Below, one piece after another: positions 1 through 64,000 of a stretch of DNA of 64,000 nt. Made by a program: the position numbers and the translations under genes. The notes under the pieces are model-generated. The model was given only the letters and a program-made list of their open reading frames with translations. It did not search any database and was not told the origin of the DNA. This stretch comes from Robertmurraya massiliosenegalensis JC6 (GTDB lineage Bacteria > Bacillota > Bacilli > Bacillales > Cytobacillaceae): NCBI RefSeq assembly GCF_000311725.1, contig NZ_HE978512.1, positions 529,218-593,217 of the forward strand. Direction: 5' to 3'. Every line of letters starts with the position of its first letter. Positions within the stretch are counted from its first letter, which is position 1.

Positions 1-756
1 ATATTGGCCGCTCAACCTCTTGTTAGCAATGTTCGTGTGAACGGAGTTACGGAAGACGAAAAGGTCATTCAATACAATTTAACGTTTGAAGGTAATCCCT
101 ATAGTATTAACTCGATGGATGCCTTGGAAAAAATGATCGCTAGCAGCGAGAAAATCCTATCTGATAGCCATGTTACTGGAGAGCTATATTTTGCTGGCGA
201 AACTGCTTCAAAGGTTGATGACAGAAAGATCAATGATCGAGATGTTATTCTCATTGTTGTTTTAGAAACGATTCTCATCTTTGTCTTACTCATTTTCCTA
301 ACCAGGTCATTTAAAATGCCTCTTTACATGATGGGTACCATTTTAATATCCTTTCTAGCCGCTTTAGGACTTGGAACATTTTTAAGTCATCTATTCTTTG
401 ATATTCGTTCTATCAGCGATCGCGTCCCGCTGTATTCATTCGTGTTTTTAGTCGCCTTAGGAATTGACTATAACATTATGCTTGTTTCCCGGTTCCAAGA
501 GGAACGAAAAAAACATTCTGTCAGGGATGCAGTAGAAATTGCTGTCGCCAACACGGGTGGTGTGATTTCATCAGCTGGACTCATTTTAGCAGCTACCTTC
601 GCTGTCCTTATGACTCAGCCAGTTGAACTGCTATTTGTATTTGGGTTCATTGTTGCAGTTGGGATCTTATTGGATACTTTCTTAATTCGAGGCGTTCTGT
701 TACCAGGACTAATCGTATTACTGGAAAAAGATCAAGCTCAAGCATCTGAAAAATAA
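1..756 (+). CDS. MMPL/RND-family membrane transporter, C-terminal part (5' end outside window)
   Basis: The reading frame is open from base 1, so only the last ~250 residues are present. They hold a short extracytoplasmic stretch followed by about five membrane helices (roughly residues 80-245). The segment carrying VALGIDYNIMLVSRFQEE, a charged Asp-Tyr pair in a helix followed by a basic cytoplasmic loop, is typical of the MMPL half of RND-like exporters such as Bacillus YdfJ/YdgH. Such proteins export lipids or drugs using the proton gradient; the substrate here cannot be told. A strong hairpin terminator follows at 793. The true start lies upstream of the window. Confidence 0.85.
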   Translation: MLAAQPLVSNVRVNGVTEDEKVIQYNLTFEGNPYSINSMDALEKMIASSEKILSDSHVTGELYFAGETASKVDDRKINDRDVILIVVLETILIFVLLIFLTRSFKMPLYMMGTILISFLAALGLGTFLSHLFFDIRSISDRVPLYSFVFLVALGIDYNIMLVSRFQEERKKHSVRDAVEIAVANTGGVISSAGLILAATFAVLMTQPVELLFVFGFIVAVGILLDTFLIRGVLLPGLIVLLEKDQAQASEK

Positions 757-792
757 CCAAAGAGGCTTGGACATAACTAGCTTCAAAATAAT

Positions 793-840
793 GAGAAAGG
801 TGAATCCTGAGGATACTCAAATTCACCCTTCTCTATTTTT
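793..840 (+). terminator. Rho-independent terminator after the MMPL gene
   Basis: Arms GAGAAaGGTGAAT and ATTCACCcTTCTC form a ~12-bp stem with one mismatch, followed by TATTTTT. It lies 37 bp after the MMPL stop codon. Confidence 0.8.
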
Positions 841-970
841 GTCTGTTCATTTTGCCATTAACGCAAGACCTTCGGTTTTCCTCGTATAAAAAAATCGAGT
901 GATACGCAAATTAGCCTTCAAAAATCCAATCGATTTCCGTTGTATCTAAATTTCTACTAAAAGACTCTAT

Positions 971-1200
971 TTTGCTTCAACTATCTCTTGCCCTTAAGCG
1001 GAATTTTTCCTGTTATCTCCTCGATGGACTCCCTTTTAGGCAAAATAACGGAAGATTTTCCGCTTATGGAGGGCAAAATCGTTTCTTTTAGTATTTTTTC
1101 GGTGAATAGCAGGAGTTTTTCCTGTTATTTCGGCTCTTTTTCATGATGGTTGCTCATTAAGCGGAAATTTTCCTGTTGTTTTTTCTACCGATACGCCAAC
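971..1200 (+). repeat. Dispersed ~229-bp intergenic repeat, copy A
   Basis: This non-coding block is closely similar to 37723-37951 and 56082-56310. It is built from alternating direct and inverted copies of a ~22-bp motif of the form AAGCGGAATTTTTCCTGTTA, so it can fold into several hairpins (for example the motif near 994 with its inverse near 1045). It shares the stretches GGCTCTTTTTCATGATG and GCAAAATCGTTT with the other copies. Confidence 0.85.
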
Positions 1201-1277
1201 TGTTGATACGAACGCTTTATCCACTCCAAACTAGATTCAAAAGATCGTTACCACCGACTTTTTGACCCAGCCTCTTT

Positions 1278-2234
1278 TCATTCAAAATGGTTCAAATACT
1301 GGCCATACCCTTCTTCCACAAGCTTACTTTTAGGTATAAATTTCAATGCGGCTGAATTGATGCAATAGCGGGCCCGATCCGGTCCAGGTCCGTCATCGAA
1401 GACATGACCAAGATGAGCGTCAGAGGTTTTCGAACGAACTTCAATCCTTCGCATTCCGTGGGTCGTATCAAATTTCTCTTCCAACTCCGTTCGCCGGAGT
1501 GGTTTCGTGAAGCTTGGCCAGCCACAACCTGCATCATATTTATCATGGGAGCTAAACAATGGTTCACCAGAAATGATATCAACGTAAATGCCTTCCTCTT
1601 CCTGATCCCAATACTCATTTTGAAAAGGAGGCTCTGTCGCATTATTTCGAGTTACTTCATACTGCAAAGGAGTTAATATGTTGCGAAGCTCCTCTTCTGA
1701 AGGCGGTTTCTTCCAATTATCGCGAATAAATTGCGCTCTTCCTGAACCTTCCTTATACAATTGATAATGAAAAGGATTCTTTTTATAATACTCTTGATGT
1801 TTATCTTCTGCTGGATAAAAAGGACTTGCTGGTAAAATTTTTGTCGCGATCGGCTTTGAAAACTGGCCGCTTGCCGCTAACCCTGCTTTCGATTTCTCTG
1901 CTGCTATTCTCTGAGCCTCATGATGATAAAAAATGGCCGTTCGATATGAAGAGCCCCGATCATTAAATTGACCTTCAGCATCTGTTGGATCGATTTGTTG
2001 CCAATACATTTCAAGAAGTTTCTCATAAGGCATAACTGCCGGATCAAAGGTAATTTGAACAGCTTCATAATGGCCTGTTGTTTCAGAGCACACTTCTTCA
2101 TACGATGGATTCTCCTTATGCCCACCTGTGTAACCTGAAATCACTCTTTTGATTCCAGGATGTTCGTCAAAAGGCTGGACCATACACCAAAAACACCCTC
2201 CTGCAAAGGTCGCCCTTTCCCATTGTTCCATCAT
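1278..2234 (-). CDS. msrAB: Bifunctional peptide methionine sulfoxide reductase MsrA/MsrB
   Basis: This two-domain repair enzyme reduces both epimers of protein methionine sulfoxide. The N-terminal MsrA half (about residues 5-155) has the [11 protein letters not shown] active site. The C-terminal MsrB half (about 170-315) has GCGWPSF and the catalytic RYCINSAAL. The CxxC pairs that bind zinc in many MsrB proteins are absent, so this looks like the zinc-free MsrB type. I start at the ATG at 2234, 7 nt after a GGAGG site, rather than the in-frame TTG at 2240. The site lies in the 12-bp gap after the phosphotransferase gene, so the two are probably co-transcribed. Confidence 0.95.
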
Positions 2235-2246
2235 AACCAAGCCTCC

Positions 2247-3143
2247 TTACATTTCTAGCCATTCGCAAAACCATAAAGCATACTCATAGGTTTGCACCCA
2301 TTTCGAATCTGATTCCTCCACACTCCAAAAGGCAGACAACGTCGTCATTGCTAATCCCGCTTTTAAGAGTCGTTCTCGGTCAAATGACAATCCCGACGAA
2401 AGCGTATCGATTCTTTCTCTGAGCACTTTCTTCGGATTTTCTTTTTCCTGAAGATGGTTCATAAGAAACGAGACGACATCAAAATACGGATCCCCCATCA
2501 CACCCTTCGGATCAATCGCCATCCACCCTTTCTCCTCGGAAAAAAGAATATTTTCATGATGGAGGTCTCCATGGAGCAATTCTGTTTGATCATTAATTTC
2601 CACAAAAAAACGCTCAGCTAGACCTAGAATTTTCTCAGAAAATTGGCCGTTTACATATTCTTCTGTTTGTCTGCAAGCTAAAAGCTTAGAAGCCCATTGT
2701 TCAATCGATGGGAGATCGTACTCCTTTGGCGCTTCTCGTCGGATCGCTTTCCAAACCTTCATAAATTGCTCTAGTACCTGCTCTTCGTCCTTTAACTCTG
2801 AAAGCATCCTTCCTGGAACGAATTTTTCTAACAGAATGACTCCATTCTCTTCATCTGCTTTTAAAAGCTTACAGCATCCGTTCCCATCGTATACCTGCAA
2901 TGCTCTGATTTCATTTTTCATTTCACGGCTAGAGAGAGCGATTTTTAAAATCCGCTCCACCCCGGTTTCATCTATCACATGTAATACATAGTTGTAAGAC
3001 AAATTTGAAACAGGCCCCATAGAAATTAAATTCCATTTTGCTAAATAGTGATTCACTTTTTCTTCAAGACTCTCTAACCAGAGTGAACCTTGATCACGAA
3101 AGGCTCCGATCATTTTTTTCCGAAATGAACTAGGAATTTGCAT
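2247..3143 (-). CDS. Aminoglycoside/hydroxyurea-type phosphotransferase family protein
   Basis: A 298-residue kinase-like phosphotransferase. The catalytic loop is LLHGDLHHENILF (His-Gly-Asp, then Asn) and the metal-binding Asp is in AIDPKGVMGDPYFD, as in the APH(6)/StrB and hydroxyurea phosphotransferase group. The ATG at 3143 is preceded by AGGGAGAG at good spacing; an alternative ATG at 3161 overlaps the upstream stop as ATGA. Stop-start proximity links it to the sigma-54 activator upstream and msrAB downstream. The family includes streptomycin kinases, but the natural substrate is unknown and resistance should not be assumed. Confidence 0.8.
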   Translation of the reverse strand: MQIPSSFRKKMIGAFRDQGSLWLESLEEKVNHYLAKWNLISMGPVSNLSYNYVLHVIDETGVERILKIALSSREMKNEIRALQVYDGNGCCKLLKADEENGVILLEKFVPGRMLSELKDEEQVLEQFMKVWKAIRREAPKEYDLPSIEQWASKLLACRQTEEYVNGQFSEKILGLAERFFVEINDQTELLHGDLHHENILFSEEKGWMAIDPKGVMGDPYFDVVSFLMNHLQEKENPKKVLRERIDTLSSGLSFDRERLLKAGLAMTTLSAFWSVEESDSKWVQTYEYALWFCEWLEM

Positions 3144-3157
3144 CGTCTCTCTCCCTA

Positions 3158-4543
3158 TCATTTTTCAAATACAATTCCGTACTTCCGCATTTTTTTATAA
3201 AGGGTTGCACGTGACATCCCTAATCTCTTTGCCGTAATACTCTTATTTCCAAATGTACTTTGGAGCGTTTCCATAATTCGTTCTTTCTCCAGCCTTTCTT
3301 TCTCTGCGGTCAATGAAGCGACCTGTAAATCAAGATGAACAGAAGGCTCCTCCCCGACATGAAGGACTTGATAAAGATCAGTTTCTGTTATTTCACCACT
3401 TTCGTTCAACACGACTAGTCTTTCTATTAAATTGCGAAGCTCACGAATATTACCAGGCCAATCATAATCAAGCATGATCGATAATGCATCTTTATTTATG
3501 GTGTAATCTTGTTTTTGATATTTGAAGGAAAACTCTTCGAGAAAATCATAGACGAGTAAAGGAATATCCTCTCTTCTCTCCCGCAGAGGTGGAATCTTTA
3601 CGGAAAATACATTTAAACGATAATATAAGTCCGAACGAAAGGTTCCTTCTGCGACCATTTTTTCTAACGGTCGATTAGTCGCTGCAATCACTCTAATATC
3701 AACTTTTTTCGGATTAAGTCCGCCAATGCGATAGACTTCTTTATCTTGCAAAACTCGTAGTAATTTCACTTGCATATCTAGAGGAAGCTCTCCCACTTCA
3801 TCTAAAAATAGTGTTCCGCCACTAGCCAGCTCTAATTTCCCCGGTTTCCCACCGCGCGAAGCACCTGTATAAGCACCAGATTCATAGCCAAAGAGCTCAC
3901 TTTCAAACAAGGCATTTGGAATGGCCCCACAATTAATCGGGATAAACGGTTTCTCCTTCCTCACACTTTTCTCGTGAATCGCATGAGCAAATAGTTCCTT
4001 CCCTACACCACTTTCGCCACTAATGAGAACGGTTGCATCTGACTTCGCCATTTTTTTTGCTTGATGAATAAGGTGTTGAATCGAGGCATGAACCCCTTTT
4101 ATTTTGGAAAATGGATCATCGTGCTGTTGGTTGATATGTTGTCTTAACTGCTGTAATTCTTTTGAAGCAGATGATAACTTTTCATTCAATTGAATGGTTG
4201 AGGTAATATCTTTTTCAATCGATAAGCTCCCGATCACTTCTTTTTCTTCGTTATAGAGAAGGTTTGTGCTGATCAGGACATGTTTGTCTGCTCTAGGCAC
4301 ATGGTAGACATCACGGACAGGCTTATGTGTCGTTAAAACCTTTAAGTGCATAACATCCTCTTGCTGAAAAAAGTCGCGGATATTTCGACCTAAAATTTCT
4401 TCTTTCTTTATTTGATACGTCCTTTCTGCCGCTTCATTCCAATAAACCAATTCACCCTTTGTATTGACGACTGAAATCGCTTCTTCCAATGAAGATAAAA
4501 TCGCATGTAACGTTTGAATTGCAAACCGATCTTCCATGTACAT
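3158..4543 (-). CDS. Sigma-54-dependent transcriptional activator (PAS-AAA+-Fis)
   Basis: An enhancer-binding protein of 461 residues. The N-terminal PAS domain (~10-120) senses an unknown signal. The central AAA+ domain (~150-380) has Walker A GESGVGKE, the sigma-54 contact loop as GAYTGA (Tyr replacing the usual Phe), Walker [13 protein letters not shown] and the arginine-finger region. The C-terminal Fis-type helix-turn-helix has [18 protein letters not shown]. The ATG at 4543 follows AAAGGTGGG; the open frame upstream lacks a good site. It is transcribed away from the proline dehydrogenase gene, whose promoter is a perfect sigma-54 element, so it most likely activates that gene. Confidence 0.93.
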
Positions 4544-4812
4544 CGACCCACCTTTTATATAAGCAATATTCCTCATTTTTGTATAAAAAGTATACACTTC
4601 TAAACACTTTTGTTAACCAAACAATACAGTCTCAAAAACAACATGTAAAGAATATTTTATATAATGAATTAATTTCTTAATCGCTATTAACGAAATTTCG
4701 GAAAAGATTCATCTTATTAAAAATAAGTAGAAGGCAAATTGCTAACGATTTCGTCTAAACGATTCATCCTTTTTCGAACATTATCAAACAATTATTTTCT
4801 AAATATTAAATA

Positions 4813-4829
4813 TTGGCACGATTTTTGCA
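4813..4829 (+). promoter_or_regulatory. Sigma-54 (-24/-12) promoter of the proline dehydrogenase gene
   Basis: TTGGCACG at 4813-4820 and TTGCA at 4825-4829 place GG and GC exactly 10 nt apart, the canonical RpoN promoter. It sits ~92 bp before the ATG at 4921. Upstream, AACGATT occurs at 4744 and 4758 and GATTCATC at 4706 and 4761; these direct repeats may be activator sites, a weaker claim. Confidence 0.92.
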
Positions 4830-4920
4830 AAAGTATGAATACCAGCGTGTATTCTTTATTACCACCGTTTTTATGGTGAAAGTTTGCCAGTGGAAAATAT
4901 ATATAAATGGGGGAAATGGT

Positions 4921-5844
4921 ATGTTAGCGACTGTTTCTAAAAATTTTTTTCTCTATGTATCTCAACATAAAGGGTTGAACAAAGCTGCTAGAAAATGGGG
5001 ATTGAAATTTGGAGCGGCACAGGTGGTGGCAGGGATGACGATTGAGGATGCCATTCATTCAGTGAAGGAACTCAATGACAAAGGAATCTTATGCACCTTA
5101 GACCATTTAGGAGAGTTTGTCAGTAGTACGGAAGAAGCATTGCTTGCGACAGAATATAATGTTCGCACGCTTGAAGCGATCGGGAAAGCAGGTGTTCAAA
5201 GTCATTTATCGGTGAAAATGACACAACTGGGCCTTGATATTGATCGTGATTTTTGTGTAAAAAATATGTGCCAGATTCTTGATGCGGCGAAACGAACAAA
5301 TAATTTTGTTCGAATCGATATGGAAGACTACGCTCACTGCCAAGTAACATTAGATATTTTGCGAGAACTTCGAGAAGTGTATGGTTTTGAACATGTCGGG
5401 ACAGTTATTCAAGCATACTTGCATCGTGCGCTTGATGATGTAAGGGCTTTAAAAGGGATTCCTCTACGACTTGTCAAAGGAGCCTATAAAGAAGATCCAT
5501 CTGTTGCCTATCAAGATAAAAAAGAGATAGATGAAAATTATATGACCATCATTAAGGAACATTTGCTAAGTGGCAGTTATACGGCAATCGCTTCTCATGA
5601 TCACCATATTATTGCAAAGGTAAAGAAATTTGCAGCAGACAACAAGATTCCTCGTAATCAATTCGAATTTCAAATGCTCTATGGTTTCCGTGAAGAACTG
5701 CAGGAAAGCCTTGTAAACGAAGGGTATAATATGCGGGTCTACGTCCCATTCGGGGATGATTGGTTTGGCTATTTCATGCGCCGTTTAGCTGAAAGACCAC
5801 AAAATGTCGGATTTGCATTAAGAGGATTGTTCTCAAAAAAATAG
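4921..5844 (+). CDS. putB: Proline dehydrogenase
   Basis: A 307-residue FAD enzyme that oxidises proline to pyrroline-5-carboxylate and passes electrons to the quinone pool at the membrane. It shows family motifs LRLVKGAYKE, YGFREELQE and the C-terminal YVPFGDDWFGYFMRRLAERP. Length fits the single-function Gram-positive enzyme (about 300 residues). The open frame extends upstream to 4813, but that segment contains the sigma-54 promoter; the ATG at 4921 after GGGGGAAATGG is the credible start. No pyrroline-5-carboxylate dehydrogenase gene is next to it. Expression should need RpoN and the divergent activator. Confidence 0.93.
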   Translation: MLATVSKNFFLYVSQHKGLNKAARKWGLKFGAAQVVAGMTIEDAIHSVKELNDKGILCTLDHLGEFVSSTEEALLATEYNVRTLEAIGKAGVQSHLSVKMTQLGLDIDRDFCVKNMCQILDAAKRTNNFVRIDMEDYAHCQVTLDILRELREVYGFEHVGTVIQAYLHRALDDVRALKGIPLRLVKGAYKEDPSVAYQDKKEIDENYMTIIKEHLLSGSYTAIASHDHHIIAKVKKFAADNKIPRNQFEFQMLYGFREELQESLVNEGYNMRVYVPFGDDWFGYFMRRLAERPQNVGFALRGLFSKK

Positions 5845-5854
5845 TTCAACTAAA

Positions 5855-5888
5855 CAATCACTCAAGGGATGCTCCCCCTGAGTGATTT
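5855..5888. terminator. Convergent terminator, proline dehydrogenase / chemoreceptor
   Basis: AATCACTCA (5856-5864) pairs with TGAGTGATT (5879-5887), with extra GGG/CCC pairing inside. It lies between two converging genes and can serve both. Confidence 0.75.
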
Positions 5889-5892
5889 AACT

Positions 5893-7644
5893 TTACACCT
5901 TTTCAGTACTTGTTTCTTTTTCAAATTGAAAACGATTGGCCATTTCTGTTAGTGTTTGTGATAAATGATGCAGCTTCGTTCCAATGTGATTCGTATTTTC
6001 CATATGCTCAATTTGGTCTTCGCTGACAGAAAGCATTTCCTCAGAGCTCGCTAACGTTTCTTGTGAAATCGATGTAAAACTTACTGTAGCTTGTTCAAGT
6101 TTTGGTAAAATGCCAGCTAACTGGGACAATTCTTCCTTCATCCCTTGTAATCGACTACTTTCTTCACCAATTTCTTTCATTAGTTCATCAAAGGAATTCC
6201 TTGAAGCACTTGCCATTTTTAAATTGATATTAATTTTGGCAAGCATTTGTTCAAATTCTTCCGTTGCACCAATTGTGATATTTTCCATTTTCCCAATCGC
6301 ATTGGATATATCTTCTGTCGCTTTTGAAGACTGTTCTGCTAGTTTACGAACTTCTTGAGCGACAACAGCGAATCCTTTTCCAGCTTCACCTGCTCTCACC
6401 GCTTCAATCGATGCATTCAGTGCCAATAACTTCGTCTGCTCTGAAATTCCCCTCACTAAACCGACAAGCTTCGTGATCGAACCGGAGAATTGCTTTACTT
6501 CTGTAATCGTTCCCGTCAAATGCTCAAAGTCTTCCTCGAACTGATAGATCATTGATATTAACTCTTTTATATTCACTTCGCCGTCTTCAGCTGTATGATT
6601 CATATTATGAGAACTTGTAAAAATCTCTTCCATTTTGGCAATCATTGCTTCAATTAATTGCTTCATCTCTTTAAAGCTATTGGCGTTATCCTCTGAACTA
6701 CTGGCCGTTTGCTCTGCACCCAGTCTCACCAAATCAATGGCAGAGACTAGATGATGACTTGAATCTAGTGTTTGCTCAGATGATTTCATTAAATCTCCAC
6801 CTGTTTTAGACAATTCCTTCGTTGTCTCTTGCAGTTCATGTATAATCCCACTCATATGATCGATCATCGAATGATAGCTTTTTTGTAATGACGTAATTTC
6901 TGGAATCGTTGTCTTAATTCCAGTTGTCATTTTGAATTTCCCTTCACGTACCTCTCGCATCGTATTACGTAGGATATTGAGAGGTTTCGTAATGGTTCGA
7001 ACAAATAGTAGAATAATAATCGTCGTAACGAGCACGCTAATTCCAATCCCAATGAGGATAAAATAGATCATTTGTTGAACAGGCTGCAAATAAGAGTTCG
7101 TTGGAATCAACATTACATAGATTCCACCTACTTCCTCTAACTCTCGAAAAGTGATCGTATATTCCTTATGATCTATCGTCTTATGCATAAGGCCATTTTT
7201 CATTCCGGTCATTTCATTCAACAGCTCTGGTGATAGATTTGGAAGACTTTTTTCACTAATCTTGAAGGGAATAGCAGCTCCATCAGCTATGTACATAACT
7301 TCCGATTCAATTCCCTCTCTCTTCAGCACCTCTTGTTGAGAACGAACACTACTTTCTAACTGCTGCATAAAATAGTCATCATCACTAACATAGACAAACT
7401 TCAAGTTTTCTGCGATATAACCAATTAGCTCCGTTTCTCTCACTAATCTTTTTTCGATCGTGTCCATCGTGATTTCCTGTGCTTTCATATACGAGCTTAC
7501 GCCAACACCTACAACAGCTAGAATTAAGAGAGAGATGAACAAAATAAATAACCTCATCCCCAATGATAGCTTTTGTATGAATTTCTCACCCGATCCTTTC
7601 ATATTTTTCAAAGATGTTAATGTTTTAAATCTGCTTTTTTTCAA
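5893..7644 (-). CDS. Methyl-accepting chemotaxis protein
   Basis: A 583-residue transmembrane chemoreceptor. Helix 1 lies at about residues 30-52. An extracytoplasmic ligand domain of ~135 residues is followed by helix 2 (~190-214), a HAMP linker ([16 protein letters not shown]) and a long coiled-coil signalling domain. The tip includes [20 protein letters not shown] and [14 protein letters not shown], which bind CheA/CheW. The start is a TTG preceded by AGGAGGAATCC. The sensor domain resembles single-Cache types by size; the ligand is unknown. No other chemotaxis gene lies nearby, as usual for orphan receptors. Confidence 0.95.
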
Positions 7645-7768
7645 AAGGATTCCTCCTATTACACAACTATTTTCCTATGAAAAATTATACAGATCATTTG
7701 TAAACGCTATGTTAAGACGAAGAAGGGTTTTTTTAAGTTCATGTAAATTAGTAGAGGGAACGACGTGC

Positions 7769-7792
7769 TATAAAGCATTAGAATGCTTTATA
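7769..7792. promoter_or_regulatory. 24-bp perfect palindrome upstream of lytS
   Basis: Two 11-nt arms (TATAAAGCATT and its complement) surround a 2-nt centre. The right arm overlaps a TATAAT at 7789-7794, so the palindrome could be an operator on the lytS promoter. The bound factor is unknown. Confidence 0.5.
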
Positions 7793-7837
7793 ATTAACAC
7801 TACTAAATATTTTTCCTGTGAGTAAAGGAGTATTCTC

Positions 7838-9574
7838 ATGTTCGAATTGTTGATCACGATGGTGGAGCGTCTTGGAATTCTAGTCATGATCGCCTTTATC
7901 TTGACAAGATTTCGCTTCTCGCGCGATATGATTTACCAAGAACAACTTCATCGAAAACAACAAATTACCGCCATTCTCTTCTTCGGATTTTTCGGCATCA
8001 TCGGGACCTATTCCGGATTAACGTTGAGTGTTAATAGTCTCCAATTTAACCCTTGGGCCTCTGAACTTGCTGCTGATGAAGCGATCGCGAACTCCCGTGT
8101 GGTCGGGATCGTCATTGCCGGACTCCTCGGAGGGTATAAAGTCGGAATCGGTGCGGGACTGATTGCCGGAATTCATCGTTTCACATTAGGTGGCTTTACC
8201 GCTTTCTCTTGTGGACTCGCTGCCATTGTCGCAGGAATTATTTCAGGAGCCTTTCATAAAAGAAACAAACGGCTTCATTTACAATCAGCCTTCCTGATTG
8301 GTGCGATTGCGGAAACGGTGCAAATGATCATCATTTTGCTCACTTCTCGTCCATTTGAAAAGGCAGCCGCACTTGTCGAAATCATTGGACTACCGATGAT
8401 TGTCGCAAATGGTCTAGGAAGTGCACTCTTTCTTTTGATCATAAAAAGCGTTGTCAATGAGGAAGAAAAAGCGGGTGCCACACTTGCCCAAAAGACTTTA
8501 AGAATTGCCGACAAAACGCTGGCTTATTTACGTAAAGGGTTAACCTTTGATTCCGCACGGACTGTTTGCCATATCCTCCATAAAGAAATTAATACGAGTG
8601 CAGTGGCGATCACAAATACAACAGATATCCTCGCACATGTTGGATTGGGAGAGGATCATCATCGTGCCAACATCCCCATTCAAACAGAGATCACGATTGA
8701 TGCGATCCAAAAAGGAGAAATCATTGTCGCAAATAAAGAAATGATTCATTGTCGCATCGAAGGATGTCCACTCGGTGCAGCGGTTATTGCTCCTCTAAAA
8801 CAAAGAGGAGAAACCATTGGTACGTTAAAATTTTATTTTCGTTCGGAAAAAGAAGTCACTCCTGTCATTATGGAACTTATTACAGGGCTCAGCACACTTT
8901 TAAGTAATCAGCTTGAGATTGCCGATGCGGACAACGCCTATCATCTAGCAAAGGAAGCTGAAATCAAAGCACTTCAAGCACAAATTAGTCCACACTTTCT
9001 CTTTAATTCACTAAACACGATCCTTTCACTTGTGCGAACGGATCCAGATAAGGCGAGAAAGTTACTTGTTTCCTTATCCAAGTTCATTCGCAAAAATTTA
9101 GCGAGTACAACAGAAAAAGTGACAACCCTTGAGCAAGAGCTAAAGCATGTGAAAGCCTACCTTGCGATCGAGGAAGTCCGTTTTACCAATAAGCTGAAGG
9201 TTTTTTACCAAATTGATGAGGATGCTTTAACACAGATCATCCCACCTCTTACCCTTCAACCTCTCGTTGAAAATGCCATTAAGCATGGGATGAAGGATAA
9301 AGAGAACAATTGCATTTTGGAAATCATCATCGAGAAGCACAGTGAACATACTTTTATTCAAATAAAGGATAACGGAGTCGGAATGCCACAAGATAGATTA
9401 GAACAAGTAAGCAAAAATCCGATTACATCTGAAAGTGGCACCGGACTTGCTTTATATAACGTAAATCGCCGTCTCATAATTATGTTTGGTGAGACGGCCG
9501 CATTACAAATTAAAAGTGAAATCGATGTCGGTACGGAAATTTCATTTTCCCTACCAGCAGATAAGGTGGAATAG
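7838..9574 (+). CDS. lytS: LytS-family sensor histidine kinase
   Basis: A 578-residue membrane kinase. The first ~205 residues form the 5TM-5TMR_LYT sensor, with glycine-rich helices (for example GIVIAGLLGGYKVGIGAGLI). A GAF domain follows (~225-365), then a HisKA_5-type phosphoacceptor with ISPHFLFNSLNTI (the His) and an ATPase domain with ENAIKHG and DNGVGMP. The start follows AAAGGAG. It is 2 nt from the LytTR regulator gene and upstream of a CstA-type transporter. In E. coli the related BtsS senses pyruvate and controls the CstA-family transporter BtsT, so an analogous pyruvate sensor is the best guess here. Confidence 0.9.
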   Translation: MFELLITMVERLGILVMIAFILTRFRFSRDMIYQEQLHRKQQITAILFFGFFGIIGTYSGLTLSVNSLQFNPWASELAADEAIANSRVVGIVIAGLLGGYKVGIGAGLIAGIHRFTLGGFTAFSCGLAAIVAGIISGAFHKRNKRLHLQSAFLIGAIAETVQMIIILLTSRPFEKAAALVEIIGLPMIVANGLGSALFLLIIKSVVNEEEKAGATLAQKTLRIADKTLAYLRKGLTFDSARTVCHILHKEINTSAVAITNTTDILAHVGLGEDHHRANIPIQTEITIDAIQKGEIIVANKEMIHCRIEGCPLGAAVIAPLKQRGETIGTLKFYFRSEKEVTPVIMELITGLSTLLSNQLEIADADNAYHLAKEAEIKALQAQISPHFLFNSLNTILSLVRTDPDKARKLLVSLSKFIRKNLASTTEKVTTLEQELKHVKAYLAIEEVRFTNKLKVFYQIDEDALTQIIPPLTLQPLVENAIKHGMKDKENNCILEIIIEKHSEHTFIQIKDNGVGMPQDRLEQVSKNPITSESGTGLALYNVNRRLIIMFGETAALQIKSEIDVGTEISFSLPADKVE

Positions 9575-9576
9575 TC

Positions 9577-10308
9577 ATGGAAAAATCGATACGAACACTT
9601 ATTGTGGATGATGAGCCATACAGCCGAGATGAATTGAAGCATTTATTAAGCGCTTTTCCTTCTATTAAAATTGTCGGGGAAGCCGATTCTGGGGAAGCTG
9701 CAGTCATGAAGGCAATTCAATTTCAACCAGATGTTGTCTTTCTTGATGTAGAAATGCCTAAAATGAACGGGATGAAGGTGGCGGAAGCTTTACTAGAATT
9801 TAAGAAAAGCCCATTAGTTGTCTTTGCGACAGCATATCCTCAATTTGCAGCAGAAGCTTTTCGCTATGAAGCAATCGATTATTTATTGAAACCGTATGAT
9901 GAAGAGCAACTGCAAGAAACCATTCAAAGAATTGAAAAGATCATTTTTGCCCAGAAAGAGACAGAACCAGTCAAATCTACTGGAAAATTGGCTGTTGAAA
10001 CAGAAGGAGAAATTTTTTACATCGAACCAAAAGATATTCTTTATATCGTTCGTGAAGAAAATATGACCAAGCTTATAACGAGGGAAACAGAATACGAGAC
10101 AAAAGTAGCCCTTAAAGACTTAGAGGCTCGACTTCTCCCCCACGGTTTTTTCAGAATCCATAAAAGCTTTCTCGTCAACTTAGATTATGTTGTCCGTTTG
10201 ACTCCATGGTTTAACGGGGCATTTCAGCTTGAGATTACAGGAAGAAAGGAACTTTTACCTGTTAGCCGCAATTATATTAAAGGCTTAAGAGCGCGGTTGG
10301 AAATTTAA
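9577..10308 (+). CDS. lytT: LytTR-family response regulator
   Basis: A 243-residue response regulator. The receiver domain (~1-120) has the acidic pocket VDDEP, phosphoacceptor Asp in VVFLDVEMP, and Lys in LLKPYDEEQ. The LytTR DNA-binding domain (~140-240) has RIHKSFLVNLDYV and LPVSRNYIKGLR. It starts 2 nt after lytS, behind AAGGTGG, so the two form a pair. The gene downstream (cstA) is the likely target. Sequence alone does not separate LytT-like from BtsR-like function. Confidence 0.92.
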   Translation: MEKSIRTLIVDDEPYSRDELKHLLSAFPSIKIVGEADSGEAAVMKAIQFQPDVVFLDVEMPKMNGMKVAEALLEFKKSPLVVFATAYPQFAAEAFRYEAIDYLLKPYDEEQLQETIQRIEKIIFAQKETEPVKSTGKLAVETEGEIFYIEPKDILYIVREENMTKLITRETEYETKVALKDLEARLLPHGFFRIHKSFLVNLDYVVRLTPWFNGAFQLEITGRKELLPVSRNYIKGLRARLEI

Positions 10309-10409
10309 AGATTACAAAGGGCTCAAAGCAGTTCCAGTGACATGACAATAACTCTAATCCCCCCATAATATCCGATTTCATAGTAGAACTAACCTTGAAA
10401 ATCGCACAC

Positions 10410-10449
10410 AAAAAGCTTGAGTGGAATTTTACAATTCTCAAGCTTTTTT
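10410..10449 (+). terminator. Terminator after the two-component genes
   Basis: AAAAAGCTTGAG (10410-10421) pairs with CTCAAGCTTTTT (10437-10448), followed by T residues. It separates lytST from cstA. Confidence 0.85.
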
Positions 10450-10606
10450 CTATGATGTTAAACTAAACCCGTTACATAATCAGGTTCATTTTCAATTGTT
10501 TCTTTGGTTTTATTGAAATTATAAATTGGGGGATCTAATGACCTTTCTAGAAAAAATACGACCTGCTTCTTTACTTCAATAAAAAGAAGATGTTCTCCTT
10601 CTTGAA

Positions 10607-10641
10607 GTAAGGGTTATCATTTCATGCATGATAACCCTTAC
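10607..10641. promoter_or_regulatory. Strong 14-bp inverted repeat between lytT and cstA
   Basis: GTAAGGGTTATCAT and ATGATAACCCTTAC form a perfect 14-bp stem with a 7-nt loop. No T tract follows it (ATTTTGC), so it is a poor terminator and may be an RNA structure or protein site. A second weaker inverted repeat (ACTTCAA...TTGAAGT, 10573-10608) sits directly upstream. The rest of the 480-bp gap holds no gene. Confidence 0.5.
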
Positions 10642-10789
10642 ATTTTGCATCATAATATTCAATTTCTACGTTTTGTTCGCAAATCCCCCTATAAATTTAA
10701 AACGCCTATATACTAAAGACGGTACATCAAGAACGAATTCAACATTTTAATGAAATCGCTTTATTTATATATTTAAGGGGGAAGAGCGC

Positions 10790-12241
10790 ATGATTACATT
10801 TTTAGTGGGGATAGCTCTTTTGATTGTTGGTTATTTCACTTATGGGAAATTTGTTGAAAAAGTATTTGGAGTAAAGGAAGAGCGTGCAACGCCTGCTTAT
10901 GTGAATAGTGATGGTGTTGACTACGTGCCGATGAGCACACCGAAAAACTCATTGATTCAGCTATTAAATATTGCGGGAACGGGTCCTATTTTCGGACCAA
11001 TAATGGGGGCGCTTTACGGACCAGTTGCTTTCATTTGGATTGTCATTGGCTGTATTTTTGCTGGTGCTGTTCATGACTATTTAACAGGAATGATTTCCAT
11101 TCGTAACCGTGGAGCTCACTTACCTGAGCTTGCAAGCAAATTTTTAGGAAAAGCGATGAAGCATGTTGTTAATGCATTTGCTGTTTTACTTCTTTTATTA
11201 GTAGGGACGGTGTTTGTTTCAACACCTGCAAGCTTACTTCATGTTCTCATGGACGGAAAAATTGCATTAGGAATCATTATTGCCGCCATTTTCTTATACT
11301 ATATTTTAGCTACTCTTTTACCAGTTGATAAAATTATTGGACGTTTCTATCCATACTTTGGAGCATTACTTGTTGTTAGTGCACTTGGTGTTGGAATCGC
11401 TTTAGTAGTAACGGGAGCACCAATTCCAGAATTATCATTATCGAATTTCCACCCTGACAATGCACCGATTTTCCCATTAATTTTCTTTACAATTACATGT
11501 GGGGCATTATCAGGATTCCATGCAACGCAAACTCCGATTATTTCTCGTACAACTCAAAAAGAGAAACAAGGACGAAAAATTTTCTACGGCATGATGATTG
11601 CAGAAGGAATTATCGCTATGATCTGGGCTGCAGCTGCGATGAGTTTATTTAATGGTTACAACGGCTTAAATGAAGTGTTAGCTGCTGGTGGACCAGGTGC
11701 GGTTGTAAGTGAAGTATCCACTGCAATGTTAGGGGCAATTGGGGGAACACTTGCGATTCTCGGCGTCGTCATTCTTCCAATTACTTCAGGGGACACAGCA
11801 TTCCGCAGTGCCCGTATGATTATTGCCGAATATATTAATATTGCACAAAAGAAACTATCTAGCCGTTTATGGATTGCTGTTCCATTATTCGCTGTATCTG
11901 TCGTATTAACTCAAATTGATTTCAATATCTTGTGGAGGTACTTTAGTTGGGCGAACCAAGCAACAGCGGTAATCGCATTATTTGTGGGAGCGATGTACTT
12001 ATACATTGCCAAAAAGAATTACTTCATCCCACTTATTCCAGGTGCTTTCATGCTCGTGATGGTTATTACCTATATCCTTAATGCGCAAATTGGATTTAGG
12101 ATGTCTATGAATGCCTCTTGGATTGGCGGTTTTATCGGTACTGCTATCCTCATGGTACTATTCTTTATCGCTGCGAAAAAGAATCGAGAAAACAATATCG
12201 CTCTGGAAGAAGACATTTCCGACTGGAAACAGAGCGCTTAA
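10790..12241 (+). CDS. cstA: CstA-family carbon-starvation transporter (likely pyruvate or peptide)
   Basis: A 483-residue polytopic membrane protein with about 12 helices. It has CstA signatures NIAGTGPIFGPIMGA, GAVHDYLTGMISIRNRG and TLPITSGDTAFRSAR-like ILPITSGDTAFRSAR. It is the short Gram-positive form; E. coli CstA and BtsT are ~700 residues. CstA family members import pyruvate and, for some, peptides. The ATG follows AAGGGGGAAG. TGAAATCGCTTTAT at 10751 resembles a catabolite-responsive element but misses the last two consensus bases. The lytST pair upstream is the probable regulator. Confidence 0.92.
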   Translation: MITFLVGIALLIVGYFTYGKFVEKVFGVKEERATPAYVNSDGVDYVPMSTPKNSLIQLLNIAGTGPIFGPIMGALYGPVAFIWIVIGCIFAGAVHDYLTGMISIRNRGAHLPELASKFLGKAMKHVVNAFAVLLLLLVGTVFVSTPASLLHVLMDGKIALGIIIAAIFLYYILATLLPVDKIIGRFYPYFGALLVVSALGVGIALVVTGAPIPELSLSNFHPDNAPIFPLIFFTITCGALSGFHATQTPIISRTTQKEKQGRKIFYGMMIAEGIIAMIWAAAAMSLFNGYNGLNEVLAAGGPGAVVSEVSTAMLGAIGGTLAILGVVILPITSGDTAFRSARMIIAEYINIAQKKLSSRLWIAVPLFAVSVVLTQIDFNILWRYFSWANQATAVIALFVGAMYLYIAKKNYFIPLIPGAFMLVMVITYILNAQIGFRMSMNASWIGGFIGTAILMVLFFIAAKKNRENNIALEEDISDWKQSA

Positions 12242-12243
12242 GA

Positions 12244-12284
12244 AAAAAATCGCATGTGCTTTATAAGCGCATGCGATTTTTTTC
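12244..12284. terminator. Convergent terminator cstA / HxlR gene
   Basis: AAAAAATCGCATG and CATGCGATTTTTTT form a strong hairpin with T tracts on both strands, between converging genes. Confidence 0.88.
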
Positions 12285-12286
12285 TG

Positions 12287-12661
12287 TTACGATTTCAAAT
12301 TCTCATTCAAAATACTCTCTTCTAAGACTGAAAATTTGTCTCCATATACTTTCGTAATGTGGGTTTCTCCCCAATCACAAAGAGCATTTAAAATATGCTC
12401 AAGACTCCATCCATACTCACTTAATTCATACTCAACTTTTGGAGGGACTTGATTATAGACAATGCGATTAATGACTCCATCCGCTTCTAGTTCTCGCAAT
12501 TGTTGGGTCAACATTTTCTGAGTAATTTCCGGCATTAATTTTTTCAATTCGCTCGTTCGCTTCTTTCCATGTGTGAGATGACACAAAATCACACATTTCC
12601 ACTTTCCTCCGATAACCTCGAGCGTAGCTTCCACTGAAATATTGTACTTCTTCTTCACCAT
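12287..12661 (-). CDS. ytcD: HxlR-family transcriptional regulator (YtcD-like)
   Basis: A 124-residue winged-helix regulator with the HxlR core GGKWKCVILCHL, ITQKMLTQQLRELEADG and a C-terminal dimer helix. Two cysteines in the recognition core (KCVILC) could be redox-sensitive, as in YodB/HypR, which is inference. The ATG follows AAGGAGATG. It is divergent from an MFS gene followed by an aldo/keto reductase, the same order as Bacillus subtilis ytcD-ytbD-ytbE. Palindromic sites lie in the shared intergenic region, so it probably represses the neighbours. Confidence 0.88.
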   Translation of the reverse strand: MVKKKYNISVEATLEVIGGKWKCVILCHLTHGKKRTSELKKLMPEITQKMLTQQLRELEADGVINRIVYNQVPPKVEYELSEYGWSLEHILNALCDWGETHITKVYGDKFSVLEESILNENLKS

Positions 12662-12694
12662 CTTACATCTCCTTGATTTTTATCACATATCACA

Positions 12695-12760
12695 CTATAG
12701 GCACTAAAAAGTACCTATAGAACTTTTTGGTACCTATATTACTTAAAAGTGCGTACTTTT
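12695..12760. promoter_or_regulatory. Divergent promoter region with candidate HxlR operators
   Basis: Three imperfect palindromes occur in series: AGGCACTAAAAAGTACCT (12700-12717), ATAGAAC...GTACCTAT (12717-12737) and AAAAGTGCGTACTTTT (12745-12760). All share GTACYT/AAGTRC half-sites. Position between the divergent genes suits an operator for the HxlR protein. Confidence 0.6.
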
Positions 12761-12896
12761 CTTTTTGTCATTCATTGCTCATAATAACATTTGCCGGTTC
12801 AAATTGATAGTCTATTTCATTATGTCCAAATAGATGATGACCATCTAGGCGGGTGCGCAGCATGATGAATCGATTTTGTTTAGATGGAGGAACACA

Positions 12897-14111
12897 ATGG
12901 ATATAAATAAAGGGAAAAATACCTTTGCCTTACTTGCGTTAGCAATTAGTGCTTTCGCTATTGGTACAACAGAATTCATTAGCGTTGGCTTATTGCCATT
13001 AATTGCTAATGATTTAAATATATCGGTTACGTATGCAGGTCTAACCGTTTCTTTATACGCTTTAGGTGTTACCTTTGGGGCACCAATTCTAACTTCTTTG
13101 ACCTCAAATATTTCGCGGAAGACGCTTCTTCTATGGATTATGGTCATTTTCATTATTGGGAATAGTGTTGCGGCTGGGGCCACGAGCATTTCTCTTCTTT
13201 TAGCAGCTCGTGTCATTTCAGCATTTGCCCACGGGATTTTCATGTCGATTGGCTCCACCATTGCTGCTAATCTTGTCTCTGAAGATCGACGAGCAAGCGC
13301 CATTTCGATGATGTTTACAGGACTAACTGTTGCGACCGTGACAGGAGTCCCTTTTGGCACCTTTATCGGACAGCAATTTGGGTGGAGAATGGCATTCATC
13401 GTCATCGTCATCATTGGCATTATTGCCTTTATTGCCAACAGCGTACTTGTCCCTTCAAATTTACCTAAAGGAAAAGGGGCTTCATTCAAAGAGCAAGTCA
13501 AATTAGTTAAAAATGGACGCTTATTGCTGGTCTTTTTGATTACAGCATTAGGCTATGGGGGAACGTTCGTTGTCTTCACTTATTTATCCCCAATTCTACA
13601 ATCTATTACTGGCTTTAAAGACAGTGTTGTTGCGATTATTTTGTTTATTTATGGAATTGCGATAGCGATAGGAAATATGATTGGCGGGAAACTGTCTAAT
13701 CGACAACCAACAAAAGCATTATTTTATATGTTTATCATTCAAGCGATTGTGCTCTTTATCCTTATGTTCACAGCCCCTTTTAAAATCATAGGGCTGCTAA
13801 CTATTTTCTTAATGGGATTAATGGCATTCATGAATGTACCTGGCTTACAAGTCTATGTCGTTATGCTCGCCGAACGTTTTGTTCCTTCAGCTGTCGATGT
13901 CGCTTCTGCCATAAATATCGCCGCCTTTAATGCCGGAATTGCCATTGGTTCTTATTTAGGAGGCATCATCACAGACTCCATCGGTCTCATCCATACGACA
14001 TGGGTGGGCGCAATCATGGTAACTGCGGCCGCACTATTAACAGGATGGAGTAGAAAATTGGAAAAACAGGAGGACGTCGCATCATTTTCACCATACAGGA
14101 ATGCGAACTAG
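12897..14111 (+). CDS. ytbD: MFS drug/metabolite efflux transporter (YtbD-like, DHA1)
   Basis: A 404-residue, 12-helix major facilitator of the drug:H+ antiporter-1 (AraJ/YdhP) type. It begins with AISAFAIGTTEFISVGLLP, typical of this branch, and has motif A-like and antiporter motif C-like glycine-rich segments. The ATG at 12897 after TGGAGG is preferred to the TTG at 12876. It is divergent from the HxlR gene and 54 bp upstream of the aldo/keto reductase, consistent with an operon that detoxifies an electrophile or carbonyl. The substrate is unknown. Confidence 0.88.
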   Translation: MDINKGKNTFALLALAISAFAIGTTEFISVGLLPLIANDLNISVTYAGLTVSLYALGVTFGAPILTSLTSNISRKTLLLWIMVIFIIGNSVAAGATSISLLLAARVISAFAHGIFMSIGSTIAANLVSEDRRASAISMMFTGLTVATVTGVPFGTFIGQQFGWRMAFIVIVIIGIIAFIANSVLVPSNLPKGKGASFKEQVKLVKNGRLLLVFLITALGYGGTFVVFTYLSPILQSITGFKDSVVAIILFIYGIAIAIGNMIGGKLSNRQPTKALFYMFIIQAIVLFILMFTAPFKIIGLLTIFLMGLMAFMNVPGLQVYVVMLAERFVPSAVDVASAINIAAFNAGIAIGSYLGGIITDSIGLIHTTWVGAIMVTAAALLTGWSRKLEKQEDVASFSPYRNAN

Positions 14112-14165
14112 ACGATCGTTCTTCATGAAATACATGAAAAAAGATTACAGAGGAGGAAAAATAGC

Positions 14166-15008
14166 ATGACACAACATTTACAATCTACAACCGTACTAAA
14201 AAATGGAGTAAAAATGCCTTGGTTTGGGATCGGCGTATTTAAAGTAGAAGAAGGACCGGAATTGATCCATGCAGTCAAATTTGCGATGAAGCATGGGTAC
14301 CGTAGCATTGATACCGCATCGATTTATGGAAATGAAGAAGGGGTCGGCGAAGGGATTCGCAAAGGACTTGTAGAAGCAGGGATTACGAGAGAAGAGCTTT
14401 TTGTAACGTCCAAAGTGTGGAATGCTGACCTTGGATATGAAGCGACATTAGCTGCCTATGAAGCAAGTCTACAACGACTCGGACTAGACTACTTAGACTT
14501 ATATTTAATTCACTGGCCTGTTGAAGGAAAGTATAAGGATGCTTGGCGAGCACTTGAAACTCTTTATAAGGATGGAAAAGTAAAAGCCATTGGCGTCAGC
14601 AACTTCCAAGTGCATCATTTAGAGGATTTAATGAAAGATGCTGAAATTAAACCGATGATTAACCAAGTTGAGTACCATCCGTACTTAACGCAAAAAGAAG
14701 TTCAAAGCTTTTGCCAGAAGCATGGAATTCAGCTTGAAGCATGGTCGCCGTTAATGCAAGGACAGCTTCTGGATCACCCTGTTATTACAGCTATTGCGCA
14801 AAAATACAATAAATCCAGCGCACAAATTATTTTACGCTGGGATCTACAAAACGGAGTCGTCACCATTCCAAAATCAACAAAAGAGCATCGCATTGTCGAG
14901 AACGCCAATATATTTGATTTCGAATTGACGACAGAGGACATGACTGCGATTGATGAACTTAATCGCAATCATCGAGTTGGACCGGATCCAGACCATATTG
15001 ATTTCTAG
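14166..15008 (+). CDS. ytbE: Aldo/keto reductase (YtbE-like)
   Basis: A 280-residue TIM-barrel NADPH-dependent carbonyl reductase. The tetrad is visible: Asp and Tyr in DTASIYGNEEGVGEGI, Lys in VTSKVWN and His in LIHWPVEGK. The cofactor site includes IPKSTKEHRI. It closely follows the pattern of B. subtilis YtbE/YvgN, which reduce glyoxals and aldehydes. The ATG follows GAGGAGG. With the HxlR regulator and efflux pump it forms a probable carbonyl/electrophile stress module. Confidence 0.93.
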   Translation: MTQHLQSTTVLKNGVKMPWFGIGVFKVEEGPELIHAVKFAMKHGYRSIDTASIYGNEEGVGEGIRKGLVEAGITREELFVTSKVWNADLGYEATLAAYEASLQRLGLDYLDLYLIHWPVEGKYKDAWRALETLYKDGKVKAIGVSNFQVHHLEDLMKDAEIKPMINQVEYHPYLTQKEVQSFCQKHGIQLEAWSPLMQGQLLDHPVITAIAQKYNKSSAQIILRWDLQNGVVTIPKSTKEHRIVENANIFDFELTTEDMTAIDELNRNHRVGPDPDHIDF

Positions 15009-15026
15009 AATGGGGCGATGGCCACT

Positions 15027-15139
15027 TTCCGGAATTATTGCTGGTTTTTCCGGAAAAAATCGTATTTTTACGGAATTAATGAAAAAGTTACGGAATTAAG
15101 TCCCAAAGTTACGGAATTATTGCTCATTCTTACGGAATT
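15027..15139. repeat. Short-period array of TTACGGAATTA motifs
   Basis: TTMCGGAATT occurs at 15027, 15068, 15088, 15109 and 15130; the last four are spaced 20, 21 and 21 bp. A TTTTCCGGAAAA palindrome lies at about 15046. No coding potential. Confidence 0.7.
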
Positions 15140-15152
15140 CCGCTTTTAAACC

Positions 15153-15186
15153 GCCGCTACCCCATACAACAGGTAGCGGCTTTTTC
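15153..15186. terminator. Bidirectional terminator ytbE / fixX
   Basis: GCCGCTACC (15153-15161) pairs with GGTAGCGGC (15172-15180), followed by TTTTTCT, between converging genes. Confidence 0.88.
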
Positions 15187-15188
15187 TA

Positions 15189-15485
15189 TTAACCTAATCG
15201 AAAAACAATTCCATGGCCACCTTTTGGATATTCCCATTTAATATTTTGATGGGGACAACCAATGCGACAGCTTCCACATTCATGGCAGCCTTCATAGCCG
15301 ACATGCATACGGATGTCCTCCCATTTATAAATCTCAGCAGGACAAAAAATGGTACAAATTTTATCCGGACATTTCGTTAAACAAATATCTTCGTCCTTAA
15401 CATGGAGATGGGATTTCGTATCAGCATTGAAGCGAACAAGATATTGCTTCTCTTCAATGGATTGGTGTTTCTTTTGTTCACTCAT
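15189..15485 (-). CDS. fixX: FixX ferredoxin-like protein of the EtfABCX complex
   Basis: A 98-residue iron-sulfur protein. Two cysteine groups are visible: CLTKCPDKICTIFCP and GCHECGSCRIGCP, enough for a [4Fe-4S] cluster and a degenerate or second one. The C-terminus GHGIVFRLG is typical of FixX. The start ATG overlaps the fixC stop by one base (TGATG), which decides against a longer open frame beginning at 15584. FixX joins FixC and carries electrons toward quinone in the bifurcating complex. Confidence 0.93.
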   Translation of the reverse strand: MSEQKKHQSIEEKQYLVRFNADTKSHLHVKDEDICLTKCPDKICTIFCPAEIYKWEDIRMHVGYEGCHECGSCRIGCPHQNIKWEYPKGGHGIVFRLG

Positions 15486-16780
15486 CACTTGACCACCTTC
15501 CAAGCCCGAAACATATCGCGCGCCATTTTCATTTTTTCCTTTGGAGAGCCAAGATCCTTCCAGATTTTCTTTTGTTTTTCCCATTTTGACTGGCCATCTA
15601 CGGTAAACATTTGGCTAGCTGCTTTATTGAGCATTGGGATATATTCATCAAAATAATGTGGATTTTGATCAAAATGATGGGTGGAATCCTTATACTTTTT
15701 CATATCTTGACCGACAAATCCATCTAGTAATCGCTGGCGATAATGGTCGAGCATTTTCTCAGAAAAGTCTCCTGCTTGTTTCGCTAAAAGAACAGTTTCC
15801 GCCGCTAATCTTCCAGACGTCATCGCCAAATTTGATCCTTCTCGATGAATTGCATTCACCAATTGGGATGCATCTCCAATGACAATGACCCCATTCCCGA
15901 CAATTCTCCCCATCGAGTGATAGCCACCTTCTGGGATGAGATGCGCTAAGTATTCCTGTGACTCACTCCCTTGAATGTATGGGCGAATCATCGGATGATT
16001 TTTCACATATTCAAGCAGTTCATAAGGCTTAATTTTGTGTTTGATCAATCCTGATAAAAGAGTTCCTACGCCAATGCTTAACGTGTCTTTATTCGTGTAG
16101 AGAAATCCTGTACCCAGAATCCCCTTCGTTGCATCACCAAATAATTCAATCGTGCAGCCTTGATTGTCTTCCAAATTAAAACGGTCCTCGATCACCTTTT
16201 TATCCAGCTTCAATATTTCCATCGTGGCTAATGCCACTTCGTCTGGTTGGTATTCCTTATGAAAGCCGAGCGATTGTGCTAAGAGTGAATTTACTCCATC
16301 TGCAAGGACAACGACATCTGCATAAACATCACCATTGGGACGATCCGTACGCACGCCGACAACCTTGCCATTCTCGACGATACATTCTAAGACAACGGTT
16401 TCATTAATGAGGACAGCCCCTTGCTTAACAGCCTGATCAGCAAACCACTGATCAAATTTGGCTCGCAGAACGGTAAAGTTGTTATAAGGCTCTTTGCCCC
16501 ACTCCATCCCTTTATAACTAAACGTGACAGCTGACTCCTTATCCATCATCATAAAGCGTTGCTCAACAATAGGGCGTTCTAATGGAGCCTCTTTATAAAA
16601 TTCGGGGATGATATCCTCCATCATTTTGCGATAGAGAACTCCTCCCATAACATTTTTGGAGCCTGGGTATTCTCCTCTTTCTAACAGAAGGACATTTGCT
16701 CCTCCTTTTGCCAGTTCAAAAGCACATGAAATCCCAGCTGGACCTGCACCTACGACAATCGCATCAAATTGATCAGACAT
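15485..16780 (-). CDS. fixC: FixC, ETF-quinone oxidoreductase-like flavoprotein
   Basis: A 431-residue FAD protein with an N-terminal dinucleotide fold (VVGAGPAGISCAFELAKGG) and a second FAD contact at VIGDASQLVNAIHREGSNLA. It belongs to the ETF-QO/FixC family. In FixABCX it receives the high-potential electrons and reduces quinone. It overlaps fixB by 8 bp and fixX by 1 bp, so the four subunits are translationally coupled. Length fits FixC (~430), which lacks the fused ferredoxin domain of mitochondrial ETF-QO. Confidence 0.95.
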   Translation of the reverse strand: MSDQFDAIVVGAGPAGISCAFELAKGGANVLLLERGEYPGSKNVMGGVLYRKMMEDIIPEFYKEAPLERPIVEQRFMMMDKESAVTFSYKGMEWGKEPYNNFTVLRAKFDQWFADQAVKQGAVLINETVVLECIVENGKVVGVRTDRPNGDVYADVVVLADGVNSLLAQSLGFHKEYQPDEVALATMEILKLDKKVIEDRFNLEDNQGCTIELFGDATKGILGTGFLYTNKDTLSIGVGTLLSGLIKHKIKPYELLEYVKNHPMIRPYIQGSESQEYLAHLIPEGGYHSMGRIVGNGVIVIGDASQLVNAIHREGSNLAMTSGRLAAETVLLAKQAGDFSEKMLDHYRQRLLDGFVGQDMKKYKDSTHHFDQNPHYFDEYIPMLNKAASQMFTVDGQSKWEKQKKIWKDLGSPKEKMKMARDMFRAWKVVK

Positions 16781-17798
16781 GACTAACCCCCTCTCTCGAC
16801 ATCACTTGTTTAAATTGTTCAATCAACATCGGTACGATTTCAAATGCATCTCCGACAATTCCGTAGTGACAAGACGCAAATATAGGTGCTTCTGGATCCT
16901 TATTAATGGCGATGATAAGACCAGAATTTTTCATTCCGACAATATGTTGGATCGCTCCAGAAATACCGATGGCAATATAAATTTTTGGCGTGACCGTCAC
17001 CCCCGTTTGCCCTACTTGATGGGCATGTTCAATCCAACCTGCTTCCACAACATCTCGGCTCGCCCCAACGGCCCCATTTAGTGTCTCTGCTAATTCGTGA
17101 ACTAACTGGAATCCTTCCGCACTTCCTAATCCCTTACCACCAGCCACAATAATATCGGCTTCATCCATTCGCACTTTCCTTGTTGTTTCTTTCACAATCT
17201 CCAACACTTTTGTACGAATGTCAGCTTCTTTAAGTGAGATGCTCTCCTCCACCACTCGTCCTGCTCTTCCAACTTCCGGAGATAACGCTTTTATAACTTT
17301 TGCCCGAACAGTTGCCATTTGCGGACGATATTTCTTACATAAAATTGTTGCCATAATATTGCCCCCAAAGGCAGGTCGACTTGCAAGTAATAATCCTGTA
17401 TCCTCCTCCACATCAAGCTCTGTTGTATCTGCTGTTAACCCTGTCGGCAAATCTGTTGCAACCGCACTAGCTAAGTCTTTCCCTGTTGAAGTAGCACCAT
17501 AAAGGATGATTTCTGGCTTATGCTTTTGCGAACAATCCAATAATGCTTTCATAAAGGATTCTGTACGGTAATGTTTAAAAATGGGATCATCGTACACGTA
17601 AGCAACATCTGCCCCATATTCGAAAATTGTTTTTGAAAGATGGCCTACATTATCACCGATTAAAACCCCTGCTAGCTCTCCCCCTCTTTTATCCGCTAAC
17701 ATCCTGCCTGCCCCTAATAACTCGAGAGATACCGGGGCAACTACCCCTTCATTTACTTCAATAAATACCCAAACACCTTGATAATCTTGGAAATCCAT
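16773..17798 (-). CDS. fixB: FixB, electron-transfer flavoprotein alpha subunit
   Basis: A 341-residue ETF-alpha homologue. The N-terminal half forms the ETF nucleotide-binding fold, and the C-terminal FAD domain has GGKGLGSAEGFQLV, GASRDVVEAGWI and HQVGQTGVTVTPKIYIAIGISG. In the bifurcating complex this domain holds an FAD. The start codon overlaps the fixA stop (TAATG). Confidence 0.95.
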   Translation of the reverse strand: MDFQDYQGVWVFIEVNEGVVAPVSLELLGAGRMLADKRGGELAGVLIGDNVGHLSKTIFEYGADVAYVYDDPIFKHYRTESFMKALLDCSQKHKPEIILYGATSTGKDLASAVATDLPTGLTADTTELDVEEDTGLLLASRPAFGGNIMATILCKKYRPQMATVRAKVIKALSPEVGRAGRVVEESISLKEADIRTKVLEIVKETTRKVRMDEADIIVAGGKGLGSAEGFQLVHELAETLNGAVGASRDVVEAGWIEHAHQVGQTGVTVTPKIYIAIGISGAIQHIVGMKNSGLIIAINKDPEAPIFASCHYGIVGDAFEIVPMLIEQFKQVMSREGVSHV

Positions 17799-18625
17799 TA
17801 TGATTCCCCCTTTACAGTAAACAGTTCTTTCTTTTCTAGAAGGATAGACAGTAATTGTTCCACTTGTTCCTGTTGGTTCCCTTCAAGCATGATGCCTCCT
17901 TCAGGTTTTGGCGGTGCCCATACCTTTGAGACAATTGTTGGTGAACCCTTTAATCCTAATTGCTTAATATCAACATCCTCTAAATCATCGACAGACCAAA
18001 TATGCGGATTGTATTGTGCTGCTTTTAGCATGTTCGGAAATGGTGAATACGGCACTTCATTAATCGTTTTTTCCACGGAAAGTAAGCAGGGTAACGTCGA
18101 TTGCACGACTTCATATCCGTCTTCGAGCTTACGATGAACAACCATCTTCCCCTCTTCTCTGCTGACCTCAACGACTTTATTAACAGAGGTTAGCGGGGGA
18201 ATATCAAGACGTCTTGCAATACCTGGTCCAACTTGTCCTGTATCCCCGTCGATCGACATCTTCCCGCAAATGATTAGGTCCACAGGTTTTTCTTTTGAAA
18301 TTTTATGGATCGCCTTTGTTAACGCATAACTCGTCGCCAACGTATCCGCACCAGCAAACCTCCGATCAGTAATCAAATAGCCTTCATCTGCACCGATTTC
18401 AATACACTTCTTAATTGCCTTAACAGCAGGTGGTGGCCCCATCGTCAACACAGAAACAATACCGCCATAACGCCCCCTCAAACGTACGGCTTCTTCCACT
18501 GCATGGGCATCATATGGATTTAAAATCGCTGGTGCTGTCCTTCGGTCCATCGTATTTGTTTTCGGATTCATTTTGATAATCTTCGTGTCCGGAACTTGTT
18601 TAATACACGCTACAATATGCAGCAT
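17798..18625 (-). CDS. fixA: FixA, electron-transfer flavoprotein beta subunit
   Basis: A 275-residue ETF-beta homologue, first gene of fixABCX. It opens with HIVACIKQVPDT and carries NPYDAHAVEEAVRLR, IDGDTGQVGPGIA and the C-terminal ETF-beta segment. In bifurcating ETFs FixA binds the flavin that takes NADH electrons. Its ATG follows a GGAGGGGATGGG-like site. FixABCX complexes use NADH to reduce quinone and a low-potential ferredoxin or flavodoxin together; in non-diazotrophs the ferredoxin user varies. No nif genes occur here. Confidence 0.95.
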   Translation of the reverse strand: MLHIVACIKQVPDTKIIKMNPKTNTMDRRTAPAILNPYDAHAVEEAVRLRGRYGGIVSVLTMGPPPAVKAIKKCIEIGADEGYLITDRRFAGADTLATSYALTKAIHKISKEKPVDLIICGKMSIDGDTGQVGPGIARRLDIPPLTSVNKVVEVSREEGKMVVHRKLEDGYEVVQSTLPCLLSVEKTINEVPYSPFPNMLKAAQYNPHIWSVDDLEDVDIKQLGLKGSPTIVSKVWAPPKPEGGIMLEGNQQEQVEQLLSILLEKKELFTVKGES

Positions 18626-18727
18626 CCCATCCCCTCCTTCTTAGTACCTGAGAAGCATGCCTTAGCCTGTTTACTTTAACTATATTAAGCTCTAGGTTCA
18701 TAAATTCGAATATTCGCAAAAAACCCC

Positions 18728-18794
18728 ATAAAAAAGAAGGCTCTCCTCGATAAAATGCCGCATGGACATGTTTATCGAAGAAAAACCTTCTTTC
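18728..18794 (-). terminator. Terminator after treR
   Basis: On the minus strand AAAGAAGG...CGATAAA pairs with TTTATCG...CCTTCTTT and is followed by TTTTTAT, immediately after the treR stop at 18799. Confidence 0.82.
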
Positions 18795-18798
18795 TTAT

Positions 18799-19515
18799 TT
18801 AAAGATGATTCCGTCTTGCGAAATCAACAAATCTAAATTTATCTGGGCGATGGCGTGATTCCGTATATTGAAATAGGCTTGCATCTTCTAAATAGACGTA
18901 ATTTTTGATGATCACGACATTGTGAAAACCTTCTAAGTCTAGAAGTTCTCGATCTTCATCTGTTGGTTCCTCGACGATGATTTCTTTTTTAGCAAAACTA
19001 ATATTTAGCTGTAAATCATTTTCGAGATATTCATAGATTGAGTTTTCACAAACTTCCTTTGTCAGTTCCGGAACAAATTTTTTCATTAAATAGTCTTTAT
19101 CTAAGATCACATTTTCTCCATCGATCTGCCGAACTCGAAAAACTTGCCAAACGAGGTCCTTGCTAGTGATCGATAAGTGGCTTTGAACTTGTTTCTCTGG
19201 CTTCACCAACGCTAATTCATGGACAATCGTACGATGTTTTTTGCCCATTTTCGTCGTTAATTCTTTGAAGCTCGTTAAACCAGAAACAGGGAAATCGACT
19301 TTTTTACTTTTTATAACGACAGATCCCTTTCCTCTAATCTTCTGAATATAGCCATTTTGTGATAAAAGATTTAATGCCTTCCGGATCGTTTCTCTGGAAG
19401 TATTATAATGATCCTTCAACTCATGTTCAGATGGTAAAAGAGAATTGAAGGCGAGTTCCCCCGCCTCTATTTTCCCAACAATATCGTTATGAATCATTAA
19501 ATACTTATTCGTCAT
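18799..19515 (-). CDS. treR: TreR, trehalose operon repressor (GntR/UTRA family)
   Basis: A 238-residue regulator. The N-terminal winged helix (LPSEHELKDHYNTSRETIRKAL split around residues 27-48) binds DNA. The C-terminal UTRA domain (~85-235) binds the effector, trehalose-6-phosphate in Bacillus. It is the third gene of treP-treC-treR, as in B. subtilis, 15 bp after the hydrolase gene. Two matching operators precede treP. Confidence 0.95.
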   Translation of the reverse strand: MTNKYLMIHNDIVGKIEAGELAFNSLLPSEHELKDHYNTSRETIRKALNLLSQNGYIQKIRGKGSVVIKSKKVDFPVSGLTSFKELTTKMGKKHRTIVHELALVKPEKQVQSHLSITSKDLVWQVFRVRQIDGENVILDKDYLMKKFVPELTKEVCENSIYEYLENDLQLNISFAKKEIIVEEPTDEDRELLDLEGFHNVVIIKNYVYLEDASLFQYTESRHRPDKFRFVDFARRNHL

Positions 19516-19530
19516 CTCAAAAACTCCAAT

Positions 19531-21204
19531 TTACTTTTTTAAATAGTAGACAATCGATTCATATGGACGCAATGTGAATCGATTCGGATCCTGTGGTGAG
19601 TCAGGATAGTTTGAAAGCAAGATTTCACTTGAGTAACCCTTCATGTCCACTTGTTCAGGTCGGGTAAATTTAACCTCTTTTGCATAGAAGTTATTTACAA
19701 CGAGTAATTTCTCATTTCCATTTTCCCGTATATAAGCAAAAATAGCATCATGCTCAGGTAAAAGCAATTCATAGCCGCCAACTGTCACAATATCATAATC
19801 TTTTCTAAGTTGAATTAACTTTTGATAGTGATAGAAAATGGAGTTATCATCTGCCATCGCATTTTTCGCATTAATTTCCTTATAATTAGCTGCTGTCCCA
19901 ATCCATGGTGTACCTGTTGTAAATCCAGCATGTTTACGGTCATCCCATTGGACAGGAGTCCTTGAATTATCACGAGACTTTTGCTTAAGAATATCGTAAA
20001 TTTCCTGTTCTGATTTTCCACTTTCCTTTAAAATTTGAAACATATTTAAAGATTCTATATCACGATAATCTTCAATTTTATCAAAGTTTGGATTGGTCAT
20101 CCCGAATTCTTCGCCTTGATAAATATACGGAGTTCCTTGCATCATATGAATCGTCGTTCCAAGCATCTTCGCTGATTCACGATGATACTCCTTATCATTT
20201 CCAAAACGAGACACAATTCTTGGCTGGTCATGGTTACACCAAAATAAGGCGTTCCAGCCGCCGCCCTTGTTCATTTCAACTTGCCATTCGGAAAGAATTC
20301 GCTTCAGCTTTAAAAAATCAAAGTCAGCTTTCGTCCACTTTTCCCCGTTCGGATAATCAACTTTTAGATGGTGGAAGCTGAACGTCATATCCAATTCTTT
20401 TCGATTCGGATTCGTGTATTTAATACAATTATCAATAGAAGTAGAAGACATTTCTCCCACCGTCATCATATCATATTTGGCAAATACCTCTGTATTCATT
20501 TCATGGAGATACTCGTGAATTTTCGGTCCATCCGTGTAAAATTTACGACCATCTCCAGGTGGTGCATCATTGGGAAACTGTTGATCTTTAGAAATTAGGT
20601 TAATAACATCTAAACGGAATCCATCGACCCCTTTATCAAGCCAAAACTTCATCATATCGTAGACTGCAGTTCGGACTTTATCATTTTCCCAATTCAAATC
20701 GGCTTGTGTCACATCAAACAGGTGAAGATAATATTGGCCTGTTTGCTCATCATATTGCCAAGCATTGCCGCCAAACTTTGACTCCCAATTTGTCGGTGGC
20801 TCTCCCTCTTTGCCATCCTTCCAAATATAAAAATCGCGGTATTCGTTATCCTTAGAAGAGCGCGATTCGACGAACCACTGATGTTCAGTCGACGTATGAT
20901 TCACGACGATATCCATGATTATTTTAATATTGCGTTTATGCGCTTCCTCTAGAAGCTGATCGAAATCTTCCATTGTTCCATAGGGCTCAAAAATATTGAA
21001 ATAGTCACGAATATCATAACCATTATCATTTTGTGGCGAATCATAGATTGGCGTAATCCAGACAACATCCACACCTAACTTAGATAGGTAGTCCAATTTT
21101 TGAATAATTCCTTGTATGTCACCGACACCATTTCCTGTCGTGTCACAAAAACTTTTCGGATAAATTTGATAAACAACTGATTTTTTCCACCAAGGCTGAG
21201 TCAA
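19531..21204 (-). CDS. treA: Trehalose-6-phosphate hydrolase (GH13)
   Basis: A 557-residue cytoplasmic GH13 enzyme (called treA in Bacillus, treC elsewhere) that splits trehalose-6-phosphate into glucose and glucose-6-phosphate. It shows VVYQIYPKSFCDTTGNGVGD, MDIVVNHTS, the nucleophile in GFRLDVINL, the acid Glu in TVGEMSS and NHDQPR. The open frame extends to 21273, but alignment with TreA proteins points to the TTG at 21204 giving MTQPWWKKS. It lies between treP and treR. Confidence 0.94.
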   Translation of the reverse strand: MTQPWWKKSVVYQIYPKSFCDTTGNGVGDIQGIIQKLDYLSKLGVDVVWITPIYDSPQNDNGYDIRDYFNIFEPYGTMEDFDQLLEEAHKRNIKIIMDIVVNHTSTEHQWFVESRSSKDNEYRDFYIWKDGKEGEPPTNWESKFGGNAWQYDEQTGQYYLHLFDVTQADLNWENDKVRTAVYDMMKFWLDKGVDGFRLDVINLISKDQQFPNDAPPGDGRKFYTDGPKIHEYLHEMNTEVFAKYDMMTVGEMSSTSIDNCIKYTNPNRKELDMTFSFHHLKVDYPNGEKWTKADFDFLKLKRILSEWQVEMNKGGGWNALFWCNHDQPRIVSRFGNDKEYHRESAKMLGTTIHMMQGTPYIYQGEEFGMTNPNFDKIEDYRDIESLNMFQILKESGKSEQEIYDILKQKSRDNSRTPVQWDDRKHAGFTTGTPWIGTAANYKEINAKNAMADDNSIFYHYQKLIQLRKDYDIVTVGGYELLLPEHDAIFAYIRENGNEKLLVVNNFYAKEVKFTRPEQVDMKGYSSEILLSNYPDSPQDPNRFTLRPYESIVYYLKK

Positions 21205-21343
21205 ACCAACACACCTGCCCTTTACTTTTTTCTGTACTGAGAACGTTTTGCTTAGTTTGCGAAAACGTCTCAATCATGATGCATTTCCTTGTAGGTGTCC
21301 AATAGTGAAAAGCTTAATTTTTCACATGGACATGAATAGTAAA

Positions 21344-21366
21344 AGAGGAACATATGAATGTCCCTC
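21344..21366 (-). terminator. Possible attenuator hairpin between treP and treA
   Basis: On the minus strand AGAGGgACAT pairs with ATGTtCCTCT and is followed by TTTTAC, a weak terminator-like signal inside the operon. A second hairpin (TGTCCA...TGGACA) lies at 21296-21332. Partial termination could raise treP over treA. Confidence 0.45.
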
Positions 21367-21412
21367 TCAAAGTATAGGAAATTAAGAAGTCGTTAAAATG
21401 GAGTTCTCTTTT

Positions 21413-22840
21413 CTATTTGCGATTGAAATTAATCTTACCTACGTTTGCTTTAGCAAAAACGACGGTTAAGATAAATGGAATGACGATTGCTACAACCATG
21501 GCAATGGCGAATGTGAGCATATGCTGTGGTTGGATAGAAAGAATTCCTGGAATTCCTCCAACACCGATAGAGTTTGCCATGACATTGCTTCCTACCGAAA
21601 TGACGGCAGCCACAGCTGATCCAATCATCGCAGCTAAGAACGGAAAGCCGTATTTTAAGTTAATCCCGAACATCGCTGGCTCTGTGACACCAAGATAACA
21701 AGAGATTGTTGCTGGAATGGAAACTTGCTTTTCCTCTTCGTTCTTACGATTGATGTAAATCATCGCTAGAACAGCAGAACCTTGTGCGATATTAGATAAT
21801 GCGATCATCGGCCAAAGATTCGTTCCATCAAATTCGCTCATTAACTGTAAATCAATGGCATTCGTCATATGGTGTAAACCAGTGATAACAAGTGGTGCAT
21901 AAGCGAAACCAAAGACTGCGGCAAATAACCAACCAAATGCAGAAGTTAAACCAGAGTATACTACATCTGAAATAAATGCTCCAATTTGCCAACCAATCGG
22001 TCCAAGAACCGTATGTGCGATCAATACTGTTGGAACTAAAGCAAAGAATGGAACGACAATCATAGAAATTGCATTCGGTACGATTTTTCTTAGTTTAAGT
22101 TCAAGGAATGAAAGCAATAAACCTGCTAAGATAGCTGGGATAACTTGTGCTTGATAACCAATCATATCAATTTGCGCAAATCCGAAATCCCAGAATGGAA
22201 CTTCTGTTGCTTCTGCCACTCCATATGCATTTAATAGCTGCGGAGAAACGAGCGTAATCCCTAAAACAATCCCGAGAATTGGCGTAGCTCCCATTTTTCT
22301 TGCTACCGCCCATGTAATTCCGACCGGTAAGAAGTGGAATATCGCCTCACCGATAAGCCATAAAAAGGCATGTGTACCTGCCCAAAATTGTGAAATCTCT
22401 ACTAATGACTTTGTGCCATCTTCAAACATTTTAATGTCACCGATTACATTTCGGAAACCGAGAATAAGACCCCCAACGACAATCGCTGGAATTAATGGTG
22501 TAAAAATATCTGCTAGGTGAGCAATCATTCGTTGCAGAAAGTTCATATTTTGCTTCGCTGCTTCTTTTGCCTCATCCTTCGATGTATCACTTACCCCTGC
22601 AATTTTCGTGAATTCATTATAAAATGTGGAAACTTCATTTCCTACGATAACTTGAAACTGTCCTGCTTGTGTGAACGTCCCCTTTACAAGCCCAATCGCT
22701 TCAATTTTTTCAACATCCGCTTTCTTTGGATCCTTTAAAACAAATCGCATTCTAGTCGCACAATGGGTCACAACTGAAATGTTTTCACTGCCGCCAATGT
22801 GCTCCAGTAACTCTTGTGCTGGTTGAGTATATTTACTCAT
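21413..22840 (-). CDS. treP: Trehalose PTS permease, EIIBC
   Basis: A 475-residue PTS transporter. The EIIB domain (~1-85) has the phosphorylated Cys in VTHCATRMRFVLKD, and the EIIC domain has ~10 helices with HHMTNAIDLQLM near the sugar site. There is no EIIA domain, so phosphate must come from a separate EIIA(Glc)-type protein; one is encoded at 59492-59983. The ATG at 22840 is preceded by GGGGGAAAAA, preferred to the GTG at 22852. First gene of the tre operon. Confidence 0.95.
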   Translation of the reverse strand: MSKYTQPAQELLEHIGGSENISVVTHCATRMRFVLKDPKKADVEKIEAIGLVKGTFTQAGQFQVIVGNEVSTFYNEFTKIAGVSDTSKDEAKEAAKQNMNFLQRMIAHLADIFTPLIPAIVVGGLILGFRNVIGDIKMFEDGTKSLVEISQFWAGTHAFLWLIGEAIFHFLPVGITWAVARKMGATPILGIVLGITLVSPQLLNAYGVAEATEVPFWDFGFAQIDMIGYQAQVIPAILAGLLLSFLELKLRKIVPNAISMIVVPFFALVPTVLIAHTVLGPIGWQIGAFISDVVYSGLTSAFGWLFAAVFGFAYAPLVITGLHHMTNAIDLQLMSEFDGTNLWPMIALSNIAQGSAVLAMIYINRKNEEEKQVSIPATISCYLGVTEPAMFGINLKYGFPFLAAMIGSAVAAVISVGSNVMANSIGVGGIPGILSIQPQHMLTFAIAMVVAIVIPFILTVVFAKANVGKINFNRK

Positions 22841-22874
22841 TTTTTCCCCCACTCTCTGTAGTTATATTTAAAAC

Positions 22875-22938
22875 AACTTGTATATACATGTTTTATGATT
22901 GCGTTTTCATCTTAACTTGTATATACATGTTTTGTCAA
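22875..22938 (-). promoter_or_regulatory. tre promoter with two TreR operators and a candidate cre
   Basis: On the minus strand TTGACA (22938-22933) and TAAGAT (22914-22909) are 18 nt apart. ACATGTATATACAAGT lies between them and again at about 22890-22875, 39 bp apart, matching the TreR palindrome. TGAAAACGCAATCA (22909-22896) matches the cre consensus at all but one position. This fits induction by trehalose-6-phosphate and CcpA repression. Confidence 0.85.
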
Positions 22939-22965
22939 TCCATTTTTCTAAAAAATTTCTCATTA

Positions 22966-23751
22966 TTATAATAATGACTCTGCTCCATCAATATAAATTT
23001 CGCTTCCTGTTATATGACTCGATTGGTTAGATGCAAGAAATAATACGAGGTCTGCTACCTGTTCGGGCTTACCGGCCTGATGTTCAAGGGGCTGACTTCC
23101 TTCAGGATATTGAATAGGAATTTCGACCTTCTTTAAGTTCTTTTTTTCTTTCCACGTATTGTCATTTATGTTCGTTTCGATTGCACCTGGACAAATCATA
23201 TTCATTCTAATGTGATACTCCGCTAGCTCCAAGGCTGCCATTTTCCCAAATCCCATTTGAGCAATTTTAGAAGTGCTGTATGCTGACATGCCAATATTTC
23301 GATATATTCGATTTCCATTAATCGAACTCGTAATGATGATACTTCCGCCATTTTTCTTCATGTATGGGATAGCGTATTTAACTGTTAAAAACGTACTTGT
23401 TAAATTATTCGATATTGTAAGTTCCCATTCAGTTGGTTCCAGATCCTCAATCGGTGTCACGACGCCATTGATTCCCGCATTAGCAAAGACAATATCTACG
23501 TTCCCCCACTGTTGTATTGTATTCTTATAGCATTGCTCTACTTCTTTCGCAGAGGAAACATTTGCTTCTAAAACTATGGCTTCACTTCCCAGTTTCTCAA
23601 TTTGTGCTTTTACGTCTTCTATATTCTCTTTATGTAAATCAACGAGGGCTACTCTTGCTCCGTTTTCAGCAAGTTTGAGTGCTGCGGCTTTGCCAATTCC
23701 TGAACCCGCTCCCGTGATAAAAGCCACTTGATCTTGAAGTCGTTTCTCCAT
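22966..23751 (-). CDS. SDR-family oxidoreductase
   Basis: A 261-residue short-chain dehydrogenase. It has the NAD(P) motif TGAGSGIGKAAALKL, NAG in FANAGING, catalytic Ser in IITSSINGNR and YSTSK (Tyr/Lys). An acidic residue after strand 2 (VALVDLHKENI) favours NAD(H). The ATG follows AAGGAGGATG. The substrate is not predictable. Its divergent neighbour is a MarR regulator gene, and it follows the tre operon without evident relation. Confidence 0.9.
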   Translation of the reverse strand: MEKRLQDQVAFITGAGSGIGKAAALKLAENGARVALVDLHKENIEDVKAQIEKLGSEAIVLEANVSSAKEVEQCYKNTIQQWGNVDIVFANAGINGVVTPIEDLEPTEWELTISNNLTSTFLTVKYAIPYMKKNGGSIIITSSINGNRIYRNIGMSAYSTSKIAQMGFGKMAALELAEYHIRMNMICPGAIETNINDNTWKEKKNLKKVEIPIQYPEGSQPLEHQAGKPEQVADLVLFLASNQSSHITGSEIYIDGAESLL

Positions 23752-23897
23752 CGAACATCCTCCTTCACCGCTTGTTATTATTAGTCATGTATTTAATCAG
23801 GTTATTTATACGGCTTTCTCAGAAAAATCCTCCCTTTTTCAATAAGTGCTGCGACTTTTTTCCCTAGACATCATTTTCTCACTTTGTTATAGTTTAT

Positions 23898-23916
23898 TAG
23901 TTACCAATGATAACTA
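23898..23916. promoter_or_regulatory. Candidate MarR autoregulatory operator
   Basis: TAGTTA and TAACTA form a perfect inverted repeat with a 7-nt spacer, immediately downstream of a TATAGT -10-like element and ~20 bp before the marR start. Confidence 0.55.
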
Positions 23917-23934
23917 TTATGCAGAGGTGATATT

Positions 23935-24354
23935 TTGAAGACATCTCAACGATTTTTCCATCAATTATTAATGCTTTACCGTCCTTTTGAGAATAAACTA
24001 GTACTTCTCCTTAACGAACATCATCTCCAACGGGCGCAATGGACGATTCTCTACTACCTGTTCAATTTTGGTTCTGCAACGCTTGTTGATCTTTCTAATT
24101 ACCAAAGTGTGGAAAAACCAACGATTACAAGAACGATTCACCAATTAGAAAAGCTCGGTTATGTAGAGCAAGTTCCAAGTCAGGATAAGCGTGAAAAACG
24201 AATTCAGCTGTCTGCACTAGGCAAAGAAATCTATAACAAGGTGCGTGTGACGATCGATCAATTTGAGGAAGAAATATTGAGGGGAATAACTGATTCAGAA
24301 CAACATGATGCCATTCGTATCATGACAGAAATCCGCAATAACATTAAGGGGTGA
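23935..24354 (+). CDS. MarR-family transcriptional regulator
   Basis: A 139-residue winged-helix regulator. The recognition region is VEKPTITRTIHQLEKLGYVEQ, followed by the wing with SQDKREKRIQLSALGKEI. The start is a TTG behind AGAGGTG. It is 5 bp upstream of an MFS transporter gene, the usual MarR-efflux arrangement, and probably represses both through the 23898 palindrome. The inducer is unknown. Confidence 0.9.
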   Translation: MKTSQRFFHQLLMLYRPFENKLVLLLNEHHLQRAQWTILYYLFNFGSATLVDLSNYQSVEKPTITRTIHQLEKLGYVEQVPSQDKREKRIQLSALGKEIYNKVRVTIDQFEEEILRGITDSEQHDAIRIMTEIRNNIKG

Positions 24355-24359
24355 TATAA

Positions 24360-25565
24360 ATGGAACAACCGACCAACAATAAACTATGGACGAAGGATTT
24401 CATCGTCGTATCCTCCGCTAACTTTTTCTTAACACTTGTCTTCTTTTTATTAATGGTCACCATTGCGGTATATGCGGTGGATGAGTATGATGCAACTACT
24501 AGTCAAGCTGGACTTGTTACCGGCATTTTCATTATTGGTACGTTAATCGGGCGACTTTTTATTGGTCGTACCATTGACATTATCGGACGTAAGCGCACAT
24601 TAATTATCGGACTGATCTTATTTACGATTACAACCTTGTTATATTATGTGCATCTTGGAATTGGCTTTTTGCTTTTTAATCGCTTTATCCATGGGATGAC
24701 GTTAGGAATGGCAAGCACAGCATGTGGTACAATCATCGCCCAAATTATCCCGAAAAATCGAAAGGGCGAAGGAATTGGCTATTTTAGCATGAGTGCCACA
24801 TTGGCTACAGCGATTGGTCCGTTCATCGGTCTTTACATGAGTCAACATACTTCTTTTCAGATGATTTTTGCTCTTTGCTTGGCTGTTGGAATTTTAAGTT
24901 TGGTCACTTCTTTCTTCATTTATGTCCCGAAGGTAGAAATGTCCCACTCTGATACAGATAAAAAAGGGTTGAAGCTCTCCGATTTTATCGAACCGAAGGC
25001 CATCCCCATCGCCTTTATAACATTAGCTATTGCGTTCTGCTACTCAAGCGTTCTATCATTTATCAACTTTTACGCAATAGAAGTCGATCTCGTGAGTGCT
25101 GCGAGCTTTTTCTTTATCGCCTATTCAGCAGCAGTTCTGATCTCAAGACCCTTTACAGGTCGCTTGATGGATATGAGAGGTGCGAACTTCGTCATGTACC
25201 CTGCATTCATCATTTTTGCTGCTGGGTTACTTCTCTTAAGTCAAACGAGTAATAGCTTTACCTTTCTATTAGCCGGTGTCCTCATTGGACTCGGCTTCGG
25301 GAACATGCAATCCTGCACCCAGGCTGTTGCTGTTAAGCTAACTCCCGTACACCGCATGGGGCTTGCCACTTCGACCTTTTTCATCTTTCTTGATGCAGGG
25401 CTCGGGTTTGGTCCGTATATCTTAGGATTTATTATTCCATTAACAGGATACAGTACTTTATATATCATTTTAGGCATTTTTGTACTCGCCAGCTCGATTC
25501 TTTATTATTTCATGCATGGAAAAAAAGACAGGATTACGGTTGTGCAAACATCTACTTCTGTATAG
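24360..25565 (+). CDS. MFS transporter
   Basis: A 401-residue, 12-helix major facilitator. The loop 2-3 motif A is GRLFIGRTIDIIGRKR, and a second copy (SRPFTGRLMDMRG) lies between helices 8 and 9. This is the pattern of DHA1-like efflux proteins. It starts directly after the MarR gene (GGGGTG as Shine-Dalgarno) and is very likely in its operon. The substrate is not predictable. No clear terminator follows; the 52-bp repeat array begins 143 bp later. Confidence 0.9.
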   Translation: MEQPTNNKLWTKDFIVVSSANFFLTLVFFLLMVTIAVYAVDEYDATTSQAGLVTGIFIIGTLIGRLFIGRTIDIIGRKRTLIIGLILFTITTLLYYVHLGIGFLLFNRFIHGMTLGMASTACGTIIAQIIPKNRKGEGIGYFSMSATLATAIGPFIGLYMSQHTSFQMIFALCLAVGILSLVTSFFIYVPKVEMSHSDTDKKGLKLSDFIEPKAIPIAFITLAIAFCYSSVLSFINFYAIEVDLVSAASFFFIAYSAAVLISRPFTGRLMDMRGANFVMYPAFIIFAAGLLLLSQTSNSFTFLLAGVLIGLGFGNMQSCTQAVAVKLTPVHRMGLATSTFFIFLDAGLGFGPYILGFIIPLTGYSTLYIILGIFVLASSILYYFMHGKKDRITVVQTSTSV

Positions 25566-25707
25566 TCTAATTTATGTTCAGCTTGTTGGAATTGAAACAC
25601 CTACAAGGGCAGCAAAAATCAATTGTGAATCATTCTCGTTCGGACTGAGTTCCCAATGAATTCAGTCCATTCGCTTGAGCTATTCGGTGCATTCTCAATC
25701 CTGGTTT

Positions 25708-26131
25708 GTCCGAATCTAGTGATTATTCGGACTCCCTCTTTGTTTTTTCGCTCTGCTCTGTCCGAATCCAGCTATTATTCGGACTCCTTCTCTGTTTTTT
25801 CGCTTCACTCTGTCCGAATCCAGCTATTATTCGGACTCCTTTTTCGTTTTTTCGCTCCGCTCTGTCCGAATCCAGCTATTATTCGGACTCCTTCTTCTTT
25901 TTTTCGCTCCACTCTGTCCGAATCCAGCTATTATTCGGACTCCCTCTTCTTTTTTTCGCTCCACTCTGTCCGAATCCAGCTATTATTCGGACTCCTTCTC
26001 TGTTTTTTCGCTTCACTCTGTCCGAATCCAGCTATTATTCGGACTCCCTCTTTGTTTTTTCGCTCCGTTCTGTCCGAATCCAGCTATTATTCGGACTCCC
26101 TCTTTGTTTTTTCGCTCCACTCTGTCCGAAT
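25708..26131. repeat. Tandem array of 52-bp hairpin units (8 full copies plus a partial one)
   Basis: GTCCGAAT begins units at 25708, 25760, 25812, 25864, 25916, 25968, 26020, 26072 and 26124, exactly 52 bp apart. In each of the first eight it is followed after 9 nt by ATTCGGAC, a perfect 8-bp inverted repeat; the ninth is cut. The spacer is a pyrimidine-rich stretch with TTTTTTCGCT. A related hairpin GGACTGA...TTCAGTCC precedes at 25642. Long open frames here (two overlapping, Ser/Tyr-rich) exist only because the unit has no stop codon in any frame. Confidence 0.95.
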
Positions 26132-26305
26132 GATGAGCTTATTTCTATTTAAGTAAAATACAGCAGTTACCATTGTCATTTGGGATGCAAGTCGTAACAG
26201 TAATGAAACTTTCACTAAAAAGTTAACAAAATATTCCTAAAAATAAATGTGCATCTAACAATTTTTTTGTAAAATATACTTATATCAATAAAAAGGATGT
26301 GGCTT

Positions 26306-27214
26306 ATGATACTAAAAGAACGGTCAGAATCAGAAGAATTATTGAGTAGGAGATATTTGCATAGGCGAATGGAATTATCTGAGAAGGAAAAGACTTACTA
26401 CTTTAACCTTGAAAAAGGCTATGAGGGTGAAAAAAAGTTTGATATCTTACTAGAAGATTTACAAGAGGAGCGATATGTTCTTAATGATTTACTATTTGAA
26501 GTAAACAATTCATTTTTCCAGATTGATACATTAATTATTTCTCAGAGAGCTATCCACCTTATTGATATTAAAAATTATGAAGGTGATTTTCGTTTAGATT
26601 CGGACAAACTTTATTCCGTAATATCTGGTAAAGAATATAAAAACCCCGCAGATCAGCTAAAACGCTGTACCACCCTTCTTCGTCAGTTACTTCAAAGCAT
26701 TAAGTACCCCTCTCTAATTGAATCTCATGTAATCTTTATCAATTCGGAATTCACTTTGTATCAAACACCCCTAGATGCCCCTTTTATATTTCCTACTCAA
26801 CTCACTCGTTTCTTAAAAGAATTAAATCAAACAGCTTCTATTCTAAACGATCATCATAAGAAATTAGCCAAAAAACTTCTTTCCCTCCACCAACCCAAAA
26901 ATCCATTTTCCACTTTACCAAAATATCATTTTGATCAACTTCAGAAAGGAATATACTGTCATCAATGCTATTCCTTTTCAATGGCTATACAGTTTCACCA
27001 TTTTGTGTGCAAAAGTTGTGGATCAATAGAGAAAATAGAAGATGCAATCTTGAGACATACGAAGGAATTCAACTTGCTATTTCCTGAAAAAAAGATCACC
27101 ACTCACAACATTTATGAATGGTGCAAAACTGAATTAAATGAAAGAACCATTCGCCGCATTTTAACGAAATATTTTACTAAACAAAAGAAAACGAATGGTG
27201 TCTATTATAAATAA
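26306..27214 (+). CDS. NERD-domain protein with C-terminal zinc-ribbon-like motif
   Basis: A 302-residue protein. Residues ~35-150 resemble the nuclease-related domain (NERD), with GYEGEKKFD, FQIDTLIISQRAIHLIDIKNYEG (the Asp...Asp-x-Lys pattern) and NPADQLKR. The C-terminal third has CHQC near residue 215 and CKSC near 232, a possible zinc ribbon, followed by a helical basic tail. The ATG at 26306 after AAAGGATG is chosen over an upstream TTG. NERD proteins are thought to process DNA or RNA; the role is not known. It stands alone, beside the tandem array. Confidence 0.82.
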   Translation: MILKERSESEELLSRRYLHRRMELSEKEKTYYFNLEKGYEGEKKFDILLEDLQEERYVLNDLLFEVNNSFFQIDTLIISQRAIHLIDIKNYEGDFRLDSDKLYSVISGKEYKNPADQLKRCTTLLRQLLQSIKYPSLIESHVIFINSEFTLYQTPLDAPFIFPTQLTRFLKELNQTASILNDHHKKLAKKLLSLHQPKNPFSTLPKYHFDQLQKGIYCHQCYSFSMAIQFHHFVCKSCGSIEKIEDAILRHTKEFNLLFPEKKITTHNIYEWCKTELNERTIRRILTKYFTKQKKTNGVYYK

Positions 27215-27360
27215 ACGCTAAAGCCGAAAAGAGCAGCCTTAATTTCAATAACATTTCTATCTTATTTTCCAAGTTACTCAAAAATTCATATGACTGACAT
27301 TTTATGCTCTATGATACTGAAAAGCTCAATGGTACATTAATTAGTAAGGAGGGAGATCTG

Positions 27361-27753
27361 ATGAGTGCTAAGCAATCTCTTGAGGTAAAATCGAAAATCT
27401 GGATCGAACTTAATGATGAAGTTGTTTTTGGACTTGGGCGCATTCGGCTGTTTCGAGAAATTGAACGAACGGGTTCCATGAGTCAAGCTGCTGCTTTACT
27501 TGGAATGTCCTATCGAGCAGCATGGGGGAAAGTAACCGCCACAGAGGAAAGATTAGCTATGCCGTTAGTGGAGCGCCAACAAGGAAATAGGAAAAAAGGG
27601 ACTACTTTAACTCCTACGGGAAAAGAACTGCTTCGACAATATGAAATCTTTCAAAAAAAAGCACAAAAAGCGGTTGATGAATTATTCGAAGACCATCTTG
27701 GGGGACTGCTACACCACCTAAAACAACATACCGATACAGAAAAAAAGATGTAA
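27361..27753 (+). CDS. ModE N-terminal-type winged-helix regulator (no molybdate domain)
   Basis: A 130-residue LysR/ModE-like DNA-binding protein. The HTH covers GLGRIRLFREIERTGSMSQA (about residues 24-43) and MSYRAAWGKV, followed by LVERQQGNRKKGTTLTPTG and a dimerisation helix. It lacks the Mop domains of full ModE, so molybdate sensing cannot be assumed. The ATG at 27361 follows AAGGAGGGAG. It converges on the formate dehydrogenase operon, a molybdenum (or tungsten) enzyme, suggesting control of that operon or of cofactor supply. Confidence 0.85.
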   Translation: MSAKQSLEVKSKIWIELNDEVVFGLGRIRLFREIERTGSMSQAAALLGMSYRAAWGKVTATEERLAMPLVERQQGNRKKGTTLTPTGKELLRQYEIFQKKAQKAVDELFEDHLGGLLHHLKQHTDTEKKM

Positions 27754-27780
27754 GGTTATCGTGTCTCCTTACATCTTTTA
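27745..27780 (+). terminator. Terminator overlapping the end of the ModE-like gene
   Basis: AAGATGTAAGG pairs with CCTTACATCTT and is followed by TTA. The stop codon lies inside the stem. The 155 bp that follow, up to the class-V gene end, show nothing else. Confidence 0.8.
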
Positions 27781-27935
27781 CTTTCAATATTTACGCAGAC
27801 ATTGTCGTTACCATGGTACTGCTATACATTAAGTTCGCTACGGTACTTTGTCGCTTCCACATTATAGTCTTAGTGTGTCTGTCAGAAAGTTGTGGCCATC
27901 AAAATAAACAATGAGCGCAGACAAGAGCCTTTACT

Positions 27936-29387
27936 TTAAAATGCAAACCACTGTTCATAGCTAATAATTGGCTCATTTTTATGCTGAAAATCATTGATTT
28001 CTGGAATGTACCGATAATCCTCTTTATATTGATCGATTTGTTCCACGATATTGCCAATGGCCTTGGCAATATATAGAACTTCCTTTTCCGTCATTGTTGG
28101 ATGTAGAGATACCCTTATCCAGCCAGGCTTTACAAGTTGATTTCCCTTATCAATTTCATTTGTTATAGCGAAGGATTGTCCTTCATCAATTTTTAATAAA
28201 TAATGTCCGTATGTGCCCGCACAAGAGCATCCACCTCTCACTTGGATTCCATGGACATCGTTTAATAGTTTAACGATAATTTGATGATGTACACCTTCCA
28301 CATAAAAGGATACAATCGGAAGTCTATCCCATCTGCGCTCTTCCAAAATTACTACTTTTTTGTTTTCCGCTAAGCGCTCAAGCAATAAATGAACCAGTTT
28401 CTTATCTTGCGCTAACATGAGTTCGCTGCCCATTTCTTCCTTTAAACAAATCGCTAATGCTGTTTTAATCGCTTGTAAAAATCCTGGGGTCCCTCCGTCC
28501 TCCCTTTCTTCAATATTAGAAATATAGGATTTTTCACCCCAAGGGTTTGTCCAAAGAACGGTTCCACCACCTGGGCGATCTGGGACTTTATTTTTGTAAA
28601 GTTTTTTAGAGATAATGGCCACCCCCATAGAACCAGGACCTCCTAAAAATTTATGAGGAGAAAAGAAGATTCCATCTAAGTATGCCTGTTGATTTTTAGG
28701 ATGCATATCAATCGGAATGTACGGAGCAGATGCTGAGAAATCGACAAAACAGATACCTCCATGACGATGCATTACTTCCGCTAATTGATGATAGGGGGTC
28801 TGTATTCCCGTTACATTCGAACAAGCTGTAAAAGAGCCTATTTTCAAAGGTCTATCACCGTATTCTTTTATGGCTTGCTCAAGCATTCTAGGAGATACTT
28901 CACCTTTCGCATCAGGGGGAATAACAACCACGTCGGCAACCGTTTCTTCCCAAGAGGTTTGATTGGAATGATGTTCCATATGTGTAATGAAAACAACTGG
29001 TTTTTGTGTCTCTCTAACTACAACTCTGTATTTTTCATGAAGGGTTAATCCTAATAATCTTTGTATTTTATGCAGAGCACCTGTCATGCCAGTTCCTTCA
29101 AAGAAAAGAAGATCACTGTCAGAAGCATTTACATGTTTTTTTATAATCGATTTTGCTTCCTTATAAGCCCATGTCATACTTTTCCCCGTAACATTTGTCT
29201 CTGTATGAGTGTTCGCAACAAAGGGACCGAATTGATGGAGAATTTTATCCTCTATTGGTTTGTATAGCCTTCCACTTGCGGTCCAGTCTGCATATAGAAT
29301 ATATTTCTTTCCATAATGAGTGTGAAAATCTTGTTTATTTCCAATGATATTTCCTCTAAAATGATGAAAATGCTTTTCTAATTCCAT
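27936..29387 (-). CDS. Class-V aminotransferase, cysteine desulfurase / selenocysteine lyase-like
   Basis: A 483-residue PLP enzyme of the NifS/SufS superfamily. The PLP lysine is in FFSPHKFLGGPGS, an upstream His in THMEHHSN fits the ring-stacking position, and a Cys-bearing loop RGGCSCAGTYGH lies near the end. It is longer than IscS/SufS (~400). The ATG at 29387 follows GAAGGAAC; the longer open frame would overlap the preceding gene. It is last in the FDH operon. FDH maturation needs a desulfurase to pass sulfur via FdhD, and this gene could fill that role or supply selenium, which is inference. Confidence 0.8.
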   Translation of the reverse strand: MELEKHFHHFRGNIIGNKQDFHTHYGKKYILYADWTASGRLYKPIEDKILHQFGPFVANTHTETNVTGKSMTWAYKEAKSIIKKHVNASDSDLLFFEGTGMTGALHKIQRLLGLTLHEKYRVVVRETQKPVVFITHMEHHSNQTSWEETVADVVVIPPDAKGEVSPRMLEQAIKEYGDRPLKIGSFTACSNVTGIQTPYHQLAEVMHRHGGICFVDFSASAPYIPIDMHPKNQQAYLDGIFFSPHKFLGGPGSMGVAIISKKLYKNKVPDRPGGGTVLWTNPWGEKSYISNIEEREDGGTPGFLQAIKTALAICLKEEMGSELMLAQDKKLVHLLLERLAENKKVVILEERRWDRLPIVSFYVEGVHHQIIVKLLNDVHGIQVRGGCSCAGTYGHYLLKIDEGQSFAITNEIDKGNQLVKPGWIRVSLHPTMTEKEVLYIAKAIGNIVEQIDQYKEDYRYIPEINDFQHKNEPIISYEQWFAF

Positions 29388-29469
29388 CTTCTGTTCCTTC
29401 CCAAACTCTTTTTCAAAGTGATGAGAAAAGCGAATCGCATTACGTACACGATTCGCTCTCCATACATTA

Positions 29470-30159
29470 CTACATGGTATAAGACTTAGGTTTCTCCTGA
29501 AGCTGCTCATCGTTTTTTTGATCTTGACCATTCACTTCGTTATACCAAAGTTCATGATGATGCTCTGCATATTCCGAATCCATATATCCTGTTGCCATAG
29601 CATTAAATGAGGATCGCTCACTTGGGTGAAATACAGTGAGGTAAACATGAACACCAAAGAATAATGTTAGTGCTAGCGCTGATATATCATGCACAACTAG
29701 CATGATGATACCTGCTGCACCGGTGAACCAGTCAAACCAAAGGGCAAATCCAGTCACCGCTAACAAAAGGCCAAATATTAATGCAAAAAGATAATACAGC
29801 TTTTGACCTGAATTATATTTCGTTTGTGGTGGAAGATCTCCACCAAGAAAGTAGTGCTTCGGTGCTGCTTTCAGCCAACCAAGATCAGATTTACTCCATT
29901 TAAACGCACTTAAAAATCCAAAGCGCTTTTTTGAAAAAATGAAATAGAGCACCGGTGCCACGACAAACAAAACAGCTCCAATGCGATGGATGAGGCGGGA
30001 AGTATGTCCTGCTGATTGATCCATTAAGGTTGAAGTTCCTTGAAAAAAGATCAAATATCCGGTAATCAGCGCCAAGACAAATCCTAGAGCTACTGACCAG
30101 TGCATCAACATGTCTATCAACTGATAGCGACGAATCAATTTATTTTGGCGCTTACTCAT
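29470..30159 (-). CDS. fdhI: Formate dehydrogenase gamma subunit (cytochrome b556)
   Basis: A 229-residue membrane cytochrome b with four helices (about 18-38, 55-75, 120-140 and 155-180). Histidines in DMLMHWSVALGF and VVHDISALALTLFFGVHVYLTVFHP can ligate two b hemes. It anchors the FDH complex and reduces menaquinone. The ATG at 30159 overlaps the end of the beta gene by 8 bp and follows GGGGAAAGG. Confidence 0.92.
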   Translation of the reverse strand: MSKRQNKLIRRYQLIDMLMHWSVALGFVLALITGYLIFFQGTSTLMDQSAGHTSRLIHRIGAVLFVVAPVLYFIFSKKRFGFLSAFKWSKSDLGWLKAAPKHYFLGGDLPPQTKYNSGQKLYYLFALIFGLLLAVTGFALWFDWFTGAAGIIMLVVHDISALALTLFFGVHVYLTVFHPSERSSFNAMATGYMDSEYAEHHHELWYNEVNGQDQKNDEQLQEKPKSYTM

Positions 30160-30994
30160 CTTCCTTTCCCCCACTTTCTATTTTTTCAAGATCACTCTCT
30201 TTATCATTGTAAGTTGCGGCAGATACGATAAAATTAGCAAGAAATCCAATTGCTGTCGCTCCCATTAATAATTGGGTCGCTGGTTTAATGACATCTTTAC
30301 GGAAGCCGATTAGCTCATTGGTTATTGGTTGTGTTGGCAAGCCATAGACCTCTGGTTTTTCTGTTAACACGTAAATATAATGGGTGCCACCCATATGTTT
30401 GTCTCCATAAACATTGGCATTCGGATAACGCTCTTTAATTTTTTCCACACGTTGATATGCTTGCTTGACAGCTTCTTCCCAATGCTCGAACGTCAAAGCC
30501 GTGGTAGGACAAGTCTGAACACAAGCAGGCATTTCCCCATTTGTAACACGGTCCTGGCAAAAATCGCATTTATTCATTTTCTTCTTTCCCGTCAACGGGT
30601 CTGATTCATACCGAGGAACATCAAACGGACAAGCCTTGCCACAATAAGCACAGCCAATGCACTTATCACTTTGAAAACCAACAAATCCATCTGCATGTGT
30701 ATACAAGGCACTTGATGGACAAACCTCTACACATGGAGCATCTGAACAATGCATGCATTGCTCCTTTTGAATCAGCCATTCAAATGTTTCTGTCTTTCGG
30801 TCATATTTCTCTGTAAATTTCATTAACATTAACGTATTAACTGAACGGTCTGCCGGGTTTTGGTACGTTCCCGGCACTTTCTCAAATTCAGTTGCAGGTA
30901 AGTTATGCCACTCTTTACAAGCTAGTTGGCACGCTTTACACCCTGTACAAAGAGAGGTATCGACTAAAATTGCCCTATCATTTTTATTAGCCAT
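30152..30994 (-). CDS. fdhH: Formate dehydrogenase iron-sulfur beta subunit
   Basis: A 280-residue electron-transfer subunit with four [4Fe-4S] ferredoxin-like cysteine sets: CTGCKACQLACKEWH, CMHCSDAPCVEVCP, CIGCAYCGKACP and CDFC...CVQTCP. A C-terminal helix (~235-258, LLMGATAIGFLANFIVSA) anchors it, as in E. coli FdnH. It starts 3 bp after the alpha stop behind GGGAGGC. The symbol follows E. coli-like naming and is not certain for this organism. Confidence 0.93.
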   Translation of the reverse strand: MANKNDRAILVDTSLCTGCKACQLACKEWHNLPATEFEKVPGTYQNPADRSVNTLMLMKFTEKYDRKTETFEWLIQKEQCMHCSDAPCVEVCPSSALYTHADGFVGFQSDKCIGCAYCGKACPFDVPRYESDPLTGKKKMNKCDFCQDRVTNGEMPACVQTCPTTALTFEHWEEAVKQAYQRVEKIKERYPNANVYGDKHMGGTHYIYVLTEKPEVYGLPTQPITNELIGFRKDVIKPATQLLMGATAIGFLANFIVSAATYNDKESDLEKIESGGKEDE

Positions 30995-30997
30995 ATA

Positions 30998-33900
30998 TTA
31001 GTTGCCTCCCTTTGTCACATTACAAATACAAGCTTTATATTCTGGAGTTCCTGTATTCGGGTCAGCTGCAGAATTGGTCACTTTATTGACTGATTCACCA
31101 TGTACCAACCCTTTATAGCCCCATCCCCATGGAACACCAATTACTTCTACTACTTGGCCATTAACGTCTAATGGTTGGATCCTGTCTGTTACCATGGCAT
31201 CAACTGCAACTTTCCCACGCGCTGTGGAAATGGTCACCTTTTCTCCTGAAGTGACGCCAAGCTTTTTCGCCAAATTTTTACTAATTTCAGCAAAGTTAGA
31301 TGGCATTAACTCATTTAATTGCGGTGTATTTCGTGTAACACCACCTGATAAGAATTGCTCTGTTACCATATACGTTGTTAAAACATATGGAAATTCACTT
31401 GCTTCCCCTGTTTTTTGGATATCTGGTAATGCAAAAGGGCGAATAATCGGATTCGATTGCTGGCTGAACATTGAATTTTGAACAGGTGATTCAAACGGTT
31501 CATAATGAGCTGGCAATGGTCCATCTGCAATTCCAGGTTCTGTAATAACAGGTGCAACTTTGAAGACATTCGGATCATAACCAGGGTTGAGCGTCATGTC
31601 CGCTGTCTCTGTTTGAATTTGTGCATATACAGTGCGGAATAAAGCGCCTTTCCCTTCTCCATTTGAAAACACCTTACTTCCCTCTGGTGTATCTGGTGCT
31701 TTATCCTTTGCGGCAACGTCCAAAATGTCATGTCCAACCCAGCTTGTTCCATTCCACTCTACAAGAGCCCGTTCTTTGTCACGAGGTTTTCCTTTCATAT
31801 CGACAGAACCTCGATTCCAAAGAACTCTCGTATTATTCGGCCAGGCAAATGTCCATTGTGAATGTAATCCAAGGCCACTCGGATCATCGTTATTATGCCT
31901 TAATGAATGGTTCCCTTCTTCTGTTATCACGCCTGTATAAAGGCCACCCATACCAGAAGAAGCTGTTCCAGGTTCTGCTTGTGCAAGCTGTGCACCTGTA
32001 CTAAGCAATTTACCTGTCTTGAGATCATAACCATTCATTTCCTTAAGGATCTGTTCCATATCAACTTCTTCTTCGCCATGAACGACATAATCCCAAGTTA
32101 AATCTAAAATCCCTCTATCTTTCGGGTCACTGCTGTTCGCATATAACTCTTTTACCCGATGCATAATTTCGTAGATAATATCCCCATCTGGTTTCGCTTC
32201 ACCTGGAGGACGTACAGCGACTGGTTTCCCTTGAATCCAACGGGCAGAGTTTGTCATCGTCCCTGCTTTTTCAAAAGCCATCGCCGCTGGCAATAAAATG
32301 ACTTCCGTTTGAATCTCTTTCGAATCCAAACCAGGATATTGCCAAAATGATGCCGTCTCTGTCTCAAAAATTTCTGACACTACAAGCATCTCTAAATTAC
32401 TCAAGCCTTTCCAAACCATATCCAGATTAGGCGTACTTACAGCTGGATTTTGCGCAAAAATAAAACCAAGCTTAAATTCATTTTGATTTAATTTTTCAAA
32501 AATCGGCACATAGTTTGCTGCTGAATCTTGCGCTCTTCGTTTTGGTAAATAATGATAATAAAATTCATTATCTGCCGTTGCTTTATCTCCATACCAAGCT
32601 TTCAATAAAGCGATTGTTTTCTTAGCTTTCGCTGTTCCAACTGCTTTGACATAATCATTAAGCGTTGGTTGAGCATCTGTAGGGATTGGCATATAACCTG
32701 GTAGAATATGTGGTAAACAAGCAATGTCTGTTGATCCTTGTACATTTGGCTCTCCGCGGTTGGCATTAATGCCTCCACCAGCCATTCCCATATTCCCAAG
32801 TAATAATTGGATAATGGCATACATTCTAATCCCTTGTACACCAACGGTTTTTTGTGTCATTCCTAAAGCATACAAAATGGTCCCAGGGCGATTTTTTGTA
32901 AATGTCTCAGCAATGAGTTTCATTTTATCAACTGGCATGCCCGTAATTTCAGATCCCTTTTCAAATGTGTATTCACTAAAGTGTTGCTTCAATTTCATAA
33001 GTACACAATTCGGATCCGTTAATGATTCTGCCTGCAATGGTTTGCCATCTGAACCAAGTTGGTATGTCCAACTATCCCTGCTATATTTGAAGCTCTTATC
33101 GTCATATCCTGAAAAGACGCCATCACTAAATGAGAAGGATGGATTGACCTTATACAGCGCATTCGTATGGGCTTTAATATATTCTTCATCATAAAGTTCG
33201 TTATCTAAAATGTATTTGACGATCGCACCTAAATAGCCTATATCTGTTCCAGGTCGTACAGGTGCGTAAATATCAGCGACCTTCGCCGTTCTATTAAATC
33301 TAGGGTCTACTACAATTAAGGTTCCGCCTCGCTTTTGCGCCTCTAATACCCAGCGCATCGCTAATGGGTGAGTCTCAGCCGTGTTATTCCCACCAATCAA
33401 AATCACTTTGGCATTTTTCATATCTGTAAAACTGTTTGTCATCGCACCACTACCGAATGAAGGGGCTAAACTAGCCACCGTTGGAGCGTGTCATATCTCT
33501 GCCTGGTGAGTATAGTTATGGATTCCTAAAGCACGGTTGAACTTCGTATATAAATACGCCTCTTCATTATCGATTTCGGCACTTCCTAAACTAAATATGC
33601 CCTCAAGACGATTAACGGTAACCTTTTTCCCATCTATTTCAACTGCGTCTGTAAATGTCTTCTCCCGCACATCCTTCACTTTATGGGCAATTTTATCAAT
33701 TGCCTCTTCCCAAGAAATAGGCTCCCATTTATCACTTCCTGGTTTGCGAACCAATGGATGGGTTAGACGCATATCAGAATTATGCATCTCTTTAAGCGAG
33801 CGTCCTTTTGGACAAAGTGCTCCTTCATTTATTGGATGCTCCTTCAACCCTTCTGTTGAAACGATTTCATCCCCTTTTACCTTGACTTCAATTCCGCATC

Positions 33901-34072
33901 CGACAGAACAGAAATGGCAAATCCCATACGATGTAGTAGCACCAGCAGTCATTAATGGGAATACTTTGTTTTCCTCTCCTGATTCGGCATGGACACGTTT
34001 CTCTGCCAAATAGGAAGCAGCAACAGATGCTGCTGTATATTTCATAAACTGACGCCTAGAAAGCTTTGGCAT
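30998..34072 (-). CDS. fdhA: Formate dehydrogenase alpha subunit, selenoprotein (in-frame TGA at codon 194)
   Basis: A single 1,024-residue molybdopterin oxidoreductase read through TGA at 33493-33491. It begins with a Tat signal (LSRRQFMKYTAASVAASYLA), then a [4Fe-4S] site CHFCSVGC...CPKGRSL. At the active site RALGIHNYTHQAEI is followed by TGA and then HAPTVASLAPSFGSGAMTN. E. coli FdnG has QARVUHGPTVASLAP at the same place (Sec196, 1,015 residues). The remaining ~830 residues contain the Mo-bisMGD domains to the end. A SECIS-like hairpin follows the TGA. The complex faces outside the membrane and oxidises formate. An automatic annotation would split it into two genes or a pseudogene. Confidence 0.93.
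33462..33493 (-). promoter_or_regulatory. Bacterial SECIS element (selenocysteine insertion)
   Basis: Counting the TGA T as 1, G15-G16 pair with C31-C32, U17 is bulged, GGCTA (18-22) pairs with TAGCC (26-30), and the loop is G23-U24-U25. The E. coli fdhF/fdnG element also has bulged U17 and loop G23 and U24 contacting SelB. The match in register is direct evidence for recoding. Confidence 0.88.
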
Positions 34073-34113
34073 ATAGTTCCTCTCCTTCTTCCAATCCTTT
34101 TCTCGTAGACGAT

Positions 34114-34241
34114 TATGTCAATTTAGACATATATAAATTAAATCGATTTTCTAACAAATAGATCTTTTTTGACATATGAAACTAGTGATCACAATAATAA
34201 ACTTCATCAATCGCTTTCTGACATATGTCAAATCTGACATA
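34114..34241. promoter_or_regulatory. Cluster of TGACAT/ATGTCA motifs upstream of the FDH operon
   Basis: TATGTC-N6-GACATA (34114-34131), TTGACATATG (34169-34178), the palindrome TGACATATGTCA (34219-34230) and TGACATA (34235-34241) are packed in 128 bp before fdhA. They look like repeated sites for one regulator, identity unknown. Confidence 0.6.
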
Positions 34242-34290
34242 ATTCCTTCAGTCAAAAACCTACAAATAAAGCTCTTTACGCTATGCGCTA

Positions 34291-35991
34291 TTATTCTGTT
34301 AACCATTTATAGATCTCTGAGATCGTCTTTTCCACATTATTTTGCCTGTTTAAGTAAAATTGCGGGGTTTCACTATTACTCAGTGCCTTCAACACTTTTT
34401 TATAAAAAGCATGGGCAAAGACAGATGTATTAATGAAGACGGCATCTACTCTCTTAACCTTTGAAATATCCCTATTCATTTCATCTACATCGACGAACTC
34501 CACATTTGATAACTGTTCTCTTAATTTCTGGCGCCAACTCGAATGTCCACCAAAAATGACCAATCGCTTTGATTGGATAAACTGTACCATCGTCTCCAAT
34601 GAAGGTTCTGATTCCAGCGAAGTTTCATCATGTTCTGCTAGATAGGCAAATTTCCGCAGAGCGTGCACTTCATGTCTATAGTCTTCCATGGATTGAATCT
34701 GTTGCTCTAGCTGTCTGATTTTGCTATGTGCTTGACGTAGTTCTTCGGTCAAGCCTTCTATTTTATCTTCCTTATGCTGATTTGCTATTTCCCACTTCTT
34801 TTGTTGTTGCGAGAGAGCCGCTTCCTTCTGAACAATTTGCTCCTCTTTTGCTTTCATTTCGTAATAGTAATCTAATTTTGACTTATCCAAATATAATTCT
34901 TTCGTTTCCAGGTACAGTGAGCTAAGACATTTCACATATAAGCAGGAGATAAGAAATAGATCTTGGTTTTCTTTTGAAATGTAATTGTATTTTTTCGCAT
35001 ATAAGAGCTCCAAAAAAACGATATCTAAATCTTGTTTTGTAAAAGGGATTTGTTCGGTTGCATCGAGCTCATGGATTTTAAGCGTTTTCAACCATCCCCC
35101 TAATGCCCCGATATAATTTGCAGGGCTTCTTTGAAAAACCTTTTTCTCTGCCATTTCTAAATGACAATTAGGATGAACATCATAGATTTTTTTAAAACAC
35201 TGACCAATTAAATACTCTAAAAAGAACCCAAGCGAATCAAATCGATGATTGGTGGGAATATTGTATTCTATATAAAGTTGATCAAGCTCTTTCCGATGTT
35301 TATGGCATATTTCTTTCGAAAACATCGACTTTTGGACTTGAGATTCATTTATTGCCCCACTCATGATTTCCTGAAATGACTTCCAGGCAACATTATCAGT
35401 GTTGAGCCATTTCTTTTCACGAACACATAAATACCAAAGAACAATATTTTGATAGAGTAACTCAATTTCTTTGACAATCTTAATCTTTTTTCTTTTTGCG
35501 TAACTTCTCATAAAGTCTTCTAAGTCAATTTGTTCATGTTGTCGAAAATATTGATAGGCAAATTTATATCCTCTTTTAATCAATTGATCTAATTGAACAT
35601 ATTGTCCCGTTCGATTGCTCCATTCGAGTATCCCTGCTATTTGCCTAATTTTTTCTTCACTTTTCGTCGTATACATCGAAAAAACAGGATTTTCTTTTAA
35701 GGCACTTTGCTGGTAGGCTTCGTAATATTCCCACTCCTTTTTCCGATACAAATTATCAATGTATGGATGCAAATAGGAATTCCCACCTAATGAAATGCAC
35801 AGAAACAGCTGCTCTACTTTGACCTCTTTAGAAAAATAATGCTGCTCGATCACAACGTGGGACTGCTCACCATGTTCATTTTTCTTTGTTTCGACTACGT
35901 TCCCTTTTTTATAACCGTGTCGCTCTCCCTTCATAAGTAGCTCATACATCGTATTGTTAGAAACTTTTAATCTACTTGCTTGTTCATTCAA
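34291..35991 (-). CDS. Coiled-coil protein with C-terminal DUF2325-like domain
   Basis: A 566-residue protein of unknown function. The N-terminal ~380 residues are helical with no motif I recognise. A charged coiled coil (about 385-450, with QIVQKEAALSQQQKKWE) precedes a C-terminal ~95-residue Rossmann-like segment (LVIFGGHSSWRQKLREQL, then VDAVFINTSVFAHAFYKKVL), which resembles DUF2325. The start is a TTG at 35991 behind GGGGGTGGGAG, rather than the ATG inside that site. It lies 218 bp upstream of fdhA on the same strand. A link to formate or selenium metabolism is only positional. Confidence 0.75.
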   Translation of the reverse strand: MNEQASRLKVSNNTMYELLMKGERHGYKKGNVVETKKNEHGEQSHVVIEQHYFSKEVKVEQLFLCISLGGNSYLHPYIDNLYRKKEWEYYEAYQQSALKENPVFSMYTTKSEEKIRQIAGILEWSNRTGQYVQLDQLIKRGYKFAYQYFRQHEQIDLEDFMRSYAKRKKIKIVKEIELLYQNIVLWYLCVREKKWLNTDNVAWKSFQEIMSGAINESQVQKSMFSKEICHKHRKELDQLYIEYNIPTNHRFDSLGFFLEYLIGQCFKKIYDVHPNCHLEMAEKKVFQRSPANYIGALGGWLKTLKIHELDATEQIPFTKQDLDIVFLELLYAKKYNYISKENQDLFLISCLYVKCLSSLYLETKELYLDKSKLDYYYEMKAKEEQIVQKEAALSQQQKKWEIANQHKEDKIEGLTEELRQAHSKIRQLEQQIQSMEDYRHEVHALRKFAYLAEHDETSLESEPSLETMVQFIQSKRLVIFGGHSSWRQKLREQLSNVEFVDVDEMNRDISKVKRVDAVFINTSVFAHAFYKKVLKALSNSETPQFYLNRQNNVEKTISEIYKWLTE

Positions 35992-36263
35992 TCTCCCACC
36001 CCCTTCATGCACTACTATAAAAGTTGTTTTTTCTGGACTCTATGCTAAATGTCACATTTTTGTTAAGTTTTGTTTAGTTTTGTTATTTTTTTGTCTAAAT
36101 TGTGAACAACAAAATTACGTTCTATAACGCTGACACAAATTGGATACAATTCTCATTTTGTTTCCTATCTACAATTACGCTTTAAAAGATATGCATCTCT
36201 AATGAATGAAATTTTCCAATCAATCCCATACTATGGATAAAAATGGATAAGAAGGTACAAAGT

Positions 36264-37022
36264 ATGGCATCAAAGAACCGACATTTGCTCGCAAATATTA
36301 GTGTATTTGGAATATCCCAATTAAAATACCAGAGCCCCTATATGGTCGCCTGGTGGTCTGCAGTATTCCCAGGATTCGGGCATTACTTACTTTGCCAATA
36401 TTTAAGAGGTACGCTGCTGACATTAGCTGAGGTTATTATTAATACGTTAGCCCATATCAATGAAGCGATGGTTTATTCTTTCAGCGGTCAATTTGAACTT
36501 GCTAAATCTGTGATCGAGCCTAAATGGGCATTTGGCTACCTTGCCATCTATTTAATTGCCGTTGGAGACAGTTTCCGCTCGGCCATCTATCAAAATAAAC
36601 TACACCAGCTTGCCCTGTTAGAGTATAAAGGAAATCATACAGTGCATATTTCCCCCATCGAAATACAATATATAGAAAAGAAAAATCCGCTCATCGGCGC
36701 TCTGTATTCGTTCTTCTTTCCTGGTTTAGGGCAATTATATAATCAACGATTCGGACTAGCTTTTTATGCGATGTTTTGGTGGTGGATTTATTTAATACTT
36801 TCAAATTTCCATGAATCCATCTTATTTCTTTGGCATGGACGACTAGAAGATTCCATTTCTATTCTTCACCCACACTGGCTGCTCTTTATGCCATCTGTTT
36901 TGTTTGGTTCTATTTACTTCACCTACCGTACAACCATCGAACATAATAGACTTTTTCAAATCGAGCAGCAGCACTATCTGATGAAAAGATACCAGCAAGC
37001 TAGACTTCGAATATTTTCTTAA
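36264..37022 (+). CDS. Membrane protein with duplicated TM2-like motif
   Basis: A 252-residue integral membrane protein with about six helices. Two halves share a motif: AVFPGFGHYLLCQYLRGTLL near residue 32 and FFPGLGQLYNQRFGLAFYAM near 157, both resembling the PGxGQxYxG signature of TM2/DUF5683-type proteins. This suggests an internal duplication. The ATG at 36264 follows AAGAAGG; an earlier in-frame ATG at 36243 lacks a site. It is followed 18 bp later by another small membrane protein, probably co-transcribed. Function unknown. Confidence 0.75.
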   Translation: MASKNRHLLANISVFGISQLKYQSPYMVAWWSAVFPGFGHYLLCQYLRGTLLTLAEVIINTLAHINEAMVYSFSGQFELAKSVIEPKWAFGYLAIYLIAVGDSFRSAIYQNKLHQLALLEYKGNHTVHISPIEIQYIEKKNPLIGALYSFFFPGLGQLYNQRFGLAFYAMFWWWIYLILSNFHESILFLWHGRLEDSISILHPHWLLFMPSVLFGSIYFTYRTTIEHNRLFQIEQQHYLMKRYQQARLRIFS

Positions 37023-37040
37023 GTAGGCAGGTGCTTTTTC

Positions 37041-37478
37041 ATGTTAATAATCGGGATTTTTAAACAATCGATCGAGTTAGAGCAAGCACTTGCTGAACTA
37101 GAAATGTTGATCCCAAAAGAACATATCCTTCTATTCTTTATGGATGCGGAGCAAGTCGAAAGCGATGTTCATAGTCCTCATGCTTTTGAAATAGGGATTT
37201 CTTGTGGTACTGCAGGAGCAGTTATTGGAGCATCTAGTGGGTTTGTCTTAACATGGGGACCGATCCTGTGGGGACTAATTGGGGCAGCGATTGGATTTAC
37301 GATCGGATTACTGGCACATACACTTTTGAAAAAACAAAAAAGTCGCAAACGAAAGTTAGAGCGAATGGACGAGGCCACGGTTATCTTACAGTGTCATAAA
37401 GAACAAACAAAGTCCATTATTGCTTTGTTACGAAAGTATCAAGCTCTATCCATTGGAAAATCGGATCAGTCCATGTAG
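37041..37478 (+). CDS. Small membrane protein, glycine-rich hydrophobic centre
   Basis: A 145-residue protein. An N-terminal ~50-residue alpha/beta segment (IIGIFKQSIELEQALAEL) precedes a glycine-rich hydrophobic stretch (~55-93, GTAGAVIGASSGFV and GAAIGFTIGLLA), then a basic segment KKQKSRKRKLER and a short tail. This layout recalls stress-related membrane proteins of the DUF1269/general stress type, which is a weak resemblance. Shine-Dalgarno GGCAGGTG precedes it. Probable operon with the upstream gene. Confidence 0.7.
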   Translation: MLIIGIFKQSIELEQALAELEMLIPKEHILLFFMDAEQVESDVHSPHAFEIGISCGTAGAVIGASSGFVLTWGPILWGLIGAAIGFTIGLLAHTLLKKQKSRKRKLERMDEATVILQCHKEQTKSIIALLRKYQALSIGKSDQSM

Positions 37479-37489
37479 AAAAATTCAAG

Positions 37490-37521
37490 AGAGCCCATTA
37501 TTGATATAGGGCTCATCTTTC
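37490..37521 (+). terminator. Terminator after the small membrane protein pair
   Basis: GAGCCC (37491-37496) pairs with GGGCTC (37509-37514), extended by AT pairs and followed by ATCTTT. The rest of the 37479-38051 gap holds repeat copy B and the cyclase terminator but no credible gene. Confidence 0.65.
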
Positions 37522-37686
37522 ATCAATATTTACGAATTGATTGGGGATTGTCCGACATTTTTTTGAGAGAATAGGAATAAAACTTCTACTATTCCTATAA
37601 ACTATCGCTCTAGCAATATCAGAAATTGGAAGAGCCGTTGTTCTTTTTGCAAATAACCCTATTGCTTCATTTCTATGAGAAAAGCG

Positions 37687-37951
37687 CCTACAAAATGTAG
37701 GAAGCTTGCGGTTTGTCTCAATCTTCGCTTCAACCATCTCTCACCCTTTAGCGGAATTTTTCCTGTTATTTCCTCAATGACGTCCCTTTTAGGGGAAATA
37801 ACGGAAGATTTTCCGCTTATGAAGGGCAAAATCGTTTATTTTGGCATTTTTTGAGAGAATAGCAGGAATTTTTCCTGTTATTTCGGCTCTTTTTCATGAT
37901 GGTTGCTTATTAAGCGGAATTTTTCCTGTTAGGTTTTCATACCGATACGCC
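37687..37951 (+). repeat. Dispersed ~229-bp intergenic repeat, copy B (with shared flank)
   Basis: The core 37723-37951 matches 971-1200 and 56082-56310. Copy B also shares with copy C the upstream CCTACAaaaTGTAGG hairpin (37687-37701) and the following AAGCTT. The same alternating 22-bp hairpin motifs are present. Confidence 0.88.
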
Positions 37952-38011
37952 TACCGTTTATACGAAGATTTTACCCATAAATCGAGGCAATTTATAAATT
38001 CCTGGAACACA

Positions 38012-38046
38012 AAAAAACTGCAGCCCGAATGTATCCAGGATGCAGT
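38012..38046 (-). terminator. Terminator after the GGDEF gene
   Basis: On the minus strand ACTGCAtCC pairs with GGcTGCAGT and is followed by seven T residues, just after the stop at 38052. Confidence 0.82.
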
Positions 38047-38051
38047 ACCCC

Positions 38052-39587
38052 TTATATATGAACATGAACTTGATTTCGTCCCTCTCGTTTCGCATGATAT
38101 AATGCCTTATCCGCTCGAATCAAAATTTCTTGCAACGTTTCCCATCTCTCATCTTTTATCCCAGCAACACCACTACTTAACGTAACCGAAACAACAGCGT
38201 CTAGCATAATAAGCGGATTGTTCTCAACTTGTTCCCGTAAACGGTTAGCTAACGCCTCGCCTTCTACTATCGTCTTTCCTTTTAGTCCAATGACAAATTC
38301 CTCGCCACCATAGCGAGCCAATACCATTCCTTCTTCCATCTCAGCTTGGCAAATTTGGGCGACATGGAACAGTAGTTGATCCCCTACATCATGACCATAT
38401 GTATCATTCACCTTTTTAAAATGATCCACATCCATTAATATAACCGTAAAGGGTACGGGATGCCCTTTTGCTTCATTAACTATTTGCTCACACATATGAA
38501 AAAAAGCTCGCCGATTATAAATCTTTGTCAGTTCATCATAATAAGCTTGGTGCTCCAATTTAAGCTGTAATCTTTTTACCTCTGTAATATCCGTAAAAAT
38601 CATTAATATTCCTTTATTTCCTTGACCATGCTGTAAGGAAGAAATTCGAACTTGATAGGTTTTTCCTCCTAACTTTATTTCAAAAGCAGACGTCTGCGCT
38701 AATGAAAAAGGCAATGGACATCCTGCCAATTCGAACCAAACTTCGGTAAAATCTTTTCCAAGCTGTGTCTTGTTCAAATTTGCAAATATTTTCTTGCTAG
38801 ATTGATTAAATTCAATGAGTCGATTCGTTTCATCTAATACGATAACCCCATCATTAATACTGTTAAAAATCGTGTCCTTTGCAATCGGCATAAGCGTGAA
38901 TAGTCGCGAAGAATTTATCGACCACAAATATAACAAGGAAGATAACCATAAAACCATCGGCACCGGATCAACACCCGGAGGTGTAAAACCGACTAAATAA
39001 AGAAAAGCGGTTACGATCGGAACAAATTGACCAAACGCTATGGCAAGAAGTTGGGGACGATATAAGTTTGAAGTTTCCCGCCAACGAGATATTACAAGAA
39101 AGAAGGCAACAAGCATGCAAGAAAAGATATAAATACCATGAATCACATACCAAATCCCGATTTCTTGATGAATATAGGGAAGCCCTAAATTCGGCTCCAT
39201 CTCAAATACACGGTAATGAAGATGATGCCAATCATTTGTCATGACTATGAACAAAGTTATAAAAGGAATTGCTAAAATGGCTGTATACTTCTTTGCAGTT
39301 ACATTCATTCCTAAATACTGCATGACAAATAATAGCCCTAACGCTGCCGAAGAGGGCATTCCCACATATTGAATGATGGTCCAAATCTTTATTTGCTCAA
39401 GTGTTGTCGACATCAAGCCAAATGCTGAAGCAAAGCAATAAATGGCGATTGTCGCCGTATAGACAATGAAAAAATGAGCGATTTTCGTATAGTGCTGTCT
39501 CTTTAAAAAGACATATAAGCATAAAAATAAGTTGAGAACACCTGAAGTACTAGCAAGAGTGACAAAAGCTGTTAATTCCGAATTCAC
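38052..39587 (-). CDS. Membrane diguanylate cyclase (7TM histidine-kinase-type N-terminus, PAS, GGDEF)
   Basis: A 511-residue signalling protein. Seven helices over residues ~5-230 match the HisKA_7TM sensor module. A PAS domain (~240-340, starting DTIFNSINDGVIVLDE) and a GGDEF domain (~350-510) follow. The active loop is RYGGEEF, intact, with the metal-binding LMDVDHFKKVND. The RxxD product-inhibition site five residues upstream is absent. It should make cyclic di-GMP. The start is a GTG behind AAAGGAG. The gene stands alone between terminators. Confidence 0.92.
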   Translation of the reverse strand: MNSELTAFVTLASTSGVLNLFLCLYVFLKRQHYTKIAHFFIVYTATIAIYCFASAFGLMSTTLEQIKIWTIIQYVGMPSSAALGLLFVMQYLGMNVTAKKYTAILAIPFITLFIVMTNDWHHLHYRVFEMEPNLGLPYIHQEIGIWYVIHGIYIFSCMLVAFFLVISRWRETSNLYRPQLLAIAFGQFVPIVTAFLYLVGFTPPGVDPVPMVLWLSSLLYLWSINSSRLFTLMPIAKDTIFNSINDGVIVLDETNRLIEFNQSSKKIFANLNKTQLGKDFTEVWFELAGCPLPFSLAQTSAFEIKLGGKTYQVRISSLQHGQGNKGILMIFTDITEVKRLQLKLEHQAYYDELTKIYNRRAFFHMCEQIVNEAKGHPVPFTVILMDVDHFKKVNDTYGHDVGDQLLFHVAQICQAEMEEGMVLARYGGEEFVIGLKGKTIVEGEALANRLREQVENNPLIMLDAVVSVTLSSGVAGIKDERWETLQEILIRADKALYHAKREGRNQVHVHI

Positions 39588-39703
39588 AATCTAGAGACTC
39601 CTTTTATAACTACATTTTCTTTAATGTAGCATAAAAGAAGATAAAAGTGGACTATCAACCGAGACCTTTATCCTAGATAACAGGTTTTTATTCCCAATTA
39701 TTA

Positions 39704-39853
39704 TTATTTTGTCTCACGATGCAATGTATGCTTTTTTAACCGTGGACAATATTTCATCAGTTCAATACGATCTGGATGATTCCTTTTATTTTTCGTTGTA
39801 ATGTAATTACGATCTCCAGTTTCTGTGCATGCTAATGTAATTTTGACTCTCAT
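39704..39853 (-). CDS. rpmG: 50S ribosomal protein L33, zinc-independent paralogue
   Basis: A 49-residue L33 starting [20 protein letters not shown]. The two CxxC pairs that bind zinc in the C+ form are missing; only isolated Cys remain (LACT and KYCP), so this is the C- type. Bacteria swap the zinc-free form in during zinc starvation. It follows the ZagA-type GTPase by 18 bp and should share its Zur-controlled promoter. Shine-Dalgarno AGGAGGAAG. Confidence 0.95.
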
Positions 39854-39871
39854 TTTTCTTCCTCCTATCGT

Positions 39872-41059
39872 TTAAATTGCGGTTGTGAATGCTGGAAGCG
39901 GATCTTTCAATGTGCTCCAGTCTAACTTCATTTCTTCGTCTGTTAACAAACATTTATCTAAAGAGGACTCGATTTCATCCCGATTCATTTCAATGCCAAT
40001 CATTACAAGTTCAATCATTCGATCTCCGAACTCCTCATCCCATTTCTCCAATAATTCCGGTTCTTCCTTAAGAATTTGCTCTCTTTCAGATTCGGGATAT
40101 GAAGCAATCCATTCTCCTGCTCCTTGAATCATAATCGATGGTCCTGCTTGTGATAGTAATCCTGTAATGTTATTGCGTGTTGCCAACCAAAAGAAACCTT
40201 TGGCACGAACGACATCGACTGGCCATTGTTCGAGCCATTTCATCCATCTTTCTGGATGAAACGGCCTCTTCCTACGATAAACGAAAGAAGAGATTCCATA
40301 TTCCTCTGTTTCAGGGATATGCTCCTCATTTAATTCCTTCAGCCAGCCTGCGCCTTGACTTGCTTCCTCAAAATCAAACAAATTCGTATCTAGAATTTCT
40401 TGTAGGGGAACTTCTGCTTGAACACTTTCCACTATTTTTGCATCTGGATTTAGTTTAAGAAGGACAGCCTTCAATTCCTTGACATCCTCTTCATCCACTA
40501 AATCAATTTTGTTTAAAATAAGAACATTAGCAAATTCAATCTGATCGATTAAAAGATCAACTACTTCTCGAGTATCTTGCTCATCATTGGCTTGATTTCG
40601 CTCAAGCAATGTTTCCCCTGAAGCAAAGTCATGCCAAAAGCGATTTGCATCAATCACTGTCACCATCGTATCTAATTTACATAGTTCACTTAAATTGATC
40701 CCTACGTTTTCATCAATATAGGTAAAGGTTTGGGCAACAGGAATCGGCTCCGAAATCCCTGATGATTCGATCACAATGTAATCGATGTCACCTGCCTTCA
40801 CAAGCTTCTCCACTTCAATCATCAAATCTTCCCTTAATGTACAGCAAATACAGCCATTTTGAAGCTCGACTAGTTTTTCATCCGTTCTTGAAAATCCACC
40901 TTGCTTTATCATTGAAGCATCAATATTGACCTCACTCATGTCATTGACGATGACCGCAATTTTTCGATTATCTCGATTCGCTAATATGTGGTTTAACAGC
41001 GTCGTCTTTCCAGAACCTAAGTAACCACTTAGTACTGTCACAGGTATTCTTTTTGTCAT
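39872..41059 (-). CDS. zagA: Zur-regulated CobW/COG0523 GTPase (ZagA/YciC-like zinc metallochaperone)
   Basis: A 395-residue G3E GTPase. It has Walker [10 protein letters not shown], the metal-binding CxCC motif in [11 protein letters not shown], Walker [11 protein letters not shown] and the guanine motif NKIDLVDE. The C-terminal CobW domain follows. Length matches B. subtilis YciC/ZagA (397), which delivers zinc to folate enzyme FolE during zinc limitation. The ATG at 41059 follows GAGGAGTG. Two Zur boxes lie upstream and the zinc-free L33 gene downstream. Confidence 0.95.
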
Positions 41060-41080
41060 ATTTTCACTCCTCATTCTCAC

Positions 41081-41101
41081 AAATCAAAATCATTACGATT
41101 T
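41081..41101. promoter_or_regulatory. Zur box, promoter-proximal
   Basis: AAATC-A-AAT...ATTACGATTT (41081-41101) matches the Bacillus Zur box consensus AAATCGTAAT-N-ATTACGATTT with two changes. It lies 22 bp before the zagA start. Confidence 0.85.
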
Positions 41102-41150
41102 AAAGCTTAAAAAATAACCTTCAGTGGTTATTCAATAAGCTATACCTTGT

Positions 41151-41171
41151 AAATCGAAATCATTACGATTA
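41151..41171. promoter_or_regulatory. Zur box, promoter-distal
   Basis: AAATCGAAAT-C-ATTACGATTA, one or two changes from the consensus, 70 bp upstream of the first box. B. subtilis yciC also has two boxes. Confidence 0.88.
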
Positions 41172-41311
41172 AATATAATATAATCCTTTTTAAAGGTCAA
41201 GTTTTTTAGAGCAATCCATTTTACTTTCAAAATTACTATTGATCATACATCCATAATGAACTATATTCAAATAATCAGATATACAAATATTTAAAGAGAA
41301 GAAGGGTATTT

Positions 41312-43054
41312 ATGATACAAAAGTGGTTTTCTAACAGCCGGTATAGCAACTATTCGCTTCACTCCTTGCAAAAGGATATTATTTCAGGACTTGTTGTCGG
41401 AATTATCGCTATTCCCTTAGGCATGGCATTTGCTATTGCCTCAGGAGTGAAACCTGAGTACGGAATTTACACAACGATTATTGCAGGGATTTTGATTTCT
41501 TTATTTGGAGGATCAAAATTTCAAATAGGCGGTCCAACCGGGGCATTTATTCCGATTTTATTTGGCATCATCATGACTTATGGCTATGAAAATTTACTAA
41601 TTGCAGGCTTTATGGCTGGAATTATTTTATTCTTGATGGGGATTTTCAAACTAGGGGTCTTGATTAAATTCATTCCCAGATCGGTGACGATTGGATTTAC
41701 CTCAGGGATTGCCGTCATTATCTTTGTTGGCCAAATTGCAAATTTCTTAGGTCTCACAGATGTTAAAAACCATGAATATTTTCTTCAAAATTTACGTGAA
41801 ATTTTCCATCACATTGATACGATTAATCTGTATAGTTTATTAACAGCCGGAATTTGCTTATTAACGATATTAATCATGCCGAAATGGCTGCCTAATATCC
41901 CAAGTCCTCTTATTGGACTTGTTTTTTCAACACTTGTGGCAACCTTTCTTTACCCTAACGATATTGCCACCATCGGTTCAACCTTTGGTACGATTCCTAG
42001 TTCATTACCACATTTTGATGTTCCTGCTATTACGTTGGATCGCATTCAATTGCTGATTGGACCCGCATTTGTCATCGCATTTCTTGGAGCGATAGAGTCC
42101 TTATTGTCAGCTGTCGTGGCTGATGGAATGACAAATAGTAAGCATAATAGCAACCGTGAATTAATGGGGCAAGGAATTGCCAATATGATCACACCAATGT
42201 TTGGTGGAATTCCAGCTACTGGTGCTATTGCAAGAACTGCCACCAATATTAAAAACGGGGCAACATCTCCTCTATCTGGAATTATTCATGGCTTTGTTGT
42301 TCTTCTCGTACTTTTACTTTTTGCTCCCTATGCATCGAAAATACCGTTAGCTAGTATGGCACCGATCTTAATGATTGTTGCCTGGAATATGAGTGAACGC
42401 CGCGTCTTTTTTCAATTGTTAAAGACACGAACTGGGGATTCACTCGTCTTAGCGATCACCTTTTTACTGACGGTATTTTTGAATTTAACTTGGGCAGTCG
42501 GTATTGGTCTCATATTGGCTATCATTATCTTCACAAAAAGGATGAGTGATATAATGGTTACGGCAAAGGTATTGCCTAATCCTGAACATAAAGTAGATGC
42601 ACAAATTGTGACGGAATCTCATGATTGCCCACAAATTAGCATCTATAATGTGGAAGGCCCACTCTTTTTTGGGGCAGCGCAAACGTTCCAACAGAGTATT
42701 ATGAATACCATTAACTATAAACCAAACGTACTTTTACTAAGAATGGGGAAAGTCCCCTTTATGGATATGACCGGAGAGTCTTATTTATCAAGCATCATAC
42801 ATGATTTTTCAAAGAATGGGGTCGTTCTTATTTCTGGTTTAAATACACAGCCAAAAAATGTGTTAATGAAGAGCGGATTATATGATTTAATTGGAGAGAC
42901 TCACTTTTTTGAGCATACAGGAGATGCCATTAACTACGCTCTTTCACATGTAAACAAAGAGAAATGCATTGGGTGTAAACACTTCGCTTTTCAGGAATGC
43001 TCCACATTTTCACGTGCTCATGAGCGGGTAAAGGAGAATCTGTTTACGACCTAA
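41312..43054 (+). CDS. SulP-family anion transporter with STAS domain and Cys-rich tail
   Basis: A 580-residue SLC26/SulP transporter. About 14 membrane segments (residues ~20-410) include the signature GIIAIPLGMAFAIASGVKPE. A STAS domain follows (~440-550). The last ~30 residues hold CIGCKHFAFQEC, an unusual cysteine cluster that could bind a metal or act as a redox switch (inference). SulP proteins carry sulfate, bicarbonate or related anions; the substrate is open. Shine-Dalgarno GAAGAAGG. A regulator gene follows 17 bp later. Confidence 0.9.
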   Translation: MIQKWFSNSRYSNYSLHSLQKDIISGLVVGIIAIPLGMAFAIASGVKPEYGIYTTIIAGILISLFGGSKFQIGGPTGAFIPILFGIIMTYGYENLLIAGFMAGIILFLMGIFKLGVLIKFIPRSVTIGFTSGIAVIIFVGQIANFLGLTDVKNHEYFLQNLREIFHHIDTINLYSLLTAGICLLTILIMPKWLPNIPSPLIGLVFSTLVATFLYPNDIATIGSTFGTIPSSLPHFDVPAITLDRIQLLIGPAFVIAFLGAIESLLSAVVADGMTNSKHNSNRELMGQGIANMITPMFGGIPATGAIARTATNIKNGATSPLSGIIHGFVVLLVLLLFAPYASKIPLASMAPILMIVAWNMSERRVFFQLLKTRTGDSLVLAITFLLTVFLNLTWAVGIGLILAIIIFTKRMSDIMVTAKVLPNPEHKVDAQIVTESHDCPQISIYNVEGPLFFGAAQTFQQSIMNTINYKPNVLLLRMGKVPFMDMTGESYLSSIIHDFSKNGVVLISGLNTQPKNVLMKSGLYDLIGETHFFEHTGDAINYALSHVNKEKCIGCKHFAFQECSTFSRAHERVKENLFTT

Positions 43055-43071
43055 TTTAGGAGGAACGAACA

Positions 43072-43422
43072 TTGAATTTAGAAATGCAAAAGTTCAAGGC
43101 AGACTTTTTTAAAGCCCTTGCCCACCCACTTAGAATTAGAATCCTTGAGTTATTGGCTGATGGGGATAAAAGTGTCAATGAGATCCAAAGCTTGGCTGGA
43201 AGCGAGGGTTCTGCTGTTTCTCAGCAATTAACGATATTGCGAGGGAAAAATATTGTGACCGGAACGAAAGATGGAAATCGGGTCATTTATTCCCTTCGTG
43301 ATCCGATGATTGTTGACCTTCTTTCCGTTGCCCGCCAGATTTTCAACAATCATTTAGTTGATACGATTCAAATGTTAGACCAGTTAAATGTCGGGTCAAG
43401 TCGGATCGATGAAGGAAAATAG
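43072..43422 (+). CDS. ArsR-family transcriptional regulator (no cysteines)
   Basis: A 116-residue winged-helix repressor with FKALAHPLRIRILELLADG and SEGSAVSQQLTILRGKNIV. The translated protein contains no cysteine, so the usual Cys-based metal sites of ArsR/CadC are absent. It starts at a TTG behind AGGAGGAACG and is almost certainly in one operon with the SulP gene, where it may control it. The effector is unknown. Confidence 0.9.
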   Translation: MNLEMQKFKADFFKALAHPLRIRILELLADGDKSVNEIQSLAGSEGSAVSQQLTILRGKNIVTGTKDGNRVIYSLRDPMIVDLLSVARQIFNNHLVDTIQMLDQLNVGSSRIDEGK

Positions 43423-43506
43423 AGTTTAATTTTTTGCATTTTCATCTTCCTTCGTTTTAAATAACAATTATGATGTTTTTAAAATTCTAAGACAAGGGAT
43501 GATGAT

Positions 43507-44223
43507 ATGATCTCACTAAAAGGAAAAACAGCGATCATTACCGGAGCAGGTAGAGGAATCGGACGTGCTATTGCAATCGCATTAGCAAAAGAAGGCGTGA
43601 ATCTAGGGTTAATCGGCTTAACGATGTCCAATCTTGAAAAGGTTGCAACTGAACTAGAAGCCTATGATATAAATATTTCTGCAGCAACAGCAGATGTGGC
43701 AGATCTTGAAGCCGTTACCCATGCAGTCGAGCATATCAAGGCTGATCTTGGACCTATTGATATTCTCATCAATAATGCAGGAACTGCTAAATTCGGTGGG
43801 TTCCTTGATTTAACACCGGAAGAGTGGGAAAACATTATTCGCGTCAATGTTATGGGAGTCTATAATGCGACAAGAGCGGTTTTACCAGAAATGATTGAAA
43901 GAAAATCAGGCGATATTGTCAATATTTCGTCAACAGCTGGTCAAAAAGGAGCTCCTGTAACAAGTGCTTATAGTTCGTCAAAATTTGCTGTATTAGGGTT
44001 AACGGAATCTCTTGCCCTTGAAGTCAGAAAGCATAATATTCGTGTAACAGCCTTAACGCCAAGTACAGTAGCCACAGATCTTGCAATTGAAACAAACCTT
44101 ATTTCTGGAAATCCTGAAAATGTAATGCAACCAGAGGATCTCGCTGATCTTCTTGTAGCTGGATTAAAACTAAACCCAAGAGTGTTCGTCAAAACTGCAG
44201 GATTATGGTCAACGAATCCCTAA
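43507..44223 (+). CDS. SDR-family 3-ketoacyl-ACP reductase-like protein
   Basis: A 238-residue short-chain dehydrogenase with [24 protein letters not shown], the catalytic [11 protein letters not shown] and YSSSKFAV. Closely FabG-like, but the location away from fatty-acid genes suggests a YmfI/YvrD-type paralogue with another substrate. The start ATG follows AAGGGATGATG. A terminator follows at 44232. Confidence 0.9.
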
Positions 44224-44231
44224 CATACATT

Positions 44232-44271
44232 AGGACATAACAGATTCCTTTATCTGGTATGTCCTTTCTTA
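44232..44271 (+). terminator. Terminator after the SDR gene
   Basis: AGGACATA (44232-44239) and CAGAT pair with ATCTG and TATGTCCT (44258-44265), followed by TTCTT. Confidence 0.8.
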
Positions 44272-44550
44272 TTAGCCCTGGAAACAGTCTAGCCATCACT
44301 GACCGCTCTTTACGTTTACTAAGCTTGCCGGTAAACGCTTGCTTTCTTCTTTGCTCATTACTACTGTGATAACTCTTCTGCTCCTCCCAAATAACGTCTC
44401 GAAATTAAATGTTTTGAATTGGCTTGGGGGAGCTGGTATTAATTTCTCTACACGGTTCCATCTAAGAATGTATATCTTAGGTGGAATTTTTGATCCTTTT
44501 AAATATCCCTCTCACTTTAACTCGTCAAATCTCCTAATCTATTTCTACTA

Positions 44551-44599
44551 TTTACACGAAATCAATAGAAACAACATCGTAATTAACAGAATATTTACA
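44551..44599 (+). promoter_or_regulatory. PhoP-box-like direct repeats upstream of the ugp-like operon
   Basis: TTTACA at 44551, TTAACA at 44583 and TTTACA at 44594 fall on a near 11-bp grid (TTAACA-N5-TTTACA is exact). This matches the TT(A/T/C)ACA repeat bound by PhoP in Bacillus. No other gene was found in 44224-44668. Apart from the terminator, the rest of the gap shows nothing clear. Confidence 0.55.
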
Positions 44600-44668
44600 T
44601 TCGATTAATAAACGAAATATAGAATGAACATTGTAACTTTCTCACTTATATTTCTAGGAGGCTTCATT

Positions 44669-45760
44669 TTGAAACTAGAGTTAAAAGATATTTCGATGAA
44701 ATTCGATGAAATAACTGCTGTTGATCATTTAAACATCACCATTAATGAAGGTGAACTTGTTTGCCTTCTTGGCCCTAGTGGTTGTGGTAAAAGTACAACA
44801 TTATTCATGTTAGCTGGTTTATATAAGCCCTCTTCTGGTGAGTTATATTTTGGCGATAAGTTAGTCAACCATGTAGAACCAGAAAACCGGGAAATAGGGA
44901 TGGTATTCCAAAACTATGCGCTTTATCCACATATGACCGTTCTCAACAACATTATGTTTCCATTAAAAATGGCAAAAATGCCAAAGAAAGTAGCGCAGGA
45001 AAGAGCCACTGAAATGGCCAAGCTTGTGCAAATTGAACATTTGCTTGACCGCAAACCAAAGCAACTTTCAGGTGGACAGCAACAGCGTGTAGCGATCGCC
45101 CGTGCCCTTGTAAAAAAACCTAAACTATTGCTTTTAGATGAGCCACTATCCAATTTAGATGCTCGTCTACGTCTTGAAATGCGAGAAGAAATACGCCGAA
45201 TTCAACAAGAGGTTGGAATCACGACTATTTTTGTTACCCATGATCAAGAAGAAGCGATGAGCATATCAGATCGGATCCTATTAATGAAAGACGGGCAGTA
45301 TCAACAATATAGTCCACCGCAGGAAATGTATGATTCTCCAGTTAATGCCTTTGTTGGCAAGTTCATGGGTAGCCCTCCTATTAATATGGTGCCGGTTATC
45401 TATAACCAAGAGAATTCGACCTTCGCTGTGAACGGAACAAAGGAATCGCTAGCGATTAGCAAACCTTTACATCCTCCCCGTTCTTCCCACCATCAAATGA
45501 TGCTAGGGGTTCGCCCGGAGGATTGGCTCATTGCTGAAACGAATACAGCCGAATCATTAAAGGCAAGGGTTGAAATAGTTGAAAGAATAGGAAGGGACAC
45601 ATTATTAAGTGCCACGATTGGCGAACACTCCATCCGAGCACTTGTTAGTCCTGATATGCATGTCCAACCTGGTGATATCGTCCATTTAGCGATTCGTAAT
45701 CATCAATTCCACTTATTCGATGCTGAGTCCGAAGAAAATTTGTTAGTGGAACATGTATAA
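44669..45760 (+). CDS. ugpC: ABC transporter ATP-binding protein (UgpC/MsmK type)
   Basis: A 363-residue ATPase with Walker A GPSGCGKSTT, signature LSGGQQQRVAIARAL, Walker B LLLLDEPLSNLD and H-loop VTHDQEEAM. A C-terminal TOBE-type regulatory domain (~235-360) is typical of carbohydrate importers of the UgpC/MalK class. The start TTG at 44669 follows CTAGGAGGC. It heads a four-gene import operon (ATPase, two permeases, binding protein). Confidence 0.88.
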   Translation: MKLELKDISMKFDEITAVDHLNITINEGELVCLLGPSGCGKSTTLFMLAGLYKPSSGELYFGDKLVNHVEPENREIGMVFQNYALYPHMTVLNNIMFPLKMAKMPKKVAQERATEMAKLVQIEHLLDRKPKQLSGGQQQRVAIARALVKKPKLLLLDEPLSNLDARLRLEMREEIRRIQQEVGITTIFVTHDQEEAMSISDRILLMKDGQYQQYSPPQEMYDSPVNAFVGKFMGSPPINMVPVIYNQENSTFAVNGTKESLAISKPLHPPRSSHHQMMLGVRPEDWLIAETNTAESLKARVEIVERIGRDTLLSATIGEHSIRALVSPDMHVQPGDIVHLAIRNHQFHLFDAESEENLLVEHV

Positions 45761-45769
45761 GGAGGGCTT

Positions 45770-46663
45770 ATGTTGAATCAAAAACCAACATTACAAAGTA
45801 CGTTAAAAGCTCTTCTATATTTAGCTCCGGCACTAATCATTTTAGGAGTATTTAATATTTATCCGATCATTAAATCGTTTTTAATGAGTTTTTATGCAGA
45901 CTATGACTACTTTAATGACATCGTAAAGGAATATGGGTTTGATAATTTCGCTTATCTCTTTCGTGATCAGGAATTTTGGACTTCTATTAAAAATACATTT
46001 ATTTTTGTTCTCGGGGTTGTCCCCCTTTCTATTTTAATTTCTCTGGGAATTGCGATTCTATTAAATTCCCATATTAAATTAAGAGGATTATTCCGCTCGA
46101 TCTATTTCATTCCTTTTGTTACTTCAGTCGTTGCGGTTTCGATTGTCTGGCGTTGGATTTACCATACCGAATACGGATTAATGAATTATTTTCTTGGTCT
46201 CTTCCATATTGATCCAATTAAATGGTTAACAGACCCTCAGTGGGCCATGCCTGCACTAATTATCATGAGCATTTGGAAAGGACTCGGCTATAACATCATT
46301 ATTTTCCTAGCAGGCTTACAGAATATCGACAAGCAATACTATTTAGCTGCCCAAATCGATGGTGCTAGACCATTTAAACGATTCCTACATATTACAGTGC
46401 CTTTATTGTCACCAACCACTTTCTTTGTTTCAATTGTGGCGATTATCAATAATTTTAAAGTGTTTGATGAAATCTTTGCCTTATTTGGCGGGAAACCTGG
46501 GCCGGCATATAGCGCCCAAACAATCGTCTATTATATTTATGAAAAATTTTATAATGAGTGGCAGTTTGGGATTGCCTCTGCCGCTGCCTATATTTTATTT
46601 ATCATTATCTTCATCTTTACCCTTGTCCAACTGTATATTGGAAAACGCAAGGTCACTTACTAA
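45770..46663 (+). CDS. ugpA: ABC transporter permease (UgpA-like)
   Basis: A 297-residue permease with six helices. The cytoplasmic EAA loop is QIDGARPFKRFLHITVPLLSP-like (AAQIDGARPFKRF), which contacts the ATPase. It follows ugpC by 9 bp with GGAGGG and precedes ugpE. This is the MalF/UgpA class by N-terminal layout. Confidence 0.88.
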   Translation: MLNQKPTLQSTLKALLYLAPALIILGVFNIYPIIKSFLMSFYADYDYFNDIVKEYGFDNFAYLFRDQEFWTSIKNTFIFVLGVVPLSILISLGIAILLNSHIKLRGLFRSIYFIPFVTSVVAVSIVWRWIYHTEYGLMNYFLGLFHIDPIKWLTDPQWAMPALIIMSIWKGLGYNIIIFLAGLQNIDKQYYLAAQIDGARPFKRFLHITVPLLSPTTFFVSIVAIINNFKVFDEIFALFGGKPGPAYSAQTIVYYIYEKFYNEWQFGIASAAAYILFIIIFIFTLVQLYIGKRKVTY

Positions 46664-46680
46664 TGGAAGGGGAAGGAACC

Positions 46681-47508
46681 GTGCCAACTAAAGGAGTCTT
46701 TTCAAAAGGGTTTATTTACCTCATTTTAATTGTTGGAAGTTTTTTAATGCTGCTTCCTTTTATTTGGATGATTAGTACATCCTTGAAATCACCTGGAGAA
46801 GTAACAGCCCTCCCGCCTGTTTGGATTCCCGCTGATTTAAAGTGGGAAAACTATCAAGAGGCTTGGGCAATCGCCCCCTTTCTCCGCTATGCCTTAAACA
46901 GTGTAATTGTAACTGTTTTATCAACGATCGGGGAGCTATTAACGACCATTCTAGCAGCTTACGCCTTTTCGCGCGTACAATTTTATGGACGAGATATTAT
47001 TTTTGCGGTTCTTTTAGGTACGATGATGGTGCCAGGAGAAGTTCTATTAATTCCAAACTATGTCACCCTAGCCAATCTCGGCTGGATTGACCAATATGAA
47101 GCATTAATTATTCCATGGCTCGCAAGCATCTTCTCTATCTTTTTATTACGCCAATTCTTTCTGGGAATACCGAGAGAATTGTCCTATGCAGCTAAAATTG
47201 ATGGTTGCAGAGATTTTCGATTCTTATGGTCGATCATGGTTCCATTAGCCAAACCAGCGCTTATTACGATCGTCCTTTTAAAAGCAATTGGGAGCTGGAA
47301 TGCCTTCCTTTGGCCATTAATTGTCACTCAGTCAAAAGAAATGCGGACACTACCTGTTGGACTTACCTCCTTCAGTACGGAAGCTGGAACGATTTATGAA
47401 TTATTAATGGCTGCTTCTACAATGATTATATTACCGATGATTATCCTTTACTTAATTTTGCAGAAATACATCATTGAAGGGGTTGCAAAGGCTGGAATTA
47501 AAGGCTAA
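46681..47508 (+). CDS. ugpE: ABC transporter permease (UgpE-like)
   Basis: A 275-residue permease of the MalG/UgpE class with about six helices, the EAA loop AAKIDGCRDFRFLWSIMVPL and the C-terminal YIIEGVAKAGIKG typical of this class. The GTG at 46681 follows GGAAGGGGAAGG; the frame open upstream overlaps ugpA and is discarded. Confidence 0.88.
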   Translation: MPTKGVFSKGFIYLILIVGSFLMLLPFIWMISTSLKSPGEVTALPPVWIPADLKWENYQEAWAIAPFLRYALNSVIVTVLSTIGELLTTILAAYAFSRVQFYGRDIIFAVLLGTMMVPGEVLLIPNYVTLANLGWIDQYEALIIPWLASIFSIFLLRQFFLGIPRELSYAAKIDGCRDFRFLWSIMVPLAKPALITIVLLKAIGSWNAFLWPLIVTQSKEMRTLPVGLTSFSTEAGTIYELLMAASTMIILPMIILYLILQKYIIEGVAKAGIKG

Positions 47509-47607
47509 ATCAGGCAATCCTATGAGGAGGTGGTTCAACCAAATCAACGTTTCTATCTTTTACAAGATACATAACCTTAAATACTATTCATTTAGGAGGA
47601 AATTAGA

Positions 47608-48951
47608 TTGAAAAAGTTCTTATTAACATTACTTATTTCCCTTGTTGCCGCTGTTCTTTTTGCTTGTGGGAATGATGATGAGGCATCGACTAGTGATGCT
47701 GAGCCAAATAAAGATACCTCTGAACAAGAAGAAACTGGGGTTGTTGCTTCATTAAGTGAACCAGTGGAAATTGAATTCTGGCATGCGATGAGCGGTGGAC
47801 ATGAAGAAGCATTAACTAAAATTACAAATGATTTCAATGAATCTCAAGATATGATTACGGTAAAATTGGTGAACCAAGGTAGCTACGATGACCTGTCCAC
47901 AAAAAATATGGCTGCTGCCAAAGCAAATAATCTTCCTGTATTAACGCAAGCTTATGAAGATTGGATTACGGAGTATTTAGAAAATGATTTAGTAGCCGAT
48001 TTAACACCTTATGTAACACATCCTGAAGTTGGATTCAGTGACGATGAACTCAATGATATTGTAGAAGTTTTCCGCGAAATGAATATTTGGGATGGCAAGT
48101 ACTACGGAATGCCTTTTAACAAAAGTACACGTATTATGTTCTATAATGTTGATTACTTAAATGCAGCTGGTGCAGAAGTACCAACAACTTGGGAGGAGCT
48201 TCGTGCTACTGCTGAAAAATTAACAGGTAATAAAGAGGGTAGAAACGTCATTGGACTTGGATTAGAAAACTCAGTAACGTTAGAATTTAACCAATGGGTA
48301 CACCAAGCTGGCGGTGTTTACTTTGATGAAGCAACATCTGAATTTAAGATGAACTCACCAGAAGGAAAAGAAGCAATCGATTTTGTTTACGGTATGATTG
48401 AAGATGGTATTGCTCGTACTGCTGGTGAAGATGGCTACATGTCAGAACCTTTCGCACGTGGTGATGTAGGGCTCTATATTGGTTCTTCTGCAGGTATCCC
48501 TTATGTTGCGGCACCAGCTGAAGAAAATGGTACGAACTGGGCTGCAGCTGTATTACCTGCTGGGAAGCAAGCAGCTACACCATTCGCTGGGACAAACGTA
48601 TCTGTTTTTGCTTCTGCTACTGAAGAAGAAAAATTTGCTGCATGGGAATATATCAAATTCTTGATTAACACAGAAAATACAACTTACTGGGCTATGCAAT
48701 CAGGTTACCTACCTGTTCGCTATTCTGCTTTAGAGAGTGATGAGTGGAAAGCCTACACTTCTGAAAACCCTGAATATGGTATAGGAGAACAGCAATTTGA
48801 TGCTGGTTTCTATGACCCACGTATCAAAGGTGCTTACGCATTGAAAAATGCAGTTGCGAAAGAACTTGACCGTGTACTACTAGGACAAATTTCTGCTGAA
48901 GAAGGATTAAAAAATGCCGAAGAAGCAGCTAAAAGAGAACTTGGCCAATAA
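47608..48951 (+). CDS. ugpB: Extracellular solute-binding lipoprotein (UgpB-like)
   Basis: A 447-residue binding protein. The signal peptide ends in a lipobox, AVLFACGNDD (Cys ~21), followed by an acidic Ser/Glu linker. IEFWHAMSGGHEEAL, an internal PFNKSTRIMFYNVDYL and the C-terminal SGYLPVRYSALES parallel UgpB of E. coli (FWHSM, PFNSSTPVLYYN, TGYLPIT). The ligand is probably glycerol-3-phosphate or a glycerophosphodiester. The start is TTG after GGAGGAAAT. A terminator follows. Confidence 0.85.
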   Translation: MKKFLLTLLISLVAAVLFACGNDDEASTSDAEPNKDTSEQEETGVVASLSEPVEIEFWHAMSGGHEEALTKITNDFNESQDMITVKLVNQGSYDDLSTKNMAAAKANNLPVLTQAYEDWITEYLENDLVADLTPYVTHPEVGFSDDELNDIVEVFREMNIWDGKYYGMPFNKSTRIMFYNVDYLNAAGAEVPTTWEELRATAEKLTGNKEGRNVIGLGLENSVTLEFNQWVHQAGGVYFDEATSEFKMNSPEGKEAIDFVYGMIEDGIARTAGEDGYMSEPFARGDVGLYIGSSAGIPYVAAPAEENGTNWAAAVLPAGKQAATPFAGTNVSVFASATEEEKFAAWEYIKFLINTENTTYWAMQSGYLPVRYSALESDEWKAYTSENPEYGIGEQQFDAGFYDPRIKGAYALKNAVAKELDRVLLGQISAEEGLKNAEEAAKRELGQ

Positions 48952-48979
48952 TTGATTTGCTATTTTCATAGACTCACAG

Positions 48980-49015
48980 GAAGGAACCGCTATTTACAGG
49001 GTTCCTTCTATCTTT
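48980..49015 (+). terminator. Terminator after ugpB
   Basis: GAAGGAACC (48980-48988) pairs with GGTTCCTTC (49000-49008), followed by TATCTTTT. Read-through may still express the hydrolase gene. Confidence 0.8.
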
Positions 49016-49033
49016 TATAAAAGGAGACACTTC

Positions 49034-50419
49034 ATGAATAAGACAACCCTTACTTTTTATGGCGGTCTGAACACCATTGGTGGTACGATCATCTCTCTTC
49101 AATATGGAGATTCCCGCGTCATTTTTGATTTTGGACTAGTTTACAATCCACAGAAAAACATCTTTGATGGACATATCAAACTAAGAAGAAACGCTCTTGT
49201 AAGAGATTATTTGAAGCTAGGGATTATCCCAAATATTGATGGCATTTACAGCAAAGATGACCTCTCAAACGACTCAACTATTGTGGCAGCAGATGGCTAT
49301 TCTGGGAACACAGCTGTCCTAGTATCCCATTTACACTTAGATCACATAGGAGCAATGGGCTTGATTGACGCCACAATACCTGTTTATATGACGGAGGATT
49401 CTCTTCGACTGTATGACACACTAGACGTAATTGGCGAAGGAGTAGCTGGCAACCGAAAGTATCAGACCTGTCATTACAATCAATCTTTTGCCGTTGGTGA
49501 TATCTCGATTACTCCTCTTCAGGTCGATCACGATATTTTAGGAGCATGTGCTTTTCATATCGAAACACCAGACGGTGCCATTATTTATACTGGCGATGTA
49601 CGGATGCACGGCTCTCATCCAGAATGGATAGAAGCTTTTATAACAAAAGCAAAGAAACTGGGCTTTGATGCTGTGATCATGGAAGGAACGAGCATCCGCA
49701 GTGAAGAAGAAACACCTGAAGACATGCTTATTGCGAATAAGGAGCTTTCCGAGGATACTCTTACAGAGACACTCCTTCCTTTCAAAATGGCAGATATTTT
49801 AACTGAAACAAAAGGTCTAGGTGTTTTTAATATTTACCATCGAAATATTGATCGGATACACGGTATTTTACAAGCAGGGAAAAAGTCTGGTAGAAAAGTT
49901 GTATTTGAAGCGGAAACAGCTCAACTTGCCTTAACATTGATGGAATCTAAAAATTTCCTCGTCTATGAATCTGATGAATTAAGACACTCGTCATTATCAG
50001 AATGGCGGCAAAATTTATTAAATCAAATCCCAGCTATTTCATATAAGGAAATCAATGAAAATCCTAATCAATATCTCGTACAAAATTCTTACGCCAGCTC
50101 TCTTGAATTATTTGATTTGCATGTGGAAGATGGGATTTATCTGCACTCAGACGGAGTCCCGTTAGGCCCCTATGATCCCGCTTTCGAAAACCTAGATCGA
50201 ATCTTACAGCTTGTTGGTCTTGAGAAAATCCACATGGGGACTGGTGGACATGCGACTCCTCAAAACCTTAAATACATCGTCGATAAGCTAGACCCTGCCA
50301 TTCTTATTCCTCTCCATAGTTTTTACCCGGAGAGACTTAAGCCAAAAACGGGAGTCCAACTACTACCTCAATACGGTAAAAGCTATGTATTAAGTAAAGG
50401 AAAACTCACTGAACTCTAA
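49034..50419 (+). CDS. Metallo-beta-lactamase-fold hydrolase
   Basis: A 461-residue enzyme. The first metal motif is SHLHLDHIGAMG. Further ligands are likely in QVDHDILGACAFHI, YTGDVRMHG and the distal IPLHSFYPERL. The layout resembles RNase J/beta-CASP-like metallohydrolases but is shorter. It sits 82 bp after ugpB, so a role on the transported compound, for example cleaving phosphodiesters, is possible but unproven. Shine-Dalgarno AAAAGGAG. A strong convergent terminator follows. Confidence 0.8.
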   Translation: MNKTTLTFYGGLNTIGGTIISLQYGDSRVIFDFGLVYNPQKNIFDGHIKLRRNALVRDYLKLGIIPNIDGIYSKDDLSNDSTIVAADGYSGNTAVLVSHLHLDHIGAMGLIDATIPVYMTEDSLRLYDTLDVIGEGVAGNRKYQTCHYNQSFAVGDISITPLQVDHDILGACAFHIETPDGAIIYTGDVRMHGSHPEWIEAFITKAKKLGFDAVIMEGTSIRSEEETPEDMLIANKELSEDTLTETLLPFKMADILTETKGLGVFNIYHRNIDRIHGILQAGKKSGRKVVFEAETAQLALTLMESKNFLVYESDELRHSSLSEWRQNLLNQIPAISYKEINENPNQYLVQNSYASSLELFDLHVEDGIYLHSDGVPLGPYDPAFENLDRILQLVGLEKIHMGTGGHATPQNLKYIVDKLDPAILIPLHSFYPERLKPKTGVQLLPQYGKSYVLSKGKLTEL

Positions 50420-50463
50420 AATGAAAGACTGTAGATGAAATGGATCTACAGTCTTTCATTTTA
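50418..50463. terminator. Convergent terminator, MBL hydrolase / nagZ
   Basis: AATGAAAGACTGTAGAT pairs with ATCTACAGTCTTTCATT, flanked by A and T runs; 17-bp near-perfect stem. Confidence 0.92.
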
Positions 50464-50511
50464 TCTCTTATTTCTTTTTCGAACCTCCGAAATACGCTCC
50501 TATGCTAGCTT

Positions 50512-52149
50512 CTAAAAATGAGTTAGAACGGATTCGATGAATGGATTCAGTTCTTCGTTATTGACCTCTTCCACATACAAATCATCAAGATCGTAGTTCG
50601 CTTTTAATTGAAGAATTCTTGTCACACTTTCATTTATTCTCTCTTCTTCAATTTCTCCATTCTCTACCGCTTCCTTTAATGCTGAAATGACTTTTATCAT
50701 GTTGTCATTCCCATGGGCAACCATGATGATATCACTGCCGGCTTGCACTGAAGTGACGGCAGCACGACCTAGATCAAAGTTGCCTGCAATCGCCTCCATC
50801 GTCATATCATCAGTAATAACAACTCCATTAAACTCCAACTTGTCTCTTAAAAGATCTGTGATGATGTTCTTAGACATGGAAGATGGATAATCCGGATCGA
50901 CCTTGGGTAGTAATATATGAGCGACCATGACGATGTCCGCCCCTGCTACAATTGCTTCTCTAAATGGAATTAACTCTAGTTTCTCAAGTTCCGCAAGCGA
51001 TTTTTGAACGGTCGGTAGCTCCACATGAGAATCAACCGAGGTATCACCGTGACCAGGGAAATGTTTGATCGTCGGGATGACGCTCTCCGACTTGAGTCCT
51101 TTCATCGTCTCTATTCCCAATTCGCTTACAAGATTAGGATTATCGCCAAATGAACGATCACCAATTACCGGGTTATCGGGATTGCTATTTACATCCAAAA
51201 CAGGAGCAAAATTTATATTAAATCCATAAGCCTTAACTAATTTACCTAAAAGACTGCCGATTTCAAAAGATAAGGAAGGATTATTTTTTTGCCCTATTTC
51301 CAAATTGGTAGGCATTGGCATTAAATCCCCTGGAAGCTTAGCAATCCTTCCACCCTCTTGATCGATCCCGAAAAAGAGTGGGATTTTATTTAGGTTATTA
51401 AGCGATTTTAAAGCATTGATATATGCTACTGTTTGCTTTGGATTAGTAATGTTTTTTCCATTCACAATGATTCCGCCCACTTTGTACTCCTCGATTAAGC
51501 GCTCTGCTCCTTCATCGATTTCTTTTCCTGAGATGCCAGCAAAAATCATCTGTCCGAGCTTTTCATCGATACTCATATTCTTAATTGTTTCAGATACGGA
51601 TGCTTGTTTCGGTGTTTCCATTGCAACAAGAGAAATATGATGGACAGGAGGATTGGGTTCTTGCTCAGTTGGTTTGTTAAGAATCCACTTTAGCTGATAA
51701 TTACGGTTTACTTGATAAATTAAAATGATTTGATTAAATTCACTATCTTGGTAATACTTCTTTTCATCTGCTTCCCCAAATTGATCGATGATTTCTTGAT
51801 AGTGAATATCCTGTAGTTTCTTATCGTATGAACGTAAATCAACTGCAACTGAGTTCCGATATCCAATCGTCACTTGATGTTCTGGATAAACGGCAAACGG
51901 ACCAATAGACGTCTCGTCGAGGCTCTCATACTCCCCCAGTATGTCTGCAACCTCTTTATATGGAGAATCACCAGCTATAATGGGGGCGTCCATAATCATC
52001 CCTTTTTGCGCCCATGTCTGTATTTCTTCTAGAAAGGTATCCTCCACTTTTTCTGATCCTTTATTCTCCTCTTCCCCTCTGAAAAAAAAGAAAATCACGA
52101 ATCCCAAAATCACGACGAAAAAGCAAATAAAGAAAATTTTCTTTAACAT
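50512..52149 (-). CDS. nagZ: Membrane-anchored GH3 beta-N-acetylglucosaminidase (NagZ-like) with N-terminal extra domain
   Basis: A 545-residue protein. A single N-terminal helix (~5-24) exports and anchors it. Residues ~40-165 form an extra domain resembling DUF4309. The GH3 NagZ domain follows (~180-520) with FFGIDQEGGR, the catalytic KHFPGHGDTSVDSH loop (His-Asp pair) and nucleophile in ITDDMTMEAI. It should release GlcNAc from muropeptides outside the cell, as in B. subtilis. The ATG at 52149 follows AAGGAGGC. Confidence 0.9.
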   Translation of the reverse strand: MLKKIFFICFFVVILGFVIFFFFRGEEENKGSEKVEDTFLEEIQTWAQKGMIMDAPIIAGDSPYKEVADILGEYESLDETSIGPFAVYPEHQVTIGYRNSVAVDLRSYDKKLQDIHYQEIIDQFGEADEKKYYQDSEFNQIILIYQVNRNYQLKWILNKPTEQEPNPPVHHISLVAMETPKQASVSETIKNMSIDEKLGQMIFAGISGKEIDEGAERLIEEYKVGGIIVNGKNITNPKQTVAYINALKSLNNLNKIPLFFGIDQEGGRIAKLPGDLMPMPTNLEIGQKNNPSLSFEIGSLLGKLVKAYGFNINFAPVLDVNSNPDNPVIGDRSFGDNPNLVSELGIETMKGLKSESVIPTIKHFPGHGDTSVDSHVELPTVQKSLAELEKLELIPFREAIVAGADIVMVAHILLPKVDPDYPSSMSKNIITDLLRDKLEFNGVVITDDMTMEAIAGNFDLGRAAVTSVQAGSDIIMVAHGNDNMIKVISALKEAVENGEIEEERINESVTRILQLKANYDLDDLYVEEVNNEELNPFIESVLTHF

Positions 52150-52227
52150 TTTTTGCCTCCTTATGTATTCCGGCAACCGAACAATACTAATTAAAATACT
52201 AACGAACTTCCTTTCTTATGAAAAGCG

Positions 52228-52272
52228 TTTACATCTTTCATAAATTGGATTATAATACTTGTATACAAGTAT
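52228..52272 (+). promoter_or_regulatory. gnt promoter and GntR operator, candidate cre
   Basis: TTTACA (52228-52233), 17 nt, TATAAT (52251-52256). The perfect palindrome ATACTTGTATACAAGTAT (52255-52272) overlaps the -10 and start point and equals the GntR operator of B. subtilis. GAAAAGCGTTTACA around 52220 resembles a cre with a perfect right half. Confidence 0.93.
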
Positions 52273-52325
52273 ACTTGAATTCCAATTCTTAAATACTTGA
52301 TTACTCAAGCATTGAAGGTGGACTT

Positions 52326-53075
52326 ATGACTGAACCTATTCCTTTTTTATACCCAGAAAAATGGCTTTCTAAAGCTTCTTCAGGTGAACGTGTTGCTCGT
52401 GAGCTAAGGATGCGAATTATTTCTGGTTTCATCCCTAGTGGCACAGTTCTCTCTGAAAATAAATTGGCCGCCGATTTTTCTGTAAGTCGTTCACCGATTC
52501 GAGAAGCATTAAAAATTTTGGCTTCTGAAAATATGATCCGTTTAGAAAGAATGGGAGCCGTCGTAATCGGGCTTACTGATAAAGAGATCAAAGAAATTTA
52601 CGATGTGCGCTTATTGATTGAATCATTCGTATTTGAGCGTCTCGTAAAAATGGACTCGAATCCTTTAGCAAAGGAACTGAGCAAAATAGTAGAAATGATG
52701 AAAGTGGCTATTAATTATTCTGACGCAGATGAATTTTCCTTTCAAGATGTGATGTTCCACGAAACCATCATCCGTGCCATTGACCACTCTTATATCCTGA
52801 TGATTTGGGAGAATTTAAAACCGGTTATGGAAGGCTTCATTCTTTTATCAATGCGAATGCGCTTTGCCGAAAAAAATGAGGATTTTACAAGAATTATTAA
52901 CAACCATGAATTGTATATTGAAGCGATAAAGGCAAAAGATCGAAACCTGATGGTTCAATCTTTACACAATAATTTTGATGATGTACAAGAGAAAGTCGAG
53001 GATCTATGGAGCTCACAACAAATGTTAACTAAAGGAGTAGAACAACAAGATGATGAACTACATGTTAGGGATTGA
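52326..53075 (+). CDS. gntR: GntR, gluconate operon repressor
   Basis: A 249-residue GntR/FCD regulator. The winged helix contains LAADFSVSRSPIREALKIL, with an FCD effector domain (~95-235). Near-identical in pattern to B. subtilis GntR, including WLSKASSGERVARELRMRI. Gluconate releases it from the operator at 52255. Its end overlaps the gntK start by 26 bp. Confidence 0.96.
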   Translation: MTEPIPFLYPEKWLSKASSGERVARELRMRIISGFIPSGTVLSENKLAADFSVSRSPIREALKILASENMIRLERMGAVVIGLTDKEIKEIYDVRLLIESFVFERLVKMDSNPLAKELSKIVEMMKVAINYSDADEFSFQDVMFHETIIRAIDHSYILMIWENLKPVMEGFILLSMRMRFAEKNEDFTRIINNHELYIEAIKAKDRNLMVQSLHNNFDDVQEKVEDLWSSQQMLTKGVEQQDDELHVRD

Positions 53076-54597
53076 TATTGGGACTACCAGTACAAAAGCC
53101 GTGTTATTTAGTGAACAAGGCGAAGTCATTCAACAAGAAAATATCGGATATCCCCTTCATACGCCAGATATATCTACAGCTGAACAAAATCCTGAAGAAA
53201 TTTTTCAAGCAGTTCAACAAGTAATGACATTGATTATGAAAAAACATTCTAAGAAAAAGCTATTATTTGTGTCATTTAGCAGTGCGATGCACAGTGTTAT
53301 TGCGATGGACGAACAGGATCAACCTCTTACTCCAGTTATCACTTGGGCAGATAATCGCAGCGAAGGATGGGCTCGAAAGATCAACGAAGAATGGAATGGT
53401 CATGAAATTTATAGACGGACTGGGACACCGATTCATCCGATGTCCCCCTTATGTAAAGTTGCCTGGATTGTTCATGAACGACCAGAAATTGCGACAAGGA
53501 CGAAAAAATATATTGGAATTAAAGAATATATTTTTAAAAAGTTCTTTCACCAATATGTCGTTGATCATTCGTTAGCATCTTGCATGGGGATGATGAACCT
53601 TCATACGTTAGACTGGGATGAGGAAGCCTTATCGCTTGCAGGAATCACAAGGGATCAATTATCAACGCTTGTTCCGACAACAAAGTCTTTCACCGGCTGT
53701 GATCCTGATTTAGCAAAACAAATCGGCATCGATCCAGAGCTTCCTTTTATCATCGGCGCTAGTGATGGCGTTCTTTCTAATTTAGGTGTCAATGCTTTCC
53801 GAAAAGGTGAAATTGCGATCACGATTGGGACAAGCGGAGCGATTCGCACGGTTATCGACCAACCGCAAACGGATCCAAACGGAAGAACATTTTGTTATGC
53901 TTTAACAGAAAACCATTGGGTTATTGGTGGTCCTGTCAATAACGGCGGTGTGATCCTGCGCTGGATTCGTGATGAATTAGCCTCTTCTGAGATTGAAACA
54001 GCGCAAAGATTAGGAATTGACCCGTATGAACGATTAACGAAAATTGCTGAAGAGGTGCGACCTGGTGCGGATGGATTAATTTTCCACCCCTATCTTGCCG
54101 GGGAACGCGCTCCACTGTGGAATCCAGATGTACGCGGCTCATTTTTTGGATTGACACTTTCCCATAAGAAAGAGCATATGATTCGAGCTGCCCTTGAAGG
54201 CGTTCTATACAATTTATATACAGTATTTCAAGCATTAATCGAATGTATGGATGGTCCTGTGACAAGAATTCAAGCAACGGGTGGCTTTGCAAGATCAACC
54301 GTTTGGAGACAAATGCTAGCCGATATTTTTGAATCGGAGGTCGTCGTTCCCGAAAGCTATGAAAGTTCATGTCTTGGCGCATGCATACTAGGACTTTATG
54401 CGACAGGAAAAGTGGATTCGTTTGAGGTCGTAAACGAAATGGTCGGTGAAACGGTGAAACATACGCCAAATGAAGAAGCAATACAGGAATACCGACAATT
54501 GCTCCCGATCTTCACGAGCCTCTCTACGAAATTAAAAGATGAATATACACAGATTGCAAATTATCAAAGAAACATTGTGAATACAGCAAGACACTAG
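53050..54597 (+). CDS. gntK: Gluconokinase
   Basis: A 515-residue FGGY kinase that phosphorylates gluconate to 6-phosphogluconate. MLGIDIGTTSTKAVLFSEQG and IGTSGAIR are ATP-fold motifs, and GGFARSTVWRQMLADIFE is the FGGY signature. Length and sequence follow B. subtilis GntK (513). The start overlaps gntR; ATGATG behind AAAGGAG. gntZ follows after 43 bp, with no gntP between. Confidence 0.96.
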   Translation: MMNYMLGIDIGTTSTKAVLFSEQGEVIQQENIGYPLHTPDISTAEQNPEEIFQAVQQVMTLIMKKHSKKKLLFVSFSSAMHSVIAMDEQDQPLTPVITWADNRSEGWARKINEEWNGHEIYRRTGTPIHPMSPLCKVAWIVHERPEIATRTKKYIGIKEYIFKKFFHQYVVDHSLASCMGMMNLHTLDWDEEALSLAGITRDQLSTLVPTTKSFTGCDPDLAKQIGIDPELPFIIGASDGVLSNLGVNAFRKGEIAITIGTSGAIRTVIDQPQTDPNGRTFCYALTENHWVIGGPVNNGGVILRWIRDELASSEIETAQRLGIDPYERLTKIAEEVRPGADGLIFHPYLAGERAPLWNPDVRGSFFGLTLSHKKEHMIRAALEGVLYNLYTVFQALIECMDGPVTRIQATGGFARSTVWRQMLADIFESEVVVPESYESSCLGACILGLYATGKVDSFEVVNEMVGETVKHTPNEEAIQEYRQLLPIFTSLSTKLKDEYTQIANYQRNIVNTARH

Positions 54598-54640
54598 GGA
54601 CAACTCCCTTAACAACACGGAGAAAAAGGAGAAGAGAATA

Positions 54641-56038
54641 TTGAATACGATTGGTGTTATTGGATTAGGAGTTATGGGTAGTAATATTGCCTTAAATATG
54701 GCAAACAACGGCGAGAAAGTAGCTGTCTATAATTACACACGAGATTTAACAGATAAGCTCACCGAGAAATTAAATGGTCAAACGGTTACTCCTTATTATG
54801 AAATTGATGCCTTTGTCCAATCATTAGAAAGGCCGCGGAAAATCTTTTTGATGGTAACGGCGGGAGCTGCCATTGATTCAGTCATCCATTCCTTGCTTCC
54901 TCATCTTGAACAAGGAGATATCATCATGGATGGTGGTAACTCCCATTATAAAGATACCGAACGTCGCTATGATGAGTTGAAGGAAAAAGGGCTTGGGTAT
55001 TTAGGAATTGGGATTTCCGGCGGTGAAGTAGGAGCTTTAACAGGGCCATCTATTATGCCTGGTGGAGACCGTGATGTCTATGAAAAAGCTGCTCCGATTC
55101 TTACTAAAATAGCTGCACAAGTGGATGGTAACCCATGCTGTGTGTATATCGGCCCAAAAGGAGCCGGACACTTCGTGAAGATGGTCCATAATGGGATTGA
55201 GTATGCAGATATGCAGCTCATTGCTGAAGCCTATACGTTTTTACGAGAAAAGCTCCAATTATCGGTTGAGGAAATTGCTGATATTTTTGAAGAATGGAAT
55301 GCAGGAGAACTTCAAAGTTATTTAATCGAGATTACTGCTGAAATTTTAAGAAAAAAGGATGAAAAAACAGGACAACCACTTATTGATGTCATTCTCGATA
55401 AAGCGGGGCAAAAAGGAACAGGAAAATGGACGAGTATCCAAGCAATTGACCATGGGATCCCGACATCAATCATTACAGAATCCCTCTTTGCTCGGTATAT
55501 TTCAGCCTTAAAAGAGGAACGTATGACGGCACAATCGCTCTTAACTGGTCCAGAACAGGAGCCGTCTCTGCTAGATAAACAAATATGGGTGGAACTTGTC
55601 AGACAAGCTTTATATATGGGGAAAATTTGTGCTTATGCTCAAGGGTTCAACCAGTATAAAATGACTTCCGAGCTTTTTGACTGGAAACTGCCGTTAAAAG
55701 ATATTGCCCTCATTTTCCGTGGTGGCTGCATCATCCGTGCACAATTTCTAAATGTAATCAGCGAAGCGTACGAAGAACAAGATCGTTTAGCAAATTTATT
55801 AATCGCACCTTATTTTGCTGAGAAGATGAAAGATTATCAAAATGGACTGCGAAAAGTCGTTTGTGAGGGAATCGTGTCAGGAGTTGCATTTCCTTGCCTC
55901 AGCTCTTCCTTGACCTATTATGATAGCTATCGTACTGGAAGATCCAACGCTCACTTACTTCAGGCACAACGTGATTATTTCGGTGCCCATACGTATGAGC
56001 GCACAGATGCTGAAGGATTTTTTCATACGAATTGGTGA
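54641..56038 (+). CDS. gntZ: 6-phosphogluconate dehydrogenase, decarboxylating
   Basis: A 465-residue NAD(P)-dependent enzyme giving ribulose-5-phosphate. The Rossmann motif is GVIGLGVMGSNIALNMANNG. Substrate residues lie in GISGGEVGALTGPSIMPGG and KMVHNGIEYADMQ, with Lys in IGPKGAGHFVKMVHNGI. The start is TTG behind AAAAAGGAGAAG. It completes the pathway encoded by gntK. A hairpin CCTACAaaaTGTAGG with TTTT follows the stop and may terminate the operon. Confidence 0.95.
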   Translation: MNTIGVIGLGVMGSNIALNMANNGEKVAVYNYTRDLTDKLTEKLNGQTVTPYYEIDAFVQSLERPRKIFLMVTAGAAIDSVIHSLLPHLEQGDIIMDGGNSHYKDTERRYDELKEKGLGYLGIGISGGEVGALTGPSIMPGGDRDVYEKAAPILTKIAAQVDGNPCCVYIGPKGAGHFVKMVHNGIEYADMQLIAEAYTFLREKLQLSVEEIADIFEEWNAGELQSYLIEITAEILRKKDEKTGQPLIDVILDKAGQKGTGKWTSIQAIDHGIPTSIITESLFARYISALKEERMTAQSLLTGPEQEPSLLDKQIWVELVRQALYMGKICAYAQGFNQYKMTSELFDWKLPLKDIALIFRGGCIIRAQFLNVISEAYEEQDRLANLLIAPYFAEKMKDYQNGLRKVVCEGIVSGVAFPCLSSSLTYYDSYRTGRSNAHLLQAQRDYFGAHTYERTDAEGFFHTNW

Positions 56039-56047
56039 TGGTAAGCT

Positions 56048-56310
56048 CCTACAAAATGTAGGAAGCTTTTGGTTTGCCTAATTCGAGCCAACCATCTCTC
56101 CCCCTTAAGCGGAGTTTTTCCTGTTATCTCCTCAAAGGAGTCCCTTTTTGGGGAAATAACGGAAGATTTTCCGCTTATGGAGAGCAAAATCGTTTATTTG
56201 AGCATTTTTTGAGGGAATAGCAGGAATTTTTCCTGTTATTTCGGCTCTTTTTCATGATGCTTGCTCATTAAGCGGAATTTTTCCTGTTATGTTTTCATAC
56301 CGATATTCCT
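56048..56310 (+). repeat. Dispersed ~229-bp intergenic repeat, copy C (with shared flank)
   Basis: The core 56082-56310 matches 971-1200 and 37723-37951; the flank with the CCTACAaaaTGTAGG hairpin (56048-56062) is shared with copy B only. Most of the 56039-56452 gap is this repeat. Confidence 0.88.
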
Positions 56311-56415
56311 ATTAAAAGTAGTACATTGATAACAGGACCCATCACTATGCAAAAGTGATAGATCGGATACTAGAATCTCTCTTAGAGCCGCTATAGAAAT
56401 CATGATTTATCGTTC

Positions 56416-56450
56416 AAAAAAAGCTCTCCAGGATCCCGGAGAGCTTTTTT
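56416..56450. terminator. Convergent terminator, gnt operon / purine permease
   Basis: AAAAAAGCTCTCC pairs with GGAGAGCTTTTTT around an AGGATCCC loop; A and T runs on both sides. Confidence 0.92.
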
Positions 56451-56452
56451 GA

Positions 56453-57742
56453 TTAACCCATTATATGAAAAACAAAGTTGAAAAGAAATAGACTGGCAAT
56501 GACGTATAGCGTCACCGAGACTTCTTTCGCTTTTCCAATCGCAATTTTCAAGATCGGATACAAAATGAATCCAACGGCAATTCCATCTGCAATGCTGTAC
56601 GTGAAAGGAATCATGGCGATGATAAAAATCGCTGGAAAGCTTTCACTCAAATCTCCTAAATTCAGATTACGAATGTTTTGCAGCATTAATCCACCAATAA
56701 TGATCAAGATCGGCGCAACGGCGCTATTCGGGATCAGTTTAATGACCGGAATAAAAAATGCGGAAAGAAGAAACAAAAGACCGGTCGTCACAGTCGTTAA
56801 ACCTGTTCTTCCGCCTGCAGCCATTCCTGCGGTACTTTCTACTGTTGCTACTGTCGGGCTTGAACCAAACAGACCGGATAGAAAGACAGATACCGAATTA
56901 GCTTGAAATGCACGGGAAAATCGGTCTGAACGATTAATGAAAGAAACATGACCATGTACCAATCCGATGTTTTCAAAGACGAGCACCATCGTTAAGGAAA
57001 AGACCGCAATCCAAAAACCTAATGAGAGGATATTGTCAAAAGACAAGGCCCCAAATACCCCCATATAATCAGAAAGAGAAAAGGCGTCTGCCTCTGATTG
57101 CTGGAAATCAATAAGTCCAAAAGCCCAAGCCAGCACCGTTCCCACCACGACTGTAATGAGAAAGTTTCCAGGTACATTGCGTAAAAATAAAATGATCGCT
57201 ATGAGAAATGTGAACACCGTTGCCAGCACTTGCGGTTCGCCTAACTCCCCTAATGCAATAATCGAATTGGTACCCTTTTCGACAATGCCCCCCTTTTCAA
57301 GGCCAATGAGCATGAGAAAGAATCCAAGTCCAATCGTGATCGCTTCTTTTAAGGACTGGGGAATTGCCTCACTCAGTGTTTTAGAAAAGCGTGAGAATGC
57401 CACGATCATAAAAATGATCCCTGAAACAAAGACAACGGCTAGTGCTTCTTGCCATGACATCCCCATCGATTGAACAATGGTGTACGAAAATAAGGCATTC
57501 ACGCCCATCCCTGGTACGAGGAGAATCGGAACATTTGCCCAAAAACCCATCAGTAAGCAACCTACAAAAGAGGTGATAATCGTCGCTAAAATTGCCGCTT
57601 CTAATGGAATTCCCGCTTCTGATAGAATCAGAGAATTGACCGCAATAATATAGACGATCGTAAAAAAGCTCACAATTCCTGCTAGCAGCTCCCGCTTGAT
57701 CGTTGTCTCATTCTTTTCCAGTTGAAAAAGTTGATTAAACAT
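56453..57742 (-). CDS. NCS2 (AzgA-type) purine permease, PbuG/PbuO-like
   Basis: A 429-residue transporter with about 13 helices. AzgA-family features include ELLAGIVSFFTIVYIIAVN, PGMGVNALFSYTIV, ESTAGMAAGGRTG and the helix 10 region. It imports hypoxanthine, guanine or adenine with protons. In B. subtilis PbuG and PbuO (YtiP) are the close types; I cannot separate them. The 185-bp leader shows no purine-riboswitch core. Single gene between terminators. Confidence 0.9.
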   Translation of the reverse strand: MFNQLFQLEKNETTIKRELLAGIVSFFTIVYIIAVNSLILSEAGIPLEAAILATIITSFVGCLLMGFWANVPILLVPGMGVNALFSYTIVQSMGMSWQEALAVVFVSGIIFMIVAFSRFSKTLSEAIPQSLKEAITIGLGFFLMLIGLEKGGIVEKGTNSIIALGELGEPQVLATVFTFLIAIILFLRNVPGNFLITVVVGTVLAWAFGLIDFQQSEADAFSLSDYMGVFGALSFDNILSLGFWIAVFSLTMVLVFENIGLVHGHVSFINRSDRFSRAFQANSVSVFLSGLFGSSPTVATVESTAGMAAGGRTGLTTVTTGLLFLLSAFFIPVIKLIPNSAVAPILIIIGGLMLQNIRNLNLGDLSESFPAIFIIAMIPFTYSIADGIAVGFILYPILKIAIGKAKEVSVTLYVIASLFLFNFVFHIMG

Positions 57743-57927
57743 CTATAATACCTAACTATTCAATTAGCCCTCTCCCTACCCGCTCTCCCTAAAAAATAGG
57801 TGAGCCACAATCAATAATTCTAGCAAACAACTCGCATTCTGCCAAGATTTATGAAATAACAACTATTTTCCAGCACAAATAAGCACAATGAATCTTATCA
57901 TTCACTGTGCTTTGACGTTAACAAACA

Positions 57928-58941
57928 TTATTTACTTTTCCTCACTCTTAAGAAACCATCAACAGCATCCCAAACTAATGCTAGTAACCATAGAATAAAT
58001 AGCCAGATTGTCGTTTTCTCCCAAATAACCTTAACTACATTATAAGCTTCACTCCCAGAAGAGATAAGCCCATTTTCAATTAATTGATTCATAAAGTTTG
58101 GATTCCAAATAGCCGGCTCTGCAATGATGAATAGTAAACCAATACAGGAAATGATATTTACGATAGTTGTAAATAGAACAAGCTTCATCGTCCATCTTCC
58201 ATAAATTAATTTCACGCATTCCTTTATGATCCCAAAACCGAACATCAATACAATAAAAAAGAAATAATAACCATACAATTCTTCGTTAAAAATTGGAATT
58301 ACCTTACGAAACTTCCCATCTTCAAAGAACCACACACCGAAGTACTCATGAGAAAATCCGAATATCACCAATAAAATAATTAGAATTACTATTCCAGTTA
58401 TTGCTTCTCCTCGCTTTACTTGCCCTTTTGGATCTGGAATTGCTGGTAAATCAGAAGGTGCCCAGCCTTGCTTTATCTTCTTAGTCGTCTTGTTCAACTC
58501 TTTCTCAGCTGAAAATTGAATCATCGCAAATACAAATGTCGTCCAGCCATAAGCCATCGGTAGGCCAGTTACTAAGGAAATGATACAAGAAATGAAAGAT
58601 TGTAAAATAGAAGGTGGATCCAAAATAATGTTGATGATAAACCCCACTCCAATAACAGCCCCAGTGGAAATTAATGCAATTTTTAATACCATCATATAAG
58701 GATCGAATAACTCTGGACCAATTAAATAGCGCTTACTTTCTCGGTATTTTTCTGCTAATTTCCGTGGTTCCCCTAACTCCAGCAAGACTTCCTCTACATG
58801 CTCTTCTATCCCTTGACCATCTTGCACTCGTTCTTCAAGCATATCTTCAATTAAACTACGCAGCTCTTTAGCAATATCATCCCTTTGTGAATGGGGGAGT
58901 TTTTGTGTCACTGCGTAAATATACCGTTCAATGGTTTCCAT
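57928..58941 (-). CDS. HAAS-domain membrane protein (PadR partner)
   Basis: A 337-residue protein. The N-terminal ~75 residues are a HAAS-type helical domain (ELRSLIEDMLEERVQD, EVLLELGEPRKLAEKYRES). About seven membrane helices follow (~90-335). Genes of this type regularly pair with PadR regulators and act in membrane signalling or envelope stress, but exact function is unknown. Its ATG directly abuts the padR stop (TAA-ATG), with GGAGGTAAT inside padR. Confidence 0.85.
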   Translation of the reverse strand: METIERYIYAVTQKLPHSQRDDIAKELRSLIEDMLEERVQDGQGIEEHVEEVLLELGEPRKLAEKYRESKRYLIGPELFDPYMMVLKIALISTGAVIGVGFIINIILDPPSILQSFISCIISLVTGLPMAYGWTTFVFAMIQFSAEKELNKTTKKIKQGWAPSDLPAIPDPKGQVKRGEAITGIVILIILLVIFGFSHEYFGVWFFEDGKFRKVIPIFNEELYGYYFFFIVLMFGFGIIKECVKLIYGRWTMKLVLFTTIVNIISCIGLLFIIAEPAIWNPNFMNQLIENGLISSGSEAYNVVKVIWEKTTIWLFILWLLALVWDAVDGFLRVRKSK

Positions 58942-59289
58942 TTAATTACCTCCTTTGTTTTCAAGCAGTGTATCTAAGCTTTCCACCATACTTTTCCACT
59001 CGACAACAAGTTGTTCAAAAACTTCTTTTCCCGTTTCACTCAGAAGATAATATTTCCGAGGTCTGGCTTCATTTGTATCCCATTTACTTTCCAAAAGTCC
59101 TTGCTTTTCTAATCTGCGAAGTAAAGGATACAAGGTCCCCGGTTCCACCGGGAAATCCCTCTCCTCTAAGGAAGCTACAAGAGAATAACCGTACTGTGGT
59201 TCGAACAGTTGACTTAAGACGCCAATTGTCAGTGTCCCTCTTCTTAACTCCTGCATTAATTTATCTAAATGTTCATTTGTATCGTTCAT
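58942..59289 (-). CDS. PadR-family transcriptional regulator
   Basis: A 115-residue winged-helix regulator with ELRRGTLTIGVLSQLFEPQYGY, PVEPGTLYPLLRRLEKQGLL and the wing RPRKYYLLSETGKE. The ATG at 59289 follows AGGAGTTG. It is co-transcribed with the HAAS membrane protein and probably represses its own promoter at 59309-59338. Confidence 0.92.
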   Translation of the reverse strand: MNDTNEHLDKLMQELRRGTLTIGVLSQLFEPQYGYSLVASLEERDFPVEPGTLYPLLRRLEKQGLLESKWDTNEARPRKYYLLSETGKEVFEQLVVEWKSMVESLDTLLENKGGN

Positions 59290-59308
59290 ATCATCAACTC
59301 CTATTTTT

Positions 59309-59338
59309 ATAATACTGTGCGTCATACACTATTGTCAA
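59309..59338 (-). promoter_or_regulatory. padR promoter with operator in the spacer
   Basis: On the minus strand TTGACA (59338-59333), 18 nt, TATTAT (59314-59309). An inverted repeat ATACTGT-N7-ACACTAT (one mismatch, 59312-59332) fills the spacer, as expected for PadR autoregulation. Confidence 0.75.
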
Positions 59339-59381
59339 ACCTATATTATTAAATAATGTAAAATATTGAATAAATATATTA

Positions 59382-59412
59382 AAAAAGTCATCCCAAATAC
59401 TTCTTGGAATGA
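59382..59412 (-). terminator. Second terminator after the EIIA gene
   Basis: On the minus strand GTCATtCCAA pairs with TTGGgATGAC, followed by TTTTTT. It backs up the terminator at 59447-59476. Confidence 0.65.
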
Positions 59413-59446
59413 CCTCAAATCATTTAACAGTACTCATTTTTGATAC

Positions 59447-59476
59447 AAAAAAAGTGAAGATATCCATCTTCACTTG
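59447..59476 (-). terminator. Terminator after the EIIA gene
   Basis: On the minus strand AGTGAAGAT pairs with ATCTTCACT and is followed by seven T residues. Confidence 0.85.
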
Positions 59477-59491
59477 CGTTACGTTCGATCA

Positions 59492-59983
59492 TTATTTTAC
59501 TTCTATAGTTAAGATTTCATCCTGACCGGCACGGACAGATTGCTTTTCACTTTTCGAAATCGACTGCATTTGATCCGTGTTTGTGATGATGACAGGAATC
59601 ATATCACTAGCAGCTTTCTCTCTCACTAACTCTGGATCAAAGGTAATTAATTTGTCTCCAGGTTTTACAGAATCTCCTGTTGCTACATGAGCTTCGAAGC
59701 CCTCACCATTCATCTCGACAGTTTCAAGTCCGATATGGATTAAGATTTCAACGCCATTCTTCGTTTCAAGCCCTACGGCATGCTTTGTTGGGAACACTTG
59801 AACGATTTTCCCTTCAATTGGGGAAACAACTGTCCCATTTAAAGGTTTAATCGCAACACCATCTCCCATCATTTTTTGAGAAAAAACTGGATCTGGCACT
59901 TCTGATAATGGAATGATCTCTCCATCCACAGGTGAATAAATGGGAACTTTCGTCTCTTTTTTACCAAATAATTTGGACAACAT
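59492..59983 (-). CDS. PTS EIIA (glucose type, Crr-like)
   Basis: A 163-residue soluble phosphocarrier. It starts with IYSPVDGEIIPLSEVPD and carries the two active histidines in PTKHAVGLET and VEILIHIGLETV; the second is phosphorylated by HPr. It ends the mal cluster. MalP (63985) and TreP (22840) both lack EIIA domains, so this protein could serve both. Shine-Dalgarno AAGGTGG. Confidence 0.95.
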   Translation of the reverse strand: MLSKLFGKKETKVPIYSPVDGEIIPLSEVPDPVFSQKMMGDGVAIKPLNGTVVSPIEGKIVQVFPTKHAVGLETKNGVEILIHIGLETVEMNGEGFEAHVATGDSVKPGDKLITFDPELVREKAASDMIPVIITNTDQMQSISKSEKQSVRAGQDEILTIEVK

Positions 59984-60001
59984 AAAAAATGACCACCTTT
60001 C

Positions 60002-60454
60002 TTATGAAAAGATTGTTAATTTTAATAAAATAAATCCAGCAAATAGTGATAATACAAGGAGAACTCCTGCCACTAGCTTTTCAACGGTTGTTAATGGTTG
60101 TGGAATTGAAGTGGATGGGAGCTTTCTTTTTGCTAAAAAAGCAAGAATCACCATAATGATATTCCCTACAACTAATTGAGAAATCAGCATAAACGTAAGG
60201 AATCGGTCTCCTCTCCCTTTTCTCACTCGTTCCTCTTTTGGGATTTGATTAAGAAAATGACCCCATATCGGATTAATAAAACCAATCAACATAATAACCG
60301 CATAGATGGGCTGTGAATTCAAAAAACCTTCAATTGATTGCTCGCTACCCTGTATGACTAAAAATAAATAAACCACATAGAGAATGGGAATCAGTACCGA
60401 TAATATGAGGATTGTTGTATACCATTTGTTTGTGTTATTCTGTTGTATCTTCAT
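60002..60454 (-). CDS. Four-helix membrane protein of unknown function in the mal cluster
   Basis: A 150-residue protein with four predicted helices (about 12-34, 46-66, 88-110, 125-148) and a short cytoplasmic loop PKEERVRKGRGDR. I recognise no family. The ATG at 60454 lies inside the end of malR, with AAAGGAG upstream, so it is coupled to malR and lies 18 bp before the EIIA gene. Its position suggests a part in alpha-glucoside uptake, but that is positional only. Confidence 0.75.
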   Translation of the reverse strand: MKIQQNNTNKWYTTILILSVLIPILYVVYLFLVIQGSEQSIEGFLNSQPIYAVIMLIGFINPIWGHFLNQIPKEERVRKGRGDRFLTFMLISQLVVGNIIMVILAFLAKRKLPSTSIPQPLTTVEKLVAGVLLVLSLFAGFILLKLTIFS

Positions 60455-61211
60455 TATCGTCTCGCTCCTTTTCAAGCGCAAAATTCAAATATCCTCTATA
60501 AATAAGGTCTAGAATAGAAAATAACCCGATAAAGGATCGATGTTCAAAACCATAATATCGCCCAAGCTTTGTCGACTCATAGTAAACATTGTACGTAGAA
60601 AGTTCTGCTAGCTTATTATTTTTGAAGCTAGTAATTGAAAGTGTCGGAACCCCTCGGAAAGAGAGTTGCCTAACACTATTCATAATATTGGTCACATCAC
60701 CGCTTAATGAAATGATCATGACAAGGTCGTTCTGCTTAATTCGAGAAAGAAGAATATCAAATTCCCGTTCTGCTGGGATAATGAACATCTTTTTATCACA
60801 GGCAATGAGATTGCGTGATAACTCTTCCATTGCATTCTTTTGACCCCAGCCAGTTGCAAAGCCATAAATGGTTTCTGCCTCATGGATATGCTGATAAACC
60901 GGTTCCATTTGATTCTGTTTAAATAATTTCCTTGTCATCTCGATCTCTTCTACTTGAATGTCAAATAGATTTTGATGTTCTTTCATCTCTAATTGTTCGT
61001 TTTTTAGACTATACTTAAACTCACTATAACCACTAAAGCCTAATTTCTGTGTCATTCGTAAGATTGAAGACTTAGACATAGCACATGCCTTTGCCAATTC
61101 CATTATACTCATATTGCTACAGGCATCGATATGATTGAGAACATATTGTAATGTTTCTAAATCATTTTCTGTTAATTTATCATAATGTTTGTTGATTAAA
61201 TCCTGAAGCAT
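60435..61211 (-). CDS. malR: RpiR/MurR-family regulator (MalR/GlvR-like)
   Basis: A 258-residue regulator. The N-terminal HTH_6 domain has IMELAKACAMSKSSILRMTQ, and a SIS sugar-phosphate domain follows (~105-240, VMIISLSGDVTNIM). B. subtilis MalR activates malA-malR-malP in response to maltose-6-phosphate. The ATG at 61211, 8 nt after GGAGGG, is preferred to the ATG six bases earlier. Downstream of malA in the same operon. Confidence 0.9.
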   Translation of the reverse strand: MLQDLINKHYDKLTENDLETLQYVLNHIDACSNMSIMELAKACAMSKSSILRMTQKLGFSGYSEFKYSLKNEQLEMKEHQNLFDIQVEEIEMTRKLFKQNQMEPVYQHIHEAETIYGFATGWGQKNAMEELSRNLIACDKKMFIIPAEREFDILLSRIKQNDLVMIISLSGDVTNIMNSVRQLSFRGVPTLSITSFKNNKLAELSTYNVYYESTKLGRYYGFEHRSFIGLFSILDLIYRGYLNFALEKERDDNEDTTE

Positions 61212-61296
61212 ACTCATTCCCTCCAACAAATCGCATAACAATTCTATTATAGCCTTTTATCGGGAGAGAGCATAATAAATACCAGTTTACAAATAG

Positions 61297-61327
61297 GGGG
61301 AGAGCCGCTCGTTCGACTTCTCCCCTT
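61297..61327. terminator. Stem-loop between malA and malR
   Basis: GGGGAGA (61297 on) pairs with TCTCCCC, extended by GCCG/CGAC-type pairing. The T tract lies on the plus strand; on the minus strand only CTATTTG follows, so it may be an mRNA stabiliser or weak attenuator within the operon. Confidence 0.45.
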
Positions 61328-61334
61328 TTTTTGA

Positions 61335-62672
<1,338 letters not shown>

Positions 62673-62695
62673 TTATGTTTCTCTGCCTTAACTCT

Positions 62696-64000
62696 TCAAT
62701 TTCCTTGGTGTGCCAAGAGTTCAAATTGTTCTCTTACTTGAGGAACTGAAAGTCCAACGATTACTTGAAGTGCTTTGCCGTTTCTAACCACTCCATGGGC
62801 TCCGCCGGCTCTAAAAGCTTCGTCTGGTTGGACGAGATTAATATCTTTCACACTCACTCTTAATCTTGTCGCACAGTTACTGATGGTTTCGATATTATCA
62901 CTGCCACCTAATGCCTCTAAAAACAGTCCAGCTTGTTCTGTATACTGATTTCCGCCATTTGCAGTCGCTAATGCTTCCCCTTTTTCAGCGGCCTTTTTTG
63001 CTTTGTAATCCTTCTTCGTAAATAACTTCGCTTCTTCATTTGCCTCTTCTCTACCAGGCGTCTTTAGATTGAATTTCTGAATTAAGAAACGGAAAACTAA
63101 GAAATAGATAACGGTAAAGCTAAGTCCGATAACAATTTGTGTTACATATGTTCCCCAATGATTAGAGAAAAGTGGAATCCAGTTCTTTGATGCCATCGAT
63201 AATAGTCCGCCACCAAAGTCTCCAACTACTCCAAACGCATACATCGTTGCAGACATTGTTGCTGCGAGTAACGCATGGATAACAAATAATACAGGAGCTA
63301 AGAATAGGAATGTGAATTCTAATGGTTCTGTAATCCCAGCAACAACGGCTGTTAATGTTACTGGTAAAATAAGCGCCAACACTTTCTTTCTGTTTTCCTT
63401 TTTCGCTGTAAAGTAAAATGCTAATGCAATTCCCGGTGCTGCAAACACTTTAGAGTTTCCGTGTAAGGCAAATCCACCTTCAGGGAATAATGTCTTCAAT
63501 GACTCTGTTGATTGACCAAACTGGACGATATTTTCCATCCAGTATTTTTGAAGACCGCCTTCAACAATTGCCGGTCCAAAGTTGAATGGAACGTAGACAA
63601 AATGATGTAAGCCCGTTGGAATTAGCAGTCGCTCCAAGAAAATGTAGAGCCATACTCCAAATGTTCCGGATGTTGCCATGAAATCTTGTAGGGAAGAAAT
63701 TCCTGTTTGTACCATTGGCCATAACCAAGCAGTCAATAGAGCAACCGGAATCATGACGAAGTATCCGATAATGACCACATATGCAGAACCTTGGAAAATC
63801 CCAAGCCAGTCTGGTAATTTTGTATCGAAGTATTTGTTGTGCAACCAAACGACAATGGATGCGACCACGATAGCACCTAAAATACTAGTATCTAATGTTT
63901 TAATTCCTGCAATCATTTTAAGACCACTATCTCCGCCAACTTCAGCTGCGAAGTCGACTCCAAATGTTGAGCCAAAATATTGCAATATATTTGAAACGAA
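62696..64000 (-). CDS. malP: Alpha-glucoside PTS permease EIICB (MalP/GlvC), 5' end outside window
   Basis: The frame is open to base 64000, so the N-terminal part of EIIC is missing. About 430 residues are present: the EIIC membrane domain (with LIPTGLHHFVYVPFNFGP and AGITEPLEFTFLFLAP) to ~310, a charged linker (REEANEEAKLFTKKDYKAKK) and an EIIB domain with the phosphorylated Cys in ETISNCATRLRVSVKD. No EIIA follows. It imports maltose or related alpha-glucosides as 6-phosphates for MalA. Confidence 0.93.
   Translation of the reverse strand, partial: FVSNILQYFGSTFGVDFAAEVGGDSGLKMIAGIKTLDTSILGAIVVASIVVWLHNKYFDTKLPDWLGIFQGSAYVVIIGYFVMIPVALLTAWLWPMVQTGISSLQDFMATSGTFGVWLYIFLERLLIPTGLHHFVYVPFNFGPAIVEGGLQKYWMENIVQFGQSTESLKTLFPEGGFALHGNSKVFAAPGIALAFYFTAKKENRKKVLALILPVTLTAVVAGITEPLEFTFLFLAPVLFVIHALLAATMSATMYAFGVVGDFGGGLLSMASKNWIPLFSNHWGTYVTQIVIGLSFTVIYFLVFRFLIQKFNLKTPGREEANEEAKLFTKKDYKAKKAAEKGEALATANGGNQYTEQAGLFLEALGGSDNIETISNCATRLRVSVKDINLVQPDEAFRAGGAHGVVRNGKALQVIVGLSVPQVREQFELLAHQGN

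Follow-up and report, generated by a model that had tools for sequence, protein, structure and literature searches.

Two solved enzymes are the closest described systems. In Escherichia coli, FdnGHI (formate dehydrogenase-N, PDB 1KQF) is encoded in the order G-H-I, its catalytic subunit carries selenocysteine (Sec) at residue 196 and its fdnG gene contains a SECIS_3 element. The other is a Sec-containing formate dehydrogenase (PDB 9QM0, and others), which we take to come from Desulfovibrio and which is presumably a two-subunit enzyme. We analysed 64,000 nucleotides of the Robertmurraya massiliosenegalensis JC6 genome, hereafter the window. Its fdnGHI operon resembles that of E. coli in gene order, in the aligned Sec position and in the presence of SECIS_3, the element scoring 84.3 bits in E. 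coli fdnG versus 61.9 in the window. Unlike in E. coli, an aminotransferase gene comes next. Solved structures matched by the window protein include E. coli 1KQF, and the best-scoring solved chain by sequence is that of 9QM0 (756.9 bits), in which a C, standing for Sec, is aligned at the position of the window TGA. The window operon has a cytochrome b subunit, unlike the two-subunit Desulfovibrio enzyme. It is an ordinary Sec formate dehydrogenase of a known type. More precisely, we read fdnGHI as a normal respiratory formate dehydrogenase operon, with Sec predicted at codon 194, in a Bacillaceae-type host having a complete Sec gene set. Judged from sequence, we give this reading a probability of about 0.97.

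Features of the fdnGHI region, in window coordinates
Feature	Position	Strand	Evidence or remark
fdnG, predicted Sec-containing alpha (catalytic) subunit of formate dehydrogenase-N, with TGA codon 194 read through	30998..34072	-	TIGR01553 score, domains
In-frame TGA, codon 194, predicted to be read as Sec	33491..33493	-	frame and aligned homologues
SECIS element, Rfam SECIS_3 (RF01989), around and directly after the TGA	33438..33496	-	61.9 bits, E 1.5e-14
fdnH, Fe-S beta subunit	30152..30994	-	TIGR01582 257.8 bits, under cut-off 334.7
fdnI, cytochrome b gamma subunit	29470..30174	-	TIGR01583 100.6 bits (cut-off 115.85, not reached); PF01292
Class-V aminotransferase, cysteine-desulfurase-like	27936..29387	-	after fdnGHI here
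HTH regulator resembling ModE DNA-binding part	27304..27753	+	Pfam HTH_1
573-residue protein with DUF2325-like end (under Pfam cut-off), candidate regulator	34291..36012	-	near fdn in four genomes
Palindrome TATGTC-N6-GACATA, exact, candidate operator upstream of fdnG	34114..34131	+	exact-match search
Palindrome TATGTC-N6-GACATA, second exact copy	34224..34241	+	exact-match search

The fdnG frame contains a single internal TGA before its terminal stop, and it stays open for 830 codons downstream of this TGA. An earlier note on this DNA had proposed that one TGA splits a one-frame fdnG at the Sec position of FdnG enzymes. The alignment with Sec 196 of E. coli bears this out, and the read-through product (1,024 residues, 112.5 kDa) agrees with the ~113 kDa predicted there. 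Against TIGR01553 (formate dehydrogenase-N alpha), the product scores 979.3 bits and covers positions 2-1009 of the 1009 of the model, above the whole-length curated cut-off of 814.2. Two motifs are present, CxxCxxxC (residue 52) and CPKG (residue 87). The Fe4S4 (PF04879), Molybdopterin (PF00384) and Molydop_binding (PF01568) domains all exceed their Pfam cut-offs, in line with the note's claim of an intact Fe-S site and intact pterin domains. For the Tat signal, claimed intact as well, there is an RR-x-F motif (here RRQF) at residue 6, and the Pfam TAT_signal model gives 19.5 bits, below its cut-off of 22.7. The adjoining fdnH and fdnI have FDH-beta and formate-DH-gamma as their top models, yet both stay below the NCBIfam equivalog cut-offs. 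The fdnG gene is apparently intact, not broken, and its internal "stop" is very likely read as Sec.

A second Sec-FdnG is encoded in the same genome (C2:486302-488743), about 40 kb before the window. Its type is the common one in the family. Both copies have one TGA at the same residue, a SECIS_3 element (60.9 bits in the second copy) and the G-H-I order. They differ in that they are only 41-43% identical, belong to separate clades and only the second has fdhD beside it. This fdhD is one of two in the genome. The window type, defined by at least 80% identity, occurs in just 3 of 193 family genomes. At 73-75% identity, it is found in Tepidibacillus, Virgibacillus and two Cerasibacillus. In a tree of 27 rows, FdnG of genome G161 groups with Virgibacillus and Cerasibacillus, apart from the window protein (support 99/95). 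This scarcity in the family and this kinship would fit horizontal acquisition of the operon, as a second Sec-FdnG beside the common type. However, two genomes keep the flanking genes at loci where fdn is missing. In G100 (L082 4836-7509), DUF2325-like and ModE-like genes and an aminotransferase remnant are present with no fdnGHI match between them. In G128 (L083 5510-7520), the DUF2325-like and ModE-like genes are kept and no fdn or aminotransferase match is found there. Gene loss therefore probably contributed to the patchiness of the window type, and repeated loss would explain it too. We thus hold acquisition, which would come in addition to the main reading, at somewhat less than even odds.

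The reading of codon 194 as Sec depends on the Sec machinery. The earlier note had staked its proposal on selA, selB, selD and tRNA-Sec, and all four, as required for a bacterial selenoprotein, are present in the assembly (4.96 Mb, 24 contigs, estimated 100% complete). Scores are 565.4 bits for selA and 359.9 bits for selB, whose match is near full length (2-580 of 581) and includes two SelB winged-helix domains. The tRNA-Sec (56.7 bits, gathering threshold 47) has the anticodon tca. The selD gene (386.8 bits) has itself an in-frame TGA, in SSKAG-U-GCK, which we take to be the known Sec/Cys site of SelD. These genes are distributed over three loci on two contigs, neither being that of the window, and no tRNA genes were found in the 64-kb window.

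The TGA is conserved. A scan of a genome collection gave six relatives, all with TGA; one record, L022, is apparently the same as G016:C421, the two contigs having an identical length of 7,920 bases, and was counted once. FdnG-type matches were found in 121 of the 193 family genomes. Among these 127 matches, 123 have one TGA (one of them also a TAA), two are full-length without TGA and two are partial, starting past the site. The codon was aligned individually in 38 distinct genes, the remaining TGA rows being counted from match rows. It is TGA in 36, TGT in one and TGC in one, so that the in-frame UGA stands where homologues have Sec or Cys. selA exceeds its cut-off in 119 of the 121 genomes with FdnG; the other two are assemblies only 80-81% complete. 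The association of FdnG with selA gives a Fisher p of 1.4e-7, a value that treats related genomes as independent. The two Cys-FdnG genes, L062 (in G184) and L063 (in G006), with codons TGT and TGC, respectively, belong to genomes that also hold a Sec-FdnG. In the tree, both nest inside the Sec clade, which suggests a change from Sec to Cys.

A SECIS hairpin lies 3' of the UGA. Its score is just under the gathering threshold (1.1 bits below 63). Accordingly, Rfam scans at gathering thresholds gave no match of any kind in the window and no SECIS in 12 loci, and E-value scans did find SECIS_3 where these had not. Nine Sec genes other than those of E. coli and the two copies of this genome score from 37.1 to 63.0 bits. 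Of the two Cys genes, one reaches 27.5 bits and the other was not found at E 0.1. These scores are partly due to the UGA and to the conserved protein sequence, and several lower-stem pairs are non-standard in the window.

Synonymous codon conservation, taken as the fraction of pairs in which the codons for a shared residue are identical, was measured in seven genes of the window clade over 1,012 windows of codons. Codons 192-207 are the best conserved (0.864, versus a gene mean of 0.490, sd 0.072). The eight highest-ranking of the 1,012 lie at the TGA or a few codons from it, between codons 189 and 213, and codons 195-210, which start just past the TGA, rank 12th with 77% identity. Pairing was examined in alignment A1, made of 30 rows (27 distinct): E. 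coli and 29 Sec genes, the other seven of the 36 being similar ones that were left out. When the SECIS_3 structure is fixed on the 30 sequences, 84% of the cells are paired versus 34-51% in slid versions, and 96.8% are paired in the apical helix. Both sides have changed in 25 cells, and the covariation score is 0.258; none of 500 shuffles reaches either value or the percentage paired. Changes on both sides occur in 5 pairs, a number that 84 of the 500 shuffles attain, and 170 of them attain the 13 further pair types; because the sequences are related, these shuffle counts are not probabilities. Minimum free energy folding of 55-109 nt around the TGA does not set the native sequence apart from its shuffles (z -0.06, 0.11, 1.29). 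The 22-nt apical hairpin of the window has a z of -2.23, and 9 of 200 shuffles do as well. For the E. coli hairpin the number of such shuffles is 11 and for that of the second FdnG it is 34; the two Cys genes give 45 and 200.

These data bear on two other explanations of the TGA. According to the first, UGA would be read as a standard amino acid, by a suppressor tRNA or under another code. A frame that is open when TGA is taken as a residue cannot itself tell which residue is inserted. However, the tRNA-Sec with its selA, selB and selD partners, the Cys at the same position in the two paralogs devoid of TGA, the SECIS covariation and the C written for Sec in the closest solved relative, named as selenocysteine-containing, all point to Sec and make this explanation highly improbable. 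According to the second, for which nothing speaks beyond the stop itself, a gene that once encoded Cys would have suffered a nonsense mutation or been missequenced. This is just as improbable in view of the Sec genes, the synonymous constraint peaking around the TGA and the long frame kept past it, and it is contradicted by the conservation of the same TGA in several genera and in the genome's own second copy.

Sec at codon 194 remains our reading. What we observe directly is the arrangement of the genes, the conservation of the UGA, the constraint on the hairpin and the Sec genes; for Sec insertion, the metal, the electron path and export, we draw on E. coli FdnGHI and its Sec pathway. By this analogy, SelA and SelD would charge tRNA-Sec (UCA) with Sec. 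SelB, bound to the hairpin just past the UGA, would then deliver Sec in place of a translation stop. In the enzyme, Sec would be a ligand of Mo or W in the bis-pterin cofactor where formate is oxidised. The FdnH clusters would carry the electrons to the haems of FdnI and on to menaquinone, and the alpha-beta part would be exported via its putative Tat signal.

The aminotransferase gene, whose start at 29387 is a choice among three possible starts, also follows fdnGHI in two relatives, G016 and G161. Its product is a possible sulfur donor for the cofactor. A role as selenocysteine lyase is not claimed because the SclA model gives 48.8 bits versus a cut-off of 525. ModE is our label for the nearby HTH regulator, the Pfam match being HTH_1.

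Upstream of fdnG, the two exact copies of the palindrome are the only ones in the whole genome. Elsewhere, we found three copies in G016, one in G161, two in G184 and one in G028. In these five genomes, all nine are upstream of Sec-fdnG genes of two clades, the window type or a type 48-49% identical to it. Since the palindrome was chosen by eye from upstream regions, it necessarily occurs at the fdnG of the window, G016, G184 and G028. That choice does not account for its being absent from the rest of those genomes, nor for the G161 copy. In 32 other family genomes, six exact copies occur in five genomes, versus 21 of a reversed control; one of the six is at the fdn-less locus of G100. With one mismatch, the palindrome is no commoner than the reversed control. 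With two mismatches, five matches are found in the window, a number reached by 13 of 100 shuffles. Neither half-site hexamer tested was found within 263 bases before fdnG in L023, L024, L025 and L027, four relatives of the window clade. ATGTCA and TGACAT do not occur in the 260 bases upstream of the second Sec-FdnG.

The DUF2325-like gene is present in 19 of the 193 family genomes. It is near an fdn operon in G000, G184, G161 and G016, where it is a fragment at a contig end. Sixteen of the 19 have neither the window FdnG type nor the 48-49% type, and among those 16 the exact palindrome is beside the gene in G100 only. The protein and the palindrome might form a dedicated fdn control unit, one that could adjust an expensive selenoenzyme to formate, molybdate or selenium. 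We consider this rather unlikely, the more so because four clade relatives are without the motif and the DUF2325-like gene has no adjacent palindrome in most of the genomes that carry it. To our knowledge, no such control unit has been described.

The earlier note had presented the gene as a surprise, selenoproteins being uncommon in Bacillaceae. This is wrong for the present lineage. selA exceeds its cut-off in 172 of the 193 family genomes, nearly nine in ten. In a sample of 249 genomes of the order, at least nine of them from the same family, it does so in 116. The ground for surprise therefore fails here. As early as 2006, a published table listed three selenoproteins in Bacillales (PMC1794560, Table 2). 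Among the matches listed in the open PMC literature, no paper has a title centred on Sec in Bacillaceae. The same note expected standard annotation to yield a pseudogene or two ORFs. E. coli records make this doubtful. In RefSeq, fdnG of E. coli K-12 is one CDS. Of 12 E. coli records listed, 11 name no feature other than fdnG where the match lies, and the twelfth holds only 5% of the gene.

The natural Sec/Cys paralogs within single genomes (G184 and G006) offer a useful setting in which to ask what advantage Sec confers. The frequency of selA corrects an impression that may go back to Bacillus subtilis, a species that does not appear among the selA-positive control genomes. Since selA is present in most genomes of the family, the supply of selenium should be important for its formate respiration.
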